The translations under genes were made by a program, and so were the position numbers. A stretch of DNA of 64,000 nucleotides from Mycobacterium sp. (lineage in GTDB: Bacteria; Actinomycetota; Actinomycetes; Mycobacteriales; Mycobacteriaceae), in NCBI GenBank assembly GCA_003987775.1, contig RXJD01000003.1:220841-284840 (forward strand), given 5' to 3'. The notes beneath the pieces were generated by a model that was given only the letters and a program-made list of their open reading frames with translations, did not search any database and had not been told where the DNA came from. Positions 1 through 64,000 of the stretch are shown piece after piece. The stretch's first letter is position 1. Each line of letters starts with the position of its first letter.

Positions 1-611
1 GCGGACGTCATGGTGGCACGCAGGCTGAACAACGTGGCGCCGACGGAGTCATGCAGCTCGACGGCAAGCCGCTGGCGGTCGCTGTAGACGGCCACATCGA
101 CCATCTCGCGAGCACTCTCGGCGACCTCCATCGCCACGGCCGTCTGACGTGCGAGCGCCAGTAACTCGGACCGTTCGCTGTCGCTCCACTCCACGGCGGT
201 ACGCCGTGCCGCGTACAAGAGCCCGTACAGGCGGTGTGCCCGCGTGATCGGGGCGGCCATCATCGACCGCAGCCCTTCGGCGCGAACGGGTTCGTCGAAG
301 TCATGACTGATGGCCTGGCTCGTGCAGTAGTCGCCGACGGCCACGGTGCGCCGCAGCACGGTGGCCTGGCCGCCGAGTCCCTCCTCGGGTCCGATCGCGA
401 GGCCGTTCAGTGCCTGCGTTCGCCCGCCGATGACGGCCTTGATCACCATCGTGTCATCGTCGCCGGTGCGCACCGCACCGCAGGCCACGTCCGCGCTCAG
501 GGTTCGGTGCACCACTTCGGCGGCCTGCCGCAGGGCCGCGGTGCTGTCGAGCAGCGACAGCACGGCGGTGAACTCCGGCCTCAATCCTCCCAACGGCGGC
601 AACTTCTCCAA
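1..611 (-). CDS. GAF-domain sensor histidine kinase (HisKA_3 type), 3' end outside window
   Basis: Reading the minus strand from a TTG at 611 gives an open frame that runs off the left edge (about 203 codons). A TAG lies two codons upstream and a GGAGGG ribosome-binding site sits about 8 bases before the TTG, so this start is well supported although non-ATG. The product has a GAF-like domain (residues about 15-150, with GPEEGLGG and MAAPI blocks), then an H-box LHDSVGATLFSLRA near the edge, typical of NarL-partner HisKA_3 kinases. The HATPase domain should lie beyond the window. It is co-directional with the aldehyde dehydrogenase (74-bp gap), which suggests a sensor for the alcohol/aldehyde module. 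Ligand and partner regulator are unknown. Confidence 0.85.
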   Translation of the reverse strand, partial: MEKLPPLGGLRPEFTAVLSLLDSTAALRQAAEVVHRTLSADVACGAVRTGDDDTMVIKAVIGGRTQALNGLAIGPEEGLGGQATVLRRTVAVGDYCTSQAISHDFDEPVRAEGLRSMMAAPITRAHRLYGLLYAARRTAVEWSDSERSELLALARQTAVAMEVAESAREMVDVAVYSDRQRLAVELHDSVGATLFSLRATMTS

Positions 612-685
612 GGCCTACCCTCCGCGCCCTGCTGAGATGGCGCTTCGTCCACACTAGCCGCGCGAGGCCAGGTGTTCAGCCGGCG

Positions 686-2185
686 TCACAGGGCAATATT
701 GACCGACTTGCATTCGGTGTACATCTCGACCGCGGTAGAGCCCAGCTCGCGGCCCCACCCGGACTGCTTATAACCGCCGAATGGGAGCGCGGTATCGAAC
801 GCATTGTGGCAATTCACCCACACCGTGCCGGCCTTGATGGCGGCGGCGGTCAGGTGTGCCTTCGACACATCTCGCGTCCATACACTCGCCGCCAGGCCGT
901 AGGGAGTGTCGTTGGCCGCCTTGGCGACACCTTCGACGGCATTGAACGGAGTGGCGACAGCGACCGGGCCGAATATCTCTTCCCGATACACGCTGAATCG
1001 ACTGTCCACGTCCACCAGCAGCGTCGGCTCGTAGAAGTAGCCGCGCGAACCGTGGCGTCGTCCCCCGGTCAGCGGCCGGGCGCCGTCGCGCAACCCCTGA
1101 TCGATGTAGCCGCTCACCCGGTTGAGCTGCGCGTCGGAAACCAGCGGGCCGAGCTGCGTGGTGGGATCCAGCCCTGGACCGATCTTGGCGCCCGCGGCGT
1201 ATTCCGCCACCGCGACCGTGAAGTCGTCGAAGATCGAATCCTCGACCAGCAGCCGCGTTCCGGCGGTGCAGGTCTGACCGGAGTTGAGCAGGAATCCTTC
1301 GGCAGTGCCGGCGACGGCGTGATTGAGATCCGCGTCGGCGTAGACGACCTGCGGGCTCTTGCCGCCGAGCTCGAGGGAGACCTTCTTGAGGTTGCCCTGG
1401 GCTGCCGCGACGATCTGCCTGCCCACTTCGGTGGATCCGGTGAACGCGACTTTGTCGACGTCGGGATGGGCCGCAATCGCGGCGCCGGCCTCGCCGTAGC
1501 CGGGAATCACGTTCAACACGCCCGGGGGCAGACCCACCTCGGCCGCGATCTCGGCGAGCATCAGCGCGGTGAGTGGAGTCTGCTCGGCCGGCTTGAGGAC
1601 CACGGTGTTGCCGCAAGCCAGTGCGACGGGCACCTTGAACGCCGCCATCAACAGCGGGTAATTCCACGGGATGATCTGGCCGCAAACGCCGATCGGCTCG
1701 CGCAGCGTGTAGGAGTGCCATCGCCCGTCGGGAACCCACGGGACCGAGACACCCACGGTGCGGCCTTCAATCTTGGTCGCCCACCCGCCGTAGTAGTAGA
1801 ACAGTTCGGCGACCCAGGCCATGTCGACGGCTTCGGCGATGGCCACCGATTTGCCGTTGTCCAGCGACTCCACCTGGGCCAGTACCGGCGCCCGTTCGAC
1901 GAGCCGGTCGGCGATCTTGAACAGCACTCGCTGCCGCTGCGCGGGAGTGAAACGCCGCCACGGCCCGTCCTCGAACGCGGTACGCGCGGCGCGCACCGCA
2001 CGGTCGACATCCGCCGCGCGCCCCCGGGCCACCGAGGCCAGGACCTCGCCATCGGCGGGATTGAGCGTGTCGAAGGTCTCGCCCGCCAGCGCGTCGACCC
2101 ATTGCCCGTCGATGAAGAGTTTCTTCGGCGAAGCGAGAAACTCCGCAACTTCGGGTAGAACGCTGAAACCGAGTGTTGCGGTCAT
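686..2185 (-). CDS. NAD(P)-dependent aldehyde dehydrogenase
   Basis: A 499-residue ALDH-superfamily enzyme, which oxidises an aldehyde to the acid with NAD(P)+. Visible motifs: PWNYP with Asn175, Lys198 in VLKPAEQT for cofactor binding, the FTGSTEVG loop (about 248-255), general base Glu272 in LELGGKSPQ and catalytic Cys306 in NSGQTCTAG. Length and motif order are those of a full tetrameric class ALDH. It is divergent from an AcoR-type activator at 2392, with a 17-bp palindrome between them, and lies near an NDMA-dependent alcohol dehydrogenase. The likely role is the second step of alcohol oxidation. Exact substrate is not deducible. Confidence 0.95.
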   Translation of the reverse strand: MTATLGFSVLPEVAEFLASPKKLFIDGQWVDALAGETFDTLNPADGEVLASVARGRAADVDRAVRAARTAFEDGPWRRFTPAQRQRVLFKIADRLVERAPVLAQVESLDNGKSVAIAEAVDMAWVAELFYYYGGWATKIEGRTVGVSVPWVPDGRWHSYTLREPIGVCGQIIPWNYPLLMAAFKVPVALACGNTVVLKPAEQTPLTALMLAEIAAEVGLPPGVLNVIPGYGEAGAAIAAHPDVDKVAFTGSTEVGRQIVAAAQGNLKKVSLELGGKSPQVVYADADLNHAVAGTAEGFLLNSGQTCTAGTRLLVEDSIFDDFTVAVAEYAAGAKIGPGLDPTTQLGPLVSDAQLNRVSGYIDQGLRDGARPLTGGRRHGSRGYFYEPTLLVDVDSRFSVYREEIFGPVAVATPFNAVEGVAKAANDTPYGLAASVWTRDVSKAHLTAAAIKAGTVWVNCHNAFDTALPFGGYKQSGWGRELGSTAVEMYTECKSVNIAL

Positions 2186-2277
2186 GACACACCTTTCCAG
2201 AGATTGACGGCAGCCGCCGAGAGCGCTGCCCGGCTGATCTGCTGACCCCCATCATGGCGTCGGCGGCGCACACGGCC

Positions 2278-2294
2278 TGTGCGGATTCTGGACA
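2278..2294. promoter_or_regulatory. Operator-like 17-bp imperfect palindrome between ALDH and AcoR-type regulator genes
   Basis: The site is TGTGCGGATTCTGGACA on the plus strand (TGTCCAGAATCCGCACA on the minus). It matches 15 of 17 bases of the site at 6384-6400 and is related to the near-perfect palindrome at 5072-5088. It lies 93 bp upstream of the ALDH start and 98 bp upstream of the regulator start, fitting a shared activator or repressor site. TGT-N11-ACA is the layout known for AcoR-family upstream activating sites; binding by the adjacent regulator is inferred. Confidence 0.6.
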
Positions 2295-2391
2295 GCGTGG
2301 GCCGCTGGCACCTCCAAACGGAGGTACCCGCAACTGCACCGGCGGTGTACTAAACAGGGGACCGCACCGAACGGAGGTTTTCCGCCGCCGC

Positions 2392-4023
2392 ATGTCTCTA
2401 CAGCTGGACGAGGTGGATCTGAGACCAGAGATTGCCCTGGCCTGGCGCCGCGCTGCGCTGACCGGTCTGCAACCCGGGATGGATGTCCGCGAGTCCTCGG
2501 TCAGCGACGTCGACCGGCGTAGCCGGTTGGCGGTCGCGGCATTTCCGGTGCTGGACAACATGATCGCCGAACTCACCGACACCCGGTTCTCCGTTGTGCT
2601 GGCCGACAGCACCTCGCGGATCGTCGACCGGCGGCTGGGACAGCAGGGGCTCGACAAGGCGCTCGACCGCGTGCTCGCCATCCCCGGGTTGCAGTACCTG
2701 GAGGAGTACACCGGGACGAACGCGATCGCCACCGCCTACGAGCTGCAGAGGCCGATCGCGGTGACCGGGCAGGAGCACTACCTGGAAGCCCTCCGCGGCT
2801 TCTGTTGCTACGGTGCGCCGATCATCCATCCGCTGACCAGACGACTGGAGGGCGTGCTGGACATCTCCGGACCGGTTCAGGACGCCACGCCCCTGCTCGG
2901 CCCCTTCCTGAAACGATCGGTCGGCGATATCCAGCGGCGTCTGCTCGAGGGCGCGCGGCTGGCGGAACAACGGCTGCTCGCCGCATTCCAGACCCACGTG
3001 CGCGGTAAGTCACACGCCGTCGTCGTGTTGGGCGAAGACATCGTGCTGACAAACCCCGTCGCGAACGACCTCATCCACAACAGCGACCTGGCTACGCTTC
3101 GCCACCTCGCCGGCGCGGTTTGCCGGCCAAATCCGTTGTTACAAAAGATCACACTGTCATCCGGTTCTCTGGTCCTCGTCAGTGCCGAAGCGGTACCCGA
3201 CTCTCCGGGCGGCTTTATCTTCGACATCAGCCCCGTCGAGCCCAAATCGGGCACCGGCTCGTCCCGGCCACGGCAATCCCGCACGGCGCACGAGGACGCC
3301 GACTTACCCCGCCTGGTGTTGGTGCTCGGTGAACCCGGCACCGGCCGCACCACCACCGGTGTCGCGCTGGCCGGCACCGACGCGGCGATCGTCGATGCCG
3401 CTCTGGCATACGGTGACGACGACGAGTGGCTGCGCACGGCGATCGCGGCCGTCACCGCTACGGGCCCGACGCTGATCGACAATATCCACATGCTGGCCCC
3501 CCGCCTGGCAGCCCGGTTGGCGCCCGCGGTGCGGGCGGCGCCTGGCCGGGTGGTGATGACGAGTTCACCATTAGCCGAACTCGGTGCCGAACAGGTTGCG
3601 CTGGCCGCCGAGGCGCTGGACCGGCACGAACTGCGGCCCGTCCGGACCTATCAACACGACTTCATCACTCTGGCCAATTCAGTTCTGCGAGAGCAGGATC
3701 TGGAAACGACGCTGGCCATAGCACCGTCAGCGCTACGGGTCCTGGCTGCGCAACCCTGGCCGGGTAATATTCGCGAGCTGACCGCGGTGCTCAAATACGC
3801 GGCCCGGGAACGCACCTGCGGTGACATCATCGTCGCCGACCTGCCGCCGGCGTATCGGGTTGCACCCACCCGCCCGCTGACACTGATGGAAGCCGCTGAG
3901 CGCGAGGCGATTCTGACTGCGCTGCGCACCACCGAGAACAACAAGGTGACGGCCGCGGCCAAGCTCGGGATCAGCCGGACCACCCTGTACGACCGCCTGA
4001 AGCGTTACCACATCGCCGACTGA
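2392..4023 (+). CDS. AcoR/MimR-like GAF-AAA-Fis transcriptional activator
   Basis: A 543-residue regulator. The N-terminal third is a GAF-like sensory domain (about 40-190). A shortened AAA+ segment follows (about 305-480) with a Walker A GEPGTGRTT, a degenerate Walker B (TLIDNIH) and the PWPGNIREL block. The C-terminus is a Fis-type helix-turn-helix (AAKLGISRTTLYDRLKRY). The GAFTGA loop needed to contact sigma-54 is not present, consistent with mycobacteria lacking sigma-54. The ATG at 2392 is chosen because the GAF homology starts just after it and a GGAGG lies upstream; an in-frame start at 2254 is possible. It is divergent from ALDH and probably controls the alcohol/aldehyde genes through the 17-bp palindromes. 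Confidence 0.88.
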   Translation: MSLQLDEVDLRPEIALAWRRAALTGLQPGMDVRESSVSDVDRRSRLAVAAFPVLDNMIAELTDTRFSVVLADSTSRIVDRRLGQQGLDKALDRVLAIPGLQYLEEYTGTNAIATAYELQRPIAVTGQEHYLEALRGFCCYGAPIIHPLTRRLEGVLDISGPVQDATPLLGPFLKRSVGDIQRRLLEGARLAEQRLLAAFQTHVRGKSHAVVVLGEDIVLTNPVANDLIHNSDLATLRHLAGAVCRPNPLLQKITLSSGSLVLVSAEAVPDSPGGFIFDISPVEPKSGTGSSRPRQSRTAHEDADLPRLVLVLGEPGTGRTTTGVALAGTDAAIVDAALAYGDDDEWLRTAIAAVTATGPTLIDNIHMLAPRLAARLAPAVRAAPGRVVMTSSPLAELGAEQVALAAEALDRHELRPVRTYQHDFITLANSVLREQDLETTLAIAPSALRVLAAQPWPGNIRELTAVLKYAARERTCGDIIVADLPPAYRVAPTRPLTLMEAAEREAILTALRTTENNKVTAAAKLGISRTTLYDRLKRYHIAD

Positions 4024-4146
4024 ATCCACGCCACCATCGCCGCGTACGCCCGCTCGTTGTGTGGTTGGCAGGTATTTCTGACTTCCTCTGGCTGCCGAGT
4101 CGCTGACTGTGGCTACACCGTCGCTGACCGGCGGAACTCAACAACG

Positions 4147-4992
4147 CTATTGCCAACTACGCCTTGACACATGCAAACGGCCCGCGATAAGTGGTCGGCG
4201 CCGGTCGCCCGGGCGCAATCGCTTGAGCGCGTGCTCGTGCAGCTCGGGATCGTTGTCGATTCGCTCGCCGAGCGTGATGGCCGCTACCGGATCATCGGTT
4301 TGCAATGCCGCCTCTCGAACCGCAACCTCTAATCGATTGCGCCAGTCGATGATTCCCGGAGCATCCGACTTGGGAAGCAGCGGGCCCCGATAACGCTCGG
4401 TGGCCGCGACGATGTCGCCCGATCGCAACAGTTCGAGCACTCCCACCGCGTCGCAACACACCTCGCGCGTCAGCATGTAACGATGTGCCGCGATACCGCC
4501 GCCGATCATTCGCCGCAGCCGCGACATCTCCGCCTTCAGTGTCGACATCGACACGGGCCGGTCGCCGTAGAGTTCGAGACTCAGCTCAGCCGGGGTGTAA
4601 CCGTCGGGGCGCAGCGTCAGTAGGGCCAGAATTTCCGCCTGCCGCGGGCTCAGATGGACGCAGGCGTCACCGACCCGGAGCGCGGACCGGCCGAGGCAGC
4701 TGAACGACACGTTACGACTCTCCGTAGGGTCGCTGCCTGTGGTATTGCCTTGGCGCAGCAGGATTTTTACAGCCGGTCGCCACATCGTCGCACCACCGCA
4801 GGTCCACAGCAGGTTGTCCGACTCGTCCCTGACCTCCACCACGAATCCGGCGTCCGCAATGCGGCGGATCTCACCGGACAACCGGTTGATGGGATGTCGC
4901 AGAGGCGAATCGAGCCAGCCGTCGGTGCACGTCCCCGGGGGTGGCCCGACGGGTGGGACCACCTCGCGTGGCTGAGCCAGCGCAGTAACCAT
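4147..4992 (-). CDS. Winged-helix (OmpR/BTAD-like) transcriptional regulator
   Basis: A 281-residue protein with no aspartate-receiver domain. The N-terminal part (about 30-110) has a short sensor-like segment with VEVRDESDNLLWTCGG. Residues about 105-180 look like a winged helix: LSPRQAEILALLTLRPDGYTPAEL followed by STLKAEMSRLRRMIGG, as in OmpR/SARP-type DNA-binding domains. A helical tail follows. It lies downstream of the alcohol dehydrogenase on the same strand, but the 207-bp gap contains its own palindrome (5072-5088), so it probably has its own promoter. Similar GAF/winged-helix regulators accompany mycobacterial alcohol-oxidation genes. Effector and targets are unknown. Confidence 0.75.
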   Translation of the reverse strand: MVTALAQPREVVPPVGPPPGTCTDGWLDSPLRHPINRLSGEIRRIADAGFVVEVRDESDNLLWTCGGATMWRPAVKILLRQGNTTGSDPTESRNVSFSCLGRSALRVGDACVHLSPRQAEILALLTLRPDGYTPAELSLELYGDRPVSMSTLKAEMSRLRRMIGGGIAAHRYMLTREVCCDAVGVLELLRSGDIVAATERYRGPLLPKSDAPGIIDWRNRLEVAVREAALQTDDPVAAITLGERIDNDPELHEHALKRLRPGDRRRPLIAGRLHVSRRSWQ

Positions 4993-5071
4993 GTGGCCTC
5001 GTTCTCATCCGTGCCGTTGTCGACAGACGACGGTCAAGCCACTATCTTCGCGGTGGCTCGACACCACACAG

Positions 5072-5088
5072 TGTCCAAATTCTGGACA
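5072..5088. promoter_or_regulatory. Operator-like palindrome upstream of the winged-helix regulator gene
   Basis: TGTCCAAATTCTGGACA. The surrounding 21 bp (5070-5090) is a perfect inverted repeat with 8-bp arms AGTGTCCA/TGGACACT and a 5-bp centre. It is the most symmetric of three related sites (also 2278-2294 and 6384-6400). It lies about 80 bp upstream of the regulator start at 4992. Confidence 0.65.
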
Positions 5089-5199
5089 CTCCTCACATCA
5101 CGTCCCGGTCAAACCCGGCGTTGGTGCAAAGCGACTCGGCGACAACATCTCTCGGCGCGAAGCGCTGCCTTTGTCTGCGATCTCGGGCGCTCGACCGGG

Positions 5200-6312
5200 T
5201 CAATGGGCATGGATCACCACACCCCGGATGTTTCTGCCCTCACGCAGGTCCTCGTAGCCCTCATTCACCTGATCGAGGGTGTACGTCCGGGTGACCAGCT
5301 CATCCAGCTTCAACTGGCCGGCCTCGTAGAGACGCAGCAACTTCACGATGTCGTACTGCGGATTGGCGGAACCGAACAGCGTGCCCTTGATCGTCTTTTC
5401 GAACAGCGTCATCAAACCACCCGAGACCTGGACGGTCAGCTTCTCGGGGTTGGCCAGCCCGGTGATCACCACCGTGCCACCCTTGCCGATGACGTTGAAG
5501 GCATCGGTGACCACCTTTTCGTCGACCGTGCCGACGGTGATGATGGCCTGGTCCGCCATCTGGCCCCAGGTCAGCTCGGACACCTTCTCGGCAGCTTCCT
5601 CCGCGGTGGCGAACACGTGCGTAGCACCGAACTTTGTCGCGGTCCGGCGTTTGAACTCCACCGGATCGACCGCGATCACATGCTTCGCTCCGGCCTGGCG
5701 TGCGCCCTGCAGGGAGTTGACGCCCAGGCCGCCGATCCCGTACACCACGGTCGTGTCGCCGGCACGGACCGCGCCCGCGTAGGTGGCGCTCCCCCACCCG
5801 GTCGGTACCCCGCAGCCCACCACCACAGCCGTCGCCAGCGGGAGCCAGTCGTCCACCTTCACCACGGAGTGTTCCGAAATCGTCGCCCGCTCCGCGAATG
5901 TGCCAAGCATGCACATCCCCCCGAAATCTGTGTCGCCCATGTGGAATCGGAACGACCCGTCAGGCATACAGCCCTCCAGAATCGTCGCTCCCATATCGCA
6001 CAGGTTGGATCGACCGGTCGCGCAGTAACGACAGCGCCCACAGTTCGGAATGAAGCTGCACACCACATGGTCTCCGGGTTTGACCTTGGTCACGCCGGGA
6101 CCGACGTCCTCGATGATTCCGGCGCCTTCGTGGCCGCCGACGATCGGGAATCGGGGAACCAGGTCACCATCGGTGAGATGTAGATCGGAATGACAAAGAC
6201 CCGCCGCCACATATTTGATCAGGACCTCACCCGGGCCGGGGCCATCAAGGTCGAGTTCGACGACCTCGAACGGCTTGCCACCCGCGAACAGCACCGCTGC
6301 CTTGGTCTTCAT
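5200..6312 (-). CDS. NDMA-dependent (mycofactocin-type) zinc alcohol dehydrogenase, Rxyl_3153/AdhB family
   Basis: A 370-residue medium-chain dehydrogenase oxidising primary alcohols to aldehydes. Catalytic zinc ligands are Cys40 (LCHSD), His61 (GGHEG) and Cys167 (VGCGVPTGWG). The structural zinc loop has Cys91, Cys94, Cys97 and Cys105 (NCGRCRYC to NLC). The nucleotide-binding motif GIGGLG is at 192-197. The insert around 115-135 and overall sequence match the family whose NAD is tightly bound and re-oxidised by the dye NDMA in vitro and by mycofactocin in vivo (established for the family). No mycofactocin maturation genes are in this window, so they must lie elsewhere. A palindrome at 6384-6400 lies upstream. 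Confidence 0.93.
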   Translation of the reverse strand: MKTKAAVLFAGGKPFEVVELDLDGPGPGEVLIKYVAAGLCHSDLHLTDGDLVPRFPIVGGHEGAGIIEDVGPGVTKVKPGDHVVCSFIPNCGRCRYCATGRSNLCDMGATILEGCMPDGSFRFHMGDTDFGGMCMLGTFAERATISEHSVVKVDDWLPLATAVVVGCGVPTGWGSATYAGAVRAGDTTVVYGIGGLGVNSLQGARQAGAKHVIAVDPVEFKRRTATKFGATHVFATAEEAAEKVSELTWGQMADQAIITVGTVDEKVVTDAFNVIGKGGTVVITGLANPEKLTVQVSGGLMTLFEKTIKGTLFGSANPQYDIVKLLRLYEAGQLKLDELVTRTYTLDQVNEGYEDLREGRNIRGVVIHAH

Positions 6313-6383
6313 GATCGGCTCCTTACCCTCAGTCGCGCCGCGTGAGACTCAAGGACATGATCCGACGGAGTCACCCCGCTGAG

Positions 6384-6400
6384 TGTCCAATATCCGCACA
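6384..6400. promoter_or_regulatory. Operator-like 17-bp site upstream of the NDMA alcohol dehydrogenase
   Basis: TGTCCAATATCCGCACA, about 72-88 bp before the dehydrogenase start. It differs from the minus-strand reading of the ALDH/regulator site at only two positions and shares the TGTCCA half with 5072-5088. This places ALDH, its regulator, the winged-helix gene and the alcohol dehydrogenase in one predicted regulon. Confidence 0.6.
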
Positions 6401-6417
6401 TCGGTTCGGTGCGTGGT

Positions 6418-7176
6418 TCATCCCGGCACGCTCGCTGTCAGTGCGGTAAGAACGGCGTCGCTCAGCCGGGCGAGTTCTTCGGCCTCGTCGGGGCTGAGGG
6501 CGGTGGCGAACAGTTCAGCCATCCTGGCGTTGGTCGCCTGTTCGACCTCGGCGTAGCGGTCCTTCTTGTCGGCACCGTCGGCGAACGGCTCGGGCCAGCC
6601 GAACATCGTGGTGTATTCGTGGCCCTTGTTCAGCATGTGCGCTTCGACGGGGTGTATTCCAGAAATGGTGAGTGCGTTGAAATGCACGCCGCCACGCAGC
6701 TCGCGCAAAACGAACATCACCTGCAGCACTCGCGCCGGATCGTCAGCGGCCAGCGGCATCCTGCGCCATCCGGCATACAGTGGCAGCCCCGCGTCCGGTG
6801 CCACCCCGATGATCCGCTCCCCCAAAGCGGCAAGGCGGCCCAGCCCGTCGACACCGGCCAGGTGCCTGCGCGCGAAACCGGCGACCTGTTCCCAGTAGAG
6901 TGCGGCGGCGTCGGCGGCGCCGCGGACCGCGACGCCCTCCTCCCACAGCGCGCCCAGAAAGTCCGGCTCGAAGGCCACGAACACCGAACTGACCGTTGCG
7001 GCCGTAGCGCCGCCCAGCACACCGCCGCGCCCGGCGACGTAGCCCGCGAAGGGGTTCTGGTAGCCGGCGGCGACACTTTCGGCGAAGGTTTCCGGATGCA
7101 GCATGAATGCTGCGACCGCCTGTTCGATAGGTGTACCCGCCTTTCGGGCGGCGTTCGCCATTCGGTTGTCGCTCAC
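6418..7176 (-). CDS. SCO6745-family protein (function unknown)
   Basis: A 252-residue, mostly helical, soluble-looking actinobacterial protein. Recognisable features are the AARKAGTPIEQAVAAFMLHPE start, a GWPEPF segment and a NALTISGIHPVEAHMLNKG block, characteristic of the SCO6745 family; no catalytic role is established that I can name. Histidines in the helical regions could form a metal or cofactor site, which is speculation. It starts 19 bp after the last Mce-operon membrane protein on the same strand, so it is probably the distal gene of that operon; the alcohol dehydrogenase downstream appears to have its own promoter. Confidence 0.8.
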   Translation of the reverse strand: MSDNRMANAARKAGTPIEQAVAAFMLHPETFAESVAAGYQNPFAGYVAGRGGVLGGATAATVSSVFVAFEPDFLGALWEEGVAVRGAADAAALYWEQVAGFARRHLAGVDGLGRLAALGERIIGVAPDAGLPLYAGWRRMPLAADDPARVLQVMFVLRELRGGVHFNALTISGIHPVEAHMLNKGHEYTTMFGWPEPFADGADKKDRYAEVEQATNARMAELFATALSPDEAEELARLSDAVLTALTASVPG

Positions 7177-7195
7177 TGTGTTTCCCTCCTTTGAC

Positions 7196-8788
7196 TCAAC
7201 CCACCCTGATCGGGGCCGGCATCTCGGACCGCTCGGACGGCTCGGACGGCATTTCCGGCGCGCTCTCCGGTTCGCGTTGTCTCCGAAGCTGATTCCTGGT
7301 CATCCGGCCCAGTACAAGGCCGTAGACGACGACCAGGACACCGACCGCGGTGAGTAGCGGCGCGAACACGGTCAACGGCGGCCAGTTGGTGTCGACGATG
7401 ACGTAATCCTGCTGCTGGCGTTCGAGTCCGGGGATGACATCGTCGCGGAAATAGTCCCTGATGGCCGGAACATTGCGGGCCGGTGTGCCGTCGAAGCGGG
7501 TCAGCTTGTCGGTGCCGGGCACCTGCTTCCAGCCGTCGGTGACCAGGCGCAGGTTGGTCATCAGTTGGTAGACCTTGGGGAACTTGGCGTGCAGCGTCTG
7601 CCACAGCTGATCGGCGGTGGTCTTCGATGCGGCAGCGACGTCGTCGACCAACCGCCAGGCGTCGGCGACAGACGCCGAGAATGGCACCCCGTCCAGCAGC
7701 TTGGCCGTGTGGGGGAAGTCCAACGCCACCAGGTCGCGCACGTCCTGGGAGGGAATGCCGACCTTCTTCGCCACGTAGTCAACCAGTTTCGGGTATTCCT
7801 CGGTGACGCCCCCGTCGGCCAGCACCGCCGGTCCCAGGGAATTGACGAAGATCGAGATGAACTCGATTCCCGCGCGATCTCCCTGAATGCGGTCCAAGGC
7901 GAACATCGGACGGGTGTCGTTCAGCAGTGCCTGTCCACCGATGAGCCGGGGAAACAGGTTGAGCCCCAGCACCAGTCCCACTATGGCGACGCCGACCACC
8001 GGCACGACGGCCCAGGCGAACCTGAAAGGGTTGTGTGGTACTCCTTTTCGGGTCGCTATCACCATGGTGGTGCCGAAGAGGATCACCACGATTCCCAATG
8101 CCAGCAAGAGCGGTGCCAGGAAGGCCACACCGCCGCGGGTGCCCAGCGGCCGGAAGTTGGCTTGTTGGCGTTCCACTGGCGCCACCAACTCCTGACTGAA
8201 GTAGTCCCGTAGTTGCGGCATGGTGCGCACCGGTGTTCCGTTGAAGCGGGTCAAATTCTCGGTGCCCGGAATGGCGCTCCAGCCGGCGGTCAGCTTGGGC
8301 AGGTTCACGGTGACCTGGTAGATCTTCGGATAATCGGTCTGCAACAGGTGAGTCACCTGGTCCGGCGTCAGAAACAGCACCGTGCCCAGGTAGTGGACCA
8401 GCTTCGGTATTTCCGCGCCGACCTCAGAGAGCGGCAGCGACGTGAGGAAACCGTTGATGTACGGGTAATCCTTGCGCAGCATCGCTGCCACGGTCTCGCT
8501 GGACCGTCCCGTCTGCTGGCCGATGAAGTCGATCAGCTTGGGCATCTCGGCCGCCGCGCCGTCCCAGTACATCATCGCGTCGCCGGTATTGGTTGCTGCA
8601 GAGACCATCTCGATACCACCCCGGTCACCCGTGACCCGATCGGCGGGGAACGCCGGGTTGAGGTCGTCGACCATGCCCTGGGCAGCGGTCAACCGCGGGA
8701 ACAGCTGCCACCACACCACCAGGATGACCACGATCACTCCGAGGACGGTGACGCCCGCCCACGCCACTGGTAGCTTGCCGTGCCGCAT
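7196..8788 (-). CDS. Internally duplicated membrane protein of the Mce operon
   Basis: A 530-residue protein made of two homologous halves about 249 residues apart. Half 1 spans about 9-243 and half 2 about 258-505. Each half has an N-terminal membrane segment, LFPRL (29 and 278), a GDRxGIE block, IPGTENLTRF or VPGTDKLTRF, GTPxR-xPxxRDYF, RQQ, and a second membrane segment (about 219-243 and 476-497). The large segments between helices are probably extracytoplasmic. The C-terminus is Pro/Glu/Ser-rich. It starts 9 bp after an Mce-associated protein. I do not recognise a named family; position suggests an accessory subunit of the lipid importer. Confidence 0.85.
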   Translation of the reverse strand: MRHGKLPVAWAGVTVLGVIVVILVVWWQLFPRLTAAQGMVDDLNPAFPADRVTGDRGGIEMVSAATNTGDAMMYWDGAAAEMPKLIDFIGQQTGRSSETVAAMLRKDYPYINGFLTSLPLSEVGAEIPKLVHYLGTVLFLTPDQVTHLLQTDYPKIYQVTVNLPKLTAGWSAIPGTENLTRFNGTPVRTMPQLRDYFSQELVAPVERQQANFRPLGTRGGVAFLAPLLLALGIVVILFGTTMVIATRKGVPHNPFRFAWAVVPVVGVAIVGLVLGLNLFPRLIGGQALLNDTRPMFALDRIQGDRAGIEFISIFVNSLGPAVLADGGVTEEYPKLVDYVAKKVGIPSQDVRDLVALDFPHTAKLLDGVPFSASVADAWRLVDDVAAASKTTADQLWQTLHAKFPKVYQLMTNLRLVTDGWKQVPGTDKLTRFDGTPARNVPAIRDYFRDDVIPGLERQQQDYVIVDTNWPPLTVFAPLLTAVGVLVVVYGLVLGRMTRNQLRRQREPESAPEMPSEPSERSEMPAPIRVG

Positions 8789-8797
8789 TCGTACTCC

Positions 8798-9391
8798 TCA
8801 GAGCTTCGGTGTCAGGTCCATGAAGCTGATCGTCTTCATGTCGGTCACCCACCACCGCGAATCCTGCTGATGCAGGGACAGGCGGTAGGCGACGTATTTC
8901 AGCGACGGGACATTCTGGGTCAGCGGGCTGATCGCCGTGGTGTTGGTCAAGACGAGCGCCACCGCGCGCGTGCCGTTCAACGATTCCACCGCCGTCCCAA
9001 CGACGTTGGTCTTGTCGGTGATCTGCGCTTGCTTGTTCGGCATCACCGCCGCTTCGAGTAGCTTTCGATACTGCTCGTGCAGATCGGCGCTGAGGTATTC
9101 ACCCGCCCGTTGCGGCAACGTGCCGATCGTGTCGGGCGTATAGGTCCACAGTTCGGTGACCGCCGCCGCGGCGACGCGCGCGACCTCCCTCTTGGCCGCC
9201 ACGGAGGCCCGGTCGGCCAGATACGGCTGCAACGCGGCACCAGTGAACACCGCCGAGGCAACGAACAATCCTGCCGCCACCGCGACCAGACCAGGCAGCC
9301 AGGATCCGAAACGCATTCGCGCCCAACGTGTTCGTGGGGTGTCCGCGGCCGCGTCGGTCAGATCGTCGGGGTCAGTTTGCTTATTCTCCAC
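8798..9391 (-). CDS. Mce-associated membrane protein
   Basis: A 197-residue protein with an acidic cytoplasmic N-terminus, one membrane segment (about 30-55, LPGLVAVAAGLFVASAVF) and an extracytoplasmic domain. This is the Mas-type architecture (NTF2-like fold in known members) that accompanies Mce operons and stabilises MceA-F complexes. The GTG at 9391 is chosen because a GGAGG lies just upstream and the homology begins there; this overlaps the preceding gene by 34 bp. A longer frame exists upstream but reads through the preceding gene. Confidence 0.8.
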   Translation of the reverse strand: MENKQTDPDDLTDAAADTPRTRWARMRFGSWLPGLVAVAAGLFVASAVFTGAALQPYLADRASVAAKREVARVAAAAVTELWTYTPDTIGTLPQRAGEYLSADLHEQYRKLLEAAVMPNKQAQITDKTNVVGTAVESLNGTRAVALVLTNTTAISPLTQNVPSLKYVAYRLSLHQQDSRWWVTDMKTISFMDLTPKL

Positions 9392-9912
9392 CGCTCCGCC
9401 TCCTGCCTGGCCGTGACCACCCATCGGTTCCCTCGTTCGATCTGCAGTTTCCCGTCCGGGGATCGCGACGTGAACTTCGTCATCACCAGCACGTCGACGC
9501 TGCTGTCGTCGTGCCATCTGGACACACCGACCTCGAGGACGGTGCCGGTGGCCGGCTCGGCCCGGGCCACCTGGATCAGGATCTGGTTTTGGTGTTGCCG
9601 GTACTCCTGCGCGAACTCCCCTGTGGCCTGAGCCAAGACGCGGTCTGTGTAGTCGTTGGCGTGAAATGGGTCCGGTGAGGTGAATTCGGTCATGAACGAG
9701 CGCACGTAGGCCAGCACCGAGGCATCTCTGATCGATGCATGCCGTTGTGCTTCATGGTTATTCAGATCCACTGCACACACGGTGATCGCTGCGGCGGCGA
9801 GGGCGCCGGCCAGGGCTGCCAGCAGCGGCAGGGCCAGGAGCCGCACTCGGCGCGGCGGCGCGGCGCTGAAGAGCGGCCGCTCGTCGGGTGCAATCTTGCG
9901 GAGCGGACTCAT
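9358..9912 (-). CDS. Mce-associated membrane protein
   Basis: A 184-residue protein with a membrane segment at about 25-47 (LLALPLLAALAGALAAAA), then an extracytoplasmic domain with SPDPFHANDYTDRVLAQATGEF and WVVTARQEAERWRISKL, typical of Mce-associated (Mas) proteins. The ATG at 9912 overlaps the upstream TGA as ATGA, which fixes the start and shows translational coupling. Confidence 0.85.
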   Translation of the reverse strand: MSPLRKIAPDERPLFSAAPPRRVRLLALPLLAALAGALAAAAITVCAVDLNNHEAQRHASIRDASVLAYVRSFMTEFTSPDPFHANDYTDRVLAQATGEFAQEYRQHQNQILIQVARAEPATGTVLEVGVSRWHDDSSVDVLVMTKFTSRSPDGKLQIERGNRWVVTARQEAERWRISKLTPTI

Positions 9913-10838
9913 GACGTCGCCCCGACCGTCTGGAAGTCGGCCACCACGGCCAGGTCGTCGACCCGCCAACCCGCCGCGCCCGACTTGACGAAGGTCGCCC
10001 GCACCGAGGCCGCGATGTAGCGCTGGCCCGGGGGGACACCACGTCGGCCCTGCAGGAACACCAACATCGTGGCGCGGTCCGGTGCCGCGTTGAGAACGGA
10101 ACTTTCGGTCACCCAGTACTCATTGGGCTGCGGCCCCACCTTCAGCGCCGCCTGCTGCATGGCGCCGAGTTGCTCGCGGTACTTGTCACTGGCCAACGAT
10201 CGGGCGTGGTCGAAGTCACCCTGAATGGTTTCGGGCCGGTAGCTCAGCATCTGGACCACCAACTGCGGGCCCTGTGCCGAAATCTGCGTAACCGCCTCCG
10301 CAGTCGCCCGAACCTGCTGGCACACGACGGTGTAGCTGATCGCGGCCATAAGCCCACATAACGCTGCGGCGCTCGATATCACCGCGGCGGCGGCGCGACG
10401 CCAATCGCGACCTCCACCGCCGTTTCGGCGGGACTCGCTGCCTACCAACAGGTCTGCGAAGGTGCGCTGCCGCGCATCCGACAGTGGCCAGACCCACCCG
10501 ATGAACACCGGGACGGTGTCTACCGTGTGCGCCAGGTCGCGCAGCACCAGTCTCCAAGGTCCAAGGGATGCACCGTGGTGGTGCACGACCGCAATGCCGA
10601 AGGCACCACGTCCCACACTGTGCCCTTTGATGACCGGCAGCAGGAAGCGATTGAAGGCAGTCCACAGGATCGCGGCGGCTCCGATGCCGACGCCAATCCA
10701 CCACCACGAGCTGCGCAGTGGCACCGACAGTGCTAGCAGCACGGAGGTGGCCAGCACCGCCGCGCCCGGCAGCACGTCCACCATCAGCGCCCCGGCGCGT
10801 GCCAGCCAGGACGCTAAATCGTCTGCTGCACGGGTCAT
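9909..10838 (-). CDS. RDD-domain / Mce-associated fusion membrane protein
   Basis: A 309-residue two-part protein. The N-terminal half (about 10-145) resembles an RDD domain with hydrophobic segments at 18-42 and 45-68 and a polar GHSVGRGAFGI stretch. A further membrane segment (about 152-172) leads into a Mas-type extracytoplasmic domain ending in WRVDDLAVVADF. RDD-Mas fusions are known next to mce genes in mycobacteria. It overlaps both neighbours by ATGA, so it is an integral operon gene. Confidence 0.83.
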   Translation of the reverse strand: MTRAADDLASWLARAGALMVDVLPGAAVLATSVLLALSVPLRSSWWWIGVGIGAAAILWTAFNRFLLPVIKGHSVGRGAFGIAVVHHHGASLGPWRLVLRDLAHTVDTVPVFIGWVWPLSDARQRTFADLLVGSESRRNGGGGRDWRRAAAAVISSAAALCGLMAAISYTVVCQQVRATAEAVTQISAQGPQLVVQMLSYRPETIQGDFDHARSLASDKYREQLGAMQQAALKVGPQPNEYWVTESSVLNAAPDRATMLVFLQGRRGVPPGQRYIAASVRATFVKSGAAGWRVDDLAVVADFQTVGATS

Positions 10839-11362
10839 TTGGCTACCTGGTCGAGTTGGGAGATCTTGTACTGCCCGTCGCGGCGCACCATCGTCACCCG
10901 TATCCGGTAACTGTTCTCACGGTCGGGCATCCCTTGCTGCGAAATGGTGGCCCGGAAGACCACCAGCGCGACGATCGACCCGTCGTCGTTGGTTCGCTCC
11001 ACCGCCGCGTCCATCTCGGGCAGTCGGACGTGCATGTTCTGGGCCTGGTACGCCTCGGTCAGAATCGCGCTGTACCAGCCGGCCTGGGTCCCGAAAGCGC
11101 CCGTGGCGCAATCGTCGAGCTTGTGCTGGCTGGCGGGGAGAGCGGTGACGTCGACCGGCTGCGTTGCTGCGACACAATCCTTGGCGGCCGCGAGGGCCGC
11201 CGCGTCAGCCACGGCGCCGGCCTCATGATCGCGATGGGCGCGCAGCGCGAGGTAGCCGGCGACCGTAGTGGCACCGGCCAGCACGGTGAGGAGCACCGCG
11301 GTGGCGGCCAGCAGTCGGCGCCGGCGGCCGGTCAGCCGGCCGGGGCCAGCATCTGTTTCCAT
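10835..11362 (-). CDS. Mce-associated membrane protein
   Basis: A 175-residue protein with a basic N-terminus, one membrane segment (about 18-40, LLAATAVLLTVLAGATTVAGYLAL, given here only as its region) and an extracytoplasmic domain ending in YKISQLDQVAK. This is the first Mas gene after mceF. Its start overlaps the end of mceF by 31 bp, and its stop overlaps the next start as ATGA. Confidence 0.85.
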   Translation of the reverse strand: METDAGPGRLTGRRRRLLAATAVLLTVLAGATTVAGYLALRAHRDHEAGAVADAAALAAAKDCVAATQPVDVTALPASQHKLDDCATGAFGTQAGWYSAILTEAYQAQNMHVRLPEMDAAVERTNDDGSIVALVVFRATISQQGMPDRENSYRIRVTMVRRDGQYKISQLDQVAK

Positions 11363-12882
11363 CCGTCGTCTCCTGTGATCGCGTTCTGGACGGAGTACCG
11401 CACGCCGTCGGGTGCGGTGATGTCCCCGGCTTGACCGAGGGTCGGGACCAGCGGCGGAATCGGGTTGTAGCTACAGGGATTCGGCTGCTGACCGTTGCAG
11501 GTCACCGAGCCCGTGCCGGGTCGCGTCAGGGGGTCGCTGATGGGTGGCGGGGTGCCCATCACCGGCAGCCTGTCGGCAGGTGCCGGATTCAGCCCGGTGT
11601 CGATCGTCGGCGCCGGGACCACCAGGCCCGGTTTGACCGGCTGATCGCAGCGAGCGCCGGGCGCCGGACAGGTCAGGATCTGATTGGGGTCGCCGTACCA
11701 GGGATTGGTGCCGAGCGGCTCATAGGGCTTGTTGCCGTGGCAATCGACGGGATTGGCGGCCCGGCGGCTCTCGTCGTCGGTGCACGGGATGTTACGCGCG
11801 CCGCGTACGGCGTTGCCCGCCGTCTCCTGCGGGATCCTGCAGTAAGTCCCGGACGGGAGAGGCGCGATGCTGGTGTCGGCCGGTGACCGCCACTGCGGCG
11901 CGGGAAGGAATCCCGTCAGACACGGCGGCGGCTGGTTGATCGCCAGGCCCAGGTCGATGTGCGCTTCGCCCGGGAAGGCCAGCGTGGTCGTCTGGGCGAC
12001 GGCATCGACCTGGGGCAACAGCGCCAAGACCTGCTCGACGCCCTTGTGGTAGCGCACCAGCAGACCGGTGATGATTTCCAGGTTGCCCAGTGTCTGCGGC
12101 AGCGAATCACGCAATCCGCCAACAGCTTCGGTGCCGGCATCCAATGTCGGTGGCGCATCGGACAGTACGCGTCTGAGTTGGGGGTCGGTCTGAGCGGTCT
12201 GGATCGCCACCAGGTTGAGGTTGTGCACCCAGCGCCTGATGTCCGCGCCCGAGGCGGCCTGGCTGTCCAGCAGTGGCACCGAGTTGTTGATGATCGCGTT
12301 GATGTCCGCCGAGTTCGCCGCGAAGTCACCTGCCAGTGCCTGGGTGGAATCGACCAGCCGGTGCAGCGCCGGGCCCAGACCGCCCACCGCGTGCGATGTT
12401 TCGTCGAGCAGTGCGGAAATCTTGTCCCTCGGCAGTGCCGACAAGCCGCGCTCGACCGCATCGAGTGCGGACCCGATCTCGGCCGGAACCGTGCCCCGGG
12501 TGATGGTCTGACCCGGTGACAGAAACTTGTCTGATCTGCCCGCCGACACCAGATCCAGGTACTGCTCGCCGACCGCCGAAACCGAATGCACATTGGCGGT
12601 CGCGTCGACCGGGATGTGGTACCGGTCCTGGATGCTCATCGTGACCTCGACGCCGGTCTTGGTCGGCTTGACGGCGGTCACCTTGCCGATGGTGGCGCCG
12701 CGGTAGGTCACGTTGGCCGTGCGATACAGCCCGCCCGAGGTGGGCAGGTCGGCTTTCAGCGTGTACTGGCCGACCCCAACCAGAGACGGTAGGTGCAGGT
12801 AGTACAACCCCAGCACTGCCAGCGTGATGACCGTCAGGACGGTGAACACGACGAGTTGCTTCTTGGCGAACTGGGTGACCAT
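11332..12882 (-). CDS. mceF: MceF-type mammalian cell entry protein
   Basis: A 516-residue protein with an N-terminal membrane anchor (about 9-27) and an MCE domain (about 38-115: LPTSGGLYRTANVTYRG, GEQYLDLV). A long helical region (about 150-300) follows, then a Cys- and Pro-rich C-terminus starting at QPPPCLTGFLPAPQW, characteristic of the last protein of an Mce set. In Mce systems the six proteins form a hydrophobic tunnel that carries lipids from the outer envelope to the YrbE permease. mceE ends 3 bp upstream. The last 31 bp overlap the next gene. Confidence 0.93.
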   Translation of the reverse strand: MVTQFAKKQLVVFTVLTVITLAVLGLYYLHLPSLVGVGQYTLKADLPTSGGLYRTANVTYRGATIGKVTAVKPTKTGVEVTMSIQDRYHIPVDATANVHSVSAVGEQYLDLVSAGRSDKFLSPGQTITRGTVPAEIGSALDAVERGLSALPRDKISALLDETSHAVGGLGPALHRLVDSTQALAGDFAANSADINAIINNSVPLLDSQAASGADIRRWVHNLNLVAIQTAQTDPQLRRVLSDAPPTLDAGTEAVGGLRDSLPQTLGNLEIITGLLVRYHKGVEQVLALLPQVDAVAQTTTLAFPGEAHIDLGLAINQPPPCLTGFLPAPQWRSPADTSIAPLPSGTYCRIPQETAGNAVRGARNIPCTDDESRRAANPVDCHGNKPYEPLGTNPWYGDPNQILTCPAPGARCDQPVKPGLVVPAPTIDTGLNPAPADRLPVMGTPPPISDPLTRPGTGSVTCNGQQPNPCSYNPIPPLVPTLGQAGDITAPDGVRYSVQNAITGDDGWKQMLAPAG

Positions 12883-12885
12883 CGG

Positions 12886-14046
12886 CTACTGACCTCGTTC
12901 GACGAGTGGGCCGCCGGGTGCATTGTTCGGGTTGGTGCTGAACCTGACGTCGGGAATCATGGTGTTCGGATCGCGTCCCCACGACTGCTCGAGGGCCCGG
13001 AGCATCCCGGAGAAGCCGGTTCCGGTGAGCAGGCCGTTGTCGAGGGCGCTGAGCGTGAGATCGACATCGAGCGACGTGTTGATGAAGTCGCCCCGGAACG
13101 TCTTGGGAACGGCGTCGATGTCGAACGGGGCGGTCAGCGCCACCTTCAGCGCAGGCACCAGATACGGCGCCGCCCGGATGAGCTGGGCCAGCGGGCGCTG
13201 CAGGGACACCAGATTGCGGTGCAGGCTGGGCTGGGTCGCTCCGATCGTCTGCAGGGTGACGTCGCTGAACCGGCCCAACGACTCGACAGCGTCGATGACC
13301 CGGCCCTGGGATTCGGTCAGATATTTCACCAGTGGCGGCAGCTCGGTCAGCGCGGAGTTGAGGGTGGCGTTATGGGCCGCGGCCATCGCCAGGATCCGGT
13401 CGGCCGCGTCGATGGCGTGGGTGATGTCGCCCACCTGTTCGTCGAGTTTGGCGGTGAAGGTGTCGAGTTTGCCCAGCAGCGCCCGGATCTGGTCGCCCCG
13501 GCCGTTGACGATGTTGTAGGCCTCGTCGGAGATGACCTCCAGGTTCGCGACGCCTCCACCGCGGAGCAGGGTCGCGATGCTGGCCAGCGTCTGCTCCGTG
13601 CTGGGGAAGGCCGAGGAGTTCTTCAGGTCGATGGTGTCGCCGTTGCGTAGTGGCTGCGGCGACGGATTCGCCTGCGGCGGCGCCAGTTCCACGTGCTGAG
13701 TGCCGAGCAGGCTGGTCTGGCCGATCTTTGCCGTGGCGTTCCTGGGCAGCCGCACACCGTTCTGCAATTCCAGCGTCACGACGGCGACCCAGTTCTTGAT
13801 GGTGATCGACCGCACCCGCCCGACGTAGACATCGGCGACCATGACCTTGCTGTTAGGAGTGAGCGCCAGCGTGTCGGGCATCTGGACGTTGACGGTGTAG
13901 GTGCCCGACCCGGAGCCGGGTCCGCCGGGAATCGGCACGTTGGCGATGCCGCGCCACTGGGCACACGACGTCAGCGCGACCGCGATGGCGAGCAGGGCCA
14001 GTGCCCGCCTGCCGCCGCGCTGGAATCGGCGCGCCACGCCGCTCAC
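12886..14046 (-). CDS. mceE: MceE-type lipoprotein
   Basis: A 386-residue protein starting with GTG that overlaps the stop of mceD as GTGA. The N-terminus has Arg residues, a hydrophobic core and a lipobox LTSC with the lipidated cysteine at about residue 28, as expected for the lipoprotein member of each Mce set (LprK/LprN type). The MCE domain is at about 48-125 (YTVNVQMPDTLALTPNSKV to LLGTQHVEL), followed by a long helical domain. It probably anchors the Mce complex in the membrane by its lipid. Confidence 0.93.
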   Translation of the reverse strand: MSGVARRFQRGGRRALALLAIAVALTSCAQWRGIANVPIPGGPGSGSGTYTVNVQMPDTLALTPNSKVMVADVYVGRVRSITIKNWVAVVTLELQNGVRLPRNATAKIGQTSLLGTQHVELAPPQANPSPQPLRNGDTIDLKNSSAFPSTEQTLASIATLLRGGGVANLEVISDEAYNIVNGRGDQIRALLGKLDTFTAKLDEQVGDITHAIDAADRILAMAAAHNATLNSALTELPPLVKYLTESQGRVIDAVESLGRFSDVTLQTIGATQPSLHRNLVSLQRPLAQLIRAAPYLVPALKVALTAPFDIDAVPKTFRGDFINTSLDVDLTLSALDNGLLTGTGFSGMLRALEQSWGRDPNTMIPDVRFSTNPNNAPGGPLVERGQ

Positions 14047-15608
14047 CGCCCCGACCCCGCTTCGGCCGGTAGGGATGCCGCTGCCGGAGCCGGGGTCGGC
14101 GCTACCGGACCCGGGATCACCTCAGGCCCGGGAGCCGGTGGGCCGGCGGGCTGGGGGTACCAGGGCGGTGGCAGCGGGCTGGATTCGTTGTAGGCGTCCG
14201 GGGGTCCGGTCATGGTCTGCCCCGGCGCCGGTGGCGCGGCATCCGGCCCGCCGAGCAGCTCGGCCACCGACTGCGGCGTCAGCAGATTCTGGGTGGCAGG
14301 CCGGACCTGCACGCCCTGCATTCCGGGTGCAGTCACCCAGTCCGCCCCGAAGTTGCCGTGCGAGAACGGCGTATCGGGCGAGAAGATCCCCGGCACGGTG
14401 GTGTCCTTGTAACCCGGCGGTGGCTGCAGCCTTGGTTCGGAGTAGGCCAGATGCTTGGGTTGCGTCTCGGCGGTGCTGAACGGCATCAGGCCGAACGGCA
14501 GGTAGTTGAACTTCATCGCATCCAGGACGGGGGTGAGGTACTGCGCGCACATTTCCGCGGAGTCCTGGTAGCCCAGGCGGCTGCCGGCCTGGATCGCACT
14601 GCAGATGAGTTCCAGCGGGTTTGCGAAGTTGGTGACCGCAGGGATGATCGTCAGGGCACCGTGGCTGGGGTGGTAGGTGTTGGCGCTGTTGGCGGCGAAG
14701 GTCGGGAACACGTGCAGGAAGGTCTCCAGGTCGTTTGCCGTGCCGGGTTGCACCAGCGGGGTGGTAGCCGTGGAGAGGTTGTTGACGTCGCGGGTCAGCA
14801 CCCCGGCGTTGTCGTCGAGGAATTTATGCAGGACCGGCAGCAGGGCATTGAGTTGCGTCGCGGCGTCGGCCACTGCGTGATCGGTCGGGGTCAGGCTCGA
14901 CGTCAGCTGCGCCAGATTGGCGTTCAGCGATACCAGCTGCTGCTCGTTGATGTGCAGCGCGTTGAGGAAGGTCGCCAGGCCGCGCAGCACCGCGAACGTT
15001 TCCCCGCGGCTTTCGTTCAGCGTCGACAGCGCAGCCGAAAGGCTGTTCAGTGACCGGTTGATTTCGTCACCCTTGCCGGACAGCCCGTCGGCCAGGGATT
15101 CGATGGCGTCACCGATCGGCCCCTTGGGCTGTTGCGGGGTGGGCCCGAGCGCGGACACCGTCCGGCTGATGCTGTCGCGCAGGTCGTCCCATTCGACGGG
15201 TACCTGCGTGCGCTCGAGCGGAATCACCGTGCGGTCGGTCAGGACGGGCCCGCCGTTGTAGGGCGGCTCCAGCTGAATGGTCCGTGACGCCACCAGCGTG
15301 GGGCTCAGAATCACCGCGGCCGCGTTGGCGGGCACCTTGTACTTGTTCTCGTAGTGGAACGTCACTTTCATCTGGCCGCCGGCAGGCTCGACGGTGTCGA
15401 CCGACCCGGCCGGCACGCCCATGATCGTGACGTCATCACCCGGATACAGCGCGTTGGCCTGGGCGAAGTAGGCGACGATCGTGTTGGTCGTCATCTTCCG
15501 GTACAGCCGCCAGCCGCCGTACGCACCGGTCACGGCCAGCACCACGGCCAGGACCGCGACGAGAATCGACCTGCGCCGCTGCCGAACGACTGTGACGACG
15601 CTGCTCAC
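14043..15608 (-). CDS. mceD: MceD-type mammalian cell entry protein
   Basis: A 521-residue protein. The GTG at 15608 overlaps the mceC stop as GTGA; an apparent upstream extension of the frame is only a shadow over mceC. It has a membrane anchor at about 14-33, an MCE domain at about 42-115 (YPGDDVTIMGVPAG, SRTIQLEPPY), a helical domain, and the conserved HPSHGALTIIPAVTNF and EMCAQYLTPVLDAMKFNYLP blocks of MceD proteins. The tail is Pro/Ala-rich. Confidence 0.93.
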   Translation of the reverse strand: MSSVVTVVRQRRRSILVAVLAVVLAVTGAYGGWRLYRKMTTNTIVAYFAQANALYPGDDVTIMGVPAGSVDTVEPAGGQMKVTFHYENKYKVPANAAAVILSPTLVASRTIQLEPPYNGGPVLTDRTVIPLERTQVPVEWDDLRDSISRTVSALGPTPQQPKGPIGDAIESLADGLSGKGDEINRSLNSLSAALSTLNESRGETFAVLRGLATFLNALHINEQQLVSLNANLAQLTSSLTPTDHAVADAATQLNALLPVLHKFLDDNAGVLTRDVNNLSTATTPLVQPGTANDLETFLHVFPTFAANSANTYHPSHGALTIIPAVTNFANPLELICSAIQAGSRLGYQDSAEMCAQYLTPVLDAMKFNYLPFGLMPFSTAETQPKHLAYSEPRLQPPPGYKDTTVPGIFSPDTPFSHGNFGADWVTAPGMQGVQVRPATQNLLTPQSVAELLGGPDAAPPAPGQTMTGPPDAYNESSPLPPPWYPQPAGPPAPGPEVIPGPVAPTPAPAAASLPAEAGSGR

Positions 15609-17068
15609 TGGCCACCTCCTGCTGGGTTCGGTGCGGCGGGCAGCACGGCCGGCAGTGGTGCCAGCGGTTCCGTCCGGGCCCCCGGTGGTGCGTTGGGCGG
15701 CAACGGCATTGGGGTGCCGGGGACCGCCGGAGGCGGGTCGCCCGGGCGTCCGGCAATCGGGACCCCCGGTGATAGCGGCGGACCGGCCGGGTTGGGTGGT
15801 GAAGTCGCCACCGCGACCGGACCCGGGTAGCCGCCACCCCCGAACGGGCCGAACGTCAGCCCGGCGCACGGCAACGGGTTGTCCGGCCGCGGCAGGCCGT
15901 CGGCCGCGGGGGTGTACGCGCAGGGTGAGCCAGGCGGGACGGCCGGACCCGGATGCTCCGCAGTGCCCTCGAGCACGGGCGGTGCCGGCGGCGGTGCGCC
16001 GTTGGGGAATCGGGTGCCGTTCGGGTCCGGCCATTGGAACGCCGGCAATCCGGCACTGCGCCAGAAGTTTTCGGGATCGATGCCGCGCTTCTTGAACGCG
16101 GCGTCCACCCACGGTTGCAGCGCCTGATACGGCACGAGGTTGAAGATCGCCGCCTTGACATACGGCCCGGAGGATACGATTTCGGAAAGCGACGCCACGA
16201 ACTTGCCGAGTTCGGTGACGGTCGTGGTCAGGTCGTCCTTGCGCTGGACCAGCACCTCGCTGACCGTGTTCACCTGCTTGAGCACCGTGTTCAGGTTCGG
16301 GTTGTCGTTGATCAGTCCCTGCACCTGGGTGGTGACCGTCCTGATGTTGTCGAGCAGGGCGGCGACGGCTTGCGAGCGCTGGTTGATCGCGGCGAGCAGT
16401 GTCTGGGCGTTCACCAACAGCCGATTGATCTGCTCGCCGTGCACACCGAGTACCCCGGCGACCTTGCTGACCTCGCCGAGCAGATGCTGGATGCGTTCGT
16501 CGCGCTTGCCGACGGTGTCGGCGAATCGCTGCACGCCGTCGAGCGCTGCGCTCAGGTGCGGGTGGGTCTGTTCGACCGTCTGGGACAGTACCTGCAGCGA
16601 GCGTTTGACCGTGTCGATGTCCCAACCGCCGGCGGCGTTCGTGGCGTCCAGGAACGCGTCGTAGATCTGGTACGGAGTGCTGGTCTGGCCGACCGGCAAG
16701 GTCCCGCCCGGGCGCAACGACTGTTCGCCGCGCGGTTCGATCTCCACCACCTTCTTGCCCAGGATGGTGTCGGTCCGGATCGAGAGCCGACTCTTGGTAC
16801 CAATCGTGTTGTCCCCGAGAGTGAATCGCACCACCACATGACCGGTCGCGATCTTGATCTCCTGCACGACACCGACGTCCATGCCGGTGATGCGGACCTT
16901 GTCACCGCGATGCAGGCCGCCCGAATCGGTGAACTCGCCGTAGTACCGCGGTTCGGCGAAGATCATCGGCAGACTGGTGAAGCATTGGCCCACCGCGGTG
17001 ACCAGTGCCGTCAGCACGATCGCCAGCACGCCGGTGCGAACCCGGTTCGGCGCTTGCAGGGTCCTCAT
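15605..17068 (-). CDS. mceC: MceC-type mammalian cell entry protein
   Basis: A 487-residue protein with anchor (about 14-35), MCE domain (about 43-120: GGLHRGDKVRITGMDVG, GKKVVEIEPRG), helical region and a long proline/glycine-rich C-terminus (about 370-487). The ATG at 17068 overlaps the mceB stop as ATGA and is preferred over an in-frame start four codons upstream. The proline-rich tail is usual for MceC. Confidence 0.93.
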   Translation of the reverse strand: MRTLQAPNRVRTGVLAIVLTALVTAVGQCFTSLPMIFAEPRYYGEFTDSGGLHRGDKVRITGMDVGVVQEIKIATGHVVVRFTLGDNTIGTKSRLSIRTDTILGKKVVEIEPRGEQSLRPGGTLPVGQTSTPYQIYDAFLDATNAAGGWDIDTVKRSLQVLSQTVEQTHPHLSAALDGVQRFADTVGKRDERIQHLLGEVSKVAGVLGVHGEQINRLLVNAQTLLAAINQRSQAVAALLDNIRTVTTQVQGLINDNPNLNTVLKQVNTVSEVLVQRKDDLTTTVTELGKFVASLSEIVSSGPYVKAAIFNLVPYQALQPWVDAAFKKRGIDPENFWRSAGLPAFQWPDPNGTRFPNGAPPPAPPVLEGTAEHPGPAVPPGSPCAYTPAADGLPRPDNPLPCAGLTFGPFGGGGYPGPVAVATSPPNPAGPPLSPGVPIAGRPGDPPPAVPGTPMPLPPNAPPGARTEPLAPLPAVLPAAPNPAGGGQ

Positions 17069-18105
17069 TGCGGTGTGCACCTGCCGGTCGGTTGCTGGGT
17101 CAGCCGGACTTTGCGGACCGGGCCGCCGGGCTGCAGGCCGTTGAGGGTGACGGTGACGTCGCAGAGATACAGATTGATGAAGTCGCCGTAGGTGCCTGCG
17201 CTGCGTCCCAACAGGGTGAGGGCGGTCGGCAGCTTGTGCAGGAGGTCGTCCAGCTCACTGCTGCCGTCCACCAGCGGTTGCAACACGCCCTGTGCCGAGG
17301 ACACCGTGGTGCGCAGCAACGGCCGGTTGTCGGCCAGCAGGTTGGTCAGCCGGCCCGAGACGTTGCTCAGGTTCGCGACGCTGTCCGCAAGTGGCTCAGC
17401 CTGATTCGACAGCCCGGTGATCAGGTTCTCCAGGTTGACGACCGTCGCATCGACTTGCCCCGCCTGTTTGACGATCGAATCCAGCACGGTATCAAGGTTT
17501 TTCACGACCGCCCCGATCGCCTCGTCCCGGTCGGCCAGGGCGGAGGTGAGGCGCGCCGTGTGGTCCAGGATGTCGTTGATGGTGCCGCCCTGTCCCTGGA
17601 ACACCGTGATGATTGCCGAGGCGATGGTGTTGACCTTCGCGGGATCCAGGGCGCGAAACACCGGCCGGAACCCGCCGATCAGCGCGTCGAGGTCGAGGGC
17701 CGGTTCGGTGCGCTGCAGCGGGATACGACTGCCCGGGGGCAGCAACCGGTCGACCCCATCCCCGGTGCCTCGCTTGAGCTCCAGGTAGCGATCGCCGATC
17801 AGATTGGCATAGCGGATCGATGCGATGGTCGATTGATACAGCGGCAGTGCACGGTCCACGGTAAAACGCACCCGAATGTGTCTGCCACCGTCGACGAGTT
17901 GCAGGCTCTTCACCTTGCCGACCTCGACGCCGGACGCGCGGACGAACTGGCCGGCCCGCAAGCCGCTCCCGGACGCGAAGTCCGCAGAATAGTCGTCGGC
18001 GTTTTCGAAGCGGATCTGGCCGAAGATCACGATGGTGATGGCCGTGAAGAGCAGCAGCACCACGGACAGAGCTGCGAGTTTGATCGCGGTCGACGTCAGC
18101 TTCAT
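17065..18105 (-). CDS. mceB: MceB-type mammalian cell entry protein
   Basis: A 346-residue protein beginning MKLTSTAIKLAAL, with an anchor at about 7-26, an MCE domain at about 35-115 (GLRAGQFVRASGVEVGKV, YANLIGDRYLEL) and a helical domain ending in a short Cys-containing tail (YLCDVTVTLNG). The ATG at 18105 overlaps the mceA stop as ATGA; upstream codons in the same frame lie within mceA and lack homology. Confidence 0.93.
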   Translation of the reverse strand: MKLTSTAIKLAALSVVLLLFTAITIVIFGQIRFENADDYSADFASGSGLRAGQFVRASGVEVGKVKSLQLVDGGRHIRVRFTVDRALPLYQSTIASIRYANLIGDRYLELKRGTGDGVDRLLPPGSRIPLQRTEPALDLDALIGGFRPVFRALDPAKVNTIASAIITVFQGQGGTINDILDHTARLTSALADRDEAIGAVVKNLDTVLDSIVKQAGQVDATVVNLENLITGLSNQAEPLADSVANLSNVSGRLTNLLADNRPLLRTTVSSAQGVLQPLVDGSSELDDLLHKLPTALTLLGRSAGTYGDFINLYLCDVTVTLNGLQPGGPVRKVRLTQQPTGRCTPQ

Positions 18106-19319
18106 GGGTTGATCGTGTTCTCCCCCATTTGACGTCCCCAGACGTATTCGATCGCCCACGGTGAACCGATTTCGAAATGGTTGTAGGGGGCGATGCTGGC
18201 TCCGGTGTCGAGCACCAACGCCGGCGCCGGCCAAAGGTCCCGGGTGATGGTCTGCCAGCAGCCGGGTGCACCGCCGGGCCCGCCGCGCGCATTGACCCTC
18301 GGCAGGTTCTCCGGGAATACGTAGGGATTGGTGCCACCGACGATCTGGGTGTGCGCCCGCAACGAGTATCCGTTGCCGGTGCCTTCGGCGGCGGCGACCG
18401 CCGGCGCCACCTGCGCCGCGTTGCGGATGCTGCAGAACAGTTCGGGGCTGTAGGTGTCGAGTAGACCTGTCGTCGGCGCCAATTGAGTCAGCGTCCGCGC
18501 CAGCGGCTCACGACTGCGGTCCACCACATCGGCACCGGTGTTGGCGAAGCCGATGGCCGCCAACAATGTTGCGTCCAACTGCTGTTGCTGCTCGTTGAGG
18601 GTGCGCGCGGTGGTCGTCACGTTGGACAGGAGATTCCACAGGTCCGGTGACGAGTCAGCCAGTGTGTCGGCGACCCGGGCCAGCTGGCGAACGTCATGGC
18701 CGAGCTGGTCCATCTTCGGGTTCAGGTTGTCGAGGACCTTGTTGCCGTTTTCCAGCGAAGTCCCGAACTTGCTGCCCAACCCCGACAAGGCTTCGGCGGT
18801 CCCGCTCAGCGTGAGGTTCAGCTTCACCGGATCCACCGACTGCGCGATGGATGTCAGCGTCTGGAAGACGGTGTTGATCTCGGTGGACACCGACGTCGCG
18901 TCGATCACGTCGCCCCTGCCGATCGGTGCTCCGGGATCCTTCGGGGAGGCCAGTGCGACGAACTTCCCGCCGAACACCGTGGTCGCCTTGATCGAGGCGA
19001 CTACATTGACCGGAATCAGCTGCAGGTATTCCGGCGACACGTCCAGGGTGAACTTGGCCGCGGGCTTGCCGCCGTGCTCGATTTCACTGATGCTGCCGAC
19101 CTTGCCGATCTCGACCCCGTTGAACGTCACCTTCGAACCGGTTCCGACGAGAAGGCCCGCGCGGTCCGAGACCAGCGTCAGCGACTCCTTCGGGGTGAAA
19201 CCCCCGCCGAACTGGACGAAGGCCAGAATGCCCAACACGATCAGGACCGCCAGCCCGATGGCCCCGGCGATTTTGAACGGCGGATTCCGGGGCCCAGTTC
19301 CCATGAACGCTGTCGTCAT
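18102..19319 (-). CDS. mceA: MceA-type mammalian cell entry protein
   Basis: A 405-residue first MCE subunit. The anchor is at about 15-37, the MCE domain at about 42-125 (LLVGTGSKVTFNGVEIGKVG, GGKFVALASP) and the helical domain at about 140-290. The C-terminal part has ELFCSIRNAAQ and APGCWQT cysteines. It starts 5 bp after the yrbEB stop. A second ATG five codons in is possible. Sub-family (mce1-9) cannot be fixed by eye. Confidence 0.93.
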   Translation of the reverse strand: MTTAFMGTGPRNPPFKIAGAIGLAVLIVLGILAFVQFGGGFTPKESLTLVSDRAGLLVGTGSKVTFNGVEIGKVGSISEIEHGGKPAAKFTLDVSPEYLQLIPVNVVASIKATTVFGGKFVALASPKDPGAPIGRGDVIDATSVSTEINTVFQTLTSIAQSVDPVKLNLTLSGTAEALSGLGSKFGTSLENGNKVLDNLNPKMDQLGHDVRQLARVADTLADSSPDLWNLLSNVTTTARTLNEQQQQLDATLLAAIGFANTGADVVDRSREPLARTLTQLAPTTGLLDTYSPELFCSIRNAAQVAPAVAAAEGTGNGYSLRAHTQIVGGTNPYVFPENLPRVNARGGPGGAPGCWQTITRDLWPAPALVLDTGASIAPYNHFEIGSPWAIEYVWGRQMGENTINP

Positions 19320-19324
19320 CGCCG

Positions 19325-20191
19325 TTACACCGTGAGGTTGAAATTCGGGTCGACGCCGTACAGCGCCAACGAAGCGAACATGGCCAGGACCACTACCGCG
19401 ACCAACGAGAACCGCATCGACCGGCCGACGCTCTCCCCGACACCGACCGGACCGCCGGCCGCGGTGTAGCCGTAGTAGCAGTGCGTGACCATCACGATGA
19501 CGGCGATGACCACGGCAACGGCGAACGACCAGAACACGTCTTCGGGCCGCAGGAAGGTCTGGAAATAGTGGCTGTAGGTGCCGGTGGACTGCCGGTAGAG
19601 CATCGTCGTGACAACCTGCGGGGACAGGAACGCCATGACCATCGACAGCGCGTACAGCGGCAGGATCACGACGGTCGCGGCGGTGATCCGGGTCGACGCC
19701 AAGAACGCAATCGAGTTGACCCCCATCACTTCCAGCGCATCGATCTCCTCGCTGATCCGCATCGCACCCAACTCGGCGGTGGCGCCGGCGCCGACCGTCG
19801 CCGCCAGCGCGATGCCCGTCACCACCGGCGCGGCGATGCGCACATTGACCAGGGCGGCGAAGAAGCCGGTGAACACCCCGACGCCGATGTTGCCCAGCGA
19901 AGCGAAGCCCTGGATGGCGACCAGCGACGCGCCCGACAGCGTCACGAACGCGACGATCGCGGCGGTGCCACCGATCACCGCCAGCGCCCCGGTGCCCATG
20001 CCGATCTGCGCGATGAGCCGGATGGTCTCGGCGCGGTAGCGCCGCAGCGCCAGCGGGATCTGCCCGGCACTGATCACCGTGAACCAGAGCATCCGCCCGA
20101 ACGCGTCGAGGCCGCGGCCGGCACCCCCGGCGTAACGTTCGAAGCCGGCGCGTGCCCGTGGGAAGGGGCTGGCCACGACGGCGGTGGCCAT
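19325..20191 (-). CDS. yrbEB: YrbEB (MlaE-type) Mce permease subunit
   Basis: A 288-residue integral membrane permease of the MlaE/YrbE family with about five to six membrane segments. It has the conserved cytoplasmic signature ISEEIDALEVMGVNS before the last helices, which couples to the ATPase Mkl/MceG. No ATPase gene is present here, as is normal for mycobacterial mce loci. The ATG at 20191 follows the yrbEA stop by one base; the longer upstream frame lies inside yrbEA. Confidence 0.93.
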   Translation of the reverse strand: MATAVVASPFPRARAGFERYAGGAGRGLDAFGRMLWFTVISAGQIPLALRRYRAETIRLIAQIGMGTGALAVIGGTAAIVAFVTLSGASLVAIQGFASLGNIGVGVFTGFFAALVNVRIAAPVVTGIALAATVGAGATAELGAMRISEEIDALEVMGVNSIAFLASTRITAATVVILPLYALSMVMAFLSPQVVTTMLYRQSTGTYSHYFQTFLRPEDVFWSFAVAVVIAVIVMVTHCYYGYTAAGGPVGVGESVGRSMRFSLVAVVVLAMFASLALYGVDPNFNLTV

Positions 20192-20192
20192 G

Positions 20193-20990
20193 TCAGTGCC
20201 CCGATCCGAAGCGCACGCCGATGGTCGTGAGGATGACGTTGACGGCGAACAGGGCCAGTACGCACAGCACGACCGTCTCGTTGACGGCAACCCCGACGCC
20301 CTTGGGACCGCCCGAGACGGTCAGACCGCGGTAACAGCCGACCAGGCCCGCGATAAGACCGAAGGACACCGCTTTGGTCATGGCGATGACCACTTCAGGC
20401 AAGCCTGTGACGAGGGTCAGGGTGGACAGGAAGGCGCCGCCCGAAACATGTTGGAGGTAAACGCTGAAAAGGAAGCTGCCGACCAACCCGACGATGATCA
20501 CCAGGCTGTTGAGCAGGCTGGCGACCACGGTGGCGGCCAGCACGCGGGGCACCACCAGGCGGTGGATGGGATCGATGCCCATCACCTCCAGAGCGTCGAT
20601 CTCCTCTCGGATGGTCCGCGCGCCCAAGTCGGCACAGATAGCGGTGGAACCGGTGCCCGCGACCACCAGCACGGTGGTCAGCGGACCAAGCTGCGTAACA
20701 GCGCCCAGCGCCGCGCCCGCGCCGGAGATGTCCGCTGCGCCGAACTCGGCCAGCAACAAGTTCAGGGTGAAGGTCAACAGGACCGTCAGCGGTATCGCCG
20801 CCATGATGGTCGGCAGGATCGTCACGCGCAGCAGAAACCAGCTCTGGAAGATCAATTCGCGCCAGCCCAGCGGCCAGCGGAAAAGCGCCTTGCCGGTCAG
20901 TGCCGACATCCGGGCGAAGCCCCCGACCATCGCCAGCGGGCCTTTCAACTGGCCAGCGATGGAGCTGCCCAATCCCGTCGTGGCGGTCAT
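20193..20990 (-). CDS. yrbEA: YrbEA (MlaE-type) Mce permease subunit
   Basis: A 265-residue permease, the first gene of the Mce operon, with the IREEIDALEVMGIDPIHRLVVPR signature region before its C-terminal helices and about five membrane segments. An AGGACG-like ribosome-binding site lies just upstream of the ATG. It pairs with YrbEB to form the inner-membrane part of the lipid importer. The promoter should lie within 20991-21444. Confidence 0.93.
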   Translation of the reverse strand: MTATTGLGSSIAGQLKGPLAMVGGFARMSALTGKALFRWPLGWRELIFQSWFLLRVTILPTIMAAIPLTVLLTFTLNLLLAEFGAADISGAGAALGAVTQLGPLTTVLVVAGTGSTAICADLGARTIREEIDALEVMGIDPIHRLVVPRVLAATVVASLLNSLVIIVGLVGSFLFSVYLQHVSGGAFLSTLTLVTGLPEVVIAMTKAVSFGLIAGLVGCYRGLTVSGGPKGVGVAVNETVVLCVLALFAVNVILTTIGVRFGSGH

Positions 20991-21444
20991 TGTCGTCCTG
21001 TCACGACGGAAGCGCCCGAGCGAAAAGCCGGTGATGGTCCGAGCATCAGGTGCGCCTCCTCCCCGATCGCCGGACCACCGACCGCCCGGTCACGTCACTG
21101 TCGCAACACCAGGTTGGTAATCGGTTGGTGTGACGGTCCGGGGGGTACCACAGCAGGCCCGGTGAAGCCACGAAACCCCGCTTGCCGCTGGTGATGTCGA
21201 AGTGCTCACCACTTTCGCCACCCATGCTGGTTACCCCTGTCTGGTGCTGTGTGACCGTTACTGTGGCAACTCGGGATCCGGTGACGTCGCATCGTTCCGG
21301 ACCACGGAACGATCGCTATGCCGGAGCGGCGCCTCGTCGGACCGCTGGACGTCAGGCAAGCGGGGATGGCAGCCCGGCGGAGCATCGACGCGCCGCGTGA
21401 GGTAACCGCCGGTCGCGGGCGTCCGCAATGTAACACTTGTCAAC
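20991..21444. other. Intergenic region between the mce operon and the TetR gene
   Basis: About 450 bp without a convincing gene; small frames here have no coding character. It must hold the promoter of the minus-strand yrbE-mce operon and that of the plus-strand TetR gene. It contains the 9-bp inverted repeat at 21291-21313 and a weaker ACACCA/TGGTGT dyad at 21106-21131. Confidence 0.7.
21291..21313. promoter_or_regulatory. Perfect 9-bp inverted repeat (operator candidate)
   Basis: ATCGTTCCG, then GACCA, then CGGAACGAT: perfect 9-bp arms with a 5-bp centre in the mce/TetR intergenic region. There is no T-run, so it looks like a protein-binding palindrome rather than a terminator. It lies about 300 bp upstream of yrbEA and 130 bp upstream of the TetR gene. 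The regulator is unknown. Confidence 0.5.
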
Positions 21445-21445
21445 A
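21429..21445. promoter_or_regulatory. TetR auto-operator candidate overlapping its own start
   Basis: TGTAACACTTGTCAACA, whose last base is the A of the TetR start codon. It shares TGTnAnnnnTGTCAACA with the site at 22101-22117 before the efflux gene. Its position suggests autorepression. Confidence 0.5.
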
Positions 21446-22056
21446 TGGCGTCCACTTCCTACCACCACGGCAACCTGCGGCAGGCGCTACTGGAACATGC
21501 GGTGCAGCTGGCAAAGGCCGGCGGGCCGGACGCGGTGGTGCTGCGCGACGTGCAACGGGCGGCCGGCGTGAGCAACTCCGCGGCATACCGGCACTACTCA
21601 GACCGGCAGGCGCTGCTGGGCGCGGTTCAGGTGTACGCGATGACGTTGCTGGGTGAGGCGATGCAGGAGTCAATCGCCGCGGTCCCCAATCGCGGCCCCC
21701 GCAATCGTCGCGCCCTCGCCCGGTTGCGCGCCACCGGCCAGGCCTACGTGGACTTCGCCCTCGCCGAACCTGGCCTATTCCGAACGGCATTCGCCCCAGA
21801 CGGGCCCAAGGAGACCGACTCGACCGTCGCAACAGACCGTCACCCGTTCTACATTCTCAGCCGCTGCATCGACGACCTGGTCGCCACCGGCGTGCTGACC
21901 CCGAGCCGGCGGGACGGCCTGGACGAGGCCGCCTGGGCGGCCGTACACGGTCTGGCCTCGTTATATCTCGACGGGCCGCTGGCAGCTGCGGACGCCGACC
22001 GCAAGAAATTGATCACCGACCGGCTGCTCGACACCATCGAAGGCGGCATCCGCTAG
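21445..22056 (+). CDS. TetR/AcrR-family regulator
   Basis: A 203-residue TetR protein. The N-terminal helix-turn-helix is at about 8-55, with LRDVQRAAGVSNSAAYRHYSDRQALL as the recognition region. The C-terminal part resembles the WHG (TetR_C_13/33-like) domain with AWAAVHGLASLYLDG. It precedes a DHA2 efflux pump by 76 bp, a gap bounded by an inverted pair of TGTCAACA sites, with another such site at its own start. It most likely represses itself and the pump, released by a pump substrate. A role on the divergent mce operon is possible but not shown. Confidence 0.9.
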   Translation: MASTSYHHGNLRQALLEHAVQLAKAGGPDAVVLRDVQRAAGVSNSAAYRHYSDRQALLGAVQVYAMTLLGEAMQESIAAVPNRGPRNRRALARLRATGQAYVDFALAEPGLFRTAFAPDGPKETDSTVATDRHPFYILSRCIDDLVATGVLTPSRRDGLDEAAWAAVHGLASLYLDGPLAAADADRKKLITDRLLDTIEGGIR

Positions 22057-22063
22057 GCGCAAA

Positions 22064-22117
22064 TGTTGACACCGATAACTTCCGATGTCATGCTTGCCGA
22101 TGTTATTGCTGTCAACA
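22064..22117. promoter_or_regulatory. Inverted operator pair in front of the efflux gene
   Basis: Two related 17-bp sites in opposite orientation: 22064-22080 reads on the minus strand AGTTATCGGTGTCAACA, and 22101-22117 reads on the plus strand TGTTATTGCTGTCAACA. The outer 8 bases are perfect inverted repeats TGTTGACA/TGTCAACA. They flank the stretch where the promoter of the pump gene would sit. Confidence 0.6.
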
Positions 22118-22132
22118 TAAGGCGGACCCCTG

Positions 22133-23689
22133 ATGAGTATCGATGCCCCCGAGCTTTCCCCGGTCGAGTCGCCACCCGTGCGGATCCGTCCCGCCGCCGT
22201 GCTGGCCGTCGTGCTGGTCGCCTCTCTGGCGATCAATGTCGAGACCACGATCGTCAATGTTGCTCTACCAACCCTGAATTCGGCGCTCGGGGCGTCCACG
22301 CGCGGGTTGCAGTGGATCGTCGACGCCTACAATCTCGCGTTCGCCGCGCTGGTGTTGGCCGGCGGCACCGTCGGGGATAAGTTCGGCCGCCGCGGGACCC
22401 TGATCGCCGGGCTCGTGCTCTTCGCATTGAGTAGCGCCGGCGCGGCACTGTGCACGACGACCGGATCCCTGATCGCGATGCGGGTGGTGATGGGAGTGGC
22501 TTCGGCGTTGATCTATCCGACCACGCTGGCCATCATCACCGACACATTCCGCGAGCCGCGTCAGCGAGCGGTCGCGATCGGCCTGTGGGGCGCGGTGACC
22601 GGCCTCGGCGTGGCGATCGGCCCGATACTCGGCGGCGCGCTGCTCGAAGTGTTCTGGTGGGGAAGCCTTTTCCTGGCGCTGGCGCCCATCGCGCTCGCAG
22701 CGGCTTTCGCTGCGCCCGTCGTCATCCCGGCATCCACGCCTGACCCTGGATCGCGCCTCGATCGTGGCGGACTGGTGCTCTCGGTGGTCATGCTGGGCTC
22801 GTTGGTCTACACCATCATCGAAGCGCCAGAACAGGGCTGGAGCTCGGTACGGACGTTGGCCGGCTTCGCCGTGGCACTCGTGGCCGGCATCGGCTTCGCG
22901 CTGTGGGAGCGGCGGCAAGCCGACCCGCTGATCGACGTCACGCTGTTCACCAATCTGCGTTTCAGCGCGGCCAGCGGGGCCGTCACCGTGGCGTTCTTCG
23001 CCTTGTTCGGGTTCATCTTCCTGATCACGCAGTTCATGCAACAGCTGCAGGGCTTCGGACCGCTGGGCACTGGTGTGCGCATCCTTCCGGTCGCGGTGTC
23101 GATCGCCATCGGATCTGTCCTCGGGACCAGGCTGGCCGTCAGCAGGGTCGGCACCAAAGCCGTTGTCTTCCTTGGACTGCTGATGATGGCCGCGTCCTTC
23201 GCCTGGATCAGCACCTGCGACCTCAGCGTCAGCTACCTCGAGATGGCCGCGCAGATGGTACTGCTGGGCGGTGGCCTGGGCCTGACCACCGCCCCGGCCA
23301 CCGACTCCATCATGGGTGTGGTGCGTCCCGAGCAGGCCGGCGCCGGGTCGGCCGTCAACGACGCCACCCGCCAGGTGGGCGGCACTCTCGGCGTGGCGGT
23401 CATCGGCAGCGTCTTCTCCACCCTCTACATCCGCCACCTCACCGAAAGTCAAGCGCTGCAGCACCTTCCGCAACCGGCTCGATCCGTCGCGCAGGAGGGC
23501 CTGGCCCAGGGTCTGGCCGTGGCGGGCCAATCTCCCGCTTCGATAGCGGACACCGTCCGCACCACCGTCAGCGACGCCTTCCTGTCCGGGATGAGCGCCG
23601 GCTGCCTGACCGCCGCGGCGGTCTGCCTGGCCGGAGCCTTCTTCGTACTCGCCGTGCTGCCGGCACACCCGGTCGGGAGCCGGGCATGA
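22133..23689 (+). CDS. DHA2-family (14-TM) MFS drug efflux transporter
   Basis: A 518-residue major facilitator of the EmrB/QacA type. It has motif A GDKFGRRGTLI after TM2, the D1 motif region VNVALPTL in TM1, the antiporter motif C GLGVAIGPILGGAL in TM5, and about 14 hydrophobic segments. It probably exports a hydrophobic drug or metabolite using the proton gradient. It is followed by an SDR through an ATGA overlap and preceded by its probable TetR repressor. Confidence 0.93.
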   Translation: MSIDAPELSPVESPPVRIRPAAVLAVVLVASLAINVETTIVNVALPTLNSALGASTRGLQWIVDAYNLAFAALVLAGGTVGDKFGRRGTLIAGLVLFALSSAGAALCTTTGSLIAMRVVMGVASALIYPTTLAIITDTFREPRQRAVAIGLWGAVTGLGVAIGPILGGALLEVFWWGSLFLALAPIALAAAFAAPVVIPASTPDPGSRLDRGGLVLSVVMLGSLVYTIIEAPEQGWSSVRTLAGFAVALVAGIGFALWERRQADPLIDVTLFTNLRFSAASGAVTVAFFALFGFIFLITQFMQQLQGFGPLGTGVRILPVAVSIAIGSVLGTRLAVSRVGTKAVVFLGLLMMAASFAWISTCDLSVSYLEMAAQMVLLGGGLGLTTAPATDSIMGVVRPEQAGAGSAVNDATRQVGGTLGVAVIGSVFSTLYIRHLTESQALQHLPQPARSVAQEGLAQGLAVAGQSPASIADTVRTTVSDAFLSGMSAGCLTAAAVCLAGAFFVLAVLPAHPVGSRA

Positions 23690-24462
23690 GCAGGCGCGAC
23701 CAGTACGGACCATGGGCGGTGATCACCGGAGCCAGCGACGGAATCGGCCGCGCCATCGCCAAACGCGTTGCGGCAGAGGGCCTCGATGTCACGCTGGTCG
23801 CCCGCAGTGAAGCGAGGCTGCAGGAGTTGGCCGATGAATTGGAGCGGTCCTACGCGGTCAAGACCCAGGTGGTCGCCGTGGACCTTGGTCAAACATCCGG
23901 ACCGGCAACACTTTTGGATGCGACCAACGGGTTGGAGGTGGGCTTGGCCGTGCTGGCGGCCGGATTCGGGACTGCCGGACCGTTCGCTGACGCGGCCACT
24001 TCGGACGAACTGGAGATGATCGCCGTCAACGTCACCGCCGTCGCACAGCTCGCGCAGGCCTTCGCCGCCCGCATGACCAGACAGCGACGGGGCGGGATTG
24101 TCCTGTTCGGGTCCATCCTCGGCTGGCAGGGAGTGCCGGGCCAGGCGAATTACGCGGCCACCAAAGCATATGTTCAGAGCCTGGCCGAGGGCCTGCACCG
24201 TGAACTCAAGCCCAGCGGCGTCGACGTGCTGTCGGTGGCACCCGGACCGGTACATACCGGCTTCGCGGCACGGGCGGGCCTGACGATGAATTCGGCCGCC
24301 GCTCCCGAAGCGGTGGCCAACGCGATGTGGTCAGCGCTGGGGCGACAGGTGACGGTCGTACCGGGACCGCAGGCAAAGGTCCTGACGGCCTCCCTGAAGC
24401 TACTTCCCCGCGGGATCAGGTCGATGATTCTGGGCCGCGTGATGGCCTCGACGCGGCGCTGA
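23686..24462 (+). CDS. Short-chain dehydrogenase/reductase
   Basis: A 258-residue classical SDR. The cofactor motif TGASDGIG is at about 15-22, then the NNAG-equivalent LAAGFG, a Ser in LFGSILGW and the active-site YAATK. The ATG at 23686 overlaps the transporter stop (ATGA), so it is co-translated with the pump. It resembles SDRs annotated as ketoacyl or ketosteroid reductases; substrate unknown. It may modify the compound exported by the pump. Confidence 0.9.
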   Translation: MSRRDQYGPWAVITGASDGIGRAIAKRVAAEGLDVTLVARSEARLQELADELERSYAVKTQVVAVDLGQTSGPATLLDATNGLEVGLAVLAAGFGTAGPFADAATSDELEMIAVNVTAVAQLAQAFAARMTRQRRGGIVLFGSILGWQGVPGQANYAATKAYVQSLAEGLHRELKPSGVDVLSVAPGPVHTGFAARAGLTMNSAAAPEAVANAMWSALGRQVTVVPGPQAKVLTASLKLLPRGIRSMILGRVMASTRR

Positions 24463-24556
24463 AAAAGTTTCCGCGGAATTTCACCCCGGAGCGGCCCTAC
24501 GCTTTTCTGACATGCGGTGATCCTCGGGCGATGACCGCGTCGGTTCGGAGGTCGAA

Positions 24557-25918
24557 ATGTCCTTTGTCACAGCGGTTCCGGAGTTCTTGACGGCGGCTGC
24601 CGCTGATCTGGGGACCATCGGGTCCTCGATCGGTGCGGCCAACACCGCGGCGGCGGGCCCGACGTCGGCGTTGCTGGCTGCGGGCAGCGACGAGGTGTCG
24701 GCTGCCGTCGCGGCGATCTTCAACGAGCACGCGCGGGGCTACCAAGCGCTCAGCGCCGGGGCAGCGGAATTCCACCAGCGGTTCATGCAACTGCTGGCAG
24801 CGGGCGCCGGTTCCTACGCCGGTGCCGAGGCCATCAATGCCAATCCGCTGCAGAACTTCCTCAATCAGGTCAATGGGGTCGCCGAGACGCTGCTGGGGCG
24901 CCCGTTGATCGGCGACGGTCGCGACGGTGTCGACGGAACCGGCGCGAGGGGACAGAACGGTGGATTGCTGTGGGGAAACGGCGGTAACGGCGGGTCGGGG
25001 GCGGCCGGACAGAACGGCGGTCGTGGCGGCGACGGTGGCTTCTTGTTCGGCAACGGTGGCCGCGGCGGGGCCGGAGGCGCCGTTCCCAATGGCTTCGCGG
25101 GTTTCGGCGGTAACGGCGGCAACGCAGTCGGGCTGTTCGGCAACGGCGGCGCGGGCGGTGTCGGCGGAGCCGGCGGTACCGGGGTCGCCGGCGACGGCGG
25201 CGATGGTGGCGGCGGCGGGTTCCTGTTCGGCAACGGTGGCGTCGGCGGTGCGGGCGGACGCGGCTTCGTCGCCGGCTGGGGCGGCTTCGGCGGAGACGCC
25301 CTGGGCTTGCTCTACGGCGCCGGCGGCACCGGGGGTGCCGGCGGAGCCACCCCCTTCAACGGTGGCGTTCCCGGCCTCGGCGGTACCGGTGGCAGCGGCA
25401 ACATCCTGTTCAACCTGATCAGCACCGGGGCCGACGGCGGTGCCGGCGGCGACGCCGTCGGCAATACCACCGGTGGGCAGGGCGGGCAGGGCGGCAGCGG
25501 CGCCGGTCAGTGGCTCGGCTTCGGCGGCGCCGGCGGGGTCGGCGGCGCTTCGCTGGGCACCGGGACGGGCGGGCCCGGTGGGTTCGGCGGCGACGGCGGG
25601 GCCTTCTTCGGCCTCGGCGGGGCCGGCGGTAACGGCGGGGCTGCGGATGTCGGGGGCAAAGGCGGAGTAGGCGGGCTTGGTGGCCTCGGCGGCATCGTCT
25701 TCGGGCTCGGCGGCGCCGGCGGGAACGGCTTCGGTGCCGCCAACCTGGCAGTGGGCGGCAACGGCGGACAGGGTGGCTACGGCGGCATCCTGTTCGGCAT
25801 CGGCGGCCATGGCGGCAACGGGGGCATCGGAGCCACTCCGGGCATCGGCGCACCCGGCGGGTTCGGGGCTTATCTGCTGTTCGGCCCTAACGGGGCGCCG
25901 GGGTTGACGCCCGCCTGA
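24557..25918 (+). CDS. PE_PGRS family protein
   Basis: A 453-residue PE_PGRS protein. The PE domain covers about 1-95 (MSFVTAVPEFLTAAAADLG, ending with a YxxxE-like YAGAEAINA), with a linker GRPLIGDGRDG at about 115. The remainder is glycine-rich GGxGGx repeats interrupted by LFGNGG/LFGxGGAGG units, and it ends in LLFGPNGAPG. A CGGAGGTCGAA ribosome-binding site precedes the ATG. PE proteins are exported by ESX-5 (known for the family) to the cell surface. It converges with another PE_PGRS gene with only 22 bp between stops. Confidence 0.95.
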   Translation: MSFVTAVPEFLTAAAADLGTIGSSIGAANTAAAGPTSALLAAGSDEVSAAVAAIFNEHARGYQALSAGAAEFHQRFMQLLAAGAGSYAGAEAINANPLQNFLNQVNGVAETLLGRPLIGDGRDGVDGTGARGQNGGLLWGNGGNGGSGAAGQNGGRGGDGGFLFGNGGRGGAGGAVPNGFAGFGGNGGNAVGLFGNGGAGGVGGAGGTGVAGDGGDGGGGGFLFGNGGVGGAGGRGFVAGWGGFGGDALGLLYGAGGTGGAGGATPFNGGVPGLGGTGGSGNILFNLISTGADGGAGGDAVGNTTGGQGGQGGSGAGQWLGFGGAGGVGGASLGTGTGGPGGFGGDGGAFFGLGGAGGNGGAADVGGKGGVGGLGGLGGIVFGLGGAGGNGFGAANLAVGGNGGQGGYGGILFGIGGHGGNGGIGATPGIGAPGGFGAYLLFGPNGAPGLTPA

Positions 25919-25940
25919 GTGAGGAGAAGCGGCTTATCGA

Positions 25941-28900
25941 TCAACCGGATTGACCGTCGCCGCCACTAGTCGTGGCCAGATACGAGGCGCCCCCGTGGCC
26001 GCCGGCGCCGGGGAAGGCGCTCCCGCCGTTGCCGCCGAATTGGTCGCCGAAGTTCCCGAAGGCCCCGCTGCCACCGTCGCCGCCATCGACCCCACTGCTA
26101 CCTGCCCGCCCTTGCAAGCCCGCGTTGCTCGTGGCCGCGCTACCGCCGCCACCACCGCCCCCGACGGCGGCACCCAGACCGGTACCGCCGGCGCCACCAA
26201 AGCCGTTTAGCGCCTGGCCATTCCCGGCGAAGTTGGAGGAGTTGCCTCCAGTACCGCCCGTTCCGGAAACGGCGCCGATGCCGCCTGCCGCGCCCCCTCC
26301 GCCGCCACCGCCGCCGAATGCGATCTCGTCCATAGCGGCGCCTCCGCCACCGCCACCACCACCGCCACCCCTGCCGCCGACCGCACCCAGGGCGGCGGCA
26401 CCTCCGCCGCCACTACCACCGCCGCCTCCGCCAGCGGCGGCGCGGGTAATCAGGTTGACTGCCGTGCCGCCCGTGCCGCCGGTACCGCCCTTACCTCCGC
26501 TGCCACCGATGGCAGCGCCTCCTCCGCCGTCGCCGCCGCGGCCACCCGCGCCCCCGCCGCCCCCTCCTCCGGAGAACCCGGTGTGCGGGAAGGTGGTTCC
26601 AGAGTTGTTGGCGCCACCGATGCCGCCGTTACCGCCGTTGCCGCCGTTGCCACCTTGGCCGCCGAGGGTATTGCCAACCCCGGGTGCCCCGCCGGTGCCA
26701 CCGGCTCCGCCAGTACCACCCTGGCCGCCGGCTTTACTGGTGGTGCCGGCGGCTTTGGTGATATCGGCACCGCCTAGGCCGCCGGACCCGCCGGACCCAC
26801 CCTTGCCGCCGTTACCGCCCGCACCACCGCCGACACCGTTGATGCCGGCGCCACCCGTGCCACCGGTGCCGCCTGCACCGCCATTACCCCCGCTACCGCC
26901 GGCAGTAGCCTCGATGGGCGCTTCCGCGGAGATGCCGTCGAGACCCGACGCGCCATTGCCGCCATTGCCACCGATCCCGCCGGTGCCGCCGGTGCCGATC
27001 CCCCCGTCGGTGCCGCCATCGGTCCCACTGCCCGCAGCACCGGCGGTCCCGCCGGTACCGCCCTGACCACCAGCCCCACCGGCGCCGCCGGAGAAGCCGG
27101 TGTTGGCGCCGCCTAATCCTCCGGTTCCGCCAACACCGCCAACGCCGCCCTTCCCGCCGTTACCACCACCGGCGCCGTTGGCCCCGGCGCCGCCGGAACC
27201 GCCTCGGCCGCCGGCGCCGCCCTGTCCGCCCGGGCCGCCCGCGGTGGCCGCATTCCCGGACGCGCCATCGACGCCGGCACCTCCACTGCCGCCGTTGCCG
27301 CCGAGACCGCCGGTGCCTCCGGTGCCGATACTGCCGTCGGCACCGCCGTCAACGCCTGCACCGGCCGCCCCCGCAGCACCTCCGGTACCACCTTGACCGC
27401 CGGCGGCACCCGCCCCACCGGTATTGCCTGTGTTGTTTCCGCCGTTGCTGCCGGCCCCGCCGGATCCACCGACGCCACCCCTGCCGCCGGCACCGCCACC
27501 GAGGCCGTTGAAGCCGCCCCCTCCCGAACCCCCTCGGCCGCCAGCGCCGCCCTGTCCACCCTGGTTACCTTGGACGGGATCAGCGCCCGAGGCACCTGCG
27601 ATGGTGTTGTCGGCCCCCGCCCCACCATTGCCTCCCAAACCACCGACACCGCCCGTTCCGCCGGTACCGGTTGAGCCGCCGTCGGTGCCTTTGCCGGCCG
27701 CGCCCGCAGCACCTCCGGTACCGCCCTGACCACCGGCGGCACCCGCTCCTCCGGTGATACCGGTGTTGTCTCCACCGTTGCTGCCGGCCCCACCCGAGCC
27801 ACCGACGCCGCCTTTGCCGCCGGCGCCACCTCCAGTACCGCCGAATCCGGCACCGCCGTCACCGCCTTTTCCACCCGCACCACCCTCGCCGCCCTGATTG
27901 CCCGCGAGCGGATCCGCACCCGAGGCACCAGCACTGGCATTGTCGGCACCAGCCCCGCCGTTTCCACCCAACCCACCCACGCCCCCCGTGCCGCCGCTTC
28001 CGACTGCGCCGCCGTCGGTGCCGTTACCCGCCGCACCCGCGGCCCCACCGGTTCCGCCCTGACCCCCGGCCGCTCCCGCTCCACCGGTGATGCCGGTGTT
28101 ATTTCCGCCGTTGCTGCCGGCCCCACCGGACCCACCGACGCCGCCTTTGCCGCCGGCGCCACCTCCGACACCGCCGATACCGGCACCGCCCGCACCTCCT
28201 TGACCGCCGGCGCCGCCTTGCCCGCCCTGGTTACCCGTTACAGGAGTTGCACCCGAGGCCCCGGCGGCGTCGTTGTCTGCCCCTGTCCCGCCGTTGCCAC
28301 CCAAACCGCCGACGCCGCCGGTGCCGATGCCGCCAAGGGCGCCGCCGTCGGTACCGCTGCCCCCGGCACCCGCTGCTCCCCCGGTGCCACCCTGACCGCC
28401 GACGGCACCGCTTCCGCCGGTGATGCCGGTATTGGCACCCCCCTGTCCACCGGTACCGCCGACGCCTCCGACACCGCCTTTCCCGCCGGCTCCACCCCCG
28501 ACACCGCCAATTCCGGCGCCGCCGGCACCGCCTTTACCACCCGCGCCGCCCTGGCCACCGGGGTCTCCCCCGGTCGGCGTGACACCGGGCTGGCCGTCCA
28601 AGCCGGCCGCACCGCCACCCCCGGTACCCCCGGTGCCGCCGACGCCACCGACACCGTTCGCGCCGTGGGCACCGGCCGCACCGCCGATGTTGAAGGGAGT
28701 CGTCACTGCACCCCCGACCCCACCGGCTCCGGCGCTGCCGCCACCTCCACCGCTCCCACCGTCGCCCCCGATAGTGCCGTTGCCGCCGTGCCCGCCCTGG
28801 CCGCCGACACCGCCCAGGCCACCGGACCCGCCCGTACCAGCTGAGCCACCGATCAGTGACTGATCGGTGCCCCCGGCCCCGCCATTACCACCCACCCCGC

Positions 28901-29738
28901 CCATTCCGCCCGCGTGCCCGCTCAGTCCGCCGGGCCCCGGAGCACCCGCAGCACCGGAGGCCCCGGCACCGCCAATTCCACCAACCCCACCAGCCCCGGC
29001 TGACCCGAACAGCGAGATCAGCTGCCGGTTCGCCCCACCGGCCCCACCGTCGCCGCCCGCCCCGCCGGCCTGAAGGGTGCCGGCCGCGCCGGCCGCACCC
29101 GCTCCACCCGCACCGCCGGCCCCGCCGTTGCCGCCACCGAGAAATCCGTTTGCACCGCCGGATCCGCCGACGCCGCCCGCTCCGCCCGGGGTAGTGGCAT
29201 TCCCGCCGGCGCCACCGGCGCCACCCGCACCCCACAAGCCGGCCGATCCACCGCGGCCACCCGTCAGTCCGGGGGCACCCGATCCGCCGTCACCGCCGTT
29301 GCCCCAGATCCACCCGCCATCGCCACCGGCTTGCCCGGTGCCCGGCGCGCCATTGGCGCCGTTACCGATCAACGGGCGACCCGTGAGCGCCCTGATCGGG
29401 TCGAATGCCACCAGACTCTGGATGTCTTGCGTCAGTGTCTGCAACGAAGCCGCGCTCGAGGCCTCCGCTGCCGAATACCTCCCAGCACCTGCCAGGAGGT
29501 TCTGTACCAATCCCGTGTGCACAAGCGCCATACGAGCACTCAACGTCTGGAAGTCCTGCGCATAGGTACCGAAGAGGTTGGTCACAGCCGCTGACACCTC
29601 GTCGCCGGCCGGTGGTGCGATGGTCGTGGTCCACGGCGCCGCCGTGACACCGGCGGCCCGAAGAGCGTCTCCAATTCCGTCCACCTCGGTCGCTGCCGCG
29701 ATCAGAACCTCGGGATGGATGAATACAAAAGACGACAT
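25941..29738 (-). CDS. Large PE_PGRS family protein with tandem 111-residue repeats
   Basis: A 1265-residue PE_PGRS protein. The PE domain is at about 1-95 (MSSFVFIHPEVLIAAATEV; RYSAAEASSAA carries the YxxxE-type export motif), followed by the GRPLIGNGANG linker at about 120-130. The PGRS domain contains five consecutive 111-residue repeats (about 394-950), then a region with runs of GGGGG and a less repetitive C-terminus. A GGAGG site precedes the ATG. It probably goes to the cell surface by ESX-5. Proline-rich frames on the opposite strand are shadows of this GC-rich repeat. Confidence 0.95.
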   Translation of the reverse strand: MSSFVFIHPEVLIAAATEVDGIGDALRAAGVTAAPWTTTIAPPAGDEVSAAVTNLFGTYAQDFQTLSARMALVHTGLVQNLLAGAGRYSAAEASSAASLQTLTQDIQSLVAFDPIRALTGRPLIGNGANGAPGTGQAGGDGGWIWGNGGDGGSGAPGLTGGRGGSAGLWGAGGAGGAGGNATTPGGAGGVGGSGGANGFLGGGNGGAGGAGGAGAAGAAGTLQAGGAGGDGGAGGANRQLISLFGSAGAGGVGGIGGAGASGAAGAPGPGGLSGHAGGMGGVGGNGGAGGTDQSLIGGSAGTGGSGGLGGVGGQGGHGGNGTIGGDGGSGGGGGSAGAGGVGGAVTTPFNIGGAAGAHGANGVGGVGGTGGTGGGGAAGLDGQPGVTPTGGDPGGQGGAGGKGGAGGAGIGGVGGGAGGKGGVGGVGGTGGQGGANTGITGGSGAVGGQGGTGGAAGAGGSGTDGGALGGIGTGGVGGLGGNGGTGADNDAAGASGATPVTGNQGGQGGAGGQGGAGGAGIGGVGGGAGGKGGVGGSGGAGSNGGNNTGITGGAGAAGGQGGTGGAAGAAGNGTDGGAVGSGGTGGVGGLGGNGGAGADNASAGASGADPLAGNQGGEGGAGGKGGDGGAGFGGTGGGAGGKGGVGGSGGAGSNGGDNTGITGGAGAAGGQGGTGGAAGAAGKGTDGGSTGTGGTGGVGGLGGNGGAGADNTIAGASGADPVQGNQGGQGGAGGRGGSGGGGFNGLGGGAGGRGGVGGSGGAGSNGGNNTGNTGGAGAAGGQGGTGGAAGAAGAGVDGGADGSIGTGGTGGLGGNGGSGGAGVDGASGNAATAGGPGGQGGAGGRGGSGGAGANGAGGGNGGKGGVGGVGGTGGLGGANTGFSGGAGGAGGQGGTGGTAGAAGSGTDGGTDGGIGTGGTGGIGGNGGNGASGLDGISAEAPIEATAGGSGGNGGAGGTGGTGGAGINGVGGGAGGNGGKGGSGGSGGLGGADITKAAGTTSKAGGQGGTGGAGGTGGAPGVGNTLGGQGGNGGNGGNGGIGGANNSGTTFPHTGFSGGGGGGGAGGRGGDGGGGAAIGGSGGKGGTGGTGGTAVNLITRAAAGGGGGGSGGGGAAALGAVGGRGGGGGGGGGGAAMDEIAFGGGGGGGGAAGGIGAVSGTGGTGGNSSNFAGNGQALNGFGGAGGTGLGAAVGGGGGGGSAATSNAGLQGRAGSSGVDGGDGGSGAFGNFGDQFGGNGGSAFPGAGGHGGASYLATTSGGDGQSG
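26890..28559 (-). repeat. Tandem ~333-bp (111-residue) repeats in PE_PGRS
   Basis: Five consecutive units of about 333 bp within the gene. Each codes GGQGGAGGxGG, then GGVGGxGG, N-T-G-I-T-G-G, GGQGGTGGAAGA, TDGG, GGLGGNGG, ADN-x-AGASGA-x-P and GNQ. Units 1-4 are closest; unit 5 is more diverged and a degenerate sixth follows. The spacing shows, for example, in the GGATCxGC(A/G)CCCGAGGCACC block at about 27580 and 27910. Confidence 0.8.
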
Positions 29739-30370
29739 ATTGGCCTCCGGGCCTCATGCGGAATTTCAAAACTGCGCCGCGCACGCTACTCCGGCAGGAG
29801 ATCATTTTCTACCAATTCTCGACCTTTCCAGCCGAAAATACCGCGAGCGCGTCAGGCCGGGCCCGGGGAGGCCAGGACTTCCTCGACCGCGGCCCGTAAG
29901 CGTGAAAACGCGGTTGTTATGCACTTTTGGCGACTGGTGCGGTGGCATGAGTCCGTGGAGCCACGCTCCCGGATCCTTCGTTCAAGCGACGGGCGAGTGC
30001 CGTGCGCCCAGTGGCGTGTTACGAAAACAGCGGCCGCCATACCGCCAGAACCACATATTGATATTCGATTCTAAAACGTGAATTTTAGTGCAGTGGGTGA
30101 CATGAAACGGACTTAGTGAATTCGTGCACAGACTTTAATAATTTCGGTGTACCCGGCGTCGGCCCACACCGAACGCGTCATCGATCCCGAGGCGCGCGCG
30201 GATTCGACTGCCGCTTGCAACGATCCGCTGCACAACGTCCGCCCGCGACAGGGCCGTCGGCCACTCGACGACCGAATCACAGCCAAACGCAACTTCTTTC
30301 ATGCCGCCCGGACACAGTAGGACCGGGCGCAACCTGCCGGACCTGCCCGGCAGTGAAGGCGCTAGACCGT
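29739..30370. other. Intergenic region upstream of PE_PGRS and downstream of cellulase
   Basis: About 630 bp with no supportable gene. It should contain the promoter and leader of the large PE_PGRS gene (minus strand). A low-GC patch at about 30050-30115 includes the short dyad CTAAAA-cgtgaa-TTTTAG at 30071-30088; a terminator-like hairpin lies at 30334-30353. Confidence 0.6.
30334..30353 (-). terminator. Terminator-like hairpin after the cellulase gene
   Basis: CTGCCGG, six bases, CCGGCAG: perfect 7-bp stem 18 bp beyond the cellulase stop on the minus strand. There is no strong U-tract, as is common for mycobacterial hairpin terminators. Confidence 0.45.
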
Positions 30371-31372
30371 TTACTGACCCGCGTTCTGGGCCAGATCGAT
30401 GGCGTACTGGCTCACGAAGTGGCCCGCCGACGCGCCGCCGTTGCACGACCCGTCGGACTCACCGGGACGCTTGACCCACAGGTAGGCGTCGGCGTGCGCG
30501 CCCGCCGTCGCCGTGGTGGGCGGGGTGCCCAGGGCGCGCCCGGACGGGTTGCACCAACTCAGCGCGGAGTCGGGCGCCGGCCCGGCCCCGTTGCGCGACG
30601 TGTCGATCACGTAGTGCGCACCGCCCGTCATCCCCGAGATGGCTTCGCCGTAGCCGGTTTCCTCATCGGTGCTGAAGAAGTTCGAGACGTTGAGGCTGAA
30701 CCCACGCGCGTGGGTCACACCGACCTGGTTGAGCCGGTTGGCGATCTCCTCGGCACTCAGCCAGCGCGAGTGCCCGCCGTCGACGTAGACCGCGGCGGCC
30801 GGATCGCGGGTCAGCGTGTCCACCGCGTAGCGGATCAGGTCGAAGCGTTCCTGACGCTGGTCGGCCGACAGGCAGTCGGCCATGTCGAGGGCGTCGGGTT
30901 CGACGATGATCGCCGCCGGCGAACCGCCCAGGCCGGACGAGATGCTGTCGATCCACGCGCGGTAGTCCGCACCGGAGGCGAAGCCACCCGAGGCGTAACT
31001 GCCGCAGTCGCGATGCGGGATTCCGTACAGCGCGAAGATCGGCATGCTGCCGGCGGCCTGCGCGGCGCCGGTGTAGCTCGCGACCCGCCCGCCGACCGAA
31101 CCGGCCGGGAACGCCTGGTCGAGCCAGTACGCCTGCGGGGTGTTGGCGATGGCCGTCAGCTGCGCACTTCCCGGATTGGCATTATGGGCCGCCATCGCCG
31201 CCGACGCCGGGTCGACGTAGAAGGACTGTCCGGCCAGCGGATTCGACGAATCGACCAGACGCAGGGCCGGGGCGGACTGCGTCAGGCCGGCCGACAGAGC
31301 CGTGGCCGCGACGGCCGTGACAGTCAGGAAAGGAGCGATCCAGCGGGAAACTGCGCGCGCAGCTGTTGACAT
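30371..31372 (-). CDS. celA1: Secreted glycoside hydrolase family 6 endoglucanase (CelA1-like)
   Basis: A 333-residue GH6 cellulase that cleaves beta-1,4-glucan with inversion. A signal peptide or anchor at about 1-35 (RWIAPFLTVTAVAATALSAG) precedes FYVDPASAAM. The catalytic acid lies in IIVEPDALDM; further GH6 landmarks are YVDGGHSRWLS, GFSLNVSNFF, VIDTSRNGAG, WCNPSGRALG and LWVKRPGESDGSC. Sequence and order correspond to the Mycobacterium tuberculosis CelA1 type. The ATG at 31372 is chosen from the signal peptide, with a GTG directly before it; the frame continues upstream through AT-rich DNA, so a longer N-terminus is possible. It may act on environmental cellulose or on the organism's own biofilm glucan. 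Confidence 0.9.
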   Translation of the reverse strand: MSTAARAVSRWIAPFLTVTAVAATALSAGLTQSAPALRLVDSSNPLAGQSFYVDPASAAMAAHNANPGSAQLTAIANTPQAYWLDQAFPAGSVGGRVASYTGAAQAAGSMPIFALYGIPHRDCGSYASGGFASGADYRAWIDSISSGLGGSPAAIIVEPDALDMADCLSADQRQERFDLIRYAVDTLTRDPAAAVYVDGGHSRWLSAEEIANRLNQVGVTHARGFSLNVSNFFSTDEETGYGEAISGMTGGAHYVIDTSRNGAGPAPDSALSWCNPSGRALGTPPTTATAGAHADAYLWVKRPGESDGSCNGGASAGHFVSQYAIDLAQNAGQ

Positions 31373-31431
31373 CACGCCAGTAAAATAATGCCGAATTGTG
31401 ATAATCGCCAATCCTCGGCGACGGCTCGGAC

Positions 31432-32247
31432 TCAGTGCCCCTTGAACTCGTCCATCGAGTTGTAGACGCCAACGCGGCGCAGGTAGAAGTCGCGCAGCCG
31501 GATCGGCAACACGGCGCTGAGCACCTTGTTCATCTTCGACGTCCACGGAATGACGACGAACGGGCTGCCCTGCAGCATCGCCTTCCACGTCTCGGCGACG
31601 ACGTCCTCCTGCTCGAGCATGGGGGTGAACAGGATGCCTTTGGCGCCGTCGAACATGCCCGTGTTGATGTAGGTCGGGCAGACCGTGGTGATCTTCACCT
31701 GGTCGTGGCCGGCCTGTTCCAGCTCGAGCCGCACGGAATCGGAGAAGCCGATCGCCGCCCACTTGGACGCCGCATATGCGGCCATCCGCGGAATGGCGTT
31801 GAGTCCGGCCGACGATGCGATGTTGACCAGCCGGCATTGTGCGCCCGACTGGATCATGGCCGGCAGAAATTCCCGGGCGACCAGCATCGGGCCGATGGAG
31901 TTGACCTCGACGGTGAGTGTGAAGTCGCGTGGCTCGTTCTCCCAGAAGTAGCCGTTGCCCCGCACGATGCCGGCGTTGTTGAACAGCACGTGGATCGTGC
32001 CGACGGTGCTACGGACCTGCTCGGCGGCCTCAGCGACTCGCTCCTGTGAGGTGACGTCGACCGTGTCGTAGTGGATGGTGCCCCCAGCCGCCTCCAACTC
32101 GGTTGCGGTCTCCTTCAGCGCCGCCTCGTTCGCATCCCACAGGGTCACCGACGCTGCGCCCTCTTTGACGGCCTGGGTGGCGAACAGCTTGCCGAGGCCC
32201 ATGGCGGCGCCGGTGACTAGGACGTTGGTGCCTTTGACGGATTGCAT
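31432..32247 (-). CDS. Short-chain dehydrogenase/reductase
   Basis: A 271-residue classical SDR with TGAAMGLG (about 12-19), the cofactor Asp in LWDANE, NNAG, Ser in NIASSAG and active-site YAASK. The C-terminus (about 225-271) is extended and hydrophobic (LSAVLPIRLRDFYLRR), as in SDRs that associate with membranes and act on lipids or retinol-like substrates. It lies 59 bp upstream of the cellulase on the same strand; no functional link is evident. Confidence 0.9.
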   Translation of the reverse strand: MQSVKGTNVLVTGAAMGLGKLFATQAVKEGAASVTLWDANEAALKETATELEAAGGTIHYDTVDVTSQERVAEAAEQVRSTVGTIHVLFNNAGIVRGNGYFWENEPRDFTLTVEVNSIGPMLVAREFLPAMIQSGAQCRLVNIASSAGLNAIPRMAAYAASKWAAIGFSDSVRLELEQAGHDQVKITTVCPTYINTGMFDGAKGILFTPMLEQEDVVAETWKAMLQGSPFVVIPWTSKMNKVLSAVLPIRLRDFYLRRVGVYNSMDEFKGH

Positions 32248-32389
32248 GACTGAGCTCCTCTGGGCATCGTCGGTGAAGCAACGGGTAGCTCCTACCGTTC
32301 TATCTCATCGGCTGCCGGGGCGATGAGTTTGGCGACGTTCGCTGGTCTGACCCGTTGACCGAGATATCGCGTGCAGATGAGGAAAAGTC

Positions 32390-33016
32390 ATGGGCCACAT
32401 CCACATTGAGCTGTTTTCCACCCTCGACCTGGTCGGGCAGGCACCCGGCGGTCCGGATGAGGACCCGGACGGCTTTCCCTTCGGCGGCTGGCAGGCGCCG
32501 CTGATGAACGAGACCAGCGGTGCGCAGGTCGTCGCCGCCTACGAGGGCACCGACGCGCTGCTGCTCGGCCGGCGGACGTACGACATCTTCGCCGCCTACT
32601 GGCCGCATCAACAGGACGGCCCGATCGCCACGCTGTTCAACAGCGTGCCGAAGTACGTGGCATCGCGCGGCCGGCCCGACCTGCCGTGGGCGGGGTCAAC
32701 ACAGCTGAGCCGGGACCTGGCCGGCGCGGTGCGCGAGATCCGGGACCGGCATGACCACATCAAAGTGGTGGGCAGCCTGAACCTGGTGCAAACCTTGCTG
32801 CGGGAAAAGCTCTTCGACCGCCTGGACCTCTGGGTGCACCCGATCGTGCTCGGCGTCGGAAAGAAGGTGTTCGACGGCGGCGCGGTACCGACGAACCTGA
32901 GGCTCCTGGAACCGCCGGTGGCCGGCCCGACCGGCACGGTGCAGCTGCGTTACGAGCTCGCGGACGGCACGCCCGCGACCGGTGACATGAGCGCGCGTCA
33001 GACTGCGGCCCGGTAG
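32390..33016 (+). CDS. Dihydrofolate reductase-like (RibD C-terminal domain) protein
   Basis: A 208-residue protein of the RibD_C/DHFR-like superfamily. It has IHIELFSTLDLVGQAPG at the N-terminus, LLLGRRTYDIFAAYWP (about 62-77), KVVGSLNLVQTLL and DRLDLWVHPIVLGVGKKVF, the usual order for NADPH-binding YyaP/YwjB-type reductases. It is unlikely to be the folate DHFR. Its 3' end overlaps the convergent TetR gene by 19 bp. Confidence 0.88.
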   Translation: MGHIHIELFSTLDLVGQAPGGPDEDPDGFPFGGWQAPLMNETSGAQVVAAYEGTDALLLGRRTYDIFAAYWPHQQDGPIATLFNSVPKYVASRGRPDLPWAGSTQLSRDLAGAVREIRDRHDHIKVVGSLNLVQTLLREKLFDRLDLWVHPIVLGVGKKVFDGGAVPTNLRLLEPPVAGPTGTVQLRYELADGTPATGDMSARQTAAR

Positions 33017-33627
33017 CCGGCCAGGAAAACCCGCACCGCGGACTGCGCCTGATAGTCGACGTCGAGGCCGGACTCCACCGCCGGTCCGCCGCAGAACAGC
33101 GCCTGATCGATGCACCGGCCGACGACCAGGAACGCGAAATGCTCTGCGGCGGTGTCGGGTTCGTGGATCTGAAGCAGCCCGCGCCGGTCCAGTCTGGCGA
33201 AGCACTCGGCGAAGGCGGTCAACATGCGGCGCGGTGCGCGGTCGTAATAGAGCGCCGCAAGCTCGGGCAGGCGGTTGGCTTCGCCGACGACCAGTCTGCG
33301 CAATTGCACGACGGGTTCCTGCAGGACCGCGCGCAGGTAGTCACCGGCGAGCGCGGTCAGATCCCGCTCCAGATCAGTGGTCTCCGCCAGCGCCGACACC
33401 CGGTCCAGAAATGCCGACACCGTCGTCTCGAGAGTCTCGTCGACGATGGCCATCAACAATTCGTGCTTGTCGCCGAAGTGCTTGTACACCGTCTGTTTCG
33501 ACACCGCGGCCGACGCGGCGATCGCGTCGACGCTGGTGCCGTGGTAACCGCCGGCCAGGAACAACTCCTGGCCCGCGGACAGGATGCTGTTCCGCTTGCG
33601 CGCCGAACGGCCCACTGGCTCGGTCAT
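32998..33627 (-). CDS. TetR/AcrR-family regulator
   Basis: A 209-residue TetR protein. The N-terminal HTH (about 9-55) has ILSAGQELFLAGGYHGTSVDAIAAS followed by VSKQTVYKHFGDKHELL. The C-terminal domain resembles AcrR/TetR_C_7-type ligand domains (LVVGEANRLPELAALYYDRAP). The ATG at 33627 starts directly before the HTH; longer upstream frames cross the divergent promoter and are rejected. Two 19-bp direct repeats lie 16-56 bp upstream, probable operators for itself and the divergent DUF998 gene. Confidence 0.9.
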   Translation of the reverse strand: MTEPVGRSARKRNSILSAGQELFLAGGYHGTSVDAIAASAAVSKQTVYKHFGDKHELLMAIVDETLETTVSAFLDRVSALAETTDLERDLTALAGDYLRAVLQEPVVQLRRLVVGEANRLPELAALYYDRAPRRMLTAFAECFARLDRRGLLQIHEPDTAAEHFAFLVVGRCIDQALFCGGPAVESGLDVDYQAQSAVRVFLAGYRAAV

Positions 33628-33642
33628 GCCGACCCTTCGTTT

Positions 33643-33683
33643 AGTACTGGACAGTCTAGTTTTGAGTACTGTACGGTCTAGTT
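33643..33683. promoter_or_regulatory. Tandem operator candidates between TetR and DUF998 genes
   Basis: Two direct copies, 22 bp apart: AGTACTGGACAGTCTAGTT (33643-33661) and AGTACTGTACGGTCTAGTT (33665-33683), 17 of 19 bases identical. Each contains a CTGnACnGTC core of the kind bound by TetR-family proteins. A two-turn spacing puts both on one face of the DNA. Confidence 0.65.
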
Positions 33684-33705
33684 CCATATTGACATGGAGG
33701 CCGCC

Positions 33706-34374
33706 GTGACCAGTACCGATTGCCCACCTCTTGCCGATCGTGTCACGAAGTCTCTGCTCGGCTACGGCGTCATCGCGGGTCCCGTCTATGTGGTGTCGGT
33801 CGCCGTTCAGGCGGCGACCCGCGATGGGTACGACCCGACCCGCCACGCCGCCAGTCAGCTCGCTAACGGTGATCTGGGATGGATACAGGTCGCGACGTTC
33901 CTGGTCGCCGGCGCGATGACGATCGCCGCGGCCGTCGGCGTCAGGCGGGCACTCGGCCCCGGACGGCGCTCGGCGTGGGCGGCCGGCCTGCTCGGTGGTT
34001 ACGGGCTGGCCCTGATGGTCGCCGCAGGCTTCCGCGCCGACCCGTCAGACGGGTTTCCGCCCGGCACACCTCCGGGCGTCGGTCACCTCAGCTGGCACGG
34101 CATGATGCACTTCGCCGTCGCGGGCGCCGGCTTCCTCTGTCTGGTCGCTTCGTGCTTCGTGCTCGGCGGATGGTTCGCGCAAGTGCCGGGTGCCACTGGG
34201 TGGGCCTGGTTCTCACGCGTCACAGGTGCGGTGTTCGCGGGCACCTTCCTCGCGCTGTCTTCCGGAGCCGGCGGTCCGGCTTCGATTCTGGCCTTCACCG
34301 CGGCTGTCGTGCTCGCGTGGATCTGGCTGTCGGCGATCTCGGTCCGGCTGTACCGGGGCGTCGGCCAGCCATAG
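33706..34374 (+). CDS. DUF998 integral membrane protein
   Basis: A 222-residue membrane protein with about six hydrophobic segments and the DUF998 features ISQLANG-like AASQLANGDLGW, FRADPSDGFPPGTP in a loop and HGMMHFAVAG. The GTG at 33706 has a GGAGG seven bases upstream, formed by the sequence of an alternative ATG at 33694, so GTG is preferred (226 residues otherwise). It is divergent from the TetR gene and probably under its control. Function unknown. Confidence 0.85.
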   Translation: MTSTDCPPLADRVTKSLLGYGVIAGPVYVVSVAVQAATRDGYDPTRHAASQLANGDLGWIQVATFLVAGAMTIAAAVGVRRALGPGRRSAWAAGLLGGYGLALMVAAGFRADPSDGFPPGTPPGVGHLSWHGMMHFAVAGAGFLCLVASCFVLGGWFAQVPGATGWAWFSRVTGAVFAGTFLALSSGAGGPASILAFTAAVVLAWIWLSAISVRLYRGVGQP

Positions 34375-34460
34375 CGACGGGTTTTGATCGGAGTCGGCGC
34401 GCTAGGGTGCTGGGGTCGGCCTCGACCAACAAGCCGATAGAACAGTTGGGCGAAACACTT

Positions 34461-35489
34461 ATGACCACAGCGGCGGAGGCGTCGACGCTCGAATCTCGGG
34501 TCGGCCACTACTACCAGATGGATTACACCTACGAGGTGGGCCGCGAGAAGGTACGCGAGTACGCCCGCGCGGTGCAGGACTATCACCCGGCGCACTGGGA
34601 CGTCGACGCCGCTGCCGAACTCGGGTATTCGGGTCTGGTCGCCCCGTTGACGTTCACGTCGGTGCCGGGCATGACCTGCAATCGCCGCATGTTCGAGTCC
34701 GTTGTCGTCGGCTACGACACCTACCTGCAGACCGAGGAAGTCTTCGAGCAGCACCGTCCGATCGTGGCCGGCGACGAGCTGAGCATCGATGTCGAACTGA
34801 CGTCCGTGCGCAGGATCGCCGGCCGGGACATGATCACCGTGACCAACACCTACACCGATACGGCCGGCGAACGGGTGCACACCCTGCACACGACGGTCGT
34901 CGGCATCACCGCCGAGGATTTCGATCCGGCAGTCAAGCTGGCCGTGCAGAAAGCGATGATGCACGACGTCAACATCCTCGATTCCGGCGAAGCCGATGCC
35001 GCCTACGTCAAGACGGTGCGCCCCGAGGGTGAGGTCCGGCTCGCCGAGGACACGGCGCGCACGCCCGGCACGCCGTCCTTCGACGAGCTGAACGTCGGAG
35101 ACGAACTACCGGTGCGCCACACCACGTTGTCGCGCGGGGACCTGGTGAACTACGCCGGCGTGGCCGGTGACGCCAACCCGATCCACTGGGACGAAACCCT
35201 GGCCAAGGCGGCCGGCCTGCCCGACGTGATTGCCCACGGCATGCTCACCATGGGCCTGGGTGCCGGCTTCGCCTCCGCCTGGACCGGCGACCCCGGTGCG
35301 GTGACCCGTTACGCGGTGCGCCTGTCGCAGCCCGCCATCGTGTCGGCCATCGAGGGCGCGGACATCGAATTCAGTGGCCGGATTAAGTCTTTGGACCCCG
35401 ACACCCGCACTGGTGTCATCATCGTCGGTGCAAAGTCCGCCGGTCGGAAGATCTTCGGTTTGGCGACGATGAACGTGCGGTTCCGCTGA
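34461..35489 (+). CDS. Fused HadA-HadB-type (3R)-hydroxyacyl-ACP/CoA dehydratase
   Basis: A 342-residue protein that joins two hot-dog domains. Residues about 15-150 resemble the HadA/HadC subunit (YEVGREKVREYARAVQDYHPAHWD). Residues about 205-342 resemble HadB with the hydratase motif GDANPIHWDETLA (Asp237, His242) and AHGMLTMG. In mycolic-acid FAS-II these subunits are separate genes; here one chain would form an internal HadA/B-like heterodimer. Upstream in-frame codons overlap the DUF998 gene and are rejected. Probable role is dehydration of (3R)-hydroxyacyl chains in fatty-acid metabolism; FAS-II versus another pathway is unresolved. Confidence 0.9.
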   Translation: MTTAAEASTLESRVGHYYQMDYTYEVGREKVREYARAVQDYHPAHWDVDAAAELGYSGLVAPLTFTSVPGMTCNRRMFESVVVGYDTYLQTEEVFEQHRPIVAGDELSIDVELTSVRRIAGRDMITVTNTYTDTAGERVHTLHTTVVGITAEDFDPAVKLAVQKAMMHDVNILDSGEADAAYVKTVRPEGEVRLAEDTARTPGTPSFDELNVGDELPVRHTTLSRGDLVNYAGVAGDANPIHWDETLAKAAGLPDVIAHGMLTMGLGAGFASAWTGDPGAVTRYAVRLSQPAIVSAIEGADIEFSGRIKSLDPDTRTGVIIVGAKSAGRKIFGLATMNVRFR

Positions 35490-35509
35490 GAGTGCGCCCG
35501 GGCCGCCCG

Positions 35510-36919
35510 TCACAACTGCGGGCGCTGGCGATGGAACGTGGTCACCTGCTGGAAAGCATGGCCAGCCGCCACCAGAAACCGTTCCTGGAATTCGCGGCCG
35601 ATGAACTGGAACCCGATCGGCATTCCGCCACGCGTATCGCCGGCCGGCAGACTGATAGCCGGGTGGCCGCTCACATTGAACGGCGCGGACGGCAGCGCCA
35701 TCGCCGCGGTCAAACCCGCATCCCGTCCCAGCGCCTGCATCGCTGCGACGGTCGCAACTGCGATGCCCCGGCTGGGCAGCAACAGCAGATCCACGCCGTC
35801 GAAGGCCCGCCGCAGCGATGCGGTGAATTCGCGGCGTTGCTCGATGTATCCCTGGTAGTCCTCCGCTTTCACTGAACGCCCGACCTCGAGCATGTCGCGG
35901 AAAAGTGGACCGTATTCGTCAGCGCGAGCAGGGTAGGTCTCAGCGTGCGCGCGCGCCGTCTCAACCGCCCTCAGCTTGGCGAAAGCCACCATGATCCGAT
36001 CAAGTGCCGGCAACGTGATGTCGACGACGGGCCAACCGACGCAGGCGAGCGTCGCTGCGACGCGCGCCAGCATCGACATCGTGTCCGCATCGAATGCAGC
36101 CATTTGTGCCCAATCCGCTCCGACCCGAGGAGGGCGCGTCAAGGCCAGGTCCGCGGCGTAGTCGAGGACGGGCTCACCGGACGAACTGGGGTCGCTGGGA
36201 TCGGGTCCGGCGATGACCGTCAGCAATGTGCCGGCGTCCCGAGCGCTTCGGGCGATGGGTCCGACGTGGTCGAAACTTCCTGCCAGCTCCACGATTCCGT
36301 ATCGGCTGACGCGACCCCACGTCGGTTTGATCCCGGTGACACCGCAGGCGCTCGACGGGAACCGGATCGATCCCCCAGTGTCCGATCCGATCGACCCGAC
36401 GCACAGTCCAGCCGCGGTGGCCACGGCACAACCGCTCGAGGACACCCCCGCCCACGCTGCCGGGTTCCACGGATTCACCGGCGTCGTAGCACTGGGGTGA
36501 TAGCCGAGGTATGCCCCCTCCGTCATGGCCAACTTGCCGATGATCACCGCACCGGCGGCGCGCAACCGTGCGACCACCGTGGCGTCATACGGCGGGCGGA
36601 AGTCACGAAAGATGGTGGTACCTGCGGCCGTTGGAGCGTCGACCGTGTAGCAGAGATCTTTGACCCCGATCGGCACACCATGTAGGACGCCGCGGTACCG
36701 GCCCTGCGCGATCTCCGCGTCAGCGGCACGTGCGGCCCTGAGCGCCGCATCCGCCATGACGAACGCGTAGCTCTTCAATAGCGGGTCCAACCTCTCGATC
36801 CGACGCAGCGTCGAATCGGTCACGTCCTCCGACTTCAATTGCCGAGTGCGAATCAGTTCCGCGAGTTCGGTGAGTTCCAGTTTCCAGATCTCGTCGTCGT
36901 CGCCCGGACGCAATGTCAC
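35510..36919 (-). CDS. Amidase-signature family hydrolase
   Basis: A 469-residue amidase with the Ser-cisSer-Lys triad: Lys87 in GVPIGVKD, cis-Ser160 in AGVSSSG and nucleophile Ser184 in GSDTGGSIR. The GTG start at 36919 overlaps the stop of the crotonase gene (GTGA), so the two are co-translated. Substrate cannot be told; the family includes aryl-acyl amidases, 6-aminohexanoate hydrolases and amide-side-chain enzymes. The C-terminal AGHAFQQ region is typical. Confidence 0.93.
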   Translation of the reverse strand: MTLRPGDDDEIWKLELTELAELIRTRQLKSEDVTDSTLRRIERLDPLLKSYAFVMADAALRAARAADAEIAQGRYRGVLHGVPIGVKDLCYTVDAPTAAGTTIFRDFRPPYDATVVARLRAAGAVIIGKLAMTEGAYLGYHPSATTPVNPWNPAAWAGVSSSGCAVATAAGLCVGSIGSDTGGSIRFPSSACGVTGIKPTWGRVSRYGIVELAGSFDHVGPIARSARDAGTLLTVIAGPDPSDPSSSGEPVLDYAADLALTRPPRVGADWAQMAAFDADTMSMLARVAATLACVGWPVVDITLPALDRIMVAFAKLRAVETARAHAETYPARADEYGPLFRDMLEVGRSVKAEDYQGYIEQRREFTASLRRAFDGVDLLLLPSRGIAVATVAAMQALGRDAGLTAAMALPSAPFNVSGHPAISLPAGDTRGGMPIGFQFIGREFQERFLVAAGHAFQQVTTFHRQRPQL

Positions 36920-37737
36920 ATCGTTGCGCTGCCATCAAAGCGGGGTGGCCGTCGCTCGCTGAAGGCCGCCACCCCTTCTCGCACATCCGCTCCCCCGTAG
37001 GCGTCGACGCTGAATCGGATCAGAGCATCGGTGTCGGCACCGGTCAAAGGTCGGCCGTACATGTTGGCCACCACCTTCGTCGCACGCATCGTCACCGCGG
37101 ACTGCCGGCAGATCTTTGCGACAAGTTCAGCCGTGGCGCGCGCCAAATCGGCTGGCGCAACGACTTTTTGGACCAGCCCCCAGTGTGCGGCGTCGGTCAC
37201 GTCGACCAGATCGCCGCTGAACAACAGGTACTTCAGCGCCGCAGGACCGATGAGGCGCGCAACGGCCTCGGCCTCGGTGAAGCCGAGAATGACTCCGAGC
37301 TTGCCGAGTGGGATGCCGAATCGCGCGTCCTCGGATGCGATGCGGACGTCGCAGGTCATGGCCAGCTCACAACCGCCGCCGACGGCGAGCCCACGGACCG
37401 CCGCGATCACCGGAACCGGTACTGCCGTCAACGCTCTCAGAGAGGCGGCTACGGCCTCGTTGTAGCCGGTGGCATCCGCCACGGTCATCCGAGTCTCCGG
37501 AAATTCCTTGATGTCCGCACCCGCGGCGAACGCCTTCCCACCGGCGCCACGAACCACGATCGCCCGCAGTTCTGTTTCGTCGGCGAGCTCTTCGAACAGC
37601 CTCCTCAGGCGACGCCAGCTGGCCAGATTCAGTGCATTCTGCGCCTGCGGGTGACTGAGCGTTACCACCGCGACGTCTTGATACCGTTGCAGCGCAACGC
37701 GATCGATGACACCGTCCGCGGGTGGGTCGCTCTGCAT
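36916..37737 (-). CDS. Enoyl-CoA hydratase/isomerase (crotonase) family protein
   Basis: A 273-residue crotonase. The oxyanion-hole segments are AFAAGADIKEF and VRGLAVGGGCELAMTCD, the latter with the first catalytic Glu. The usual second Glu (FGxPE) is replaced: the protein reads FGIPLGKLGVILG, so it may not be a true hydratase. The ATG at 37737 gives a normal family length; starts further upstream in the same frame (to 37833) are possible. It is coupled to the downstream amidase. Confidence 0.85.
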   Translation of the reverse strand: MQSDPPADGVIDRVALQRYQDVAVVTLSHPQAQNALNLASWRRLRRLFEELADETELRAIVVRGAGGKAFAAGADIKEFPETRMTVADATGYNEAVAASLRALTAVPVPVIAAVRGLAVGGGCELAMTCDVRIASEDARFGIPLGKLGVILGFTEAEAVARLIGPAALKYLLFSGDLVDVTDAAHWGLVQKVVAPADLARATAELVAKICRQSAVTMRATKVVANMYGRPLTGADTDALIRFSVDAYGGADVREGVAAFSERRPPRFDGSATM

Positions 37738-37951
37738 CAACTGCTGGACGCCATTTTCCACGCCGTCCAGAACGTCTTCACTGTCAGCATGGCGTTCGTC
37801 TGTGCTGGCCACGACGGTCAGTCTAGTGATCACCCTTGATTGCGAGCACCTACCTGATACTGCAACCGTCCGGTGTGTTCTTGCGGCTCATCACGCTAGG
37901 GTCCGAACAGAAGCATTTTGCAATGCACCCGCAAGAGAGGAACCACCCTCC

Positions 37952-39043
37952 ATGAGCCGATCCTCGACCACCATCGACCCTGCTGCGCCGGTGCTTGTCA
38001 CGGGCGCCAGCGGCTACATCGGCAGCTGGATCGTGCGTACGGTGCTCGAAGCCGGGCATACCGTCCACGGCACGGTGCGCAACCCGAACAAGGCGTCGGG
38101 CCTCGAGCATCTGCACAAGCTCTCCGACGACCATCCCGGCCGGTTGAAGCTGTTCAAGGCCGACCTCCTCGAGACCGGCAGTTTCGACGAGGCGATGCAG
38201 GGGTGCGAGCTCGTCATGCACACCGCGTCGCCGTTCCTGATCTCCGGCTTCACCGACGCCGAAGAGGCACTGGTCCGTCCGGCGCTGGAGGGCACCCGCA
38301 ATGTGCTCGATTCCGTGAACCGCACCGACAGCGTCAAGCGCGTGGTACTGACCAGCAGCGTGGTCGCGATCTACGGTGACGCCCGCGAGTCACAGGATGT
38401 CCCGCACGGCGTTTTCACCGAGGAGCACTGGAACACCACCAGCAGTGCCGACCACCAGCCGTACCCCTACTCCAAGACGGTCGCCGAGCGGGAGGCCTGG
38501 CGTTACCAGGAGGCACAGGACCGGTGGGACATGGTCACCATTCATCCCGGCTTGGTACTCGGCCCGTCGCTGACCAGTGCCAGCGACTCGGCCAGCCTGA
38601 GCACGATGAAGCAGTTCTACGACGGCACGATGCTGGCCGGGGCGCCGGACATGGCCACGGGCGTCGTCGATGTTCGCGACGTTGCACAAGCCCACCTGCT
38701 CGCTGGTTTCACCCCGGAGGCGCATGGACGGTACATCACCAACGCTGACACTCTGACCTTCCTGGAAATCGGCAAGGTGCTGCGCCGGGGTTTCGGCCCG
38801 TTCTACGCGTTCCCGAGGACGACGGCACCGAAGGTGATCTTCAAGGCCATCGCTCCGGTAGTCGGACTCACCAGAAAATTCATCGACCGCAACGTCGGCT
38901 ACCCCCTGGCATTCGACAACACCCGCAGCCGCAAGGAGCTGGGTTTGACCTACCGGCCGGTCGAGCAGACCATCACCGACCACTTCCAGCAGATGCTCGA
39001 CGATGGTCTGGTCCACCGTATCCCCGGAATTTCCAAACTCTAG
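37952..39043 (+). CDS. NAD(P)-dependent epimerase/dihydroflavonol-4-reductase-like protein
   Basis: A 363-residue extended SDR. TGASGYIG lies at about 15-22, a Ser-Ser-Val in VVLTSSVVAIYG, and the active site YPYSK in PYPYSKTVAEREAW; then the HPGLVLGPSL motif. It resembles DFR/cinnamoyl-CoA-reductase or aldehyde-reductase enzymes that reduce ketones or aldehydes with NADPH. A ribosome-binding site GAGAGGAACC precedes the ATG. Its last bases overlap the end of the convergent LuxR-type regulator. Confidence 0.9.
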   Translation: MSRSSTTIDPAAPVLVTGASGYIGSWIVRTVLEAGHTVHGTVRNPNKASGLEHLHKLSDDHPGRLKLFKADLLETGSFDEAMQGCELVMHTASPFLISGFTDAEEALVRPALEGTRNVLDSVNRTDSVKRVVLTSSVVAIYGDARESQDVPHGVFTEEHWNTTSSADHQPYPYSKTVAEREAWRYQEAQDRWDMVTIHPGLVLGPSLTSASDSASLSTMKQFYDGTMLAGAPDMATGVVDVRDVAQAHLLAGFTPEAHGRYITNADTLTFLEIGKVLRRGFGPFYAFPRTTAPKVIFKAIAPVVGLTRKFIDRNVGYPLAFDNTRSRKELGLTYRPVEQTITDHFQQMLDDGLVHRIPGISKL

Positions 39044-42000
39044 TCGGCACGCGCCGCCGCTTCCTGGATGAGTTGGAAGCGCGAGGAGATGCCCAGCTTG
39101 GTGTAGACATGCGTGAGGTGGGCTTGGACCGTTCGCGGTGAAACGAAGAGGCGGGCGGCGATGTCCTTATTGCCCAGTCCCTCAGTGACCAATCCGACGA
39201 CGTCGAGTTCGGCCGGGGTCAGGGACTCCCAACCGCTGGACGCGCGTCGGTGCTCGCCGCGGCCGCGCTGGGCGTAGCTGATCACTTCTTCGGTGGAGAG
39301 TGCGGCGCCTTCGGCCCATGCGGCGTCGAAATCTTTCTGGCCCAGGGTCTCCCGCAGCTCATCAGTCAACGATTCGTAGTCGGCCTGGTGGATCTTGAAC
39401 CGCACCACACCCATCCGCTGGCGACACGCCTCGGCTGCACCCAGCAGCCTGGCTGAGCGATGACTCTCCGAACTCCGATTCAGGCCGGCCAGACACTCGA
39501 GGACATCGGGGAGATGCAGGTACACACCCGTGTGTGTCGAACAGGACAGCGCGTCGTGCGCGTCCCGCTCGGCTTGATCTCGATGGCCCTGTGCAGCAGC
39601 GACTCTCGCTCGCGACAAGTAGGCCACGACGAGATACCAGCCCTTAGCGGACGCGACGGCCTCGTCGGCCCACCCGCGCGCGGTGTCGAGGTCGCCCTGT
39701 ACCCGCGCCGCCTCGACAGCATTGAACGCGCGCTGAGCGACGGCTGTCCCGGGTTGAGCCAGGGCGAGGTATCGCCACGCGTCCTCGCCGGCTCTTTGCG
39801 CGGCGGGAACATCGCCGGCGGCCAGCGCGGCGGCCGCCACCGTCACAGCGCCGATACCCAGGAAGTAATCGCCAACATCCGGTGCGACTTTCATTGCCGC
39901 ATCCGCACTTTCATACGCCGCTTGCGCGTCACCAGCGTGTGCTTGGGCTACGCCCAGGCCCATGAGTGCGAGCGGCTTGTGGAATTCGTCGTGTGACGTC
40001 TCACAATCGGCCACCGCGATGCTGAGTTGTTGAACAGCAACCGGAAGATTGCCTTCCATCAGACTCGCCATCGCGAGACTAAGACGGCACTGCCGCGCGT
40101 CGAATCGGTTTCCTATCGCGTCAGCAAGCTGCTGTCCCTCTTCAGCCGCCTCCCTGGCTGCGATCGGGTCACCAAGTGTGACAGCCGTATTCGATTGTCG
40201 CGCCAAGACGTGACTCAGCCTCCACAGGTCACCGACGGCTCGGGCAAGCCCGATCGCCTCGGCGAAATAGGCACGGGCCGCCTCCGGGTCATTATTGCCA
40301 CCACCCGCACTGACCCCGCAGGCCGTCAAGACCCGTGCCGTGAGGGCTGGATCGTCGAGCCCGCGGGCGATCTCCAGGGCACGCTGGGCGGGATCCACGC
40401 TGTAATCGACAAACGTTGTCAGCAAGGCTTTGTCGGCTAGGGCGCGCGCGAGTGTCCGGGGATCGAGCTCCGGGTGATCCGCGTCGCCGAGTGCCGCTCC
40501 GAACCACGCGCATCCCTCCAAGAGTCGGCCGCGACCGTGCCACAGCGGCTGCAATGCCGAGGCGATCTGCAGTGCGTGCTCCTGATCTGAGTTCTCCAAG
40601 CTCCATGCGAATGCCGCGCGGAGATTGTCCATCTCGATCTCGGCCTGTTTAATGCGCTGCTCGTAGTCGGTGCGCCCGGGCGCATCCAGGAGTACGGCCA
40701 GCGCCGTGTAGTGATCGCGGTGGCGACAGCGGGTTTCGTCGCCCTCTCCGGATTCACCGAGCTTCTCGAGTGCGTACTGACGGACCGTCTCCAGAAACCG
40801 GTAACGCGTCCGGCCGCCGGAGTTTTCGGCCACGACGAGCGACTTCTCTACCAGCAGGGTGAGCTGATCCATGATCTGGTGTCGCTCAATGGCATCGCCG
40901 CTGGCGACCGCTGAGGCCGCGTCCAAGTCGAACCCGCCGAGAAACACTGCCAACCTTCGGAATAGGACGCGTTCAGTTTCGGTCAGCAGTGCGTGCGACC
41001 ACTCCACCGACGCACGCAACGTCTGCTGACGACGCACAGCCGTGCGAGAGCCACCGGTCAGCAGGCGAAACCGGTCATGAAGCCCGTCAACGATTTCCGT
41101 TACCGTGAGTGTCCGCACCCGAGCCGCTGCCAGTTCGATCGCCAGGGGCATGCCGTCCAAGCGAGCACAGATCTCGGCCACCACGGCGGTGTGCTCGTCG
41201 GGGATGGTGAAGCCGGCCTTCGCCAGCTTCGCACGGTCGGTGAACAACGCGATAGCGTCGTCGGCGAGACCCAAAGACGGTACCTGCCAGGTCGCCTCAC
41301 CCGTCACTCCCAGCGGCTCACGACTTGTGGCCAGGACGGTGAGTCCTGTTGCTCTGGAAAGCATCTCGGTGACCAGACGGGCACTCGCGTCGAGTAGGTG
41401 CTCGCAATTGTCCAGCACGATCAACAGCCGTCGGCCACCGATGAAGCGTAATAGGGTGTCGGTCGTGGAGCGGCCCGGTTGATCCGGCAGCCCGAGTGCA
41501 CGTGCCGCCGTCACCGCGACGACATCAGGATGGGTGATCGGTGCCAGGTCGACGTAAAACACACCATCTGGGAACTCGGTGGCGATCTCAGCGGCGACGT
41601 GCACAGCTAGCCGTGTCTTGCCCACACCCCCGGCTCCGGTCAGCGTGACCAACCGCGCGGCAGCCAAGGCTTCTCGGAGGCTCGCTATTTCCGCTTGGCG
41701 CCCAATGAAACTCGTCAGCTGCGGCGGGAGATTATGGGTGCGGCTCGGGCCGTCGCTGCGTAGCGGCGGAAAGTCATTACGCAGGTCGGGATGAGACAGC
41801 TGCACCACCCGTTCGGGCCGCGGCAGACCGCGCAGGACATGGCTGCCGAGATCGGTCAACCATGCCTCGGCCGGGAGTTGGTCGACGACCAATTCGCTGG
41901 TCGTGGCCGACAATACGGTCTGTCCGCCGTGGCCGAGGTCGCGCAGCCGTGCGGTGCGGTTGATCGCCGGGCCGACGTAGTTGCCTTCGTCGCGCAGTCG

Positions 42001-42324
42001 CACCTCGCCGGTGTGAATGCCGATGCGCAGCTTGATTGGAGCCAGCGGCGCCCGCTGCAGCTCGACTGCGCAGGCCACGGCATCCGACGCGCGCGCAAAT
42101 GCGATGACGAAACTGTCGCCCTCACCCTGCTCGACCGGCCGGACCCCGTCGTGAGCGGTAACCGCGTCGGAGACCGCCTGGTCCAGGCGGGCGATGGCCG
42201 CGACCATGGCGTCGGGCTCGGTCTCCCAGAGTTGTGTTGAGCTTTCGACGTCAGCCAGTAGCAACGTCACCGTTCCGGTTGGCAGCTCGCTCATGCCTAC
42301 GTCGCTCCAGTCGATTTCGCTCAT
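39040..42324 (-). CDS. Cyclase-homology / ATPase / LuxR multidomain regulator
   Basis: A 1094-residue protein of the mycobacterial Rv0386/Rv1358/Rv2488c type. Residues about 15-175 are a class III nucleotide-cyclase domain: metal Asp25 in LLADVESS, GEGDSF and the Asn/Arg of PAINRTARL. The position that is Lys in adenylate cyclases is Gln (VEQGEGD), and the partner Asp is Asn (GNYVGP). Then an ATPase with Walker A GAGGVGKTRLA and Walker B LLIVLDNCEHLLD, a long TPR-like helical region (about 560-950), and a C-terminal LuxR HTH (LTPAELDVVGLV; VSPRTVQAHLTHVYTKLGIS). The start could instead be the ATG at 42294. It is divergent from a cytochrome P450, a likely target. Confidence 0.9.
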   Translation of the reverse strand: MSEIDWSDVGMSELPTGTVTLLLADVESSTQLWETEPDAMVAAIARLDQAVSDAVTAHDGVRPVEQGEGDSFVIAFARASDAVACAVELQRAPLAPIKLRIGIHTGEVRLRDEGNYVGPAINRTARLRDLGHGGQTVLSATTSELVVDQLPAEAWLTDLGSHVLRGLPRPERVVQLSHPDLRNDFPPLRSDGPSRTHNLPPQLTSFIGRQAEIASLREALAAARLVTLTGAGGVGKTRLAVHVAAEIATEFPDGVFYVDLAPITHPDVVAVTAARALGLPDQPGRSTTDTLLRFIGGRRLLIVLDNCEHLLDASARLVTEMLSRATGLTVLATSREPLGVTGEATWQVPSLGLADDAIALFTDRAKLAKAGFTIPDEHTAVVAEICARLDGMPLAIELAAARVRTLTVTEIVDGLHDRFRLLTGGSRTAVRRQQTLRASVEWSHALLTETERVLFRRLAVFLGGFDLDAASAVASGDAIERHQIMDQLTLLVEKSLVVAENSGGRTRYRFLETVRQYALEKLGESGEGDETRCRHRDHYTALAVLLDAPGRTDYEQRIKQAEIEMDNLRAAFAWSLENSDQEHALQIASALQPLWHGRGRLLEGCAWFGAALGDADHPELDPRTLARALADKALLTTFVDYSVDPAQRALEIARGLDDPALTARVLTACGVSAGGGNNDPEAARAYFAEAIGLARAVGDLWRLSHVLARQSNTAVTLGDPIAAREAAEEGQQLADAIGNRFDARQCRLSLAMASLMEGNLPVAVQQLSIAVADCETSHDEFHKPLALMGLGVAQAHAGDAQAAYESADAAMKVAPDVGDYFLGIGAVTVAAAALAAGDVPAAQRAGEDAWRYLALAQPGTAVAQRAFNAVEAARVQGDLDTARGWADEAVASAKGWYLVVAYLSRARVAAAQGHRDQAERDAHDALSCSTHTGVYLHLPDVLECLAGLNRSSESHRSARLLGAAEACRQRMGVVRFKIHQADYESLTDELRETLGQKDFDAAWAEGAALSTEEVISYAQRGRGEHRRASSGWESLTPAELDVVGLVTEGLGNKDIAARLFVSPRTVQAHLTHVYTKLGISSRFQLIQEAAARAD

Positions 42325-42478
42325 GGTAGCCAGCGTGCTCGGCCAGTTGGCGCAAAACATCCGCCAATTGGCTAATGCGGTGACCGCTGCGGCATCGACA
42401 CGTACGCGTCTGCACACGTGTCGGATTTCGGCATCTTGGCCGATGCCCGGTGAGCGGCTCCCGCCGAAAGTCAACGCC

Positions 42479-43699
42479 ATGACCATTGACCTTGAGATAC
42501 CGGCGATCTGCTACGACGATGCTCCGGACCCCGAGACAGCTCACCGCATCCTTCGATCGGCGCGGCAGCAGTCACCGATCGCAATGAGCCCCTACGGCCC
42601 CGAGGTTCTCACCTATGACCTGGTGCGCACCGTCCTGCGCGACACCCGCTTCGCCATGCCGCAGGGCGCCGGCCTCGTGGTGCAGGGCAGCACGTCCGGA
42701 CCGGTTTGGGACCGGGTGACGAAACTTCTGATCAGCCTCGACGGCGCTGAACACCACCGGCTGCGCCGACTGGTGTCACGTGCCTTCACTCCCCGCGCGG
42801 CGGAACGCATGCGCGCGGCGTGCGTCGAGGTCATGACCGAACTCGTCGATGCCTGCCCGGCCGGCCGCTCCGACGTCGTCGCGGACCTGGCCCGCCCCTT
42901 CCCGGTGCCGATCATCTGCGCGCTTCTCGGTGCACCGCGCGCCGACTGGCACCTGTTCTCCCGCTGGGCGGACGACGTCAGCAAGGCCTTCGGCGTCAAC
43001 GTCGCCGAGCAGGCGCCGGCGATTCTGCGGGCCTGGGAACAACTCGAGTCCTACGTCGAGGGCCTGATCGCCGCACGGCGACAGTGCCTGACCGATGACC
43101 TGATCTCTGAACTGATCCGCGTCGAGGACGACGGCGAACACCTGACGCACGACGAGCTGGTCAACCTGGTCGTGATTCTGCTGAACGCCGGCACCGACAC
43201 GACCCGCAATCAGTTGGCCGCGGCCGTGCAGGTGCTGGCGGATCATCCGGACCAATGGACGCTGCTGGCCGAGAACCCGCAGTTGGCCCCGCAAGCCGTC
43301 GAGGAACTCATCCGGCACACCCCGATCGCCCTCACCACCGTCCGCGTCGCCACCCAAGACGTCGAACTCGACGGCTTTCTCATCCCGGCCGGGACGTGCG
43401 TCATGGCGAACACGGCTTCGGCCAATCGGGACCCCGCCGTCTACGACGATCCCGACCGCCTCGACATCACCCGCACCGCGCCGCCGCCGATCCTCACGTT
43501 CGGCGGCGGCGTCCACTACTGCCTCGGGGCGCACCTGGCACGAGTCGAGCTCGTCGAGGCGCTGCGGGTGATCACCAGCCGCATCCGGGCACCGCGCCGG
43601 ATCGGTACCGCGCCATGGAAGCCCATGGTCGGAATATCCGGTCCAACAACGCTTTTGATGGAATTCGATCCGGTAGGACCTACTTCGGTGGCATCCTGA
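42479..43699 (+). CDS. Cytochrome P450
   Basis: A 406-residue soluble P450. The I-helix is LNAGTDTTRNQ with acid-alcohol pair Asp-Thr, the ExxR motif is Glu276-Arg279 (EELIRHT), and the heme loop FGGGVHYCLGAHLAR has the thiolate Cys348. It hydroxylates an unknown substrate using ferredoxin and ferredoxin reductase, none of which is encoded nearby. The ATG at 42479 gives the usual length. It lies 155 bp from the divergent cyclase-LuxR regulator, and its 3' end overlaps a convergent SDR by 20 bp. Confidence 0.93.
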   Translation: MTIDLEIPAICYDDAPDPETAHRILRSARQQSPIAMSPYGPEVLTYDLVRTVLRDTRFAMPQGAGLVVQGSTSGPVWDRVTKLLISLDGAEHHRLRRLVSRAFTPRAAERMRAACVEVMTELVDACPAGRSDVVADLARPFPVPIICALLGAPRADWHLFSRWADDVSKAFGVNVAEQAPAILRAWEQLESYVEGLIAARRQCLTDDLISELIRVEDDGEHLTHDELVNLVVILLNAGTDTTRNQLAAAVQVLADHPDQWTLLAENPQLAPQAVEELIRHTPIALTTVRVATQDVELDGFLIPAGTCVMANTASANRDPAVYDDPDRLDITRTAPPPILTFGGGVHYCLGAHLARVELVEALRVITSRIRAPRRIGTAPWKPMVGISGPTTLLMEFDPVGPTSVAS

Positions 43700-44456
43700 T
43701 GCCGCCGTCGACGCGGACCACCTCGGCGTTCATGTACGAGTTGGTGATCAGTTCGATGACCATCGACGCCAACTCGTCGGGCTTGCCCAGGCGGTGCGGG
43801 AACAACACCGATTGACCCAGCTTCGCCTTGAACGCCTCGGAGTGTTCCCCCTCGCCGTAGATCGGGGTGTCGATGAGGCCGGGCGCGACGGTGTTGACGC
43901 GAATGCCGACCGCGGACAGGTCGCGTGCCACCGGCAGGGTCAGGCCGACGACGCCGCCCTTGGAGGACGAGTAGGCCGCCTGACCGATCTGGCCGTCGAA
44001 GGCGGCGACGCTGGTCATGTTCACGATGGCGCCGCGCTCGCCGCTCTCGGTGGGCTCGTTGCGGCTCATCGCCGTCGCGGCCAATCGAATGCAGTCGAAG
44101 GTGCCCACCAGGTTGATCGCGAGCACCTTCTTGTAGGCGTCCAGGTTGTGTGCGGAGGCGAACTCGCCGTCCTTGCCGATGGTGCGCTGGGCCCAGCCGA
44201 CGCCGGCGGAATTGACCAGCGCCCGCAGCGGGCCGAGGTCGGTCGCCGTGTTCACGGCGTCCTCGATCTGCTCGGTGTTCGTCACGTCGACGCTGACGAA
44301 CACCCCGCCGATCTCGTGCGCGAGTTCCTGCCCGCGTTCTGCCTGCAAGTCGGCGACAACGACTCGGGCACCCTTGGCGGCGAGTTGACGGGCGGTCGCG
44401 GCCCCAATACCCGAGGCCCCACCGGTGACGATTGCGCTAGCTCCATTGATATCCAC
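43680..44456 (-). CDS. Short-chain dehydrogenase, 3-hydroxyacyl-CoA dehydrogenase (HSD10) type
   Basis: A 258-residue [11 protein letters not shown] is near residue 9, followed by ADLQAERG for NAD preference, NSAG, Ser in [10 protein letters not shown] and YSSSK, with the C-terminal [13 protein letters not shown]. Sequence and length resemble type II 3-hydroxyacyl-CoA dehydrogenase/17beta-HSD10, which oxidises 3-hydroxyacyl-CoA or hydroxysteroids. The GTG at 44456 is chosen since SDR homology begins [13 protein letters not shown]. It faces the P450 and diverges from the zinc dehydrogenase. Confidence 0.88.
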
Positions 44457-44561
44457 GTGAGCACAGTACGTCACTCGCGGATGGCTCCTCCGTGCCTGAT
44501 CTGCATCCATAACCGAACGGAGCTTGCCCCGGACACCCGTTGCGCATAATCTCCCGGGCAC

Positions 44562-45596
44562 ATGAGCTCTGTGCCATTGAGTCCCAGCATCCAGCAGGTT
44601 CGCATCCATTCGCCGGGGACGGTGTCGCTGGATAGCGTTGAGCTGCCGCCCTGCGGGCCGCGGGACGCGCTGGTCGAAGTCCACGCGTGCGGTATCTGCG
44701 GCAGCGACCTCAGCTACATCCGCCTCGGCGGTCTGGCCGGACCGGGCGGCGCGCCCATGCCGCTCGGGCACGAGTTCTCCGGCGTAGTGCGAGAGGTCGG
44801 CGCGGAGGTCACCGGCGTGGCGCCCGGACAGCGGGTCGTCGTCCACCCCGGCAACGACGTGTCGGGACGAATCGGTGGCGGCAGCGCGGCCGGCGGGCTG
44901 GCCGACGTGGTGCTGGTCCGGGATGCCGCCGCTGGCGAACGGCTCTTCCCGATTCCCGACGGCATGCCGATGGACGTCGCCGCGCTCGCCGAACCGGTCG
45001 CGGTAGGCATGCACGCCGCCGAGCAGGCTGACGTCGCTCCGGGTGACAATGTCGCGGTATTCGGTTGCGGTCCAATCGGTTTAGCTGCTATCGCCGCGCT
45101 GGCCGACCGCGGCGTGAGCGGCATCGTCGGGGTCGACCCGTCGGCGGAGCGCCGCCGGCTGGCCGAGAGTCTCGGTGCGTCGGCGTCGATCGATCCCAAC
45201 GACACCAAGGTCTGGCGGGAACTGCGGCGCTTGCACGGCACCCGGTCGCTGGCCTATGGACACGCCCCTGCGACGGACGCCTTCATCGAGGCAACCGGGT
45301 CGGATGCGGTGCTGACCGAACTCATCGACCGGGCCGGTCCCGGCGCGCGGATCAGTGTCGTGGCCCTGCACTACGCGCCGGTGCCCGTCAATTTCCTCAG
45401 CGTCCTGATGAAGGAGCTGACGATCCGCGGCTCGATGGAGTACCCGACCCGGTTCGGTGACGCCGTCGACCTGCTGGCCCGCCGGGATCTCTCGGCTCTG
45501 ATCACTCACCGATTCCCGCTGGGCAGTGTCGACGCGGCACTGCAACTGCTCACCGAGAGCCGCGAATGCGGCAAGGTCATGGTGACCGTTTCCTGA
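44562..45596 (+). CDS. Medium-chain zinc dehydrogenase without the structural zinc loop
   Basis: A 344-residue MDR-family alcohol/polyol dehydrogenase. Catalytic zinc ligands are Cys46 (GICGSD), His70 and Glu71 (GHEFSG), with AEPVAVG later. The nucleotide motif is FGCGPIG. The segment that normally carries four structural-zinc cysteines reads VVVHPGNDVSGRIGGGSAAGG and has none, as in some polyol and threonine dehydrogenase-like enzymes. It may oxidise an alcohol made by the neighbouring P450s; substrate unknown. Confidence 0.9.
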   Translation: MSSVPLSPSIQQVRIHSPGTVSLDSVELPPCGPRDALVEVHACGICGSDLSYIRLGGLAGPGGAPMPLGHEFSGVVREVGAEVTGVAPGQRVVVHPGNDVSGRIGGGSAAGGLADVVLVRDAAAGERLFPIPDGMPMDVAALAEPVAVGMHAAEQADVAPGDNVAVFGCGPIGLAAIAALADRGVSGIVGVDPSAERRRLAESLGASASIDPNDTKVWRELRRLHGTRSLAYGHAPATDAFIEATGSDAVLTELIDRAGPGARISVVALHYAPVPVNFLSVLMKELTIRGSMEYPTRFGDAVDLLARRDLSALITHRFPLGSVDAALQLLTESRECGKVMVTVS

Positions 45597-45619
45597 CGCG
45601 AGGGGGGGCTGGCCGGCCC

Positions 45620-46834
45620 TTACTTGTAGGTCAGATGCAGGAACTCGCGACGGCGTGCGAGCACACTGGGCAACCACGGACCAACCTCGGCGGCATCGAT
45701 CCATTCGGTGCGCTCCAAGAGCATCCGCAGTACGGTGACCGCTTCCAGCCGGGCCAGCGGCGCGCCCAGGCAGAAGTGAATACCTTTGCCGAAACTCATG
45801 TGCCCCTTGCTGATTCGACGGTCCAACCGGAAGTCGTCGGGGTTCTCGAAATGGTCGGGGTCACGGTTGGCGGCACCCCACAGCAGCAGCACCCGGGAAT
45901 CCTGGGGCAGCGCGGTACCCGCCAGTTCGGTATCGGCCAGAACGTGGCGATAGTGCGCCCGGAACGGCGGCTCGAGCCGCAGCGTCTCCTCGATGAACAC
46001 CCCGAGCAGATCCGGCTGGGCGCGCAGCTGCTTCTGCAGGTCGGCGTCGGTGGCCAGGATCGCCATCGCGGTGCCCAACAGCGATGCCGTCGACTCGCCG
46101 CCGGCGCTGAACAACGAGACCAGGATCAACAGCGCGGTGAAGGTGTCGAGGTCGCCCGCCGCGCAGGCCCTGGCCAGCACGCCCATCAAGTCGTCACCCG
46201 GGTTGGTCGCGGCCACCTGCTGGCGTGTTGAGATGTAGGCGCTGAGCTCGCTGATGGCGGACATGGACGCGGCCAGTTCGTCGGTGGACATCAGGCCGTC
46301 GAGAAGCTGGGTGCTGGCACAACCCCATCGCGCCAGCTGGTCGGCATCGGCTTCGGGGACACCGATCAGTTCGGCGACAACCATCATCGGCAAACGGTTC
46401 GCGATGGCGTCCATCCACTCGACGGCACCGTCATCGGCCTCCGCAGCCCAGAGACTCTCGAATATCTCCGCGATCAGCGGCTGCAGCGACTGCACACGCT
46501 TGGCCGTGAACTGCCCGAGCATCAACTTGCGGTGTGCGGCGTGTACGGGGTCGTCGGCGGTGACCAGGATGTGGGTGCGCCCGCCCACGCCGTCCATCGG
46601 GAACGGGACGACCCCTTCGTCTGACCGGAAGGTCATCGTCGCCGTCAGGTTTGAGGAGAAGACCTCGGGCCGGTTCACCACGTCGGTGATCGCCGGCCAA
46701 CTACTGACGAGGTAGAAGTCCGAATCGCCGACGCGGTGAACCCCGCCGTCGTTCCGCAGCCGGGCGTACAGGGGGTACGGATCCTGGATTGCCGCGTCGC
46801 CGAAAAAGTCGACGGGATCGATGCTGGCGGTCAT
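45620..46834 (-). CDS. Cytochrome P450
   Basis: A 404-residue P450. The I-helix is FSAGGESTASL, where the usual Asp/Glu-Thr pair is Glu-Ser-Thr shifted. ExxR is in EETLRLE, and the heme loop FGKGIHFCLGAPLAR has thiolate Cys355. It is convergent with the zinc dehydrogenase (23 bp between stops). Different in sequence from the P450 at 42479, so not a recent duplicate. Redox partners are not encoded nearby. Confidence 0.93.
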   Translation of the reverse strand: MTASIDPVDFFGDAAIQDPYPLYARLRNDGGVHRVGDSDFYLVSSWPAITDVVNRPEVFSSNLTATMTFRSDEGVVPFPMDGVGGRTHILVTADDPVHAAHRKLMLGQFTAKRVQSLQPLIAEIFESLWAAEADDGAVEWMDAIANRLPMMVVAELIGVPEADADQLARWGCASTQLLDGLMSTDELAASMSAISELSAYISTRQQVAATNPGDDLMGVLARACAAGDLDTFTALLILVSLFSAGGESTASLLGTAMAILATDADLQKQLRAQPDLLGVFIEETLRLEPPFRAHYRHVLADTELAGTALPQDSRVLLLWGAANRDPDHFENPDDFRLDRRISKGHMSFGKGIHFCLGAPLARLEAVTVLRMLLERTEWIDAAEVGPWLPSVLARRREFLHLTYK

Positions 46835-46938
46835 GGCGTGGACGGTAGCAACTCGGGGGCTGTGTCGTCCGACCCTTGCGCAACATTAGCTCCGGTGACG
46901 GATGGTGAGTCAGCGGCCGAGTCCGAGGAGAGGCGCCC

Positions 46939-47667
46939 TCAGCCCTTGGCTGACTCTTCGATGGCTTCCTGGTCCACGGTCCGCTTCGCACGCACAGCCG
47001 TCCGCGTCGCCCGCCGCCGCGGAAGGCGTTCGGAGATGCCGCTTAGCGAGTTGACCATCCTGTTCATGGTGTCGACCGCGGCCTCGAGTGTGTCGGCGGT
47101 AGGCGTCAACCTCTCCACGGCGGGCGACAACCGACTCAAGATTTCCGCCGTCTCGGCGAACTGTTCCAGAGGTCCATTCTTTGCCAGCAGCGTGTCGATG
47201 ATGCCGTCCTCGGCGAACAACCGCTCGACAATGCCGTCCTCGGCGAACATCCGCTCTAACGGCCCGTCCTTGGCGAGCAGCCGATCCGCGAGCCCACCGG
47301 GCTCCAGGATCCGTTCCAGCGCACTGCCTTCCACCGTTATCCGGTCGAGTAATCCGCCGGGCGCGGTCAACAGGTCGACGACACCACCTTCCCGCATCAG
47401 CTTGTCGGCCGGGCCGCCGCGGACCAGGGCGCGCCCCATCGCCCGGTCGTTTTCGGTCAATTCGGCAACGCGGTTGGCGCCGACGAGTGCGCCCCGCAGT
47501 GGAAAGAGGTCGGTGATCGGGTCGACCGTCTTGGGGCCATCCTCACCCAGGGCCTCTTTCACACTCCCGAGCGCCATGGCCGCGGCGGCGAGTCCGGCGT
47601 CGGCCACCGCGACGCCGGCCCGCACGGGCACTGCTGCTACGTCGGCGATGAGCTTGGTGATGTTCAC
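46939..47667 (-). CDS. Hypothetical protein with nine decapeptide repeats
   Basis: A 242-residue protein that I do not recognise. The N-terminal 80 residues are amphipathic and helical (MNITKLIADVAAVPVRAGVAV). Residues 84-173 are nine uninterrupted 10-residue repeats of the form [GDN]-G-x-[LIVA]-[DE]-[RKTL]-[LMI]-[LMFT]-x-[EKP], e.g. DGPLERMFAE, DGIVERLFAE, DGIIDTLLAK. A helical region and a very basic tail (RRRATRTAVRAKR) follow. The GTG at 47667 begins the coherent sequence; the frame continues upstream only across the divergent tspO promoter. No signal peptide is clear. The repeat suggests a solenoid or a membrane-surface-binding amphipathic array. Confidence 0.75.
   Translation of the reverse strand: MNITKLIADVAAVPVRAGVAVADAGLAAAAMALGSVKEALGEDGPKTVDPITDLFPLRGALVGANRVAELTENDRAMGRALVRGGPADKLMREGGVVDLLTAPGGLLDRITVEGSALERILEPGGLADRLLAKDGPLERMFAEDGIVERLFAEDGIIDTLLAKNGPLEQFAETAEILSRLSPAVERLTPTADTLEAAVDTMNRMVNSLSGISERLPRRRATRTAVRAKRTVDQEAIEESAKG
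47149..47418 (-). repeat. Nine 30-bp (10-residue) coding repeats
   Basis: Encodes, in order, GGPADKLMRE, GGVVDLLTAP, GGLLDRITVE, GSALERILEP, GGLADRLLAK, DGPLERMFAE, DGIVERLFAE, DGIIDTLLAK, NGPLEQFAET. There are no insertions, so the period is exact over 270 bp, while codon sequences are diverged: an old, selected protein repeat rather than a recent DNA expansion. Confidence 0.85.
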
Positions 47668-47776
47668 GCGGAAAGTGTATGGCTCGGTGCCGTCTCCGTG
47701 GGCAATCCCGGCAAAGGGATCGGTGGATCCATCACCCGGCCTTCGGCGGCCGAACGCAGTCGCTACCGTGGTCGGC

Positions 47777-48271
47777 ATGGTAGATGTCGCCAACCGCGGG
47801 GGCGCCAGGAACGTCGTCGCACTCGGCTTGTCCTTGCTCGCGGTGGCACTCACCTCCGCGGTGGGTGGGCTGACCGCCGCCAACAGCGCCGAACAGTACG
47901 GCCGGCTGAAACAGCCGTCCTGGGCACCCCCGTCCTGGTTGTTCGGGCCGGTATGGACCACCCTCTACGTGCTGATGGCCGTGGCAGCCTGGTTGGTGTG
48001 GCGCAGTGGGCCCCTCAGCGCAACCCGGCGTGCTCTGGGCGCCTACTGCGCACAACTGGCCCTCAACGCCGCCTGGACCCCCTTGTTTTTCGGGCTCGGC
48101 TGGCGCGGCGTGGCATTGATCGACATCACCATTCTGTGGGTCTTATTGGTGACTACTGTCGTGCTGTTCTTTCGCCGCAGCGCGGTGGCCGGATGGCTAT
48201 TGGTGCCTTACCTTCTCTGGACTACGTTCGCCCTCTGCCTGAATTTCGCTGTGTGGCAACTCAATAACTGA
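47777..48271 (+). CDS. tspO: TspO/MBR-family membrane protein
   Basis: A 164-residue protein with five membrane segments and the TspO landmarks LKQPSWAPPSWLFGPVWTTLYVLMAVAAWLVW (given as its region, about 44-75), LNAAWTPLFFG and NFAVWQLN at the end. TspO proteins bind porphyrins and other hydrophobic ligands. The 3' end overlaps the convergent hypothetical gene by 11 bp. It is divergent from the decapeptide-repeat gene (110 bp). Confidence 0.9.
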   Translation: MVDVANRGGARNVVALGLSLLAVALTSAVGGLTAANSAEQYGRLKQPSWAPPSWLFGPVWTTLYVLMAVAAWLVWRSGPLSATRRALGAYCAQLALNAAWTPLFFGLGWRGVALIDITILWVLLVTTVVLFFRRSAVAGWLLVPYLLWTTFALCLNFAVWQLNN

Positions 48272-48776
48272 CCAGTCCGGCATGACTGCGGGCAGCCGCG
48301 CACGCCGCCTGAGCATCGTTCTTGTGGTCGAAGCACCGATCAACGCCGGGACCTTCGGCGAACCATTCCCCGGTATCAAGCCGGCCGACAAGATAGCCGC
48401 CGGAGCTGTACACACCCGGCTTGACGCGCTTCCAGCTCATCGTGCCTGCCGCGGCCTGCAGCCAATCCGTAACTACCCGCACAGGGTTGCCGTTCTCCGA
48501 AGCCACTACCGCCGAAAGATCGGCCTCTGCGCCGTCGATCGTGTACGCCATCACGACCCAGCCGAGGTCGTCCATGTCGATCACCAGCATCAGGTTGCCG
48601 ACCCGTATCGCATCGTCCCCGTCAACGCACCACGGCTCCCCAAGGCCACCAATGGCTTTGAGTGCATCGCGCACAACATCGACGGAGCGGGGGGTTGCCG
48701 CGCGGGGAGGATCGCGGTGGCGAGCAAGCCTGTCCAGGTAATTATCGCCGTCATCCCGGAACACCCTGGCTGCCAT
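48261..48776 (-). CDS. Hypothetical protein
   Basis: A 171-residue acidic, soluble-looking protein that I do not recognise. The ATG at 48776 has a strong GGGGGAGGGG-type ribosome-binding site; longer frames upstream are unlikely. Features are DDGDNYLDRLARHRDPP, a WCVDGDDAIRVGNLMLVIDMDDLGWVVMAY core that reads like alternating beta strands, and RCFDHKNDAQAACAAARSHAG at the end. No membrane segments. Confidence 0.65.
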   Translation of the reverse strand: MAARVFRDDGDNYLDRLARHRDPPRAATPRSVDVVRDALKAIGGLGEPWCVDGDDAIRVGNLMLVIDMDDLGWVVMAYTIDGAEADLSAVVASENGNPVRVVTDWLQAAAGTMSWKRVKPGVYSSGGYLVGRLDTGEWFAEGPGVDRCFDHKNDAQAACAAARSHAGLVSY

Positions 48777-49061
48777 CACTACCCCTCCCCCGGATCCCTG
48801 AAGCCCGGCCTCAAAACAGGCCCGAAGCTTAAACCCACCCTCTGACAAGTCGAGACGGCTTGAGGCGCGAGGCCGGTGACATCGGAGGGCCGGGGTGCGC
48901 CGGCCCAAACTAAGAAGCCAGGGCACAAAGTCGAGTACCCCACTACTCAGTCAGAGTTGAGCACCCTACCGAAGACTCAGGGTCACAGTCGCATCGTGTC
49001 GACGAAAACCATTGCGGCACCGCTTTCGACGGGTGCGGCCGGAAGTGATGGGGGTTCTACC

Positions 49062-50816
49062 GTGACTAGTTTTCTGACGGCTCCGCCGGAAACCATTTCC
49101 GCTCTGCTTCTGACGGGTCCGGGATCGGCACCAATGGCAGCGGCCAGTGGCGCCTATGCCTCCTTGGCCGAAACTCTGGAGGAGTTGGCTGGGTCCTTTT
49201 CCTCGGTGATCACCGGGGTGACGGGCGAGGCATGGGCGGGCCCGGCCGCGACGGCGATGGTGAATGCCGCCGCTCCGTACACGGCGTACTTGAGTGAGGC
49301 CGCAAGCCACGCGGCTGGGGCCTCCCGCGCAGCGGAGATGGTGAGCAGCGCGTTCGATTCCGCGCGGGCGGCGATAGTGCATCCGTTGTCAATCTTGGCC
49401 AACCGCAGAGCATTTGGGCAGCTGGTTCGGTCAAATTGGTTCGGGCTGCTTACGCCGACGATCATGGCCGCCGAGGCGCAGTACGAAGCGATGTGGGCCA
49501 CCGATGTCGAAGCGATGCTCAGCTATCACGCCGGAGCGGTGGCCGCGGCAGAGCAATTACCAAGCGCACTGGCGCAAGTCGTCCAGAACCTGCCCAACTT
49601 GGGTTTCGGGAACAAAGGCAACGGCAACATCGGCAGCGGTAACACCGGCTCGGGGAACATCGGGATGGGAAACAGCGGCGACGGAAACAGCTCGCTCACG
49701 TCCGCGCAGTCGGGTCACAACAACGTCGGTGGTGGCAACCAGGGCAACAGCAACGTCGGCGCCGGCAATGTCGGTGTCGGCAACTGGGGCTTCGGCAACA
49801 ATGGGAACGGGAACATCGGCTTCGGTAATGGCGGCCCGGCCGATTTGAACAATCCCGACCTGTACACCTTCCACGCGGGCCGAGGCAGCAACAACATCGG
49901 CATGGGTAACACCGGTAACGGCAACGTCGGCCTGGGCAACAGCGGCGAGGGGAACGTGGGCGGCGGGAACACCGGCAGCGGAAATGTCGGGGCCGGTAAC
50001 TCCGGCACCGGCAACTTCGGGTTCGGCAACACCGGTAATAACAACATTGGCATCGGCCTCACCGGCGACAACCAGGTGGGCATCAACTTGGCAGGGCTGC
50101 TCAACTCCGGCAACGGCAATATCGGCTTCGGCAATTCCGGCCACAACAACGTCGGCTTCTTCAACTCCGGCGACGGCAACGTCGGCATGTTCAGCTCCGG
50201 CACAAACACCGTATTTCCCGGACAGCTCAACAGCCTTGGCGTCGGTAACTCTGGCACCGGCAATCTCGGAGTGGGCAACGCGGGCGCCGGCAACGCCGGC
50301 TTCTGGAACTCCGGTCTGTTGAACACGGGCTTCGGTAACGGCGGGTCGATCAACACCGGTGCCCTCAACGGGAACAACGTCAACACCGGGTTCCTCAATT
50401 CAGGGGAGACCAACACCGGCTGGGGCAATTCCGGTCACTCCAATACCGGCGCGTGGAATGCCGGCACCTTGAACACCGGTTTCGGCAGCGCCATCGATCA
50501 GGGATCGGTGGCCGTCGGCGCGACGGGCAACTCAGGGTTCGGCAACAACGCTCGCGGCGGAGCCTCGGGTTTCGGCAACAGTGCCGACCCGCAGGCCTGG
50601 TTCGAGAGCGGGAGCATGTCGGGCTTCTTCAACACGGCCAGCGGGGGTGGGATCATCAACGGGGTCAGCTCGGGCTTCTTCAACACTGGACTCACCGGTG
50701 CCATCGGCGGCTTCCCGGCGGGCTGGTTCAGCGGCTTCAACTCGGGTCTTTTCAATTCCGGCATCGGCAATTCGTTCATGTTCAGTCTGAGCAAGCTGGC
50801 GATCCGACCGAGCTGA
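49062..50816 (+). CDS. PPE-family protein, MPTR subgroup
   Basis: A 584-residue PPE-MPTR protein. The N-terminal PPE domain (about 1-180) has FLTAPPETISALLLTGPGSAPM, the WxG-type WAGPAATAM and AEAQYEAMWATDVEAML. From about residue 185 it consists of NxGxGN-type repeats (GNIGSGNTG, GNVGLGNSG, FNSGDGN), ending with GLFNSGIGNSFMFSLS. The GTG at 49062, with GGGGG upstream, gives the canonical PPE start; the frame extends upstream to 48876 without homology. No PE partner or esx gene is adjacent, so it is an orphan. ESX-5 export is expected from the family. Confidence 0.93.
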   Translation: MTSFLTAPPETISALLLTGPGSAPMAAASGAYASLAETLEELAGSFSSVITGVTGEAWAGPAATAMVNAAAPYTAYLSEAASHAAGASRAAEMVSSAFDSARAAIVHPLSILANRRAFGQLVRSNWFGLLTPTIMAAEAQYEAMWATDVEAMLSYHAGAVAAAEQLPSALAQVVQNLPNLGFGNKGNGNIGSGNTGSGNIGMGNSGDGNSSLTSAQSGHNNVGGGNQGNSNVGAGNVGVGNWGFGNNGNGNIGFGNGGPADLNNPDLYTFHAGRGSNNIGMGNTGNGNVGLGNSGEGNVGGGNTGSGNVGAGNSGTGNFGFGNTGNNNIGIGLTGDNQVGINLAGLLNSGNGNIGFGNSGHNNVGFFNSGDGNVGMFSSGTNTVFPGQLNSLGVGNSGTGNLGVGNAGAGNAGFWNSGLLNTGFGNGGSINTGALNGNNVNTGFLNSGETNTGWGNSGHSNTGAWNAGTLNTGFGSAIDQGSVAVGATGNSGFGNNARGGASGFGNSADPQAWFESGSMSGFFNTASGGGIINGVSSGFFNTGLTGAIGGFPAGWFSGFNSGLFNSGIGNSFMFSLSKLAIRPS

Positions 50817-50863
50817 CCGTGGGCAGGCGCCCAGCGTCGCCCCTCGTTTCCATTTGCGTAACA

Positions 50864-52282
50864 CTACTGCGGGGAGTTCGCCGGAGGTAGAAGCGTTGTC
50901 GGCGTGGACATTTCGACAACAGCCGCAGAATCAGGTTCAGCACACCGGACGGCAGCGCGACGGGCGTTGCGTTTGCTGCCGTTGAACAGATCGCAGAGGC
51001 GGTCCACCGCCCAGACGGTGCGCAGTCCGAGCCGGCCCAGCATCATGAAGGGCGGAAACTTGGGTTCCTCCTTCCAGATGCCCTCAAGATCCTCGTGCCG
51101 CTTTCCGTCGACGATCAGGTCCGCGATGAGCGACCCGACGTACGGCGCCTGGGTCAGCCCGTGACCGTTGCACGCGAGCATGTAGAAGACGTTGTCGCCG
51201 AGCTGTCCGGCAATCGAAAGCCAGGACGAGGTGATCGCGATCCAGCCTCCCCACGCCCGCGCGACTCGCACGTCGGCCAGGGAAGGAAACCGCGTCGCGA
51301 AAGCGGCAGCGAGTTCCTTGACGAGCCCCGGATCGGGCGCCTTCACCGGGAGCGGGTACTTCTTGCCGCGCTCGAGTCGTCGGACGCCGAACACGATGGT
51401 GTTGCGCTCGGTGAGGCGGTAGTTCTCCATGATCTGGTGTTGCGTCACCACTCCCGACCGGCTGCTCCATCCCAGTGCGGCGAGACGCTCCGGCGCGATC
51501 GGCTCCGTTTCCACCTCGATGATCCACGCGGGCACCGAAAGACGCTTGGGAGTGATGTCCCACTCGCCGGAGTAGGCGTTCGTCGCGAGCACTACCTTGT
51601 TCGCACGAACTGTGCCACGAGGGGTCGAGATCACGACCTTTCCGCCGTCTCTCCTGACATCGGTGACCTTGGTCTGCTCGAATACCCGAGCCGATGTCGA
51701 CAACAGCGCACGCCGGACACCGCGGCTCAACTTGCCGGGATTCAACATCCCACCAACGCCCTCGCGCATCCCCCCGACGAACGCGCGAGGAATCCCCAGC
51801 TCCTCGCTCGTGCCGACATGTCCACGGCCGCCCGCGCCCCTCAGAATCGCGGCGCAGGCGCGGACTCGAAGCATCTGGACGCGCGACACTGCGCCGAACA
51901 CCATCCCGTTGGGCTCGTAATCGCAGTCGATGTCGTGGTCCCGGATCAGGCCTTCGGCGAACTGTGCCGCGTTGTCGGCCAGCCGGACCATGCCCGGAAT
52001 CTGGTTGGGGTAGAAGAGCTTGAGCAGCCGCAGGTCCCCACCCGGCGCGCCCGCGATCTGTCCGCCATTGCGGGAGCTGGACCCGTAACCGCAGAACTCC
52101 GCCTCCAAGAGCACCACATCCTGCTGGCGCTCGGCGAGCCGAAGTGCCGTCGCCATGCCGCCCATACCGCCACCGATCACTGCGACATCACACGTGAGGT
52201 CGCTGATCAGGGCGGGCCGGACGTCGGTGGGCGGGTCGATCCAGCCGCTGAAGGTGCTGTACTCCACTTCGTCGATTGTCAT
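50864..52282 (-). CDS. FAD-dependent DAO-family oxidoreductase
   Basis: A 472-residue flavoprotein of the glycine oxidase/D-amino-acid-dehydrogenase/gamma-glutamylputrescine-oxidase superfamily. The dinucleotide fold is DVAVIGGGMGGMATALRLAE (about 32-51) with VLLEAEFCGYGSSSRNGGQ, typical of PuuB-like enzymes. ARAWGGWIAITSSWLSIAGQ and NGHGLTQAPYVG near the C-terminus match FAD contacts. It probably oxidises a C-N bond in an amine or amino acid. Its ATG overlaps the stop of the upstream membrane-protein gene (ATGA). Confidence 0.9.
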   Translation of the reverse strand: MTIDEVEYSTFSGWIDPPTDVRPALISDLTCDVAVIGGGMGGMATALRLAERQQDVVLLEAEFCGYGSSSRNGGQIAGAPGGDLRLLKLFYPNQIPGMVRLADNAAQFAEGLIRDHDIDCDYEPNGMVFGAVSRVQMLRVRACAAILRGAGGRGHVGTSEELGIPRAFVGGMREGVGGMLNPGKLSRGVRRALLSTSARVFEQTKVTDVRRDGGKVVISTPRGTVRANKVVLATNAYSGEWDITPKRLSVPAWIIEVETEPIAPERLAALGWSSRSGVVTQHQIMENYRLTERNTIVFGVRRLERGKKYPLPVKAPDPGLVKELAAAFATRFPSLADVRVARAWGGWIAITSSWLSIAGQLGDNVFYMLACNGHGLTQAPYVGSLIADLIVDGKRHEDLEGIWKEEPKFPPFMMLGRLGLRTVWAVDRLCDLFNGSKRNARRAAVRCAEPDSAAVVEMSTPTTLLPPANSPQ

Positions 52283-52962
52283 GACAGCGCACTCACTTTC
52301 TGTGTCGGTTCAATATCTGTCGTCAGGTGGGCGTGCAGCGCGCGGTACGCGAGGTAGTAGACGACGCCCTGGGCTCCCCACGTCGCAAGCGCGGCGGTGT
52401 AGAAGAACGTGCGGTTCTCGTCGTCGAAGGCGAAGGGGAAGAAGTCATAGCTGATCGCGATGGCGGTCGCCGCGGCGGTGACAGACGCCGCCCAGATGGC
52501 CAGCCGTTTTTCGCCAATGCCCCAGAGCCTCACAACGAAATAGGTGAGGAACACCGTGGTCAGCAGGTTGACCACGACGTAGAACGTCGCCGGTATGACG
52601 TGGAGTGTCTCGTCGTGGAACTTCCGGAGGCACAGGCCGGCCGCGACGGCGAGCCCGAAGACGCCGATTTCGACGGCAATGGTCGGCTTGTAGCGGTGCG
52701 TAACCACCAGCAGACCCAACACCAGGATGAGCGTGAAGCCGACCGACCGTGAGAACGCGTCGAGGAAGAACGAAATCTGGAAGGGGATGCCTGCGGTTGC
52801 ACCGAGTAGCGACCCAACCAGGAAGTTGGTGGCTGACACCCCGACGACAAAACATTCCAGGCCGAGCAGGTAGTTGCCGTAGTTCCGGATGAATTTCCAC
52901 CCGAGGAAATAGCCGACGACAACCAACCAGACATTGGCGATGAGGAAGACGTATTCCTTCAT
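52279..52962 (-). CDS. Seven-helix membrane protein of unknown function
   Basis: A 227-residue integral membrane protein with about seven hydrophobic segments (about 5-20, 30-55, 70-87, 94-110, 122-145, 152-170, 185-208). The N-terminus is MKEYVFLIANVWLVVVGYFL. No known motif is recognised. It is the first gene of the leftward arm, coupled to the DAO-family oxidase, so it may be a substrate permease or quinone-linked partner. The start lies about 30 bp from the edge of the mirror-image promoter. Confidence 0.8.
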   Translation of the reverse strand: MKEYVFLIANVWLVVVGYFLGWKFIRNYGNYLLGLECFVVGVSATNFLVGSLLGATAGIPFQISFFLDAFSRSVGFTLILVLGLLVVTHRYKPTIAVEIGVFGLAVAAGLCLRKFHDETLHVIPATFYVVVNLLTTVFLTYFVVRLWGIGEKRLAIWAASVTAAATAIAISYDFFPFAFDDENRTFFYTAALATWGAQGVVYYLAYRALHAHLTTDIEPTQKVSALS

Positions 52963-52993
52963 TGCCGCGACTCCTTTCGCAGTGCAGTTGGCT

Positions 52994-53172
52994 CAACTGT
53001 CGCCAGCCGCAATCGCAGTCACAACGACAGCGCGCACCTGCTTTGGCGATAGGAGGTGCATATTGCACCCGTCGCATCTCCTGGCGATTCGCACCGGTGC
53101 ACGTTGCACCAGTCCTGTTCAAAGCCGGTGCGCGTTGTCGTTGTGACCGAGGGCGCCGGTTGGCGAGAGTCG
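52994..53172. promoter_or_regulatory. Mirror-image bidirectional control region with two symmetric palindromes
   Basis: The divergent promoter region is an imperfect palindrome of about 179 bp. The arms 53018-53045 and 53120-53147 match at 26 of 28 positions. Inside, GGTGCATATTGCACC (53055-53069) and GGTGCACGTTGCACC (53096-53110) lie at exactly mirrored positions about the centre (53082.5), 41 bp apart. Outside, 52994-53008 and 53158-53172 still match at 12 of 15 with a one-base shift. It probably drives the membrane-protein/oxidase arm and the monooxygenase arm identically; the PucR regulator at 57080 is the best candidate ligand-responsive protein. Confidence 0.75.
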
Positions 53173-53208
53173 AAGCACCAAGAAGGGAACAGCGAGGAGT
53201 TGGCAGCG

Positions 53209-54753
53209 ATGGCAGCAGATCCAGTGACCACGGTCGAGGAGTTCGACCGAGAATTCGATATCGTCATCATCGGAGCGGGAATCTCGGGGATCGGTGCGGC
53301 AACGTATTTCAGCCGCGAACTCCCCCACAAGTCCCTGATGGTGCTCGAGGGCCGCGACAACATTGGCGGCACCTGGGACCTCTTCCGGTATCCGGGTATT
53401 CGCTCGGACTCCGACCTCCACACCTTCGGGTACGAATTCAAGCCGTGGCGCCATGACTCGGCGATCGCCGACGCGCACCTGATCCGGGAGTACCTCCAGG
53501 AAACGATTGACGAGAACAACCTGGGGCGCCTCATCCGGTTCAACCAACGCGTCGTGCGGGCGGAGTGGTCCTCAACGGACTCGAAGTGGACGCTGAGTGT
53601 TCAAATCACTGACCCCGCAACGGGATTCACCACCGCGAAGACCATCCGTGCGGGATGGGTCTTCGCAGCCACCGGTTACTACCGCTACGACCACGGCTAC
53701 TCGCCGGAGTTCCCGGGACGTGAGGCCTTCGAGGGTTTGGTGGTGCACCCCCAACACTGGCCGGAGAATCTCGACTACAGCGGCAAAAGGGTCGTCATCA
53801 TCGGCAGCGGCGCAACCGCGATCACGATGGTGCCGGCGATGTTGACCGGCACCGCCGCCGCGCAACACGTGACGATGTTGCAGCGCACCCCGACCTACAT
53901 CATGGCGATTCCCCGCGTCGACCGTGTCGCTGTCGCGCTCACGAAACTTCTTGGCGCCAAAAGGGGTTACGCGGCGACGAGGTTCAAGAACATCTGGGTC
54001 GAACGGGCGATCGTGAAGGGTCTCAGGGCGTTTCCGAAGACGGGGCGGCGGCTGATCCGGCGCGAGAACATCAAGCGCCTCCCCGTGGGGTTCGACGTTG
54101 ACAAGCACTTCAACCCGCCCTACGACCCATGGGACCAACGGCTGTGTGCAGCGCCTGACGGCGACTTCTTCGACGCGATCTGCTCCGGTAGCGCCTCCGT
54201 CGTCACTGACTCCATTGTGAAATTCAGCAAGCACGGAATTGTGCTGGCGTCGGGCGAGGAGCTGGTAGCCGACATCATCGTGACCGCGACCGGGCTGAAC
54301 ATGCAGCTTTTCGACGGCATGCCGATCATGGTCGACGGGCAGCAGGTCGACATCGCCCAGTCGTTCTGCTACCGCGGGATGCTCCTGAGCGGAATCCCGA
54401 ACTGGGCGATGGCCATTGGCTACACGACGTCGTCCTGGACCCTGAAGATCAGCCTGATGTGCCGGTACTTCATCGACCTGGTCAAGCACATGGATGCGCA
54501 CGGATACGACCGGGCGGTCCCGATCCCCCTTCCGGGCATGGACCGCAGGCCAGTCATGGATCTCCAATCCGGTTACGCCAAGCGTGGCGCGAAGATCTTG
54601 CCCAAACAGGGTCCGGCCGCACCTTGGCGGATGGCGATGTCATACCAGGAGGACGCCAAAGCACTGCGCGGTCCGGTGGCCGACGAGAACCTCGATTTCG
54701 GTACCAGCCAGTCGACTTCGCAGCGTGCACAGAGCCGGCCGGCACATGTCTGA
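53209..54753 (+). CDS. Baeyer-Villiger-type flavin monooxygenase (EthA-like)
   Basis: A 514-residue FAD/NADPH monooxygenase. The first Rossmann motif is IIGAGISGIG (about 20-29), with RDNIGGTWDLFRYPGIRSDSD. The Baeyer-Villiger fingerprint F-x-G-x3-H-x3-W is Phe174-Gly176-His180-Trp184 (FEGLVVHPQHWPE), and the second Rossmann motif GSGATA is at about 199-204. ATGLN near residue 365 is also typical. Such enzymes turn ketones into esters or oxidise S/N atoms. The ATG at 53209 has GAGGAG upstream. It overlaps the hydrolase gene by 8 bp. Confidence 0.93.
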   Translation: MAADPVTTVEEFDREFDIVIIGAGISGIGAATYFSRELPHKSLMVLEGRDNIGGTWDLFRYPGIRSDSDLHTFGYEFKPWRHDSAIADAHLIREYLQETIDENNLGRLIRFNQRVVRAEWSSTDSKWTLSVQITDPATGFTTAKTIRAGWVFAATGYYRYDHGYSPEFPGREAFEGLVVHPQHWPENLDYSGKRVVIIGSGATAITMVPAMLTGTAAAQHVTMLQRTPTYIMAIPRVDRVAVALTKLLGAKRGYAATRFKNIWVERAIVKGLRAFPKTGRRLIRRENIKRLPVGFDVDKHFNPPYDPWDQRLCAAPDGDFFDAICSGSASVVTDSIVKFSKHGIVLASGEELVADIIVTATGLNMQLFDGMPIMVDGQQVDIAQSFCYRGMLLSGIPNWAMAIGYTTSSWTLKISLMCRYFIDLVKHMDAHGYDRAVPIPLPGMDRRPVMDLQSGYAKRGAKILPKQGPAAPWRMAMSYQEDAKALRGPVADENLDFGTSQSTSQRAQSRPAHV

Positions 54754-55669
54754 CAACGCAGGCGACCAGTACGCTGCCCTACCGTCCGGGACGACGATTT
54801 GTTTCCGCGATTTCGGCGCTCGGCACGACCCGACACTCCTGCTGATCGCCGGGCTGGGCGAGGATCTGACCGTCTGGACCGACGCTTTCGTCGGATCGTT
54901 TGTCGCCCAAGGCTTTCGGGTCGTCATCATGGATAACCGGGACGTCGGTCAGTCCACGTTCGTCGCAACGCCGCCACCCCGAATGTGGCGTCAGGTTCTT
55001 GGCTGCCCGCGCAGTGACGGTTACTCGCTGGCGGACATGGCCGACGACTGCGTCGGGGTGCTCAACCATCTCGGGATCGCTCACGTTCACCTGGTTGGAC
55101 GATCGATGGGAGGAATGATCGCGCAGACGATAGCCGCGACCGAGCCTCAACGAGTCCTGTCCCTGACCTCCATCTACTCGACCACCGGGTCGCGCAAGGT
55201 CGGCCAACCGGCTCTGTCGACGATCCGCCTGCTCATGGGCCCGCCGGCGAGAACCAGAACCGCAGCGGTCCGCGCCCACCTGCGCATCACCGGCCACATC
55301 GCCGGATCGGCGTACCCCATCGATGACGTCGACGAGGCCGCAGTCGCAGCGCGCGGCTGGGATCGCAGCGGCGGCGACCAGGCCGCCGGCGTGGCCCGCC
55401 AGATTCAGGCAATCCAGTCCTCTGGAGACCGCACCGCACAGGTGCGCCGGATCGTCGCTCCAACGCTGGTCATCAACGGCGATCGAGACCGGATGGTGAA
55501 TCCCAGCGGCGGCACCGCAACCGTCAGCGCAATCCGATCGGCACAGCACGTCGTCATCCCCGGGATGGGCCATCACATTCCCAGGGCCCTGGTGGGCCCG
55601 ATTACCCAGTACGTCTCACAGCACGCGGACCGCGTCAACCAAGGAGGAAGCCGTGTCGAAATTTCCTAA
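54746..55669 (+). CDS. Alpha/beta hydrolase
   Basis: A 307-residue alpha/beta-fold hydrolase. The oxyanion segment is LLIAGLGEDLTVW, nucleophile Ser120 in GRSMGG, acid in NGDRDRMV and His in GMGHHIP. It most likely hydrolyses an ester or lactone produced by the upstream Baeyer-Villiger enzyme, a standard ketone-degradation pairing. It overlaps both neighbours (8 bp and 17 bp), so it is co-translated. Confidence 0.92.
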   Translation: MSDNAGDQYAALPSGTTICFRDFGARHDPTLLLIAGLGEDLTVWTDAFVGSFVAQGFRVVIMDNRDVGQSTFVATPPPRMWRQVLGCPRSDGYSLADMADDCVGVLNHLGIAHVHLVGRSMGGMIAQTIAATEPQRVLSLTSIYSTTGSRKVGQPALSTIRLLMGPPARTRTAAVRAHLRITGHIAGSAYPIDDVDEAAVAARGWDRSGGDQAAGVARQIQAIQSSGDRTAQVRRIVAPTLVINGDRDRMVNPSGGTATVSAIRSAQHVVIPGMGHHIPRALVGPITQYVSQHADRVNQGGSRVEIS

Positions 55670-57041
55670 GGACGGCGCTGACGTCGCATCCGTCGATGTC
55701 GTGATCGTCGGTGCCGGCTTCGCCGGCCTGAGTGCCGCAGATCGCCTGACGAGCATGGGCCGGTCGGTCATGGTCCTCGAAGGCCGTAGCCGCGTCGGTG
55801 GCCGATCGCTCACCGGTGAGGTGGCCGGGGTCAAGGTCGACCTGGGCGCGACATGGGTCGCGCGACGGCACACAGCGATCCGCGACCTCGCCACGCGCGT
55901 GGGATGCACCACGACCGGTCAGTTCAACCAGGGCCGCAACGTTCTATGGATGGATGGACGGCGCCAGACCTACAAAGCCACCATTCCCGCGATCTCACCG
56001 GCGGCCATGGTGGACATGGCGCGCATGAGCATGCATTTGAAGAAACTGGTGGCGACCATCAACGTCGACGCCGCCTGGGAATCCCCAGACGCCGCGCAGC
56101 TCGACACGATCTCTTTCGGCAAGTGGCTCGATCGCAAACGCGCCAGGGCCAGCACGCGTGCGCTGATGACCATCGTCAGCAAGGTGCAGTGGGGCGCCAG
56201 CCCGGAAGACGTCTCGCTACTTCATGTGTTGCGCTACATCCGCGCCGCGGGTGGGATCGACCACATGCTGGACGTCGAGGGCGGGCAGCAGCAAGACCGA
56301 TTCAACGAAACCACGCAAGAGATCGCCAGACGGCTTGCCGAGAAACTCGGCGACAGTGTGGTTGTGGACGCGCCCGTTCGACGAATCACCCAAGACGACA
56401 ACGGCGTTATGGTGTGCACCGACTCGACACAATTCAACGCCCGATACGCCATCGTCACCACGGCCCCCGCCCACCGCGGCGGCATCGCGTTCGAACCCGC
56501 GCTCCCGGAAAAGGCCGCGGGACTCACGAAGACGTGGCGCATGGGCGCGCTCAGCAAGGCGTTCGTCGCCTATGAGACGCCGTTCTGGCGGACCGACGGA
56601 CTTTCCGGCGAGGCACTGATCGACGCCGGGACGGTGTTCATCACCTTCGACGTGTCGCCCGATGCTGCGGGCCCGGGCGTCTTGATGGCTTTCTGCGACC
56701 CCCGCACATTCGACGGTTTCGGCCCGGACATCCGACGCAGCCGCGTCATCCAGCAGATGGTCGATTTGTACGGCAACCAAGCGAGCAGCCCCATCGATTA
56801 CATCGACCATTGTTGGGGCACAGAAGCATTCGCCCCTGGCGGACCGAATCCCGCGGTAGCGCCCTACGCGTCGACGAGCTACGCCAGCGCCCTCACCGAA
56901 CCCCACGGACGCATCCACTGGGCCGGCACCGAAACCGCAGGCGAGTGGGCCGGATGCATGAACGGCGCCGTGCTGACCGGTCTGCGGGCCGCCGAGCGGG
57001 TCACCCAGCTACTCAACGTCGAGGAGCCGGCCCCGGTGTAA
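55653..57041 (+). CDS. Flavin monoamine oxidase-like protein (AofH type)
   Basis: A 462-residue amine-oxidase-family flavoprotein. The FAD fold is DVVIVGAGFAGLSAADRL (about 15-32) with LEGRSRVGGRSLTG. The C-terminal FAD motif is IHWAGTETAGEWAGCMNGAVLTG, with VFITFDVSP and WGTEAFAPGG before it, matching mycobacterial AofH-type putrescine/amine oxidases. It would oxidise an amine to imine/aldehyde with H2O2. The GTG at 55653 has a strong AAGGAGG and overlaps the hydrolase end by 17 bp. Confidence 0.92.
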   Translation: MSKFPKDGADVASVDVVIVGAGFAGLSAADRLTSMGRSVMVLEGRSRVGGRSLTGEVAGVKVDLGATWVARRHTAIRDLATRVGCTTTGQFNQGRNVLWMDGRRQTYKATIPAISPAAMVDMARMSMHLKKLVATINVDAAWESPDAAQLDTISFGKWLDRKRARASTRALMTIVSKVQWGASPEDVSLLHVLRYIRAAGGIDHMLDVEGGQQQDRFNETTQEIARRLAEKLGDSVVVDAPVRRITQDDNGVMVCTDSTQFNARYAIVTTAPAHRGGIAFEPALPEKAAGLTKTWRMGALSKAFVAYETPFWRTDGLSGEALIDAGTVFITFDVSPDAAGPGVLMAFCDPRTFDGFGPDIRRSRVIQQMVDLYGNQASSPIDYIDHCWGTEAFAPGGPNPAVAPYASTSYASALTEPHGRIHWAGTETAGEWAGCMNGAVLTGLRAAERVTQLLNVEEPAPV

Positions 57042-57079
57042 GGCTCCCCGACTGGTGGCGATCAGGGGAGACTGTCGAC

Positions 57080-58315
57080 ATGGAGGAACTGTGGGCCCTG
57101 CCCAACCGCGAGGTCGCAGAAGCGATCCGGTCACTGTGCCAGCAGCTCATGACGGACACGGACGCCGTGACCGACGACATCGCGTCAGCCGCCCTCATGG
57201 TGCAATACGAACCTGCGCTGCTCCCGGATGCATCGCTCGTCGAGGAGGACCGCCACCTCAACCACTCCGATCTTGTCCAGTGGCTCACCTCGAACATCCA
57301 GCATCCGGGGCAGCGGGTCGAGCCCTACATCGGCCCCAGGATCGCGGCGTACATTCGCGACCTCGTATCCCGCGGCATCGCACCCGATTTCGCCGGCGGA
57401 TGGCGGGTGGCGCTTGACGTCGGCTGGCGCCGATGGCTCGAAGAATGCGTGGCACGCTATGGCAACTCCGACGTCTTGGTGGACGTGCTCGACGTGTCGG
57501 CGAAGTCGTTGGTGCAGTACGCCATCGACTCGGTCTCAGCCTTGCGGGAGGCCAGCCTTGCGGCCGCGATGGGTAACGCGGATGCCGACGCGATCGCGCT
57601 GATCCAACTGATCGCCAGTGGCGCGCCCATGACCGAGGATCTTGCGGAGGCACGCCTGAGATACCGGATGAACCGGCCGCACGTCGGCCTCGTCGCGTGG
57701 ACCGACGAACCTCAGCAGGCCGGCGCATTGGACGAGGTGGTCGCTGCCGTGAATTCCGCTTCGGCAGGTCGGAGCGTCCTGGTGGCCCGTGCGAGTACTA
57801 CCTCGCGTTGGGTCTGGCTATCAGGGCCCGACGCTCCGGATCTCCACTATGTCGAGAAGGTGGCGGCGCAGGCGAAGGGCATTCAAGTGGCGGTCGGAAG
57901 GCCGGGGCACGGACTCGAAGGATTCAGGTCTAGCCACCAGGACGCCCTGGCGGCCCAGTCGTTGGTGGTGCGGCTCGGATCCGACCGGCGCTTTACGGCG
58001 TACGCCGACGTCGAGCTCGTCGACAGCCTCACCAAGGACCGAGTCAGCGCACAACGGTTCGTCACCAAAACTCTCGGACCGTTGGCCGAAGCAGACGAAG
58101 CGTTGCGCCAGGCGCTGCTGACCTACGTGCAGTGCGGCTTCAATACCACTCGGGCAGCGGCCAACCTGTACGCCCATCGCAACACTGTCGAGCGTCGGGT
58201 CTCACGCGCCAACGAACTCTCCGTGGTGAAAGTGGAAGACAACCCAACCCATGTCGCCGCTGCACTCCTGGTGCTGGATATTGCGCCGAATATTGCGGCA
58301 GCCGCATCCTTCTGA
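57080..58315 (+). CDS. PucR/CdaR-family transcriptional regulator
   Basis: A 411-residue regulator. The N-terminal helical sensory part spans about 1-170, a GGDEF-like/CdaR middle about 180-300, and a C-terminal PucR helix-turn-helix: LLTYVQCGFNTTRAAANLYAHRNTVERRV (about 350-378 region). The ATG at 57080 has AGGGGAG upstream. It lies 38 bp after the amine oxidase, as the last gene of the rightward arm. PucR proteins activate catabolic genes for purines, amines or similar compounds. It is the natural candidate to bind the GGTGCA-N3-TGCACC sites at 53055-53110. Confidence 0.92.
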   Translation: MEELWALPNREVAEAIRSLCQQLMTDTDAVTDDIASAALMVQYEPALLPDASLVEEDRHLNHSDLVQWLTSNIQHPGQRVEPYIGPRIAAYIRDLVSRGIAPDFAGGWRVALDVGWRRWLEECVARYGNSDVLVDVLDVSAKSLVQYAIDSVSALREASLAAAMGNADADAIALIQLIASGAPMTEDLAEARLRYRMNRPHVGLVAWTDEPQQAGALDEVVAAVNSASAGRSVLVARASTTSRWVWLSGPDAPDLHYVEKVAAQAKGIQVAVGRPGHGLEGFRSSHQDALAAQSLVVRLGSDRRFTAYADVELVDSLTKDRVSAQRFVTKTLGPLAEADEALRQALLTYVQCGFNTTRAAANLYAHRNTVERRVSRANELSVVKVEDNPTHVAAALLVLDIAPNIAAAASF

Positions 58316-58408
58316 GCTGAGGGAGCAGGTTGTTGGTGTGTTGGTCTCTCGCGAACGGCGCCGCCTGGTTGGCGGCCTGGAAATTCTGCGGGGTCTAGCG
58401 TAGGCGGA

Positions 58409-58777
58409 ATGGGTTTGTTCAGTCATGAGGAGTTCCGGGACCCGGCCGACGGCGTTGGTGGCGGCGCCAGTGGTGGGGTTGTTGAGCGAGCTCGGCGTGC
58501 AGAGGTAGACGAGTACGGGGTGGATGAACCTCTAGTGGTGGGTCCGGGGTTGCCGCCCGAGGATGGTTCGTGCGGTCAGTTCGCTGTGCAGTTTCACGTG
58601 TCTACGTCAATGCTGGTCGGGCTAAAACGTATTGCGGATATGCGTGGGGTGAGCGTGCCGGAGGTATGCCGGCAGGTGATCGGTGTGTTTGTTGCCCAGC
58701 AGGAGGGTGAGCTCGGTGCATTGCTTGCTGCCGAGGCCGAGGCGGCTGATTACCGGCCGAGTTTGGGTCAGGCGTAG
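58409..58777 (+). CDS. Small ribbon-helix-helix-like hypothetical protein
   Basis: A 122-residue protein. The N-terminal half is low-complexity and acidic. The C-terminal part (about 55-105: QFAVQFHVSTSMLVGLKRIADMRG then VSVPEVCRQVIGVFVAQQEGE) has the beta-strand/two-helix spacing of an Arc/CopG-type ribbon-helix-helix domain. No toxin-like gene is adjacent. Base composition is slightly lower in GC than the neighbours. It could be a DNA-binding remnant of a mobile region. Confidence 0.5.
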   Translation: MGLFSHEEFRDPADGVGGGASGGVVERARRAEVDEYGVDEPLVVGPGLPPEDGSCGQFAVQFHVSTSMLVGLKRIADMRGVSVPEVCRQVIGVFVAQQEGELGALLAAEAEAADYRPSLGQA

Positions 58778-59375
58778 TCGCGGCGGTCGTGAGGTCCGCT
58801 GAAGGAACCGGTGCGGCTGGCAGAAATAGACGTGCGGGGGTGTAGGTTCTCACCCGCGGCGCCATCCCCATCAGCGACTGACCAGGCGCTTTGTGGACCG
58901 TCTGACGGCAAGTGCACCTCGGTTTGGTCTCACGAAAGGCTTCATTTCCTACACCGATGACAGGCACCGCACTGGGATGGCCTCCGACTTTTTTGTTGCC
59001 CACGTGTCGGTGCCAACGGCTGCGCCTGGTTGGTCGACGGCAGCGAAATCATGCTGAGCGGACCGGCCCGCCGACCGAGTGGCATGTCGGCACTAACGAC
59101 GCGCTGAGACTTGCTCCCCAATTCGGTGGCATCGCTGGCGGCGGGTACCTCACGGACGCGATCCCGTCCAGGTTTGCGCGGCGCGTCTCAGGCCAGCCCC
59201 ACGGAATGTATTCCGTTCGTACGCTTGCAAATTGGGCTTCGATCAGCGACGACTCGGCGATCGTCTGCAATTGCGGCCACTCGGCCTCGCTGTGGTTCGG
59301 AGAACGACTCGATCCACGCCTGATCCTGGGGCACGCCGCGGCGGCCGTGTACCGCTCGACGGCGGAGGGGCCCGT
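58778..59375. other. Non-coding region between RHH-like gene and glycosyltransferase
   Basis: About 600 bp without a supportable gene; a long plus-strand frame here (from 58912) has no recognisable domain. It contains the left copy (58841-58952) of a repeat that recurs beyond the mannosidase at 63495-63605. Since the glycosyltransferase is transcribed toward it, it may also hold a terminator. Confidence 0.55.
58841..58952 (+). repeat. Diverged direct repeat, left copy
   Basis: It begins TGTAGGTTCTCA, contains TTTGTGG and GTGCAC, and ends GTCTCACGAA-x3-CTTCATTTCCTAC. The right copy at 63495-63605 has the same blocks in the same order at almost identical spacing (86 versus 85 bases between the TGTAGG and GTCTCACGAA starts). 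Together they bracket the glycosyltransferase-mannosidase block. Confidence 0.6.
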
Positions 59376-60674
59376 TCAGGTGCCGGTAGCCGCCAACTCG
59401 GCCGGCCCGATGTACCCCGGCGCCTCGCTCGTCCCGAACATGTCGTCGAAGACCCGGAACCGATCGAAGGTCAGAGCGTGCTGCCGCGCTCTCATCTCCA
59501 TCGCGTGTCGCTCGGACTCCGGCAACGAGATCGCCTGGTCGATGGTTTCCGCGAGCGCCGCCCGGTCGCTGTGCGGCACGATGAACGCGGTGTTGCCCAC
59601 CGCTTCCCCGGTCCCACCGGTCAGGCAGGTGATGATGGGGCCACCGCCCGCGAGCATCTTCTCGGCCAGCGCGATCCCGAAGGTCTCGACGAACTCCGGT
59701 TCCGGCCGCGTCGGCAGGGCGTAGGCCGCGCAGCCGCGCATCAGCAGCGGCTTCTCGTCGTCGTCCACGTCACTCAGGAAGACGATGCGATCGTCCCCCG
59801 CCGCCAGGTCCTGATACTCCTGCAGTTGCGGTCCGCTGCCGGCGACGACGAGCTTGACCTTCTCCGCCGCAGCGGAATCGCGGTAGGCGTGGATCAGGTC
59901 GTCCACACCCTTGGCCCGAGCGACCCGGGACAGGAACAGGACATAGCCGTTGCGCTCGAGCCCTCGACTGGCCAGGACCGCCTCAACGGCTTCCTCGTCA
60001 AGGTCGAGGAACGCCCCGGTGTCGATCGCCGGGTAGCTGGTCTCGATCCGATCGCGACATTCCTGCGCGAACCGGGTCCCGGCACGTTCGTCGAGTTCGG
60101 TTGCCGCGGCAACGATCTCGTCCTTCGTGTATTCCGACACGGCGACGACCCGGTCGCTGCCTAGGTAGCGGGCCATCAGCGCGATCGCGGCACCGACCGC
60201 CCCGTCGAGCAGGCAGTTGCGAATCACATTCGTGACATCCGACCCGACCGCCTTCGCGATCGTGGTGACATCCGTGTCGAGACCTGCCGTGGCGGCCGCG
60301 CTCACCGCGTCCCCGACCACCGTGGTGTGCGGCATCAGGTACATCGACAAGCAGGTCGTCGGAACACCGTCGGTGAGCAGTTCCACCAGGCGCCCGGTGA
60401 GGCCGGCCAGGTAGCGACCGTCTGGGACGCGGTAGTCACCGACCGGTTCGGGCCGCTCGACGGTGATGCCGGGACTGTACTCCTGCAGGCGATCCAACGG
60501 TTTCAACGGGAGTCCCGCAGCTTCCAATACGGGAATCGGCCACGTCAACAGTCGAACGTCGTCGAACCCGCGCTTCAGCGCGACCTCGGCGAGGTTACGG
60601 GCCTCGCCGCTGTGGCCGCAGATGACCGGGTCGGCTCGGACGATGATGACGAGACGACGAAAAGGACGCTTCAT
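59376..60674 (-). CDS. GT-B glycosyltransferase (GT4-like)
   Basis: A 432-residue glycosyltransferase. The N-terminal Rossmann half has VIIVRADPVICGHSGEARNLAEVAL. The C-terminal nucleotide-sugar half has LFLSRVARAKGVDDLIHAY, VVAGSGPQL and the EFVETFGIALAEKMLAGGGP segment with the E-x7-E-type motif. Family placement is GT4-like; donor and acceptor are unknown. The ATG at 60674 overlaps the mannosidase stop (ATGA), so the two are one operon. A pairing of a transferase with an alpha-mannosidase suggests turnover or remodelling of mannosylated glycans. Confidence 0.88.
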   Translation of the reverse strand: MKRPFRRLVIIVRADPVICGHSGEARNLAEVALKRGFDDVRLLTWPIPVLEAAGLPLKPLDRLQEYSPGITVERPEPVGDYRVPDGRYLAGLTGRLVELLTDGVPTTCLSMYLMPHTTVVGDAVSAAATAGLDTDVTTIAKAVGSDVTNVIRNCLLDGAVGAAIALMARYLGSDRVVAVSEYTKDEIVAAATELDERAGTRFAQECRDRIETSYPAIDTGAFLDLDEEAVEAVLASRGLERNGYVLFLSRVARAKGVDDLIHAYRDSAAAEKVKLVVAGSGPQLQEYQDLAAGDDRIVFLSDVDDDEKPLLMRGCAAYALPTRPEPEFVETFGIALAEKMLAGGGPIITCLTGGTGEAVGNTAFIVPHSDRAALAETIDQAISLPESERHAMEMRARQHALTFDRFRVFDDMFGTSEAPGYIGPAELAATGT

Positions 60675-62815
60675 GGTGCCCCCTGGGTCGTTGGGACGGG
60701 ACCGCGGGCCGACGGAGGTCTCTCCGACCGGCCCCACGAACTGGGTTCCGGACCCAGCTCGATGTGCAGCGTTCCTGCTGCGTGCAGCTCCTCGGCAGAG
60801 ATGTAGGTTCCCTGAAGCGGTGTGCCGTTGAACGTTGCGGCTTGCACGTACTGCACCGGTGGAGTCGAGTCGATGCCGTCGGACCCGATCGGCTGCTCGA
60901 CGAATCCACTGGTCGTGATGGTCAAATCTTTGCCTCGGATCAGTAAGCGAGAACGCTCGAAAGCCGGAGTGTTCACCAAAAAGAGACCTTGGCCGGCCAC
61001 TGGGAAGAGCCCCAGCGACGCCCACACGTACCAGGCGGATAGGCCGCCGCTGTCGTCGTTACCGGGCAGGCCACCGGGGCCGGTGCCGAACTGCCACGTC
61101 AGCGCCGCGTGCACCACCTCGGCCGTCCGGTCGGGTCGGCCGGCATAGTGGTAGGCCCACGGGGCCTCCATGTCCGGTTCGTTGTTCAATCCCTCGAACC
61201 GGTTGAGCGCGTAACCGAACTCCATCTCGGCGGGCTTCGGTTCGATGCCCGGCTGGGTCACCGGTTCGGCGCAGTAGCCGAAGAAGGCGTCGAGCATGCC
61301 GACGAAGGCCTCGTCCCCGCCGGCAAGAGCGATCCGCCCGGCCATGTCGTGCATCAACCGGAACGAGTAGTTCCACTTACCGCCCTCGTAGTACTCCGAG
61401 TCCTTCAACAGGCCGTTCGAGGCGTCGAACGCGTTCACCCAACCCGCGCTGCGCTCCTCGGACTCCAAGGCGAGCCGGGTGTCCCCCACCGCGCGGGCGA
61501 CCTTGGCGGTGCAGTAGTGGGCGTAGGCGAGGTCGAGGGTGTGGGTGATGGGGTGGACGATGCCCTTCTCGATGAAGTCCTCGCCGTACATCCGCCGCAG
61601 GTCGTCGACCATGTGGACCAGGGCCCAACTCCAGTCGATCTCCCGCAGGTGTAATTCCTGCGCGTCGGCAAGGGCGGTGTGGGCCAACGCGCTCGCCTGC
61701 CTGAAGAACCGGTCCGCCCCGCGGGCCATCCGGTAGCCGACCGGGAAGTTGCCCTCTTCCTCGCAGACCCGGATCAATGACTCCAGGAGGTCCGCGGCCC
61801 GTTCCGGCACGATCGCCATGAGCAGCGGGATCTGGGTCTTGTAGATGTCCCACATGGTGCAGACGTCGAACGCGAACGGCCCGCTGTTGGGCCAGAACGG
61901 GGACTCGTCGTCACCGAAACAGGGCTTGATCAGGGAGTGGTAGAGCGCGGTCCCGAAGACCTGACGGCGCGCCTCGGAGCCACCTTCGACCTGGATCAGG
62001 TCGAGGTGTTCCTTCCACTTCTTCCGGGTCCGGGCGCGGACGACGCTGAAGGCGTGCTTGCCGCTATCGCACTCGGTGCGCAGGTTGTCGGTTGCCTGCT
62101 CGGTGCCGCGCAGGGAGAACCCGATCCGGACCTCGATCACGGTCCCCGCCTGGGCCGGCCCCATGAACAACAGCCCGAACGGCCGCAGGGTGGTCGGGCG
62201 GATGTAGTCGAAGTCGAGCCGGGTGCCCCCTTCGATCAGTCGCTTGTCGTGCCAGAGCATCTGGCGCCAACCGGGGGCCTCGACCTCGACGGCGACCGAG
62301 AGCGGCACCCCCTCCATCACTACGGTGCCCTGCGCCTTGCCGCGGCCAAGGTTCTCGACCTGCGCGCGCAGCGGCACCGTCCGACCGTGCTCGATCACCA
62401 AGCCGCCGCACGAGAGGTCGAGCACGACGCGTGCGTTGCGGTGCTCGGGGAACGTGTAGCGGTGAACCGCCACCTTGTCCCCCACGGTGATCTCGCACCG
62501 GATGCCGTTGTCGAGGGTCGCCGCGTAGTACCCGGGCGACGACGTCTCGGCGTGGAGCGCCCACGCGGTCCCGAGGTTGTCCAGCGGGTCCAGCATCGGC
62601 GTCACTCGGGCGTAGTTGTAGTACTTGCGAATCGCCCCTGTGCCGGACTGCTGGAAGTGCGTGAACCCTGACGCCTGGGTCTCGGCGAAGATCTCCGGCG
62701 GCAGTCCCTCGGTGATCTTGGGGTACCGGCCGTAACCGGTCGGGTAGGCACCGGAGTACGCGCAGGCGGACACCATGCCGAACGGGGAGACCGCTCCGGG
62801 GTGGGTGTTGCCCAC
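60671..62815 (-). CDS. Glycoside hydrolase family 92 alpha-1,2-mannosidase, 5' end unresolved
   Basis: A 714-residue GH92 enzyme when read from the GTG at 62815. It has VGNTHPGAVSPFGMVSA at the start, TMWDIYKTQIPLL, the EFGYALNRF segment and the family signature GNDDSGGLSAWYVWASLGLFPVAG, with catalytic-site Asp residues. GH92 enzymes are calcium-dependent exo-alpha-mannosidases. GH92-like sequence continues upstream in the same frame (H-I-D-P-F-I-G-T at 62902-62879 and WWWPKP before the GTG) up to a TAG at 62923-62921, but no ATG, GTG, TTG or CTG lies there. Either the 5' end is frameshifted or truncated, or an unusual start (ATT at 62899) is used. No signal peptide is visible. Confidence 0.85.
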   Translation of the reverse strand: MGNTHPGAVSPFGMVSACAYSGAYPTGYGRYPKITEGLPPEIFAETQASGFTHFQQSGTGAIRKYYNYARVTPMLDPLDNLGTAWALHAETSSPGYYAATLDNGIRCEITVGDKVAVHRYTFPEHRNARVVLDLSCGGLVIEHGRTVPLRAQVENLGRGKAQGTVVMEGVPLSVAVEVEAPGWRQMLWHDKRLIEGGTRLDFDYIRPTTLRPFGLLFMGPAQAGTVIEVRIGFSLRGTEQATDNLRTECDSGKHAFSVVRARTRKKWKEHLDLIQVEGGSEARRQVFGTALYHSLIKPCFGDDESPFWPNSGPFAFDVCTMWDIYKTQIPLLMAIVPERAADLLESLIRVCEEEGNFPVGYRMARGADRFFRQASALAHTALADAQELHLREIDWSWALVHMVDDLRRMYGEDFIEKGIVHPITHTLDLAYAHYCTAKVARAVGDTRLALESEERSAGWVNAFDASNGLLKDSEYYEGGKWNYSFRLMHDMAGRIALAGGDEAFVGMLDAFFGYCAEPVTQPGIEPKPAEMEFGYALNRFEGLNNEPDMEAPWAYHYAGRPDRTAEVVHAALTWQFGTGPGGLPGNDDSGGLSAWYVWASLGLFPVAGQGLFLVNTPAFERSRLLIRGKDLTITTSGFVEQPIGSDGIDSTPPVQYVQAATFNGTPLQGTYISAEELHAAGTLHIELGPEPSSWGRSERPPSARGPVPTTQGAP

Positions 62816-63461
62816 CTGCGGCTTCGGCCACCACCAGGTCGCAGCGAGGTCCCGCGGCGGCGGTAGCTGCGTCGCGGCGGTGCCGATGAAGGGATCAATG
62901 TGTTCGAGGATGGGGGCAGGCTATATAGTCGCGCGGCGATCACGGGTTTCCGCCGTGTGAACTCCTTGGGTCGGGCGAACGACGCCGCGGCCCGGCGTTC
63001 ACGTTTCCTCGGCGACCACCGGCCACAGACACGCGTAGAAGACGCCCAGGGACAGGTACTTCAACGTGCCTTCCTGCGCCCTCCTTGGAACCGGTGGGGC
63101 GCCAAAGCCCCGGAAGCCGGCGGTGTCCGGGAAGTAGGTTCTCGACTTCAATGGCCATTAGCAGTTCAGTGCGTTCGGTCGATGACCAGTAGGTGCTCGA
63201 GTGTGCTTCTGCCCGCGGTGCCACCTAAACGTCCTGCAGGGCATCGTCGCGCTGAGCAGATCGGCGGTCGCGAGGCCCAGTCGGTCGAGTACTCGGCCAG
63301 GGTCTCCCCATTAAGGACGGAGCCGTCGCATCACCGGCCGGTCCAGCACCGGACACGAATCGACTGTCTCACCTCGCGAATGCGATCCGGTGCAGCCCTA
63401 CTCGGCATGTCTCAAGTTGACCGCATAAGTGCTGTCTTCGTGCAGCCGAACTTGAGAAGGT

Positions 63462-63517
63462 GCAGTCAAACTTGAGAACCTACAGCGCCATAATTGTAGG
63501 TTCTCAAGTTCGACTGC
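63462..63517. repeat. Large inverted repeat (23-bp arms)
   Basis: Left arm 63462-63484 and right arm 63495-63517 match at 22 of 23 positions around a 10-base centre (GCGCCATAAT); the inner 16 bases are AACTTGAGAACCTACA and its exact complement. A further direct copy of the left arm's TGCAG-CxAACTTGAGAA part precedes it at 63441-63458. The layout resembles insertion-sequence ends or a strong hairpin. Confidence 0.7.
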
Positions 63518-63605
63518 GTCTGGTGATAGGTTTGACCTGTGGTTTTGTGGTTTTTCTCACGGACGTTGCACGACTTGTTGTCTCACGAACCGCTTCAATT
63601 CCTAC
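63495..63605 (+). repeat. Diverged direct repeat, right copy
   Basis: Counterpart of 58841-58952: it begins TGTAGGTTCTCA, contains TTTGTGG and TTGCAC, and ends GTCTCACGAACCGCTTCA then ATTCCTAC. Its first 23 bases are also the right arm of the inverted repeat 63462-63517. Confidence 0.6.
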
Positions 63606-63804
63606 GGATGAAACGAAACATCAGCTGTTAGCAGCAGAACTACGCGACTTGGCTCGCAACACCGAGTGCAGCCGCCGAGGGAATATCAAGCATTGACGAC
63701 CTGAGCGCTGTCGACAGCTTCTGACCTGGGCGTACGTCGTCATCATCGTCGGTGTATGCCAGTACGATAAAGCTACAAGTCGAGGCCCCGCAGGAGGTGC
63801 CGTG

Positions 63805-63987
63805 ATGGAACGCAAGACACCCAAGAAGGTGGTGGTGTCGAAGGCTGCCGTCAAGAGATCCGGGGTGCGGGCAACGAAGGCGTCGGCCAAGTTAGAGGGC
63901 CGTGTCGTCCTGAATCGCCCTGGTTCTGCCGGAGACTCGGGCTATTGGATTCCGATCAGTGGTTGGTCGGTCCGTTGTGCATCGTAG
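63805..63987 (+). CDS. Possible small basic protein
   Basis: A 60-residue reading frame starting at an ATG with CAGGAGG seven bases upstream. The N-terminal half is very basic (ERKTPKKVVVSKAAVKRSG), the C-terminal half neutral (GYWIPISGW). No family is recognised. The good ribosome-binding site is the main support; it could be a small nucleic-acid-binding protein or chance. Confidence 0.35.
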   Translation: MERKTPKKVVVSKAAVKRSGVRATKASAKLEGRVVLNRPGSAGDSGYWIPISGWSVRCAS

Positions 63988-64000
63988 AACGCGGCTTCGA

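Follow-up and report, generated by a model that had tools for sequence, protein, structure and literature searches.

Two mirrored copies of a predicted PucR-type promoter unit in the divergent control region of a mycobacterial flavoenzyme cluster

In the window, which is the whole stretch of 64,000 nucleotides analyzed here, the divergent genes MEM and FMO are separated by 246 bp that are mirror symmetric around position 53082.5. We propose, with a probability of about 0.8, that this gap carries two back-to-back promoters activated by a PucR-type regulator, the pucR gene being located in the right-hand operon and thereby placed under positive feedback; we infer binding, activation, start sites and the ligand from sequence comparison. 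Each copy of the unit consists of a palindrome (A), a box B located 31 bp downstream over the predicted -35 region, and a weak -10-like hexamer 30-31 bp further.

Results

Organization of the cluster

The features of the locus are presented in Table 1. Palindrome A is a full inverted repeat and box B only half a palindrome, and both are at a fixed spacing from the -10-like hexamer of the predicted promoter. The two divergent ORFs have relatives on both strands, and the promoters between them are predicted from conservation only. The usual -10 consensus begins with T, which the hexamers of the window do not. The start of FMO was set by its relatives and by a GAGGAG upstream. Because the genes overlap or almost abut, MEM-DAO on the left and FMO-ABH-AOX-PucR on the right are probably transcribed as one transcript each. 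The regulator carries the PF13556 (E 2.7e-10) and PF17853 (E 2.6e-16) domains. Further along the window, at 59376-62815, overlapping minus-strand ORFs correspond to a glycosyltransferase and a family-92 glycosyl hydrolase.

Table 1. Coordinates of the control region, its predicted elements and the flanking genes in the window
Feature	Coordinates	Strand	Sequence	Remark
Mirror-symmetric divergent control region	52993..53173	none		centre 53082.5
Palindrome A, left (MEM) arm	53055..53069	none	GGTGCATATTGCACC	counterpart in seven other two-armed loci
Palindrome A, right (FMO) arm	53096..53110	none	GGTGCACGTTGCACC	site also upstream of FMO relatives
Box B, left arm	53024..53038	-	GGTGCGCGCTGTCGT	centre 31 bp from A
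Box B, right arm	53127..53141	+	GGTGCGCGTTGTCGT	centre 31 bp from A
-35-like hexamer, left (predicted)	53019..53024	-	TTGTGA	overlaps box B; 17 bp to -10-like hexamer
-35-like hexamer, right (predicted)	53141..53146	+	TTGTGA	overlaps box B; 18 bp to -10-like hexamer
-10-like hexamer, left (predicted)	52996..53001	-	GACAGT	30 bp from B centre
-10-like hexamer, right (predicted)	53165..53170	+	GAGAGT	31 bp from B centre
MEM, 227-aa hydrophobic (membrane-type) protein	52279..52962	-		relatives found; no match in Pfam or NCBIfam
DAO, FAD-dependent oxidoreductase (PF01266)	50864..52282	-		4-bp overlap with MEM
FMO, flavin-binding (FMO / Baeyer-Villiger type) monooxygenase	53209..54753	+
ABH, alpha/beta hydrolase	54746..55669	+		start chosen by eye
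AOX, flavin-containing amine oxidase (PF01593)	55653..57041	+
PucR-type regulator (GGDEF_2 PF17853 + HTH_30 PF13556)	57080..58315	+		last in right operon; proposed activator

Mirror symmetry of the control region

The initial annotation had described this region as an imperfect palindrome with two mirrored operators and weaker symmetry further out, and this description was confirmed. The arms 53018-53045 and 53120-53147 (28 nt) are complementary at 26/28 positions (93%), and the outer arms 52993-53009 and 53157-53173 are still 82% complementary. The two A palindromes are exact copies of GGTGCA-N3-TGCACC with centres 20.5 bp on each side of 53082.5, that is 41 bp apart, and the B boxes (GGTGCGCGYTGTCGT) are centred at -51.5 and +51.5. 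When the intergenic region was aligned with its own reverse complement, we observed 74% identity across 181 bp (52993-53173; E 2.8e-19, in one genome). The symmetry is far beyond chance: the best ungapped inverted pair scored 22, compared to a maximum of 11 among 300 dinucleotide-preserving shuffles of region 52963-53208 (0/300 reaching 22).

An ungapped 90-bp dyad scan of the whole window gave a slightly higher score at centre 26779, within a PE_PGRS-like coding sequence, than at 53082.5 (52/90 vs 51/90). Among the other best-ten dyad centres (n=9), eight were located in glycine-repeat (PE_PGRS-like) ORFs and one, 30498.5, outside them. Such ORFs occupy both strands of the window at 24557-29738.

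In its own 7.29-Mb genome, the exact A palindrome was found at three places, compared to one for the reversed control. At the third place, the palindrome is flanked by an Rv1453-like PucR gene on one side and a monooxygenase paralogue on the other. A looser pattern gave further places on contigs C54 and C84.

The predicted promoter unit in related loci

A profile search of genome contigs with the MEM alignment yielded 104 relatives, and we retained 80 loci; many of these relatives adjoin a DAO or AOX relative. An FMO relative with at least 70% identity and its start inside the locus was present in 24 of the 80 loci. Within 300 bp upstream of FMO, we observed a palindrome matching at 11/12 positions or better in 22 of these 24, and the remaining two (L039 and L053) carried a 10/12 palindrome at -101 and -108; each of six control palindromes gave 0/24. 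For the Streptomyces sites with at least 11/12 matches, 98-107 bp separate the palindrome centre from the point where the FMO match begins. Overall, several actinobacterial genera have the unit (palindrome A, followed by box B at 31-32 bp and a -10-like hexamer 30-31 bp beyond B) approximately 100-135 bp ahead of the monooxygenase gene, as a single copy in the case of Streptomyces.

Among the 56 loci without such an FMO, five carried the site upstream of MEM. Four of them (L009, L011, L015 and L016) are related mycobacterial clusters with a single unit facing MEM, and the fifth (L013) lies at a contig end, its FMO being on another contig. The 22/24 FMO relatives and the single-unit loci indicate that the unit accompanies these enzymes and also exists alone. 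The earlier proposal of an inverted duplication of one promoter-operator is supported by these single units, found before FMO in Streptomyces and others and before MEM in the four mycobacterial clusters.

Some loci carried additional copies. In Streptomyces locus L019 (3577), a second module lies about 150 bp before a divergent dehydrogenase-like gene (identified by eye), between PucR and FMO, and L021, L031, L033 and L052 carry a further 11/12 palindrome at 2037-2044; the second module and the extra palindromes suggest a wider regulon. The Tsukamurella cluster (L042, L145) has palindromes upstream of DAO and at other places, a spread suggestive of a multi-promoter regulon.

Spacing in divergent two-unit loci

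We compared 13 divergent MEM/FMO loci, M. asiaticum among them. The unit was present on both sides in eight of the 13 (mycobacterial or nocardial), on the FMO side only in the Actinopolyspora and Nocardioides loci, and in S. bikiniensis, G424 and G545 we found one palindrome and no box B above the threshold used. The distance between the two A palindromes was 41 bp in the window, 40 bp in M. houstonense, G262 and M. asiaticum, 19 bp in N. cyriacigeorgica, 18 bp in G109 and in G012, whose left A (11/12 match) was seen with the looser pattern and missed by the stricter one, and 0 bp in G016, where one A is shared. The initial annotation had emphasized the 41-bp, four-helical-turn spacing of the window. 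A four-turn phasing between the palindromes was rejected, since this distance differs among the eight species. The same data bear on the possibility that the mirror itself is maintained, the inner palindromes being one unit in which phased dimers interact over four turns in a loop or cooperative complex. The 41 bp of this locus and the 40 bp measured in three further species, near four turns, would fit such a complex, but those of 18, 18 and 19 bp in three species, the single shared palindrome of a fourth and the frequency of single-arm promoters make it improbable.

By contrast with these varying distances, the distance from A to B was 31 bp in 16/16 arms of the eight two-armed loci, the B of M. 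asiaticum having been placed by the 31-bp rule before GGTGCGC was seen there. Over 32 collected arms (these 16 and 16 chosen from other loci), it was 31 bp in 25 and 32 bp in 7. This collection excludes A sites lacking a clear B, at L003, L042 (two), L014, L088, L011 (edge), L168 and L171, as well as two AOX sites whose B has diverged (L009, L015). From the B centre to the -10-like hexamer we counted 31 bp in 22/32 arms and 30 bp in 5/32, with no match to the hexamer pattern, which was chosen after seeing the sequences, in the remaining 5/32. In G016, the single A is exactly 31 bp from both B boxes, and in its MEM arm AGTG replaces GGTG at the same position with the 31-bp spacing kept. These distances place the conserved ruler within each arm and not across the mirror. 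Among the eight two-armed loci, the near-perfect mirror was particular to this genome.

The contigs of the M. asiaticum assembly break at the inverted repeat (L013 1-243, and the L101 contig ends), and L101 appears folded back, the FMO leader flanking the core on either side; this may be either an assembly artefact or a real inversion. A long inverted repeat at which the contigs of one relative break could also be a hairpin, the ends of a mobile element or a recombination site, with no promoter pair at all. We consider this very improbable: the arms are kept beside their genes across species, single units facing a gene also occur, and the 31-bp ruler is promoter-like.

Likeness of the arms

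Within one locus, the two arms of the window match at 25/27 positions, compared to 15-21/27 in the seven other two-armed loci. Between species, arms of the same side were alike at 0.82 (MEM-MEM) and 0.79 (FMO-FMO), while opposite arms were alike at 0.71 within one species and 0.70 between different species. Since same-side arms of different species are more alike than the two arms of one species, the duplication looks old. A recent duplication as a general explanation was rejected for the other species on the same ground.

The arms of the window are 0.80 alike mutually, compared to 0.62-0.79 (FMO) and 0.73-0.82 (MEM) with their counterparts. Its MEM arm starts AAAGCAGG, as FMO arms do, whereas the seven other divergent MEM arms start CGAAC; in L009 and L011, the single MEM arm starts CAAAGCAGG. 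In a weakly supported arm tree, the window arms fall cleanly with neither side. A retained old state or local gene conversion would both explain this likeness.

Association of the palindrome with PucR genes

We assembled a group of 34 genomes with an FMO relative, the palindrome or both near MEM, including those of L014, L020 and L059, which have no site upstream of MEM/FMO (L020 being cut by a contig end). All 34 of these genomes contained a PucR relative with an E value no worse than 1e-40 (identity 63-82% in 26 and 35-41% in the others), compared to 17/45 other genomes, none above 41% identity; G327 and G352 were counted in both groups. In L009, L011, L015 and L016, a distant PucR homologue shares the contig with MEM, no more than approximately 14 kb away, and the PucR gene is preceded at about 1 kb by a perfect palindrome.

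Independently of PucR, we scanned genomes with a 14-base pattern combining A and GGTG at the 31-bp spacing. It was found in 50/297 genomes of the genus vs 5 for the reversed control, and was hardly enriched in the class (41/394 vs 29). A subset of the places matched, 55 loci, had their neighbourhoods examined. Five were the MEM/FMO cluster, ten were beside Rv1453-related PucR genes (L178, L182, L184, L190, L192, L195, L200, L207, L211 and L212) and 40 were neither; many of these 40 are near-identical across genomes and may be conserved coding sequence. Closer inspection of six PucR-adjacent loci showed a second site in five, at 73 bp (L178), 62 bp (L184, L190, L200) or 31 bp (L207) from the first, and none in L182. 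Six PucR proteins were scanned against NF050824, the Rv1453-family model, whose cut-off is 600 bits. Those of L178, L182 and L190 pass, and those of L003 (594.9), L139 (320.8) and the window (244.6) are below; the window protein is a relative and not a member of this family, and it shares 27-36% identity with the Rv1453-type proteins encoded next to the motif.

The converse search used NF050824, independently of the motif, and gave 65 matches in 33/98 genomes of the genus, of which 30 loci were examined. The palindrome was present within 1 kb upstream in 17/30, the upstream positions of two incomplete loci (L250, L253) being uncertain, and absent there in 13/30; six control palindromes gave 0, 0, 0, 1, 0 and 0. 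Paired palindromes, 62 or 72 bp apart, were seen in 5/30. The two scans overlap, L231, L234 and L236 being the same as L195, L190 and L182.

Rv1453-type PucR genes with paired upstream sites, 62, 72-73 or 31 bp apart, were found at L178, L184, L190 (=L234), L200, L207, L229, L231, L232 and L233. Such pairs are probable autoregulatory or divergent operators. PPE-like ORFs (identified by eye) adjoin PucR in L178, L184, L190 and L200.

Taken together, the co-occurrence, the motif-first and family-first scans and the third palindrome of the own genome make PucR the likely ligand of A, with the specificity extrapolated to a window protein that is only a relative of the Rv1453 family. The earlier guess of PucR gains from the association of the palindrome with PucR genes elsewhere. 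As an unpublished criterion for Rv1453-family regulators, we propose GGTGCA-N3-TGCACC near PucR or its presumed targets; the palindrome was found in the window, ahead of the operon containing pucR, and at the 17 family-first loci.

A different regulator has to be weighed against this assignment. The palindromes could be operators of a repressor or of a non-PucR regulator (IclR-type like MhpR, or a global factor), PucR being a bystander. The published MhpR site, GGTGCACCTGGTGCACA, resembles A in the excerpted account (PMC8222616), and the 13 PucR-family loci without the site, like the 40 motif loci without PucR or FMO/MEM, would agree with it. We nevertheless consider it unlikely: no IclR-type protein was found among the 12 window proteins scanned, the site recurs before Rv1453-type PucR genes whose neighbourhoods are different, where control palindromes are almost absent, and all the genomes picked for FMO or the palindrome carry a PucR relative.

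Discussion

Under the proposed reading of two PucR-activated promoters, the cluster PucR would bind A (centre approximately -74) and B (approximately -43) on one helix face, positions that assume a transcription start 7 bp after the hexamers. B would overlap the -35 region, with A stabilizing the binding to B, and ligand-bound PucR would recruit RNA polymerase. The MEM-DAO and FMO-ABH-AOX-PucR operons would switch on together, and PucR would raise its own synthesis through the right operon, acting as a positive-feedback switch. We propose activation because A and B fall in the range bound by GabR, the PucR-type activator of gabTDP in C. glutamicum, which needs two inverted repeats and binds from -87 to -23 according to the excerpted account (PMC7652997). 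A repressor acting at the same sites seems less fitting, since the handful of studied PucR-type regulators named in that excerpt are described as activators, B. subtilis PucR acting both ways (PMC7652997).

A bolder extension would explain the A-31-B-31-(-10) ruler by a PucR tetramer, its two dimers three helical turns apart and in contact with RNA polymerase, the back-to-back arrangement allowing one complex to fire both promoters. We hold this as tentative and rather doubtful. If it were true, one dimer in G016 would serve two opposite promoters at once, and paired sites at 31/62 bp would be a general operator grammar for the Rv1453-type subfamily; the pairs of L178 and L233 (73 and 72 bp) are off this spacing.

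Few PucR-type regulators have a known operator, and the comparison predicts, for the Rv1453-like branch, a specific recognition sequence and a spacing that can be tested. The predicted operator for this little-studied branch is the most useful new part. The comparison also connects the conserved flavoenzyme cluster with a predicted activator encoded locally, and the natural spacing variants (a shared site, 18, 19, 40 and 41 bp) could separate the effect of the promoter unit from that of the symmetry. In the open-licence literature, we found no report of this operator or of the mirrored arrangement, and no link between PucR and a monooxygenase.

Comparison with known systems

The closest system is GabR-gabTDP of Corynebacterium glutamicum, which also combines a PucR-type regulator with a divergent intergenic region (PMC7652997). 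As excerpted, GabR requires two inverted-repeat sites just upstream of the -35 region for strong binding; A and B, the latter only half a palindrome, would be their counterparts at the predicted promoter here. It differs from the window PucR in having no GGDEF-like domain, and its site is 21 bp long. The excerpt mentions no mirrored module, whereas two full modules stand back to back here, and pucR is inside one of the two operons, unlike in the GabR system (PMC7652997).

MabR (Rv2242) shares with the window PucR a GGDEF-like domain with an HTH and has other target genes; in the excerpted structural study, both its dimer and its tetramer are said to fit a palindrome occupying two adjacent major grooves (PMC11617747). 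Binding of this kind would suit the 9-bp half-site spacing of A. The operator of E. coli MhpR, of the IclR family, is listed in the excerpt as a 17-bp site and shares the GGTGCA/TGCAC half-sites with A (PMC8222616).

The Rv1453 family (NF050824), in the genus loci of the family and its relatives, has the same palindrome within 1 kb upstream in 17/30; some of its genes differ in adjoining PPE-like ORFs (by eye), and not a MEM/FMO cluster. Overall, a divergent activator-controlled promoter pair is a known kind of region; judged from the comparisons made here, what is new is an operator predicted for one branch of PucR, together with the 31-bp ruler and a clean series of natural layouts.
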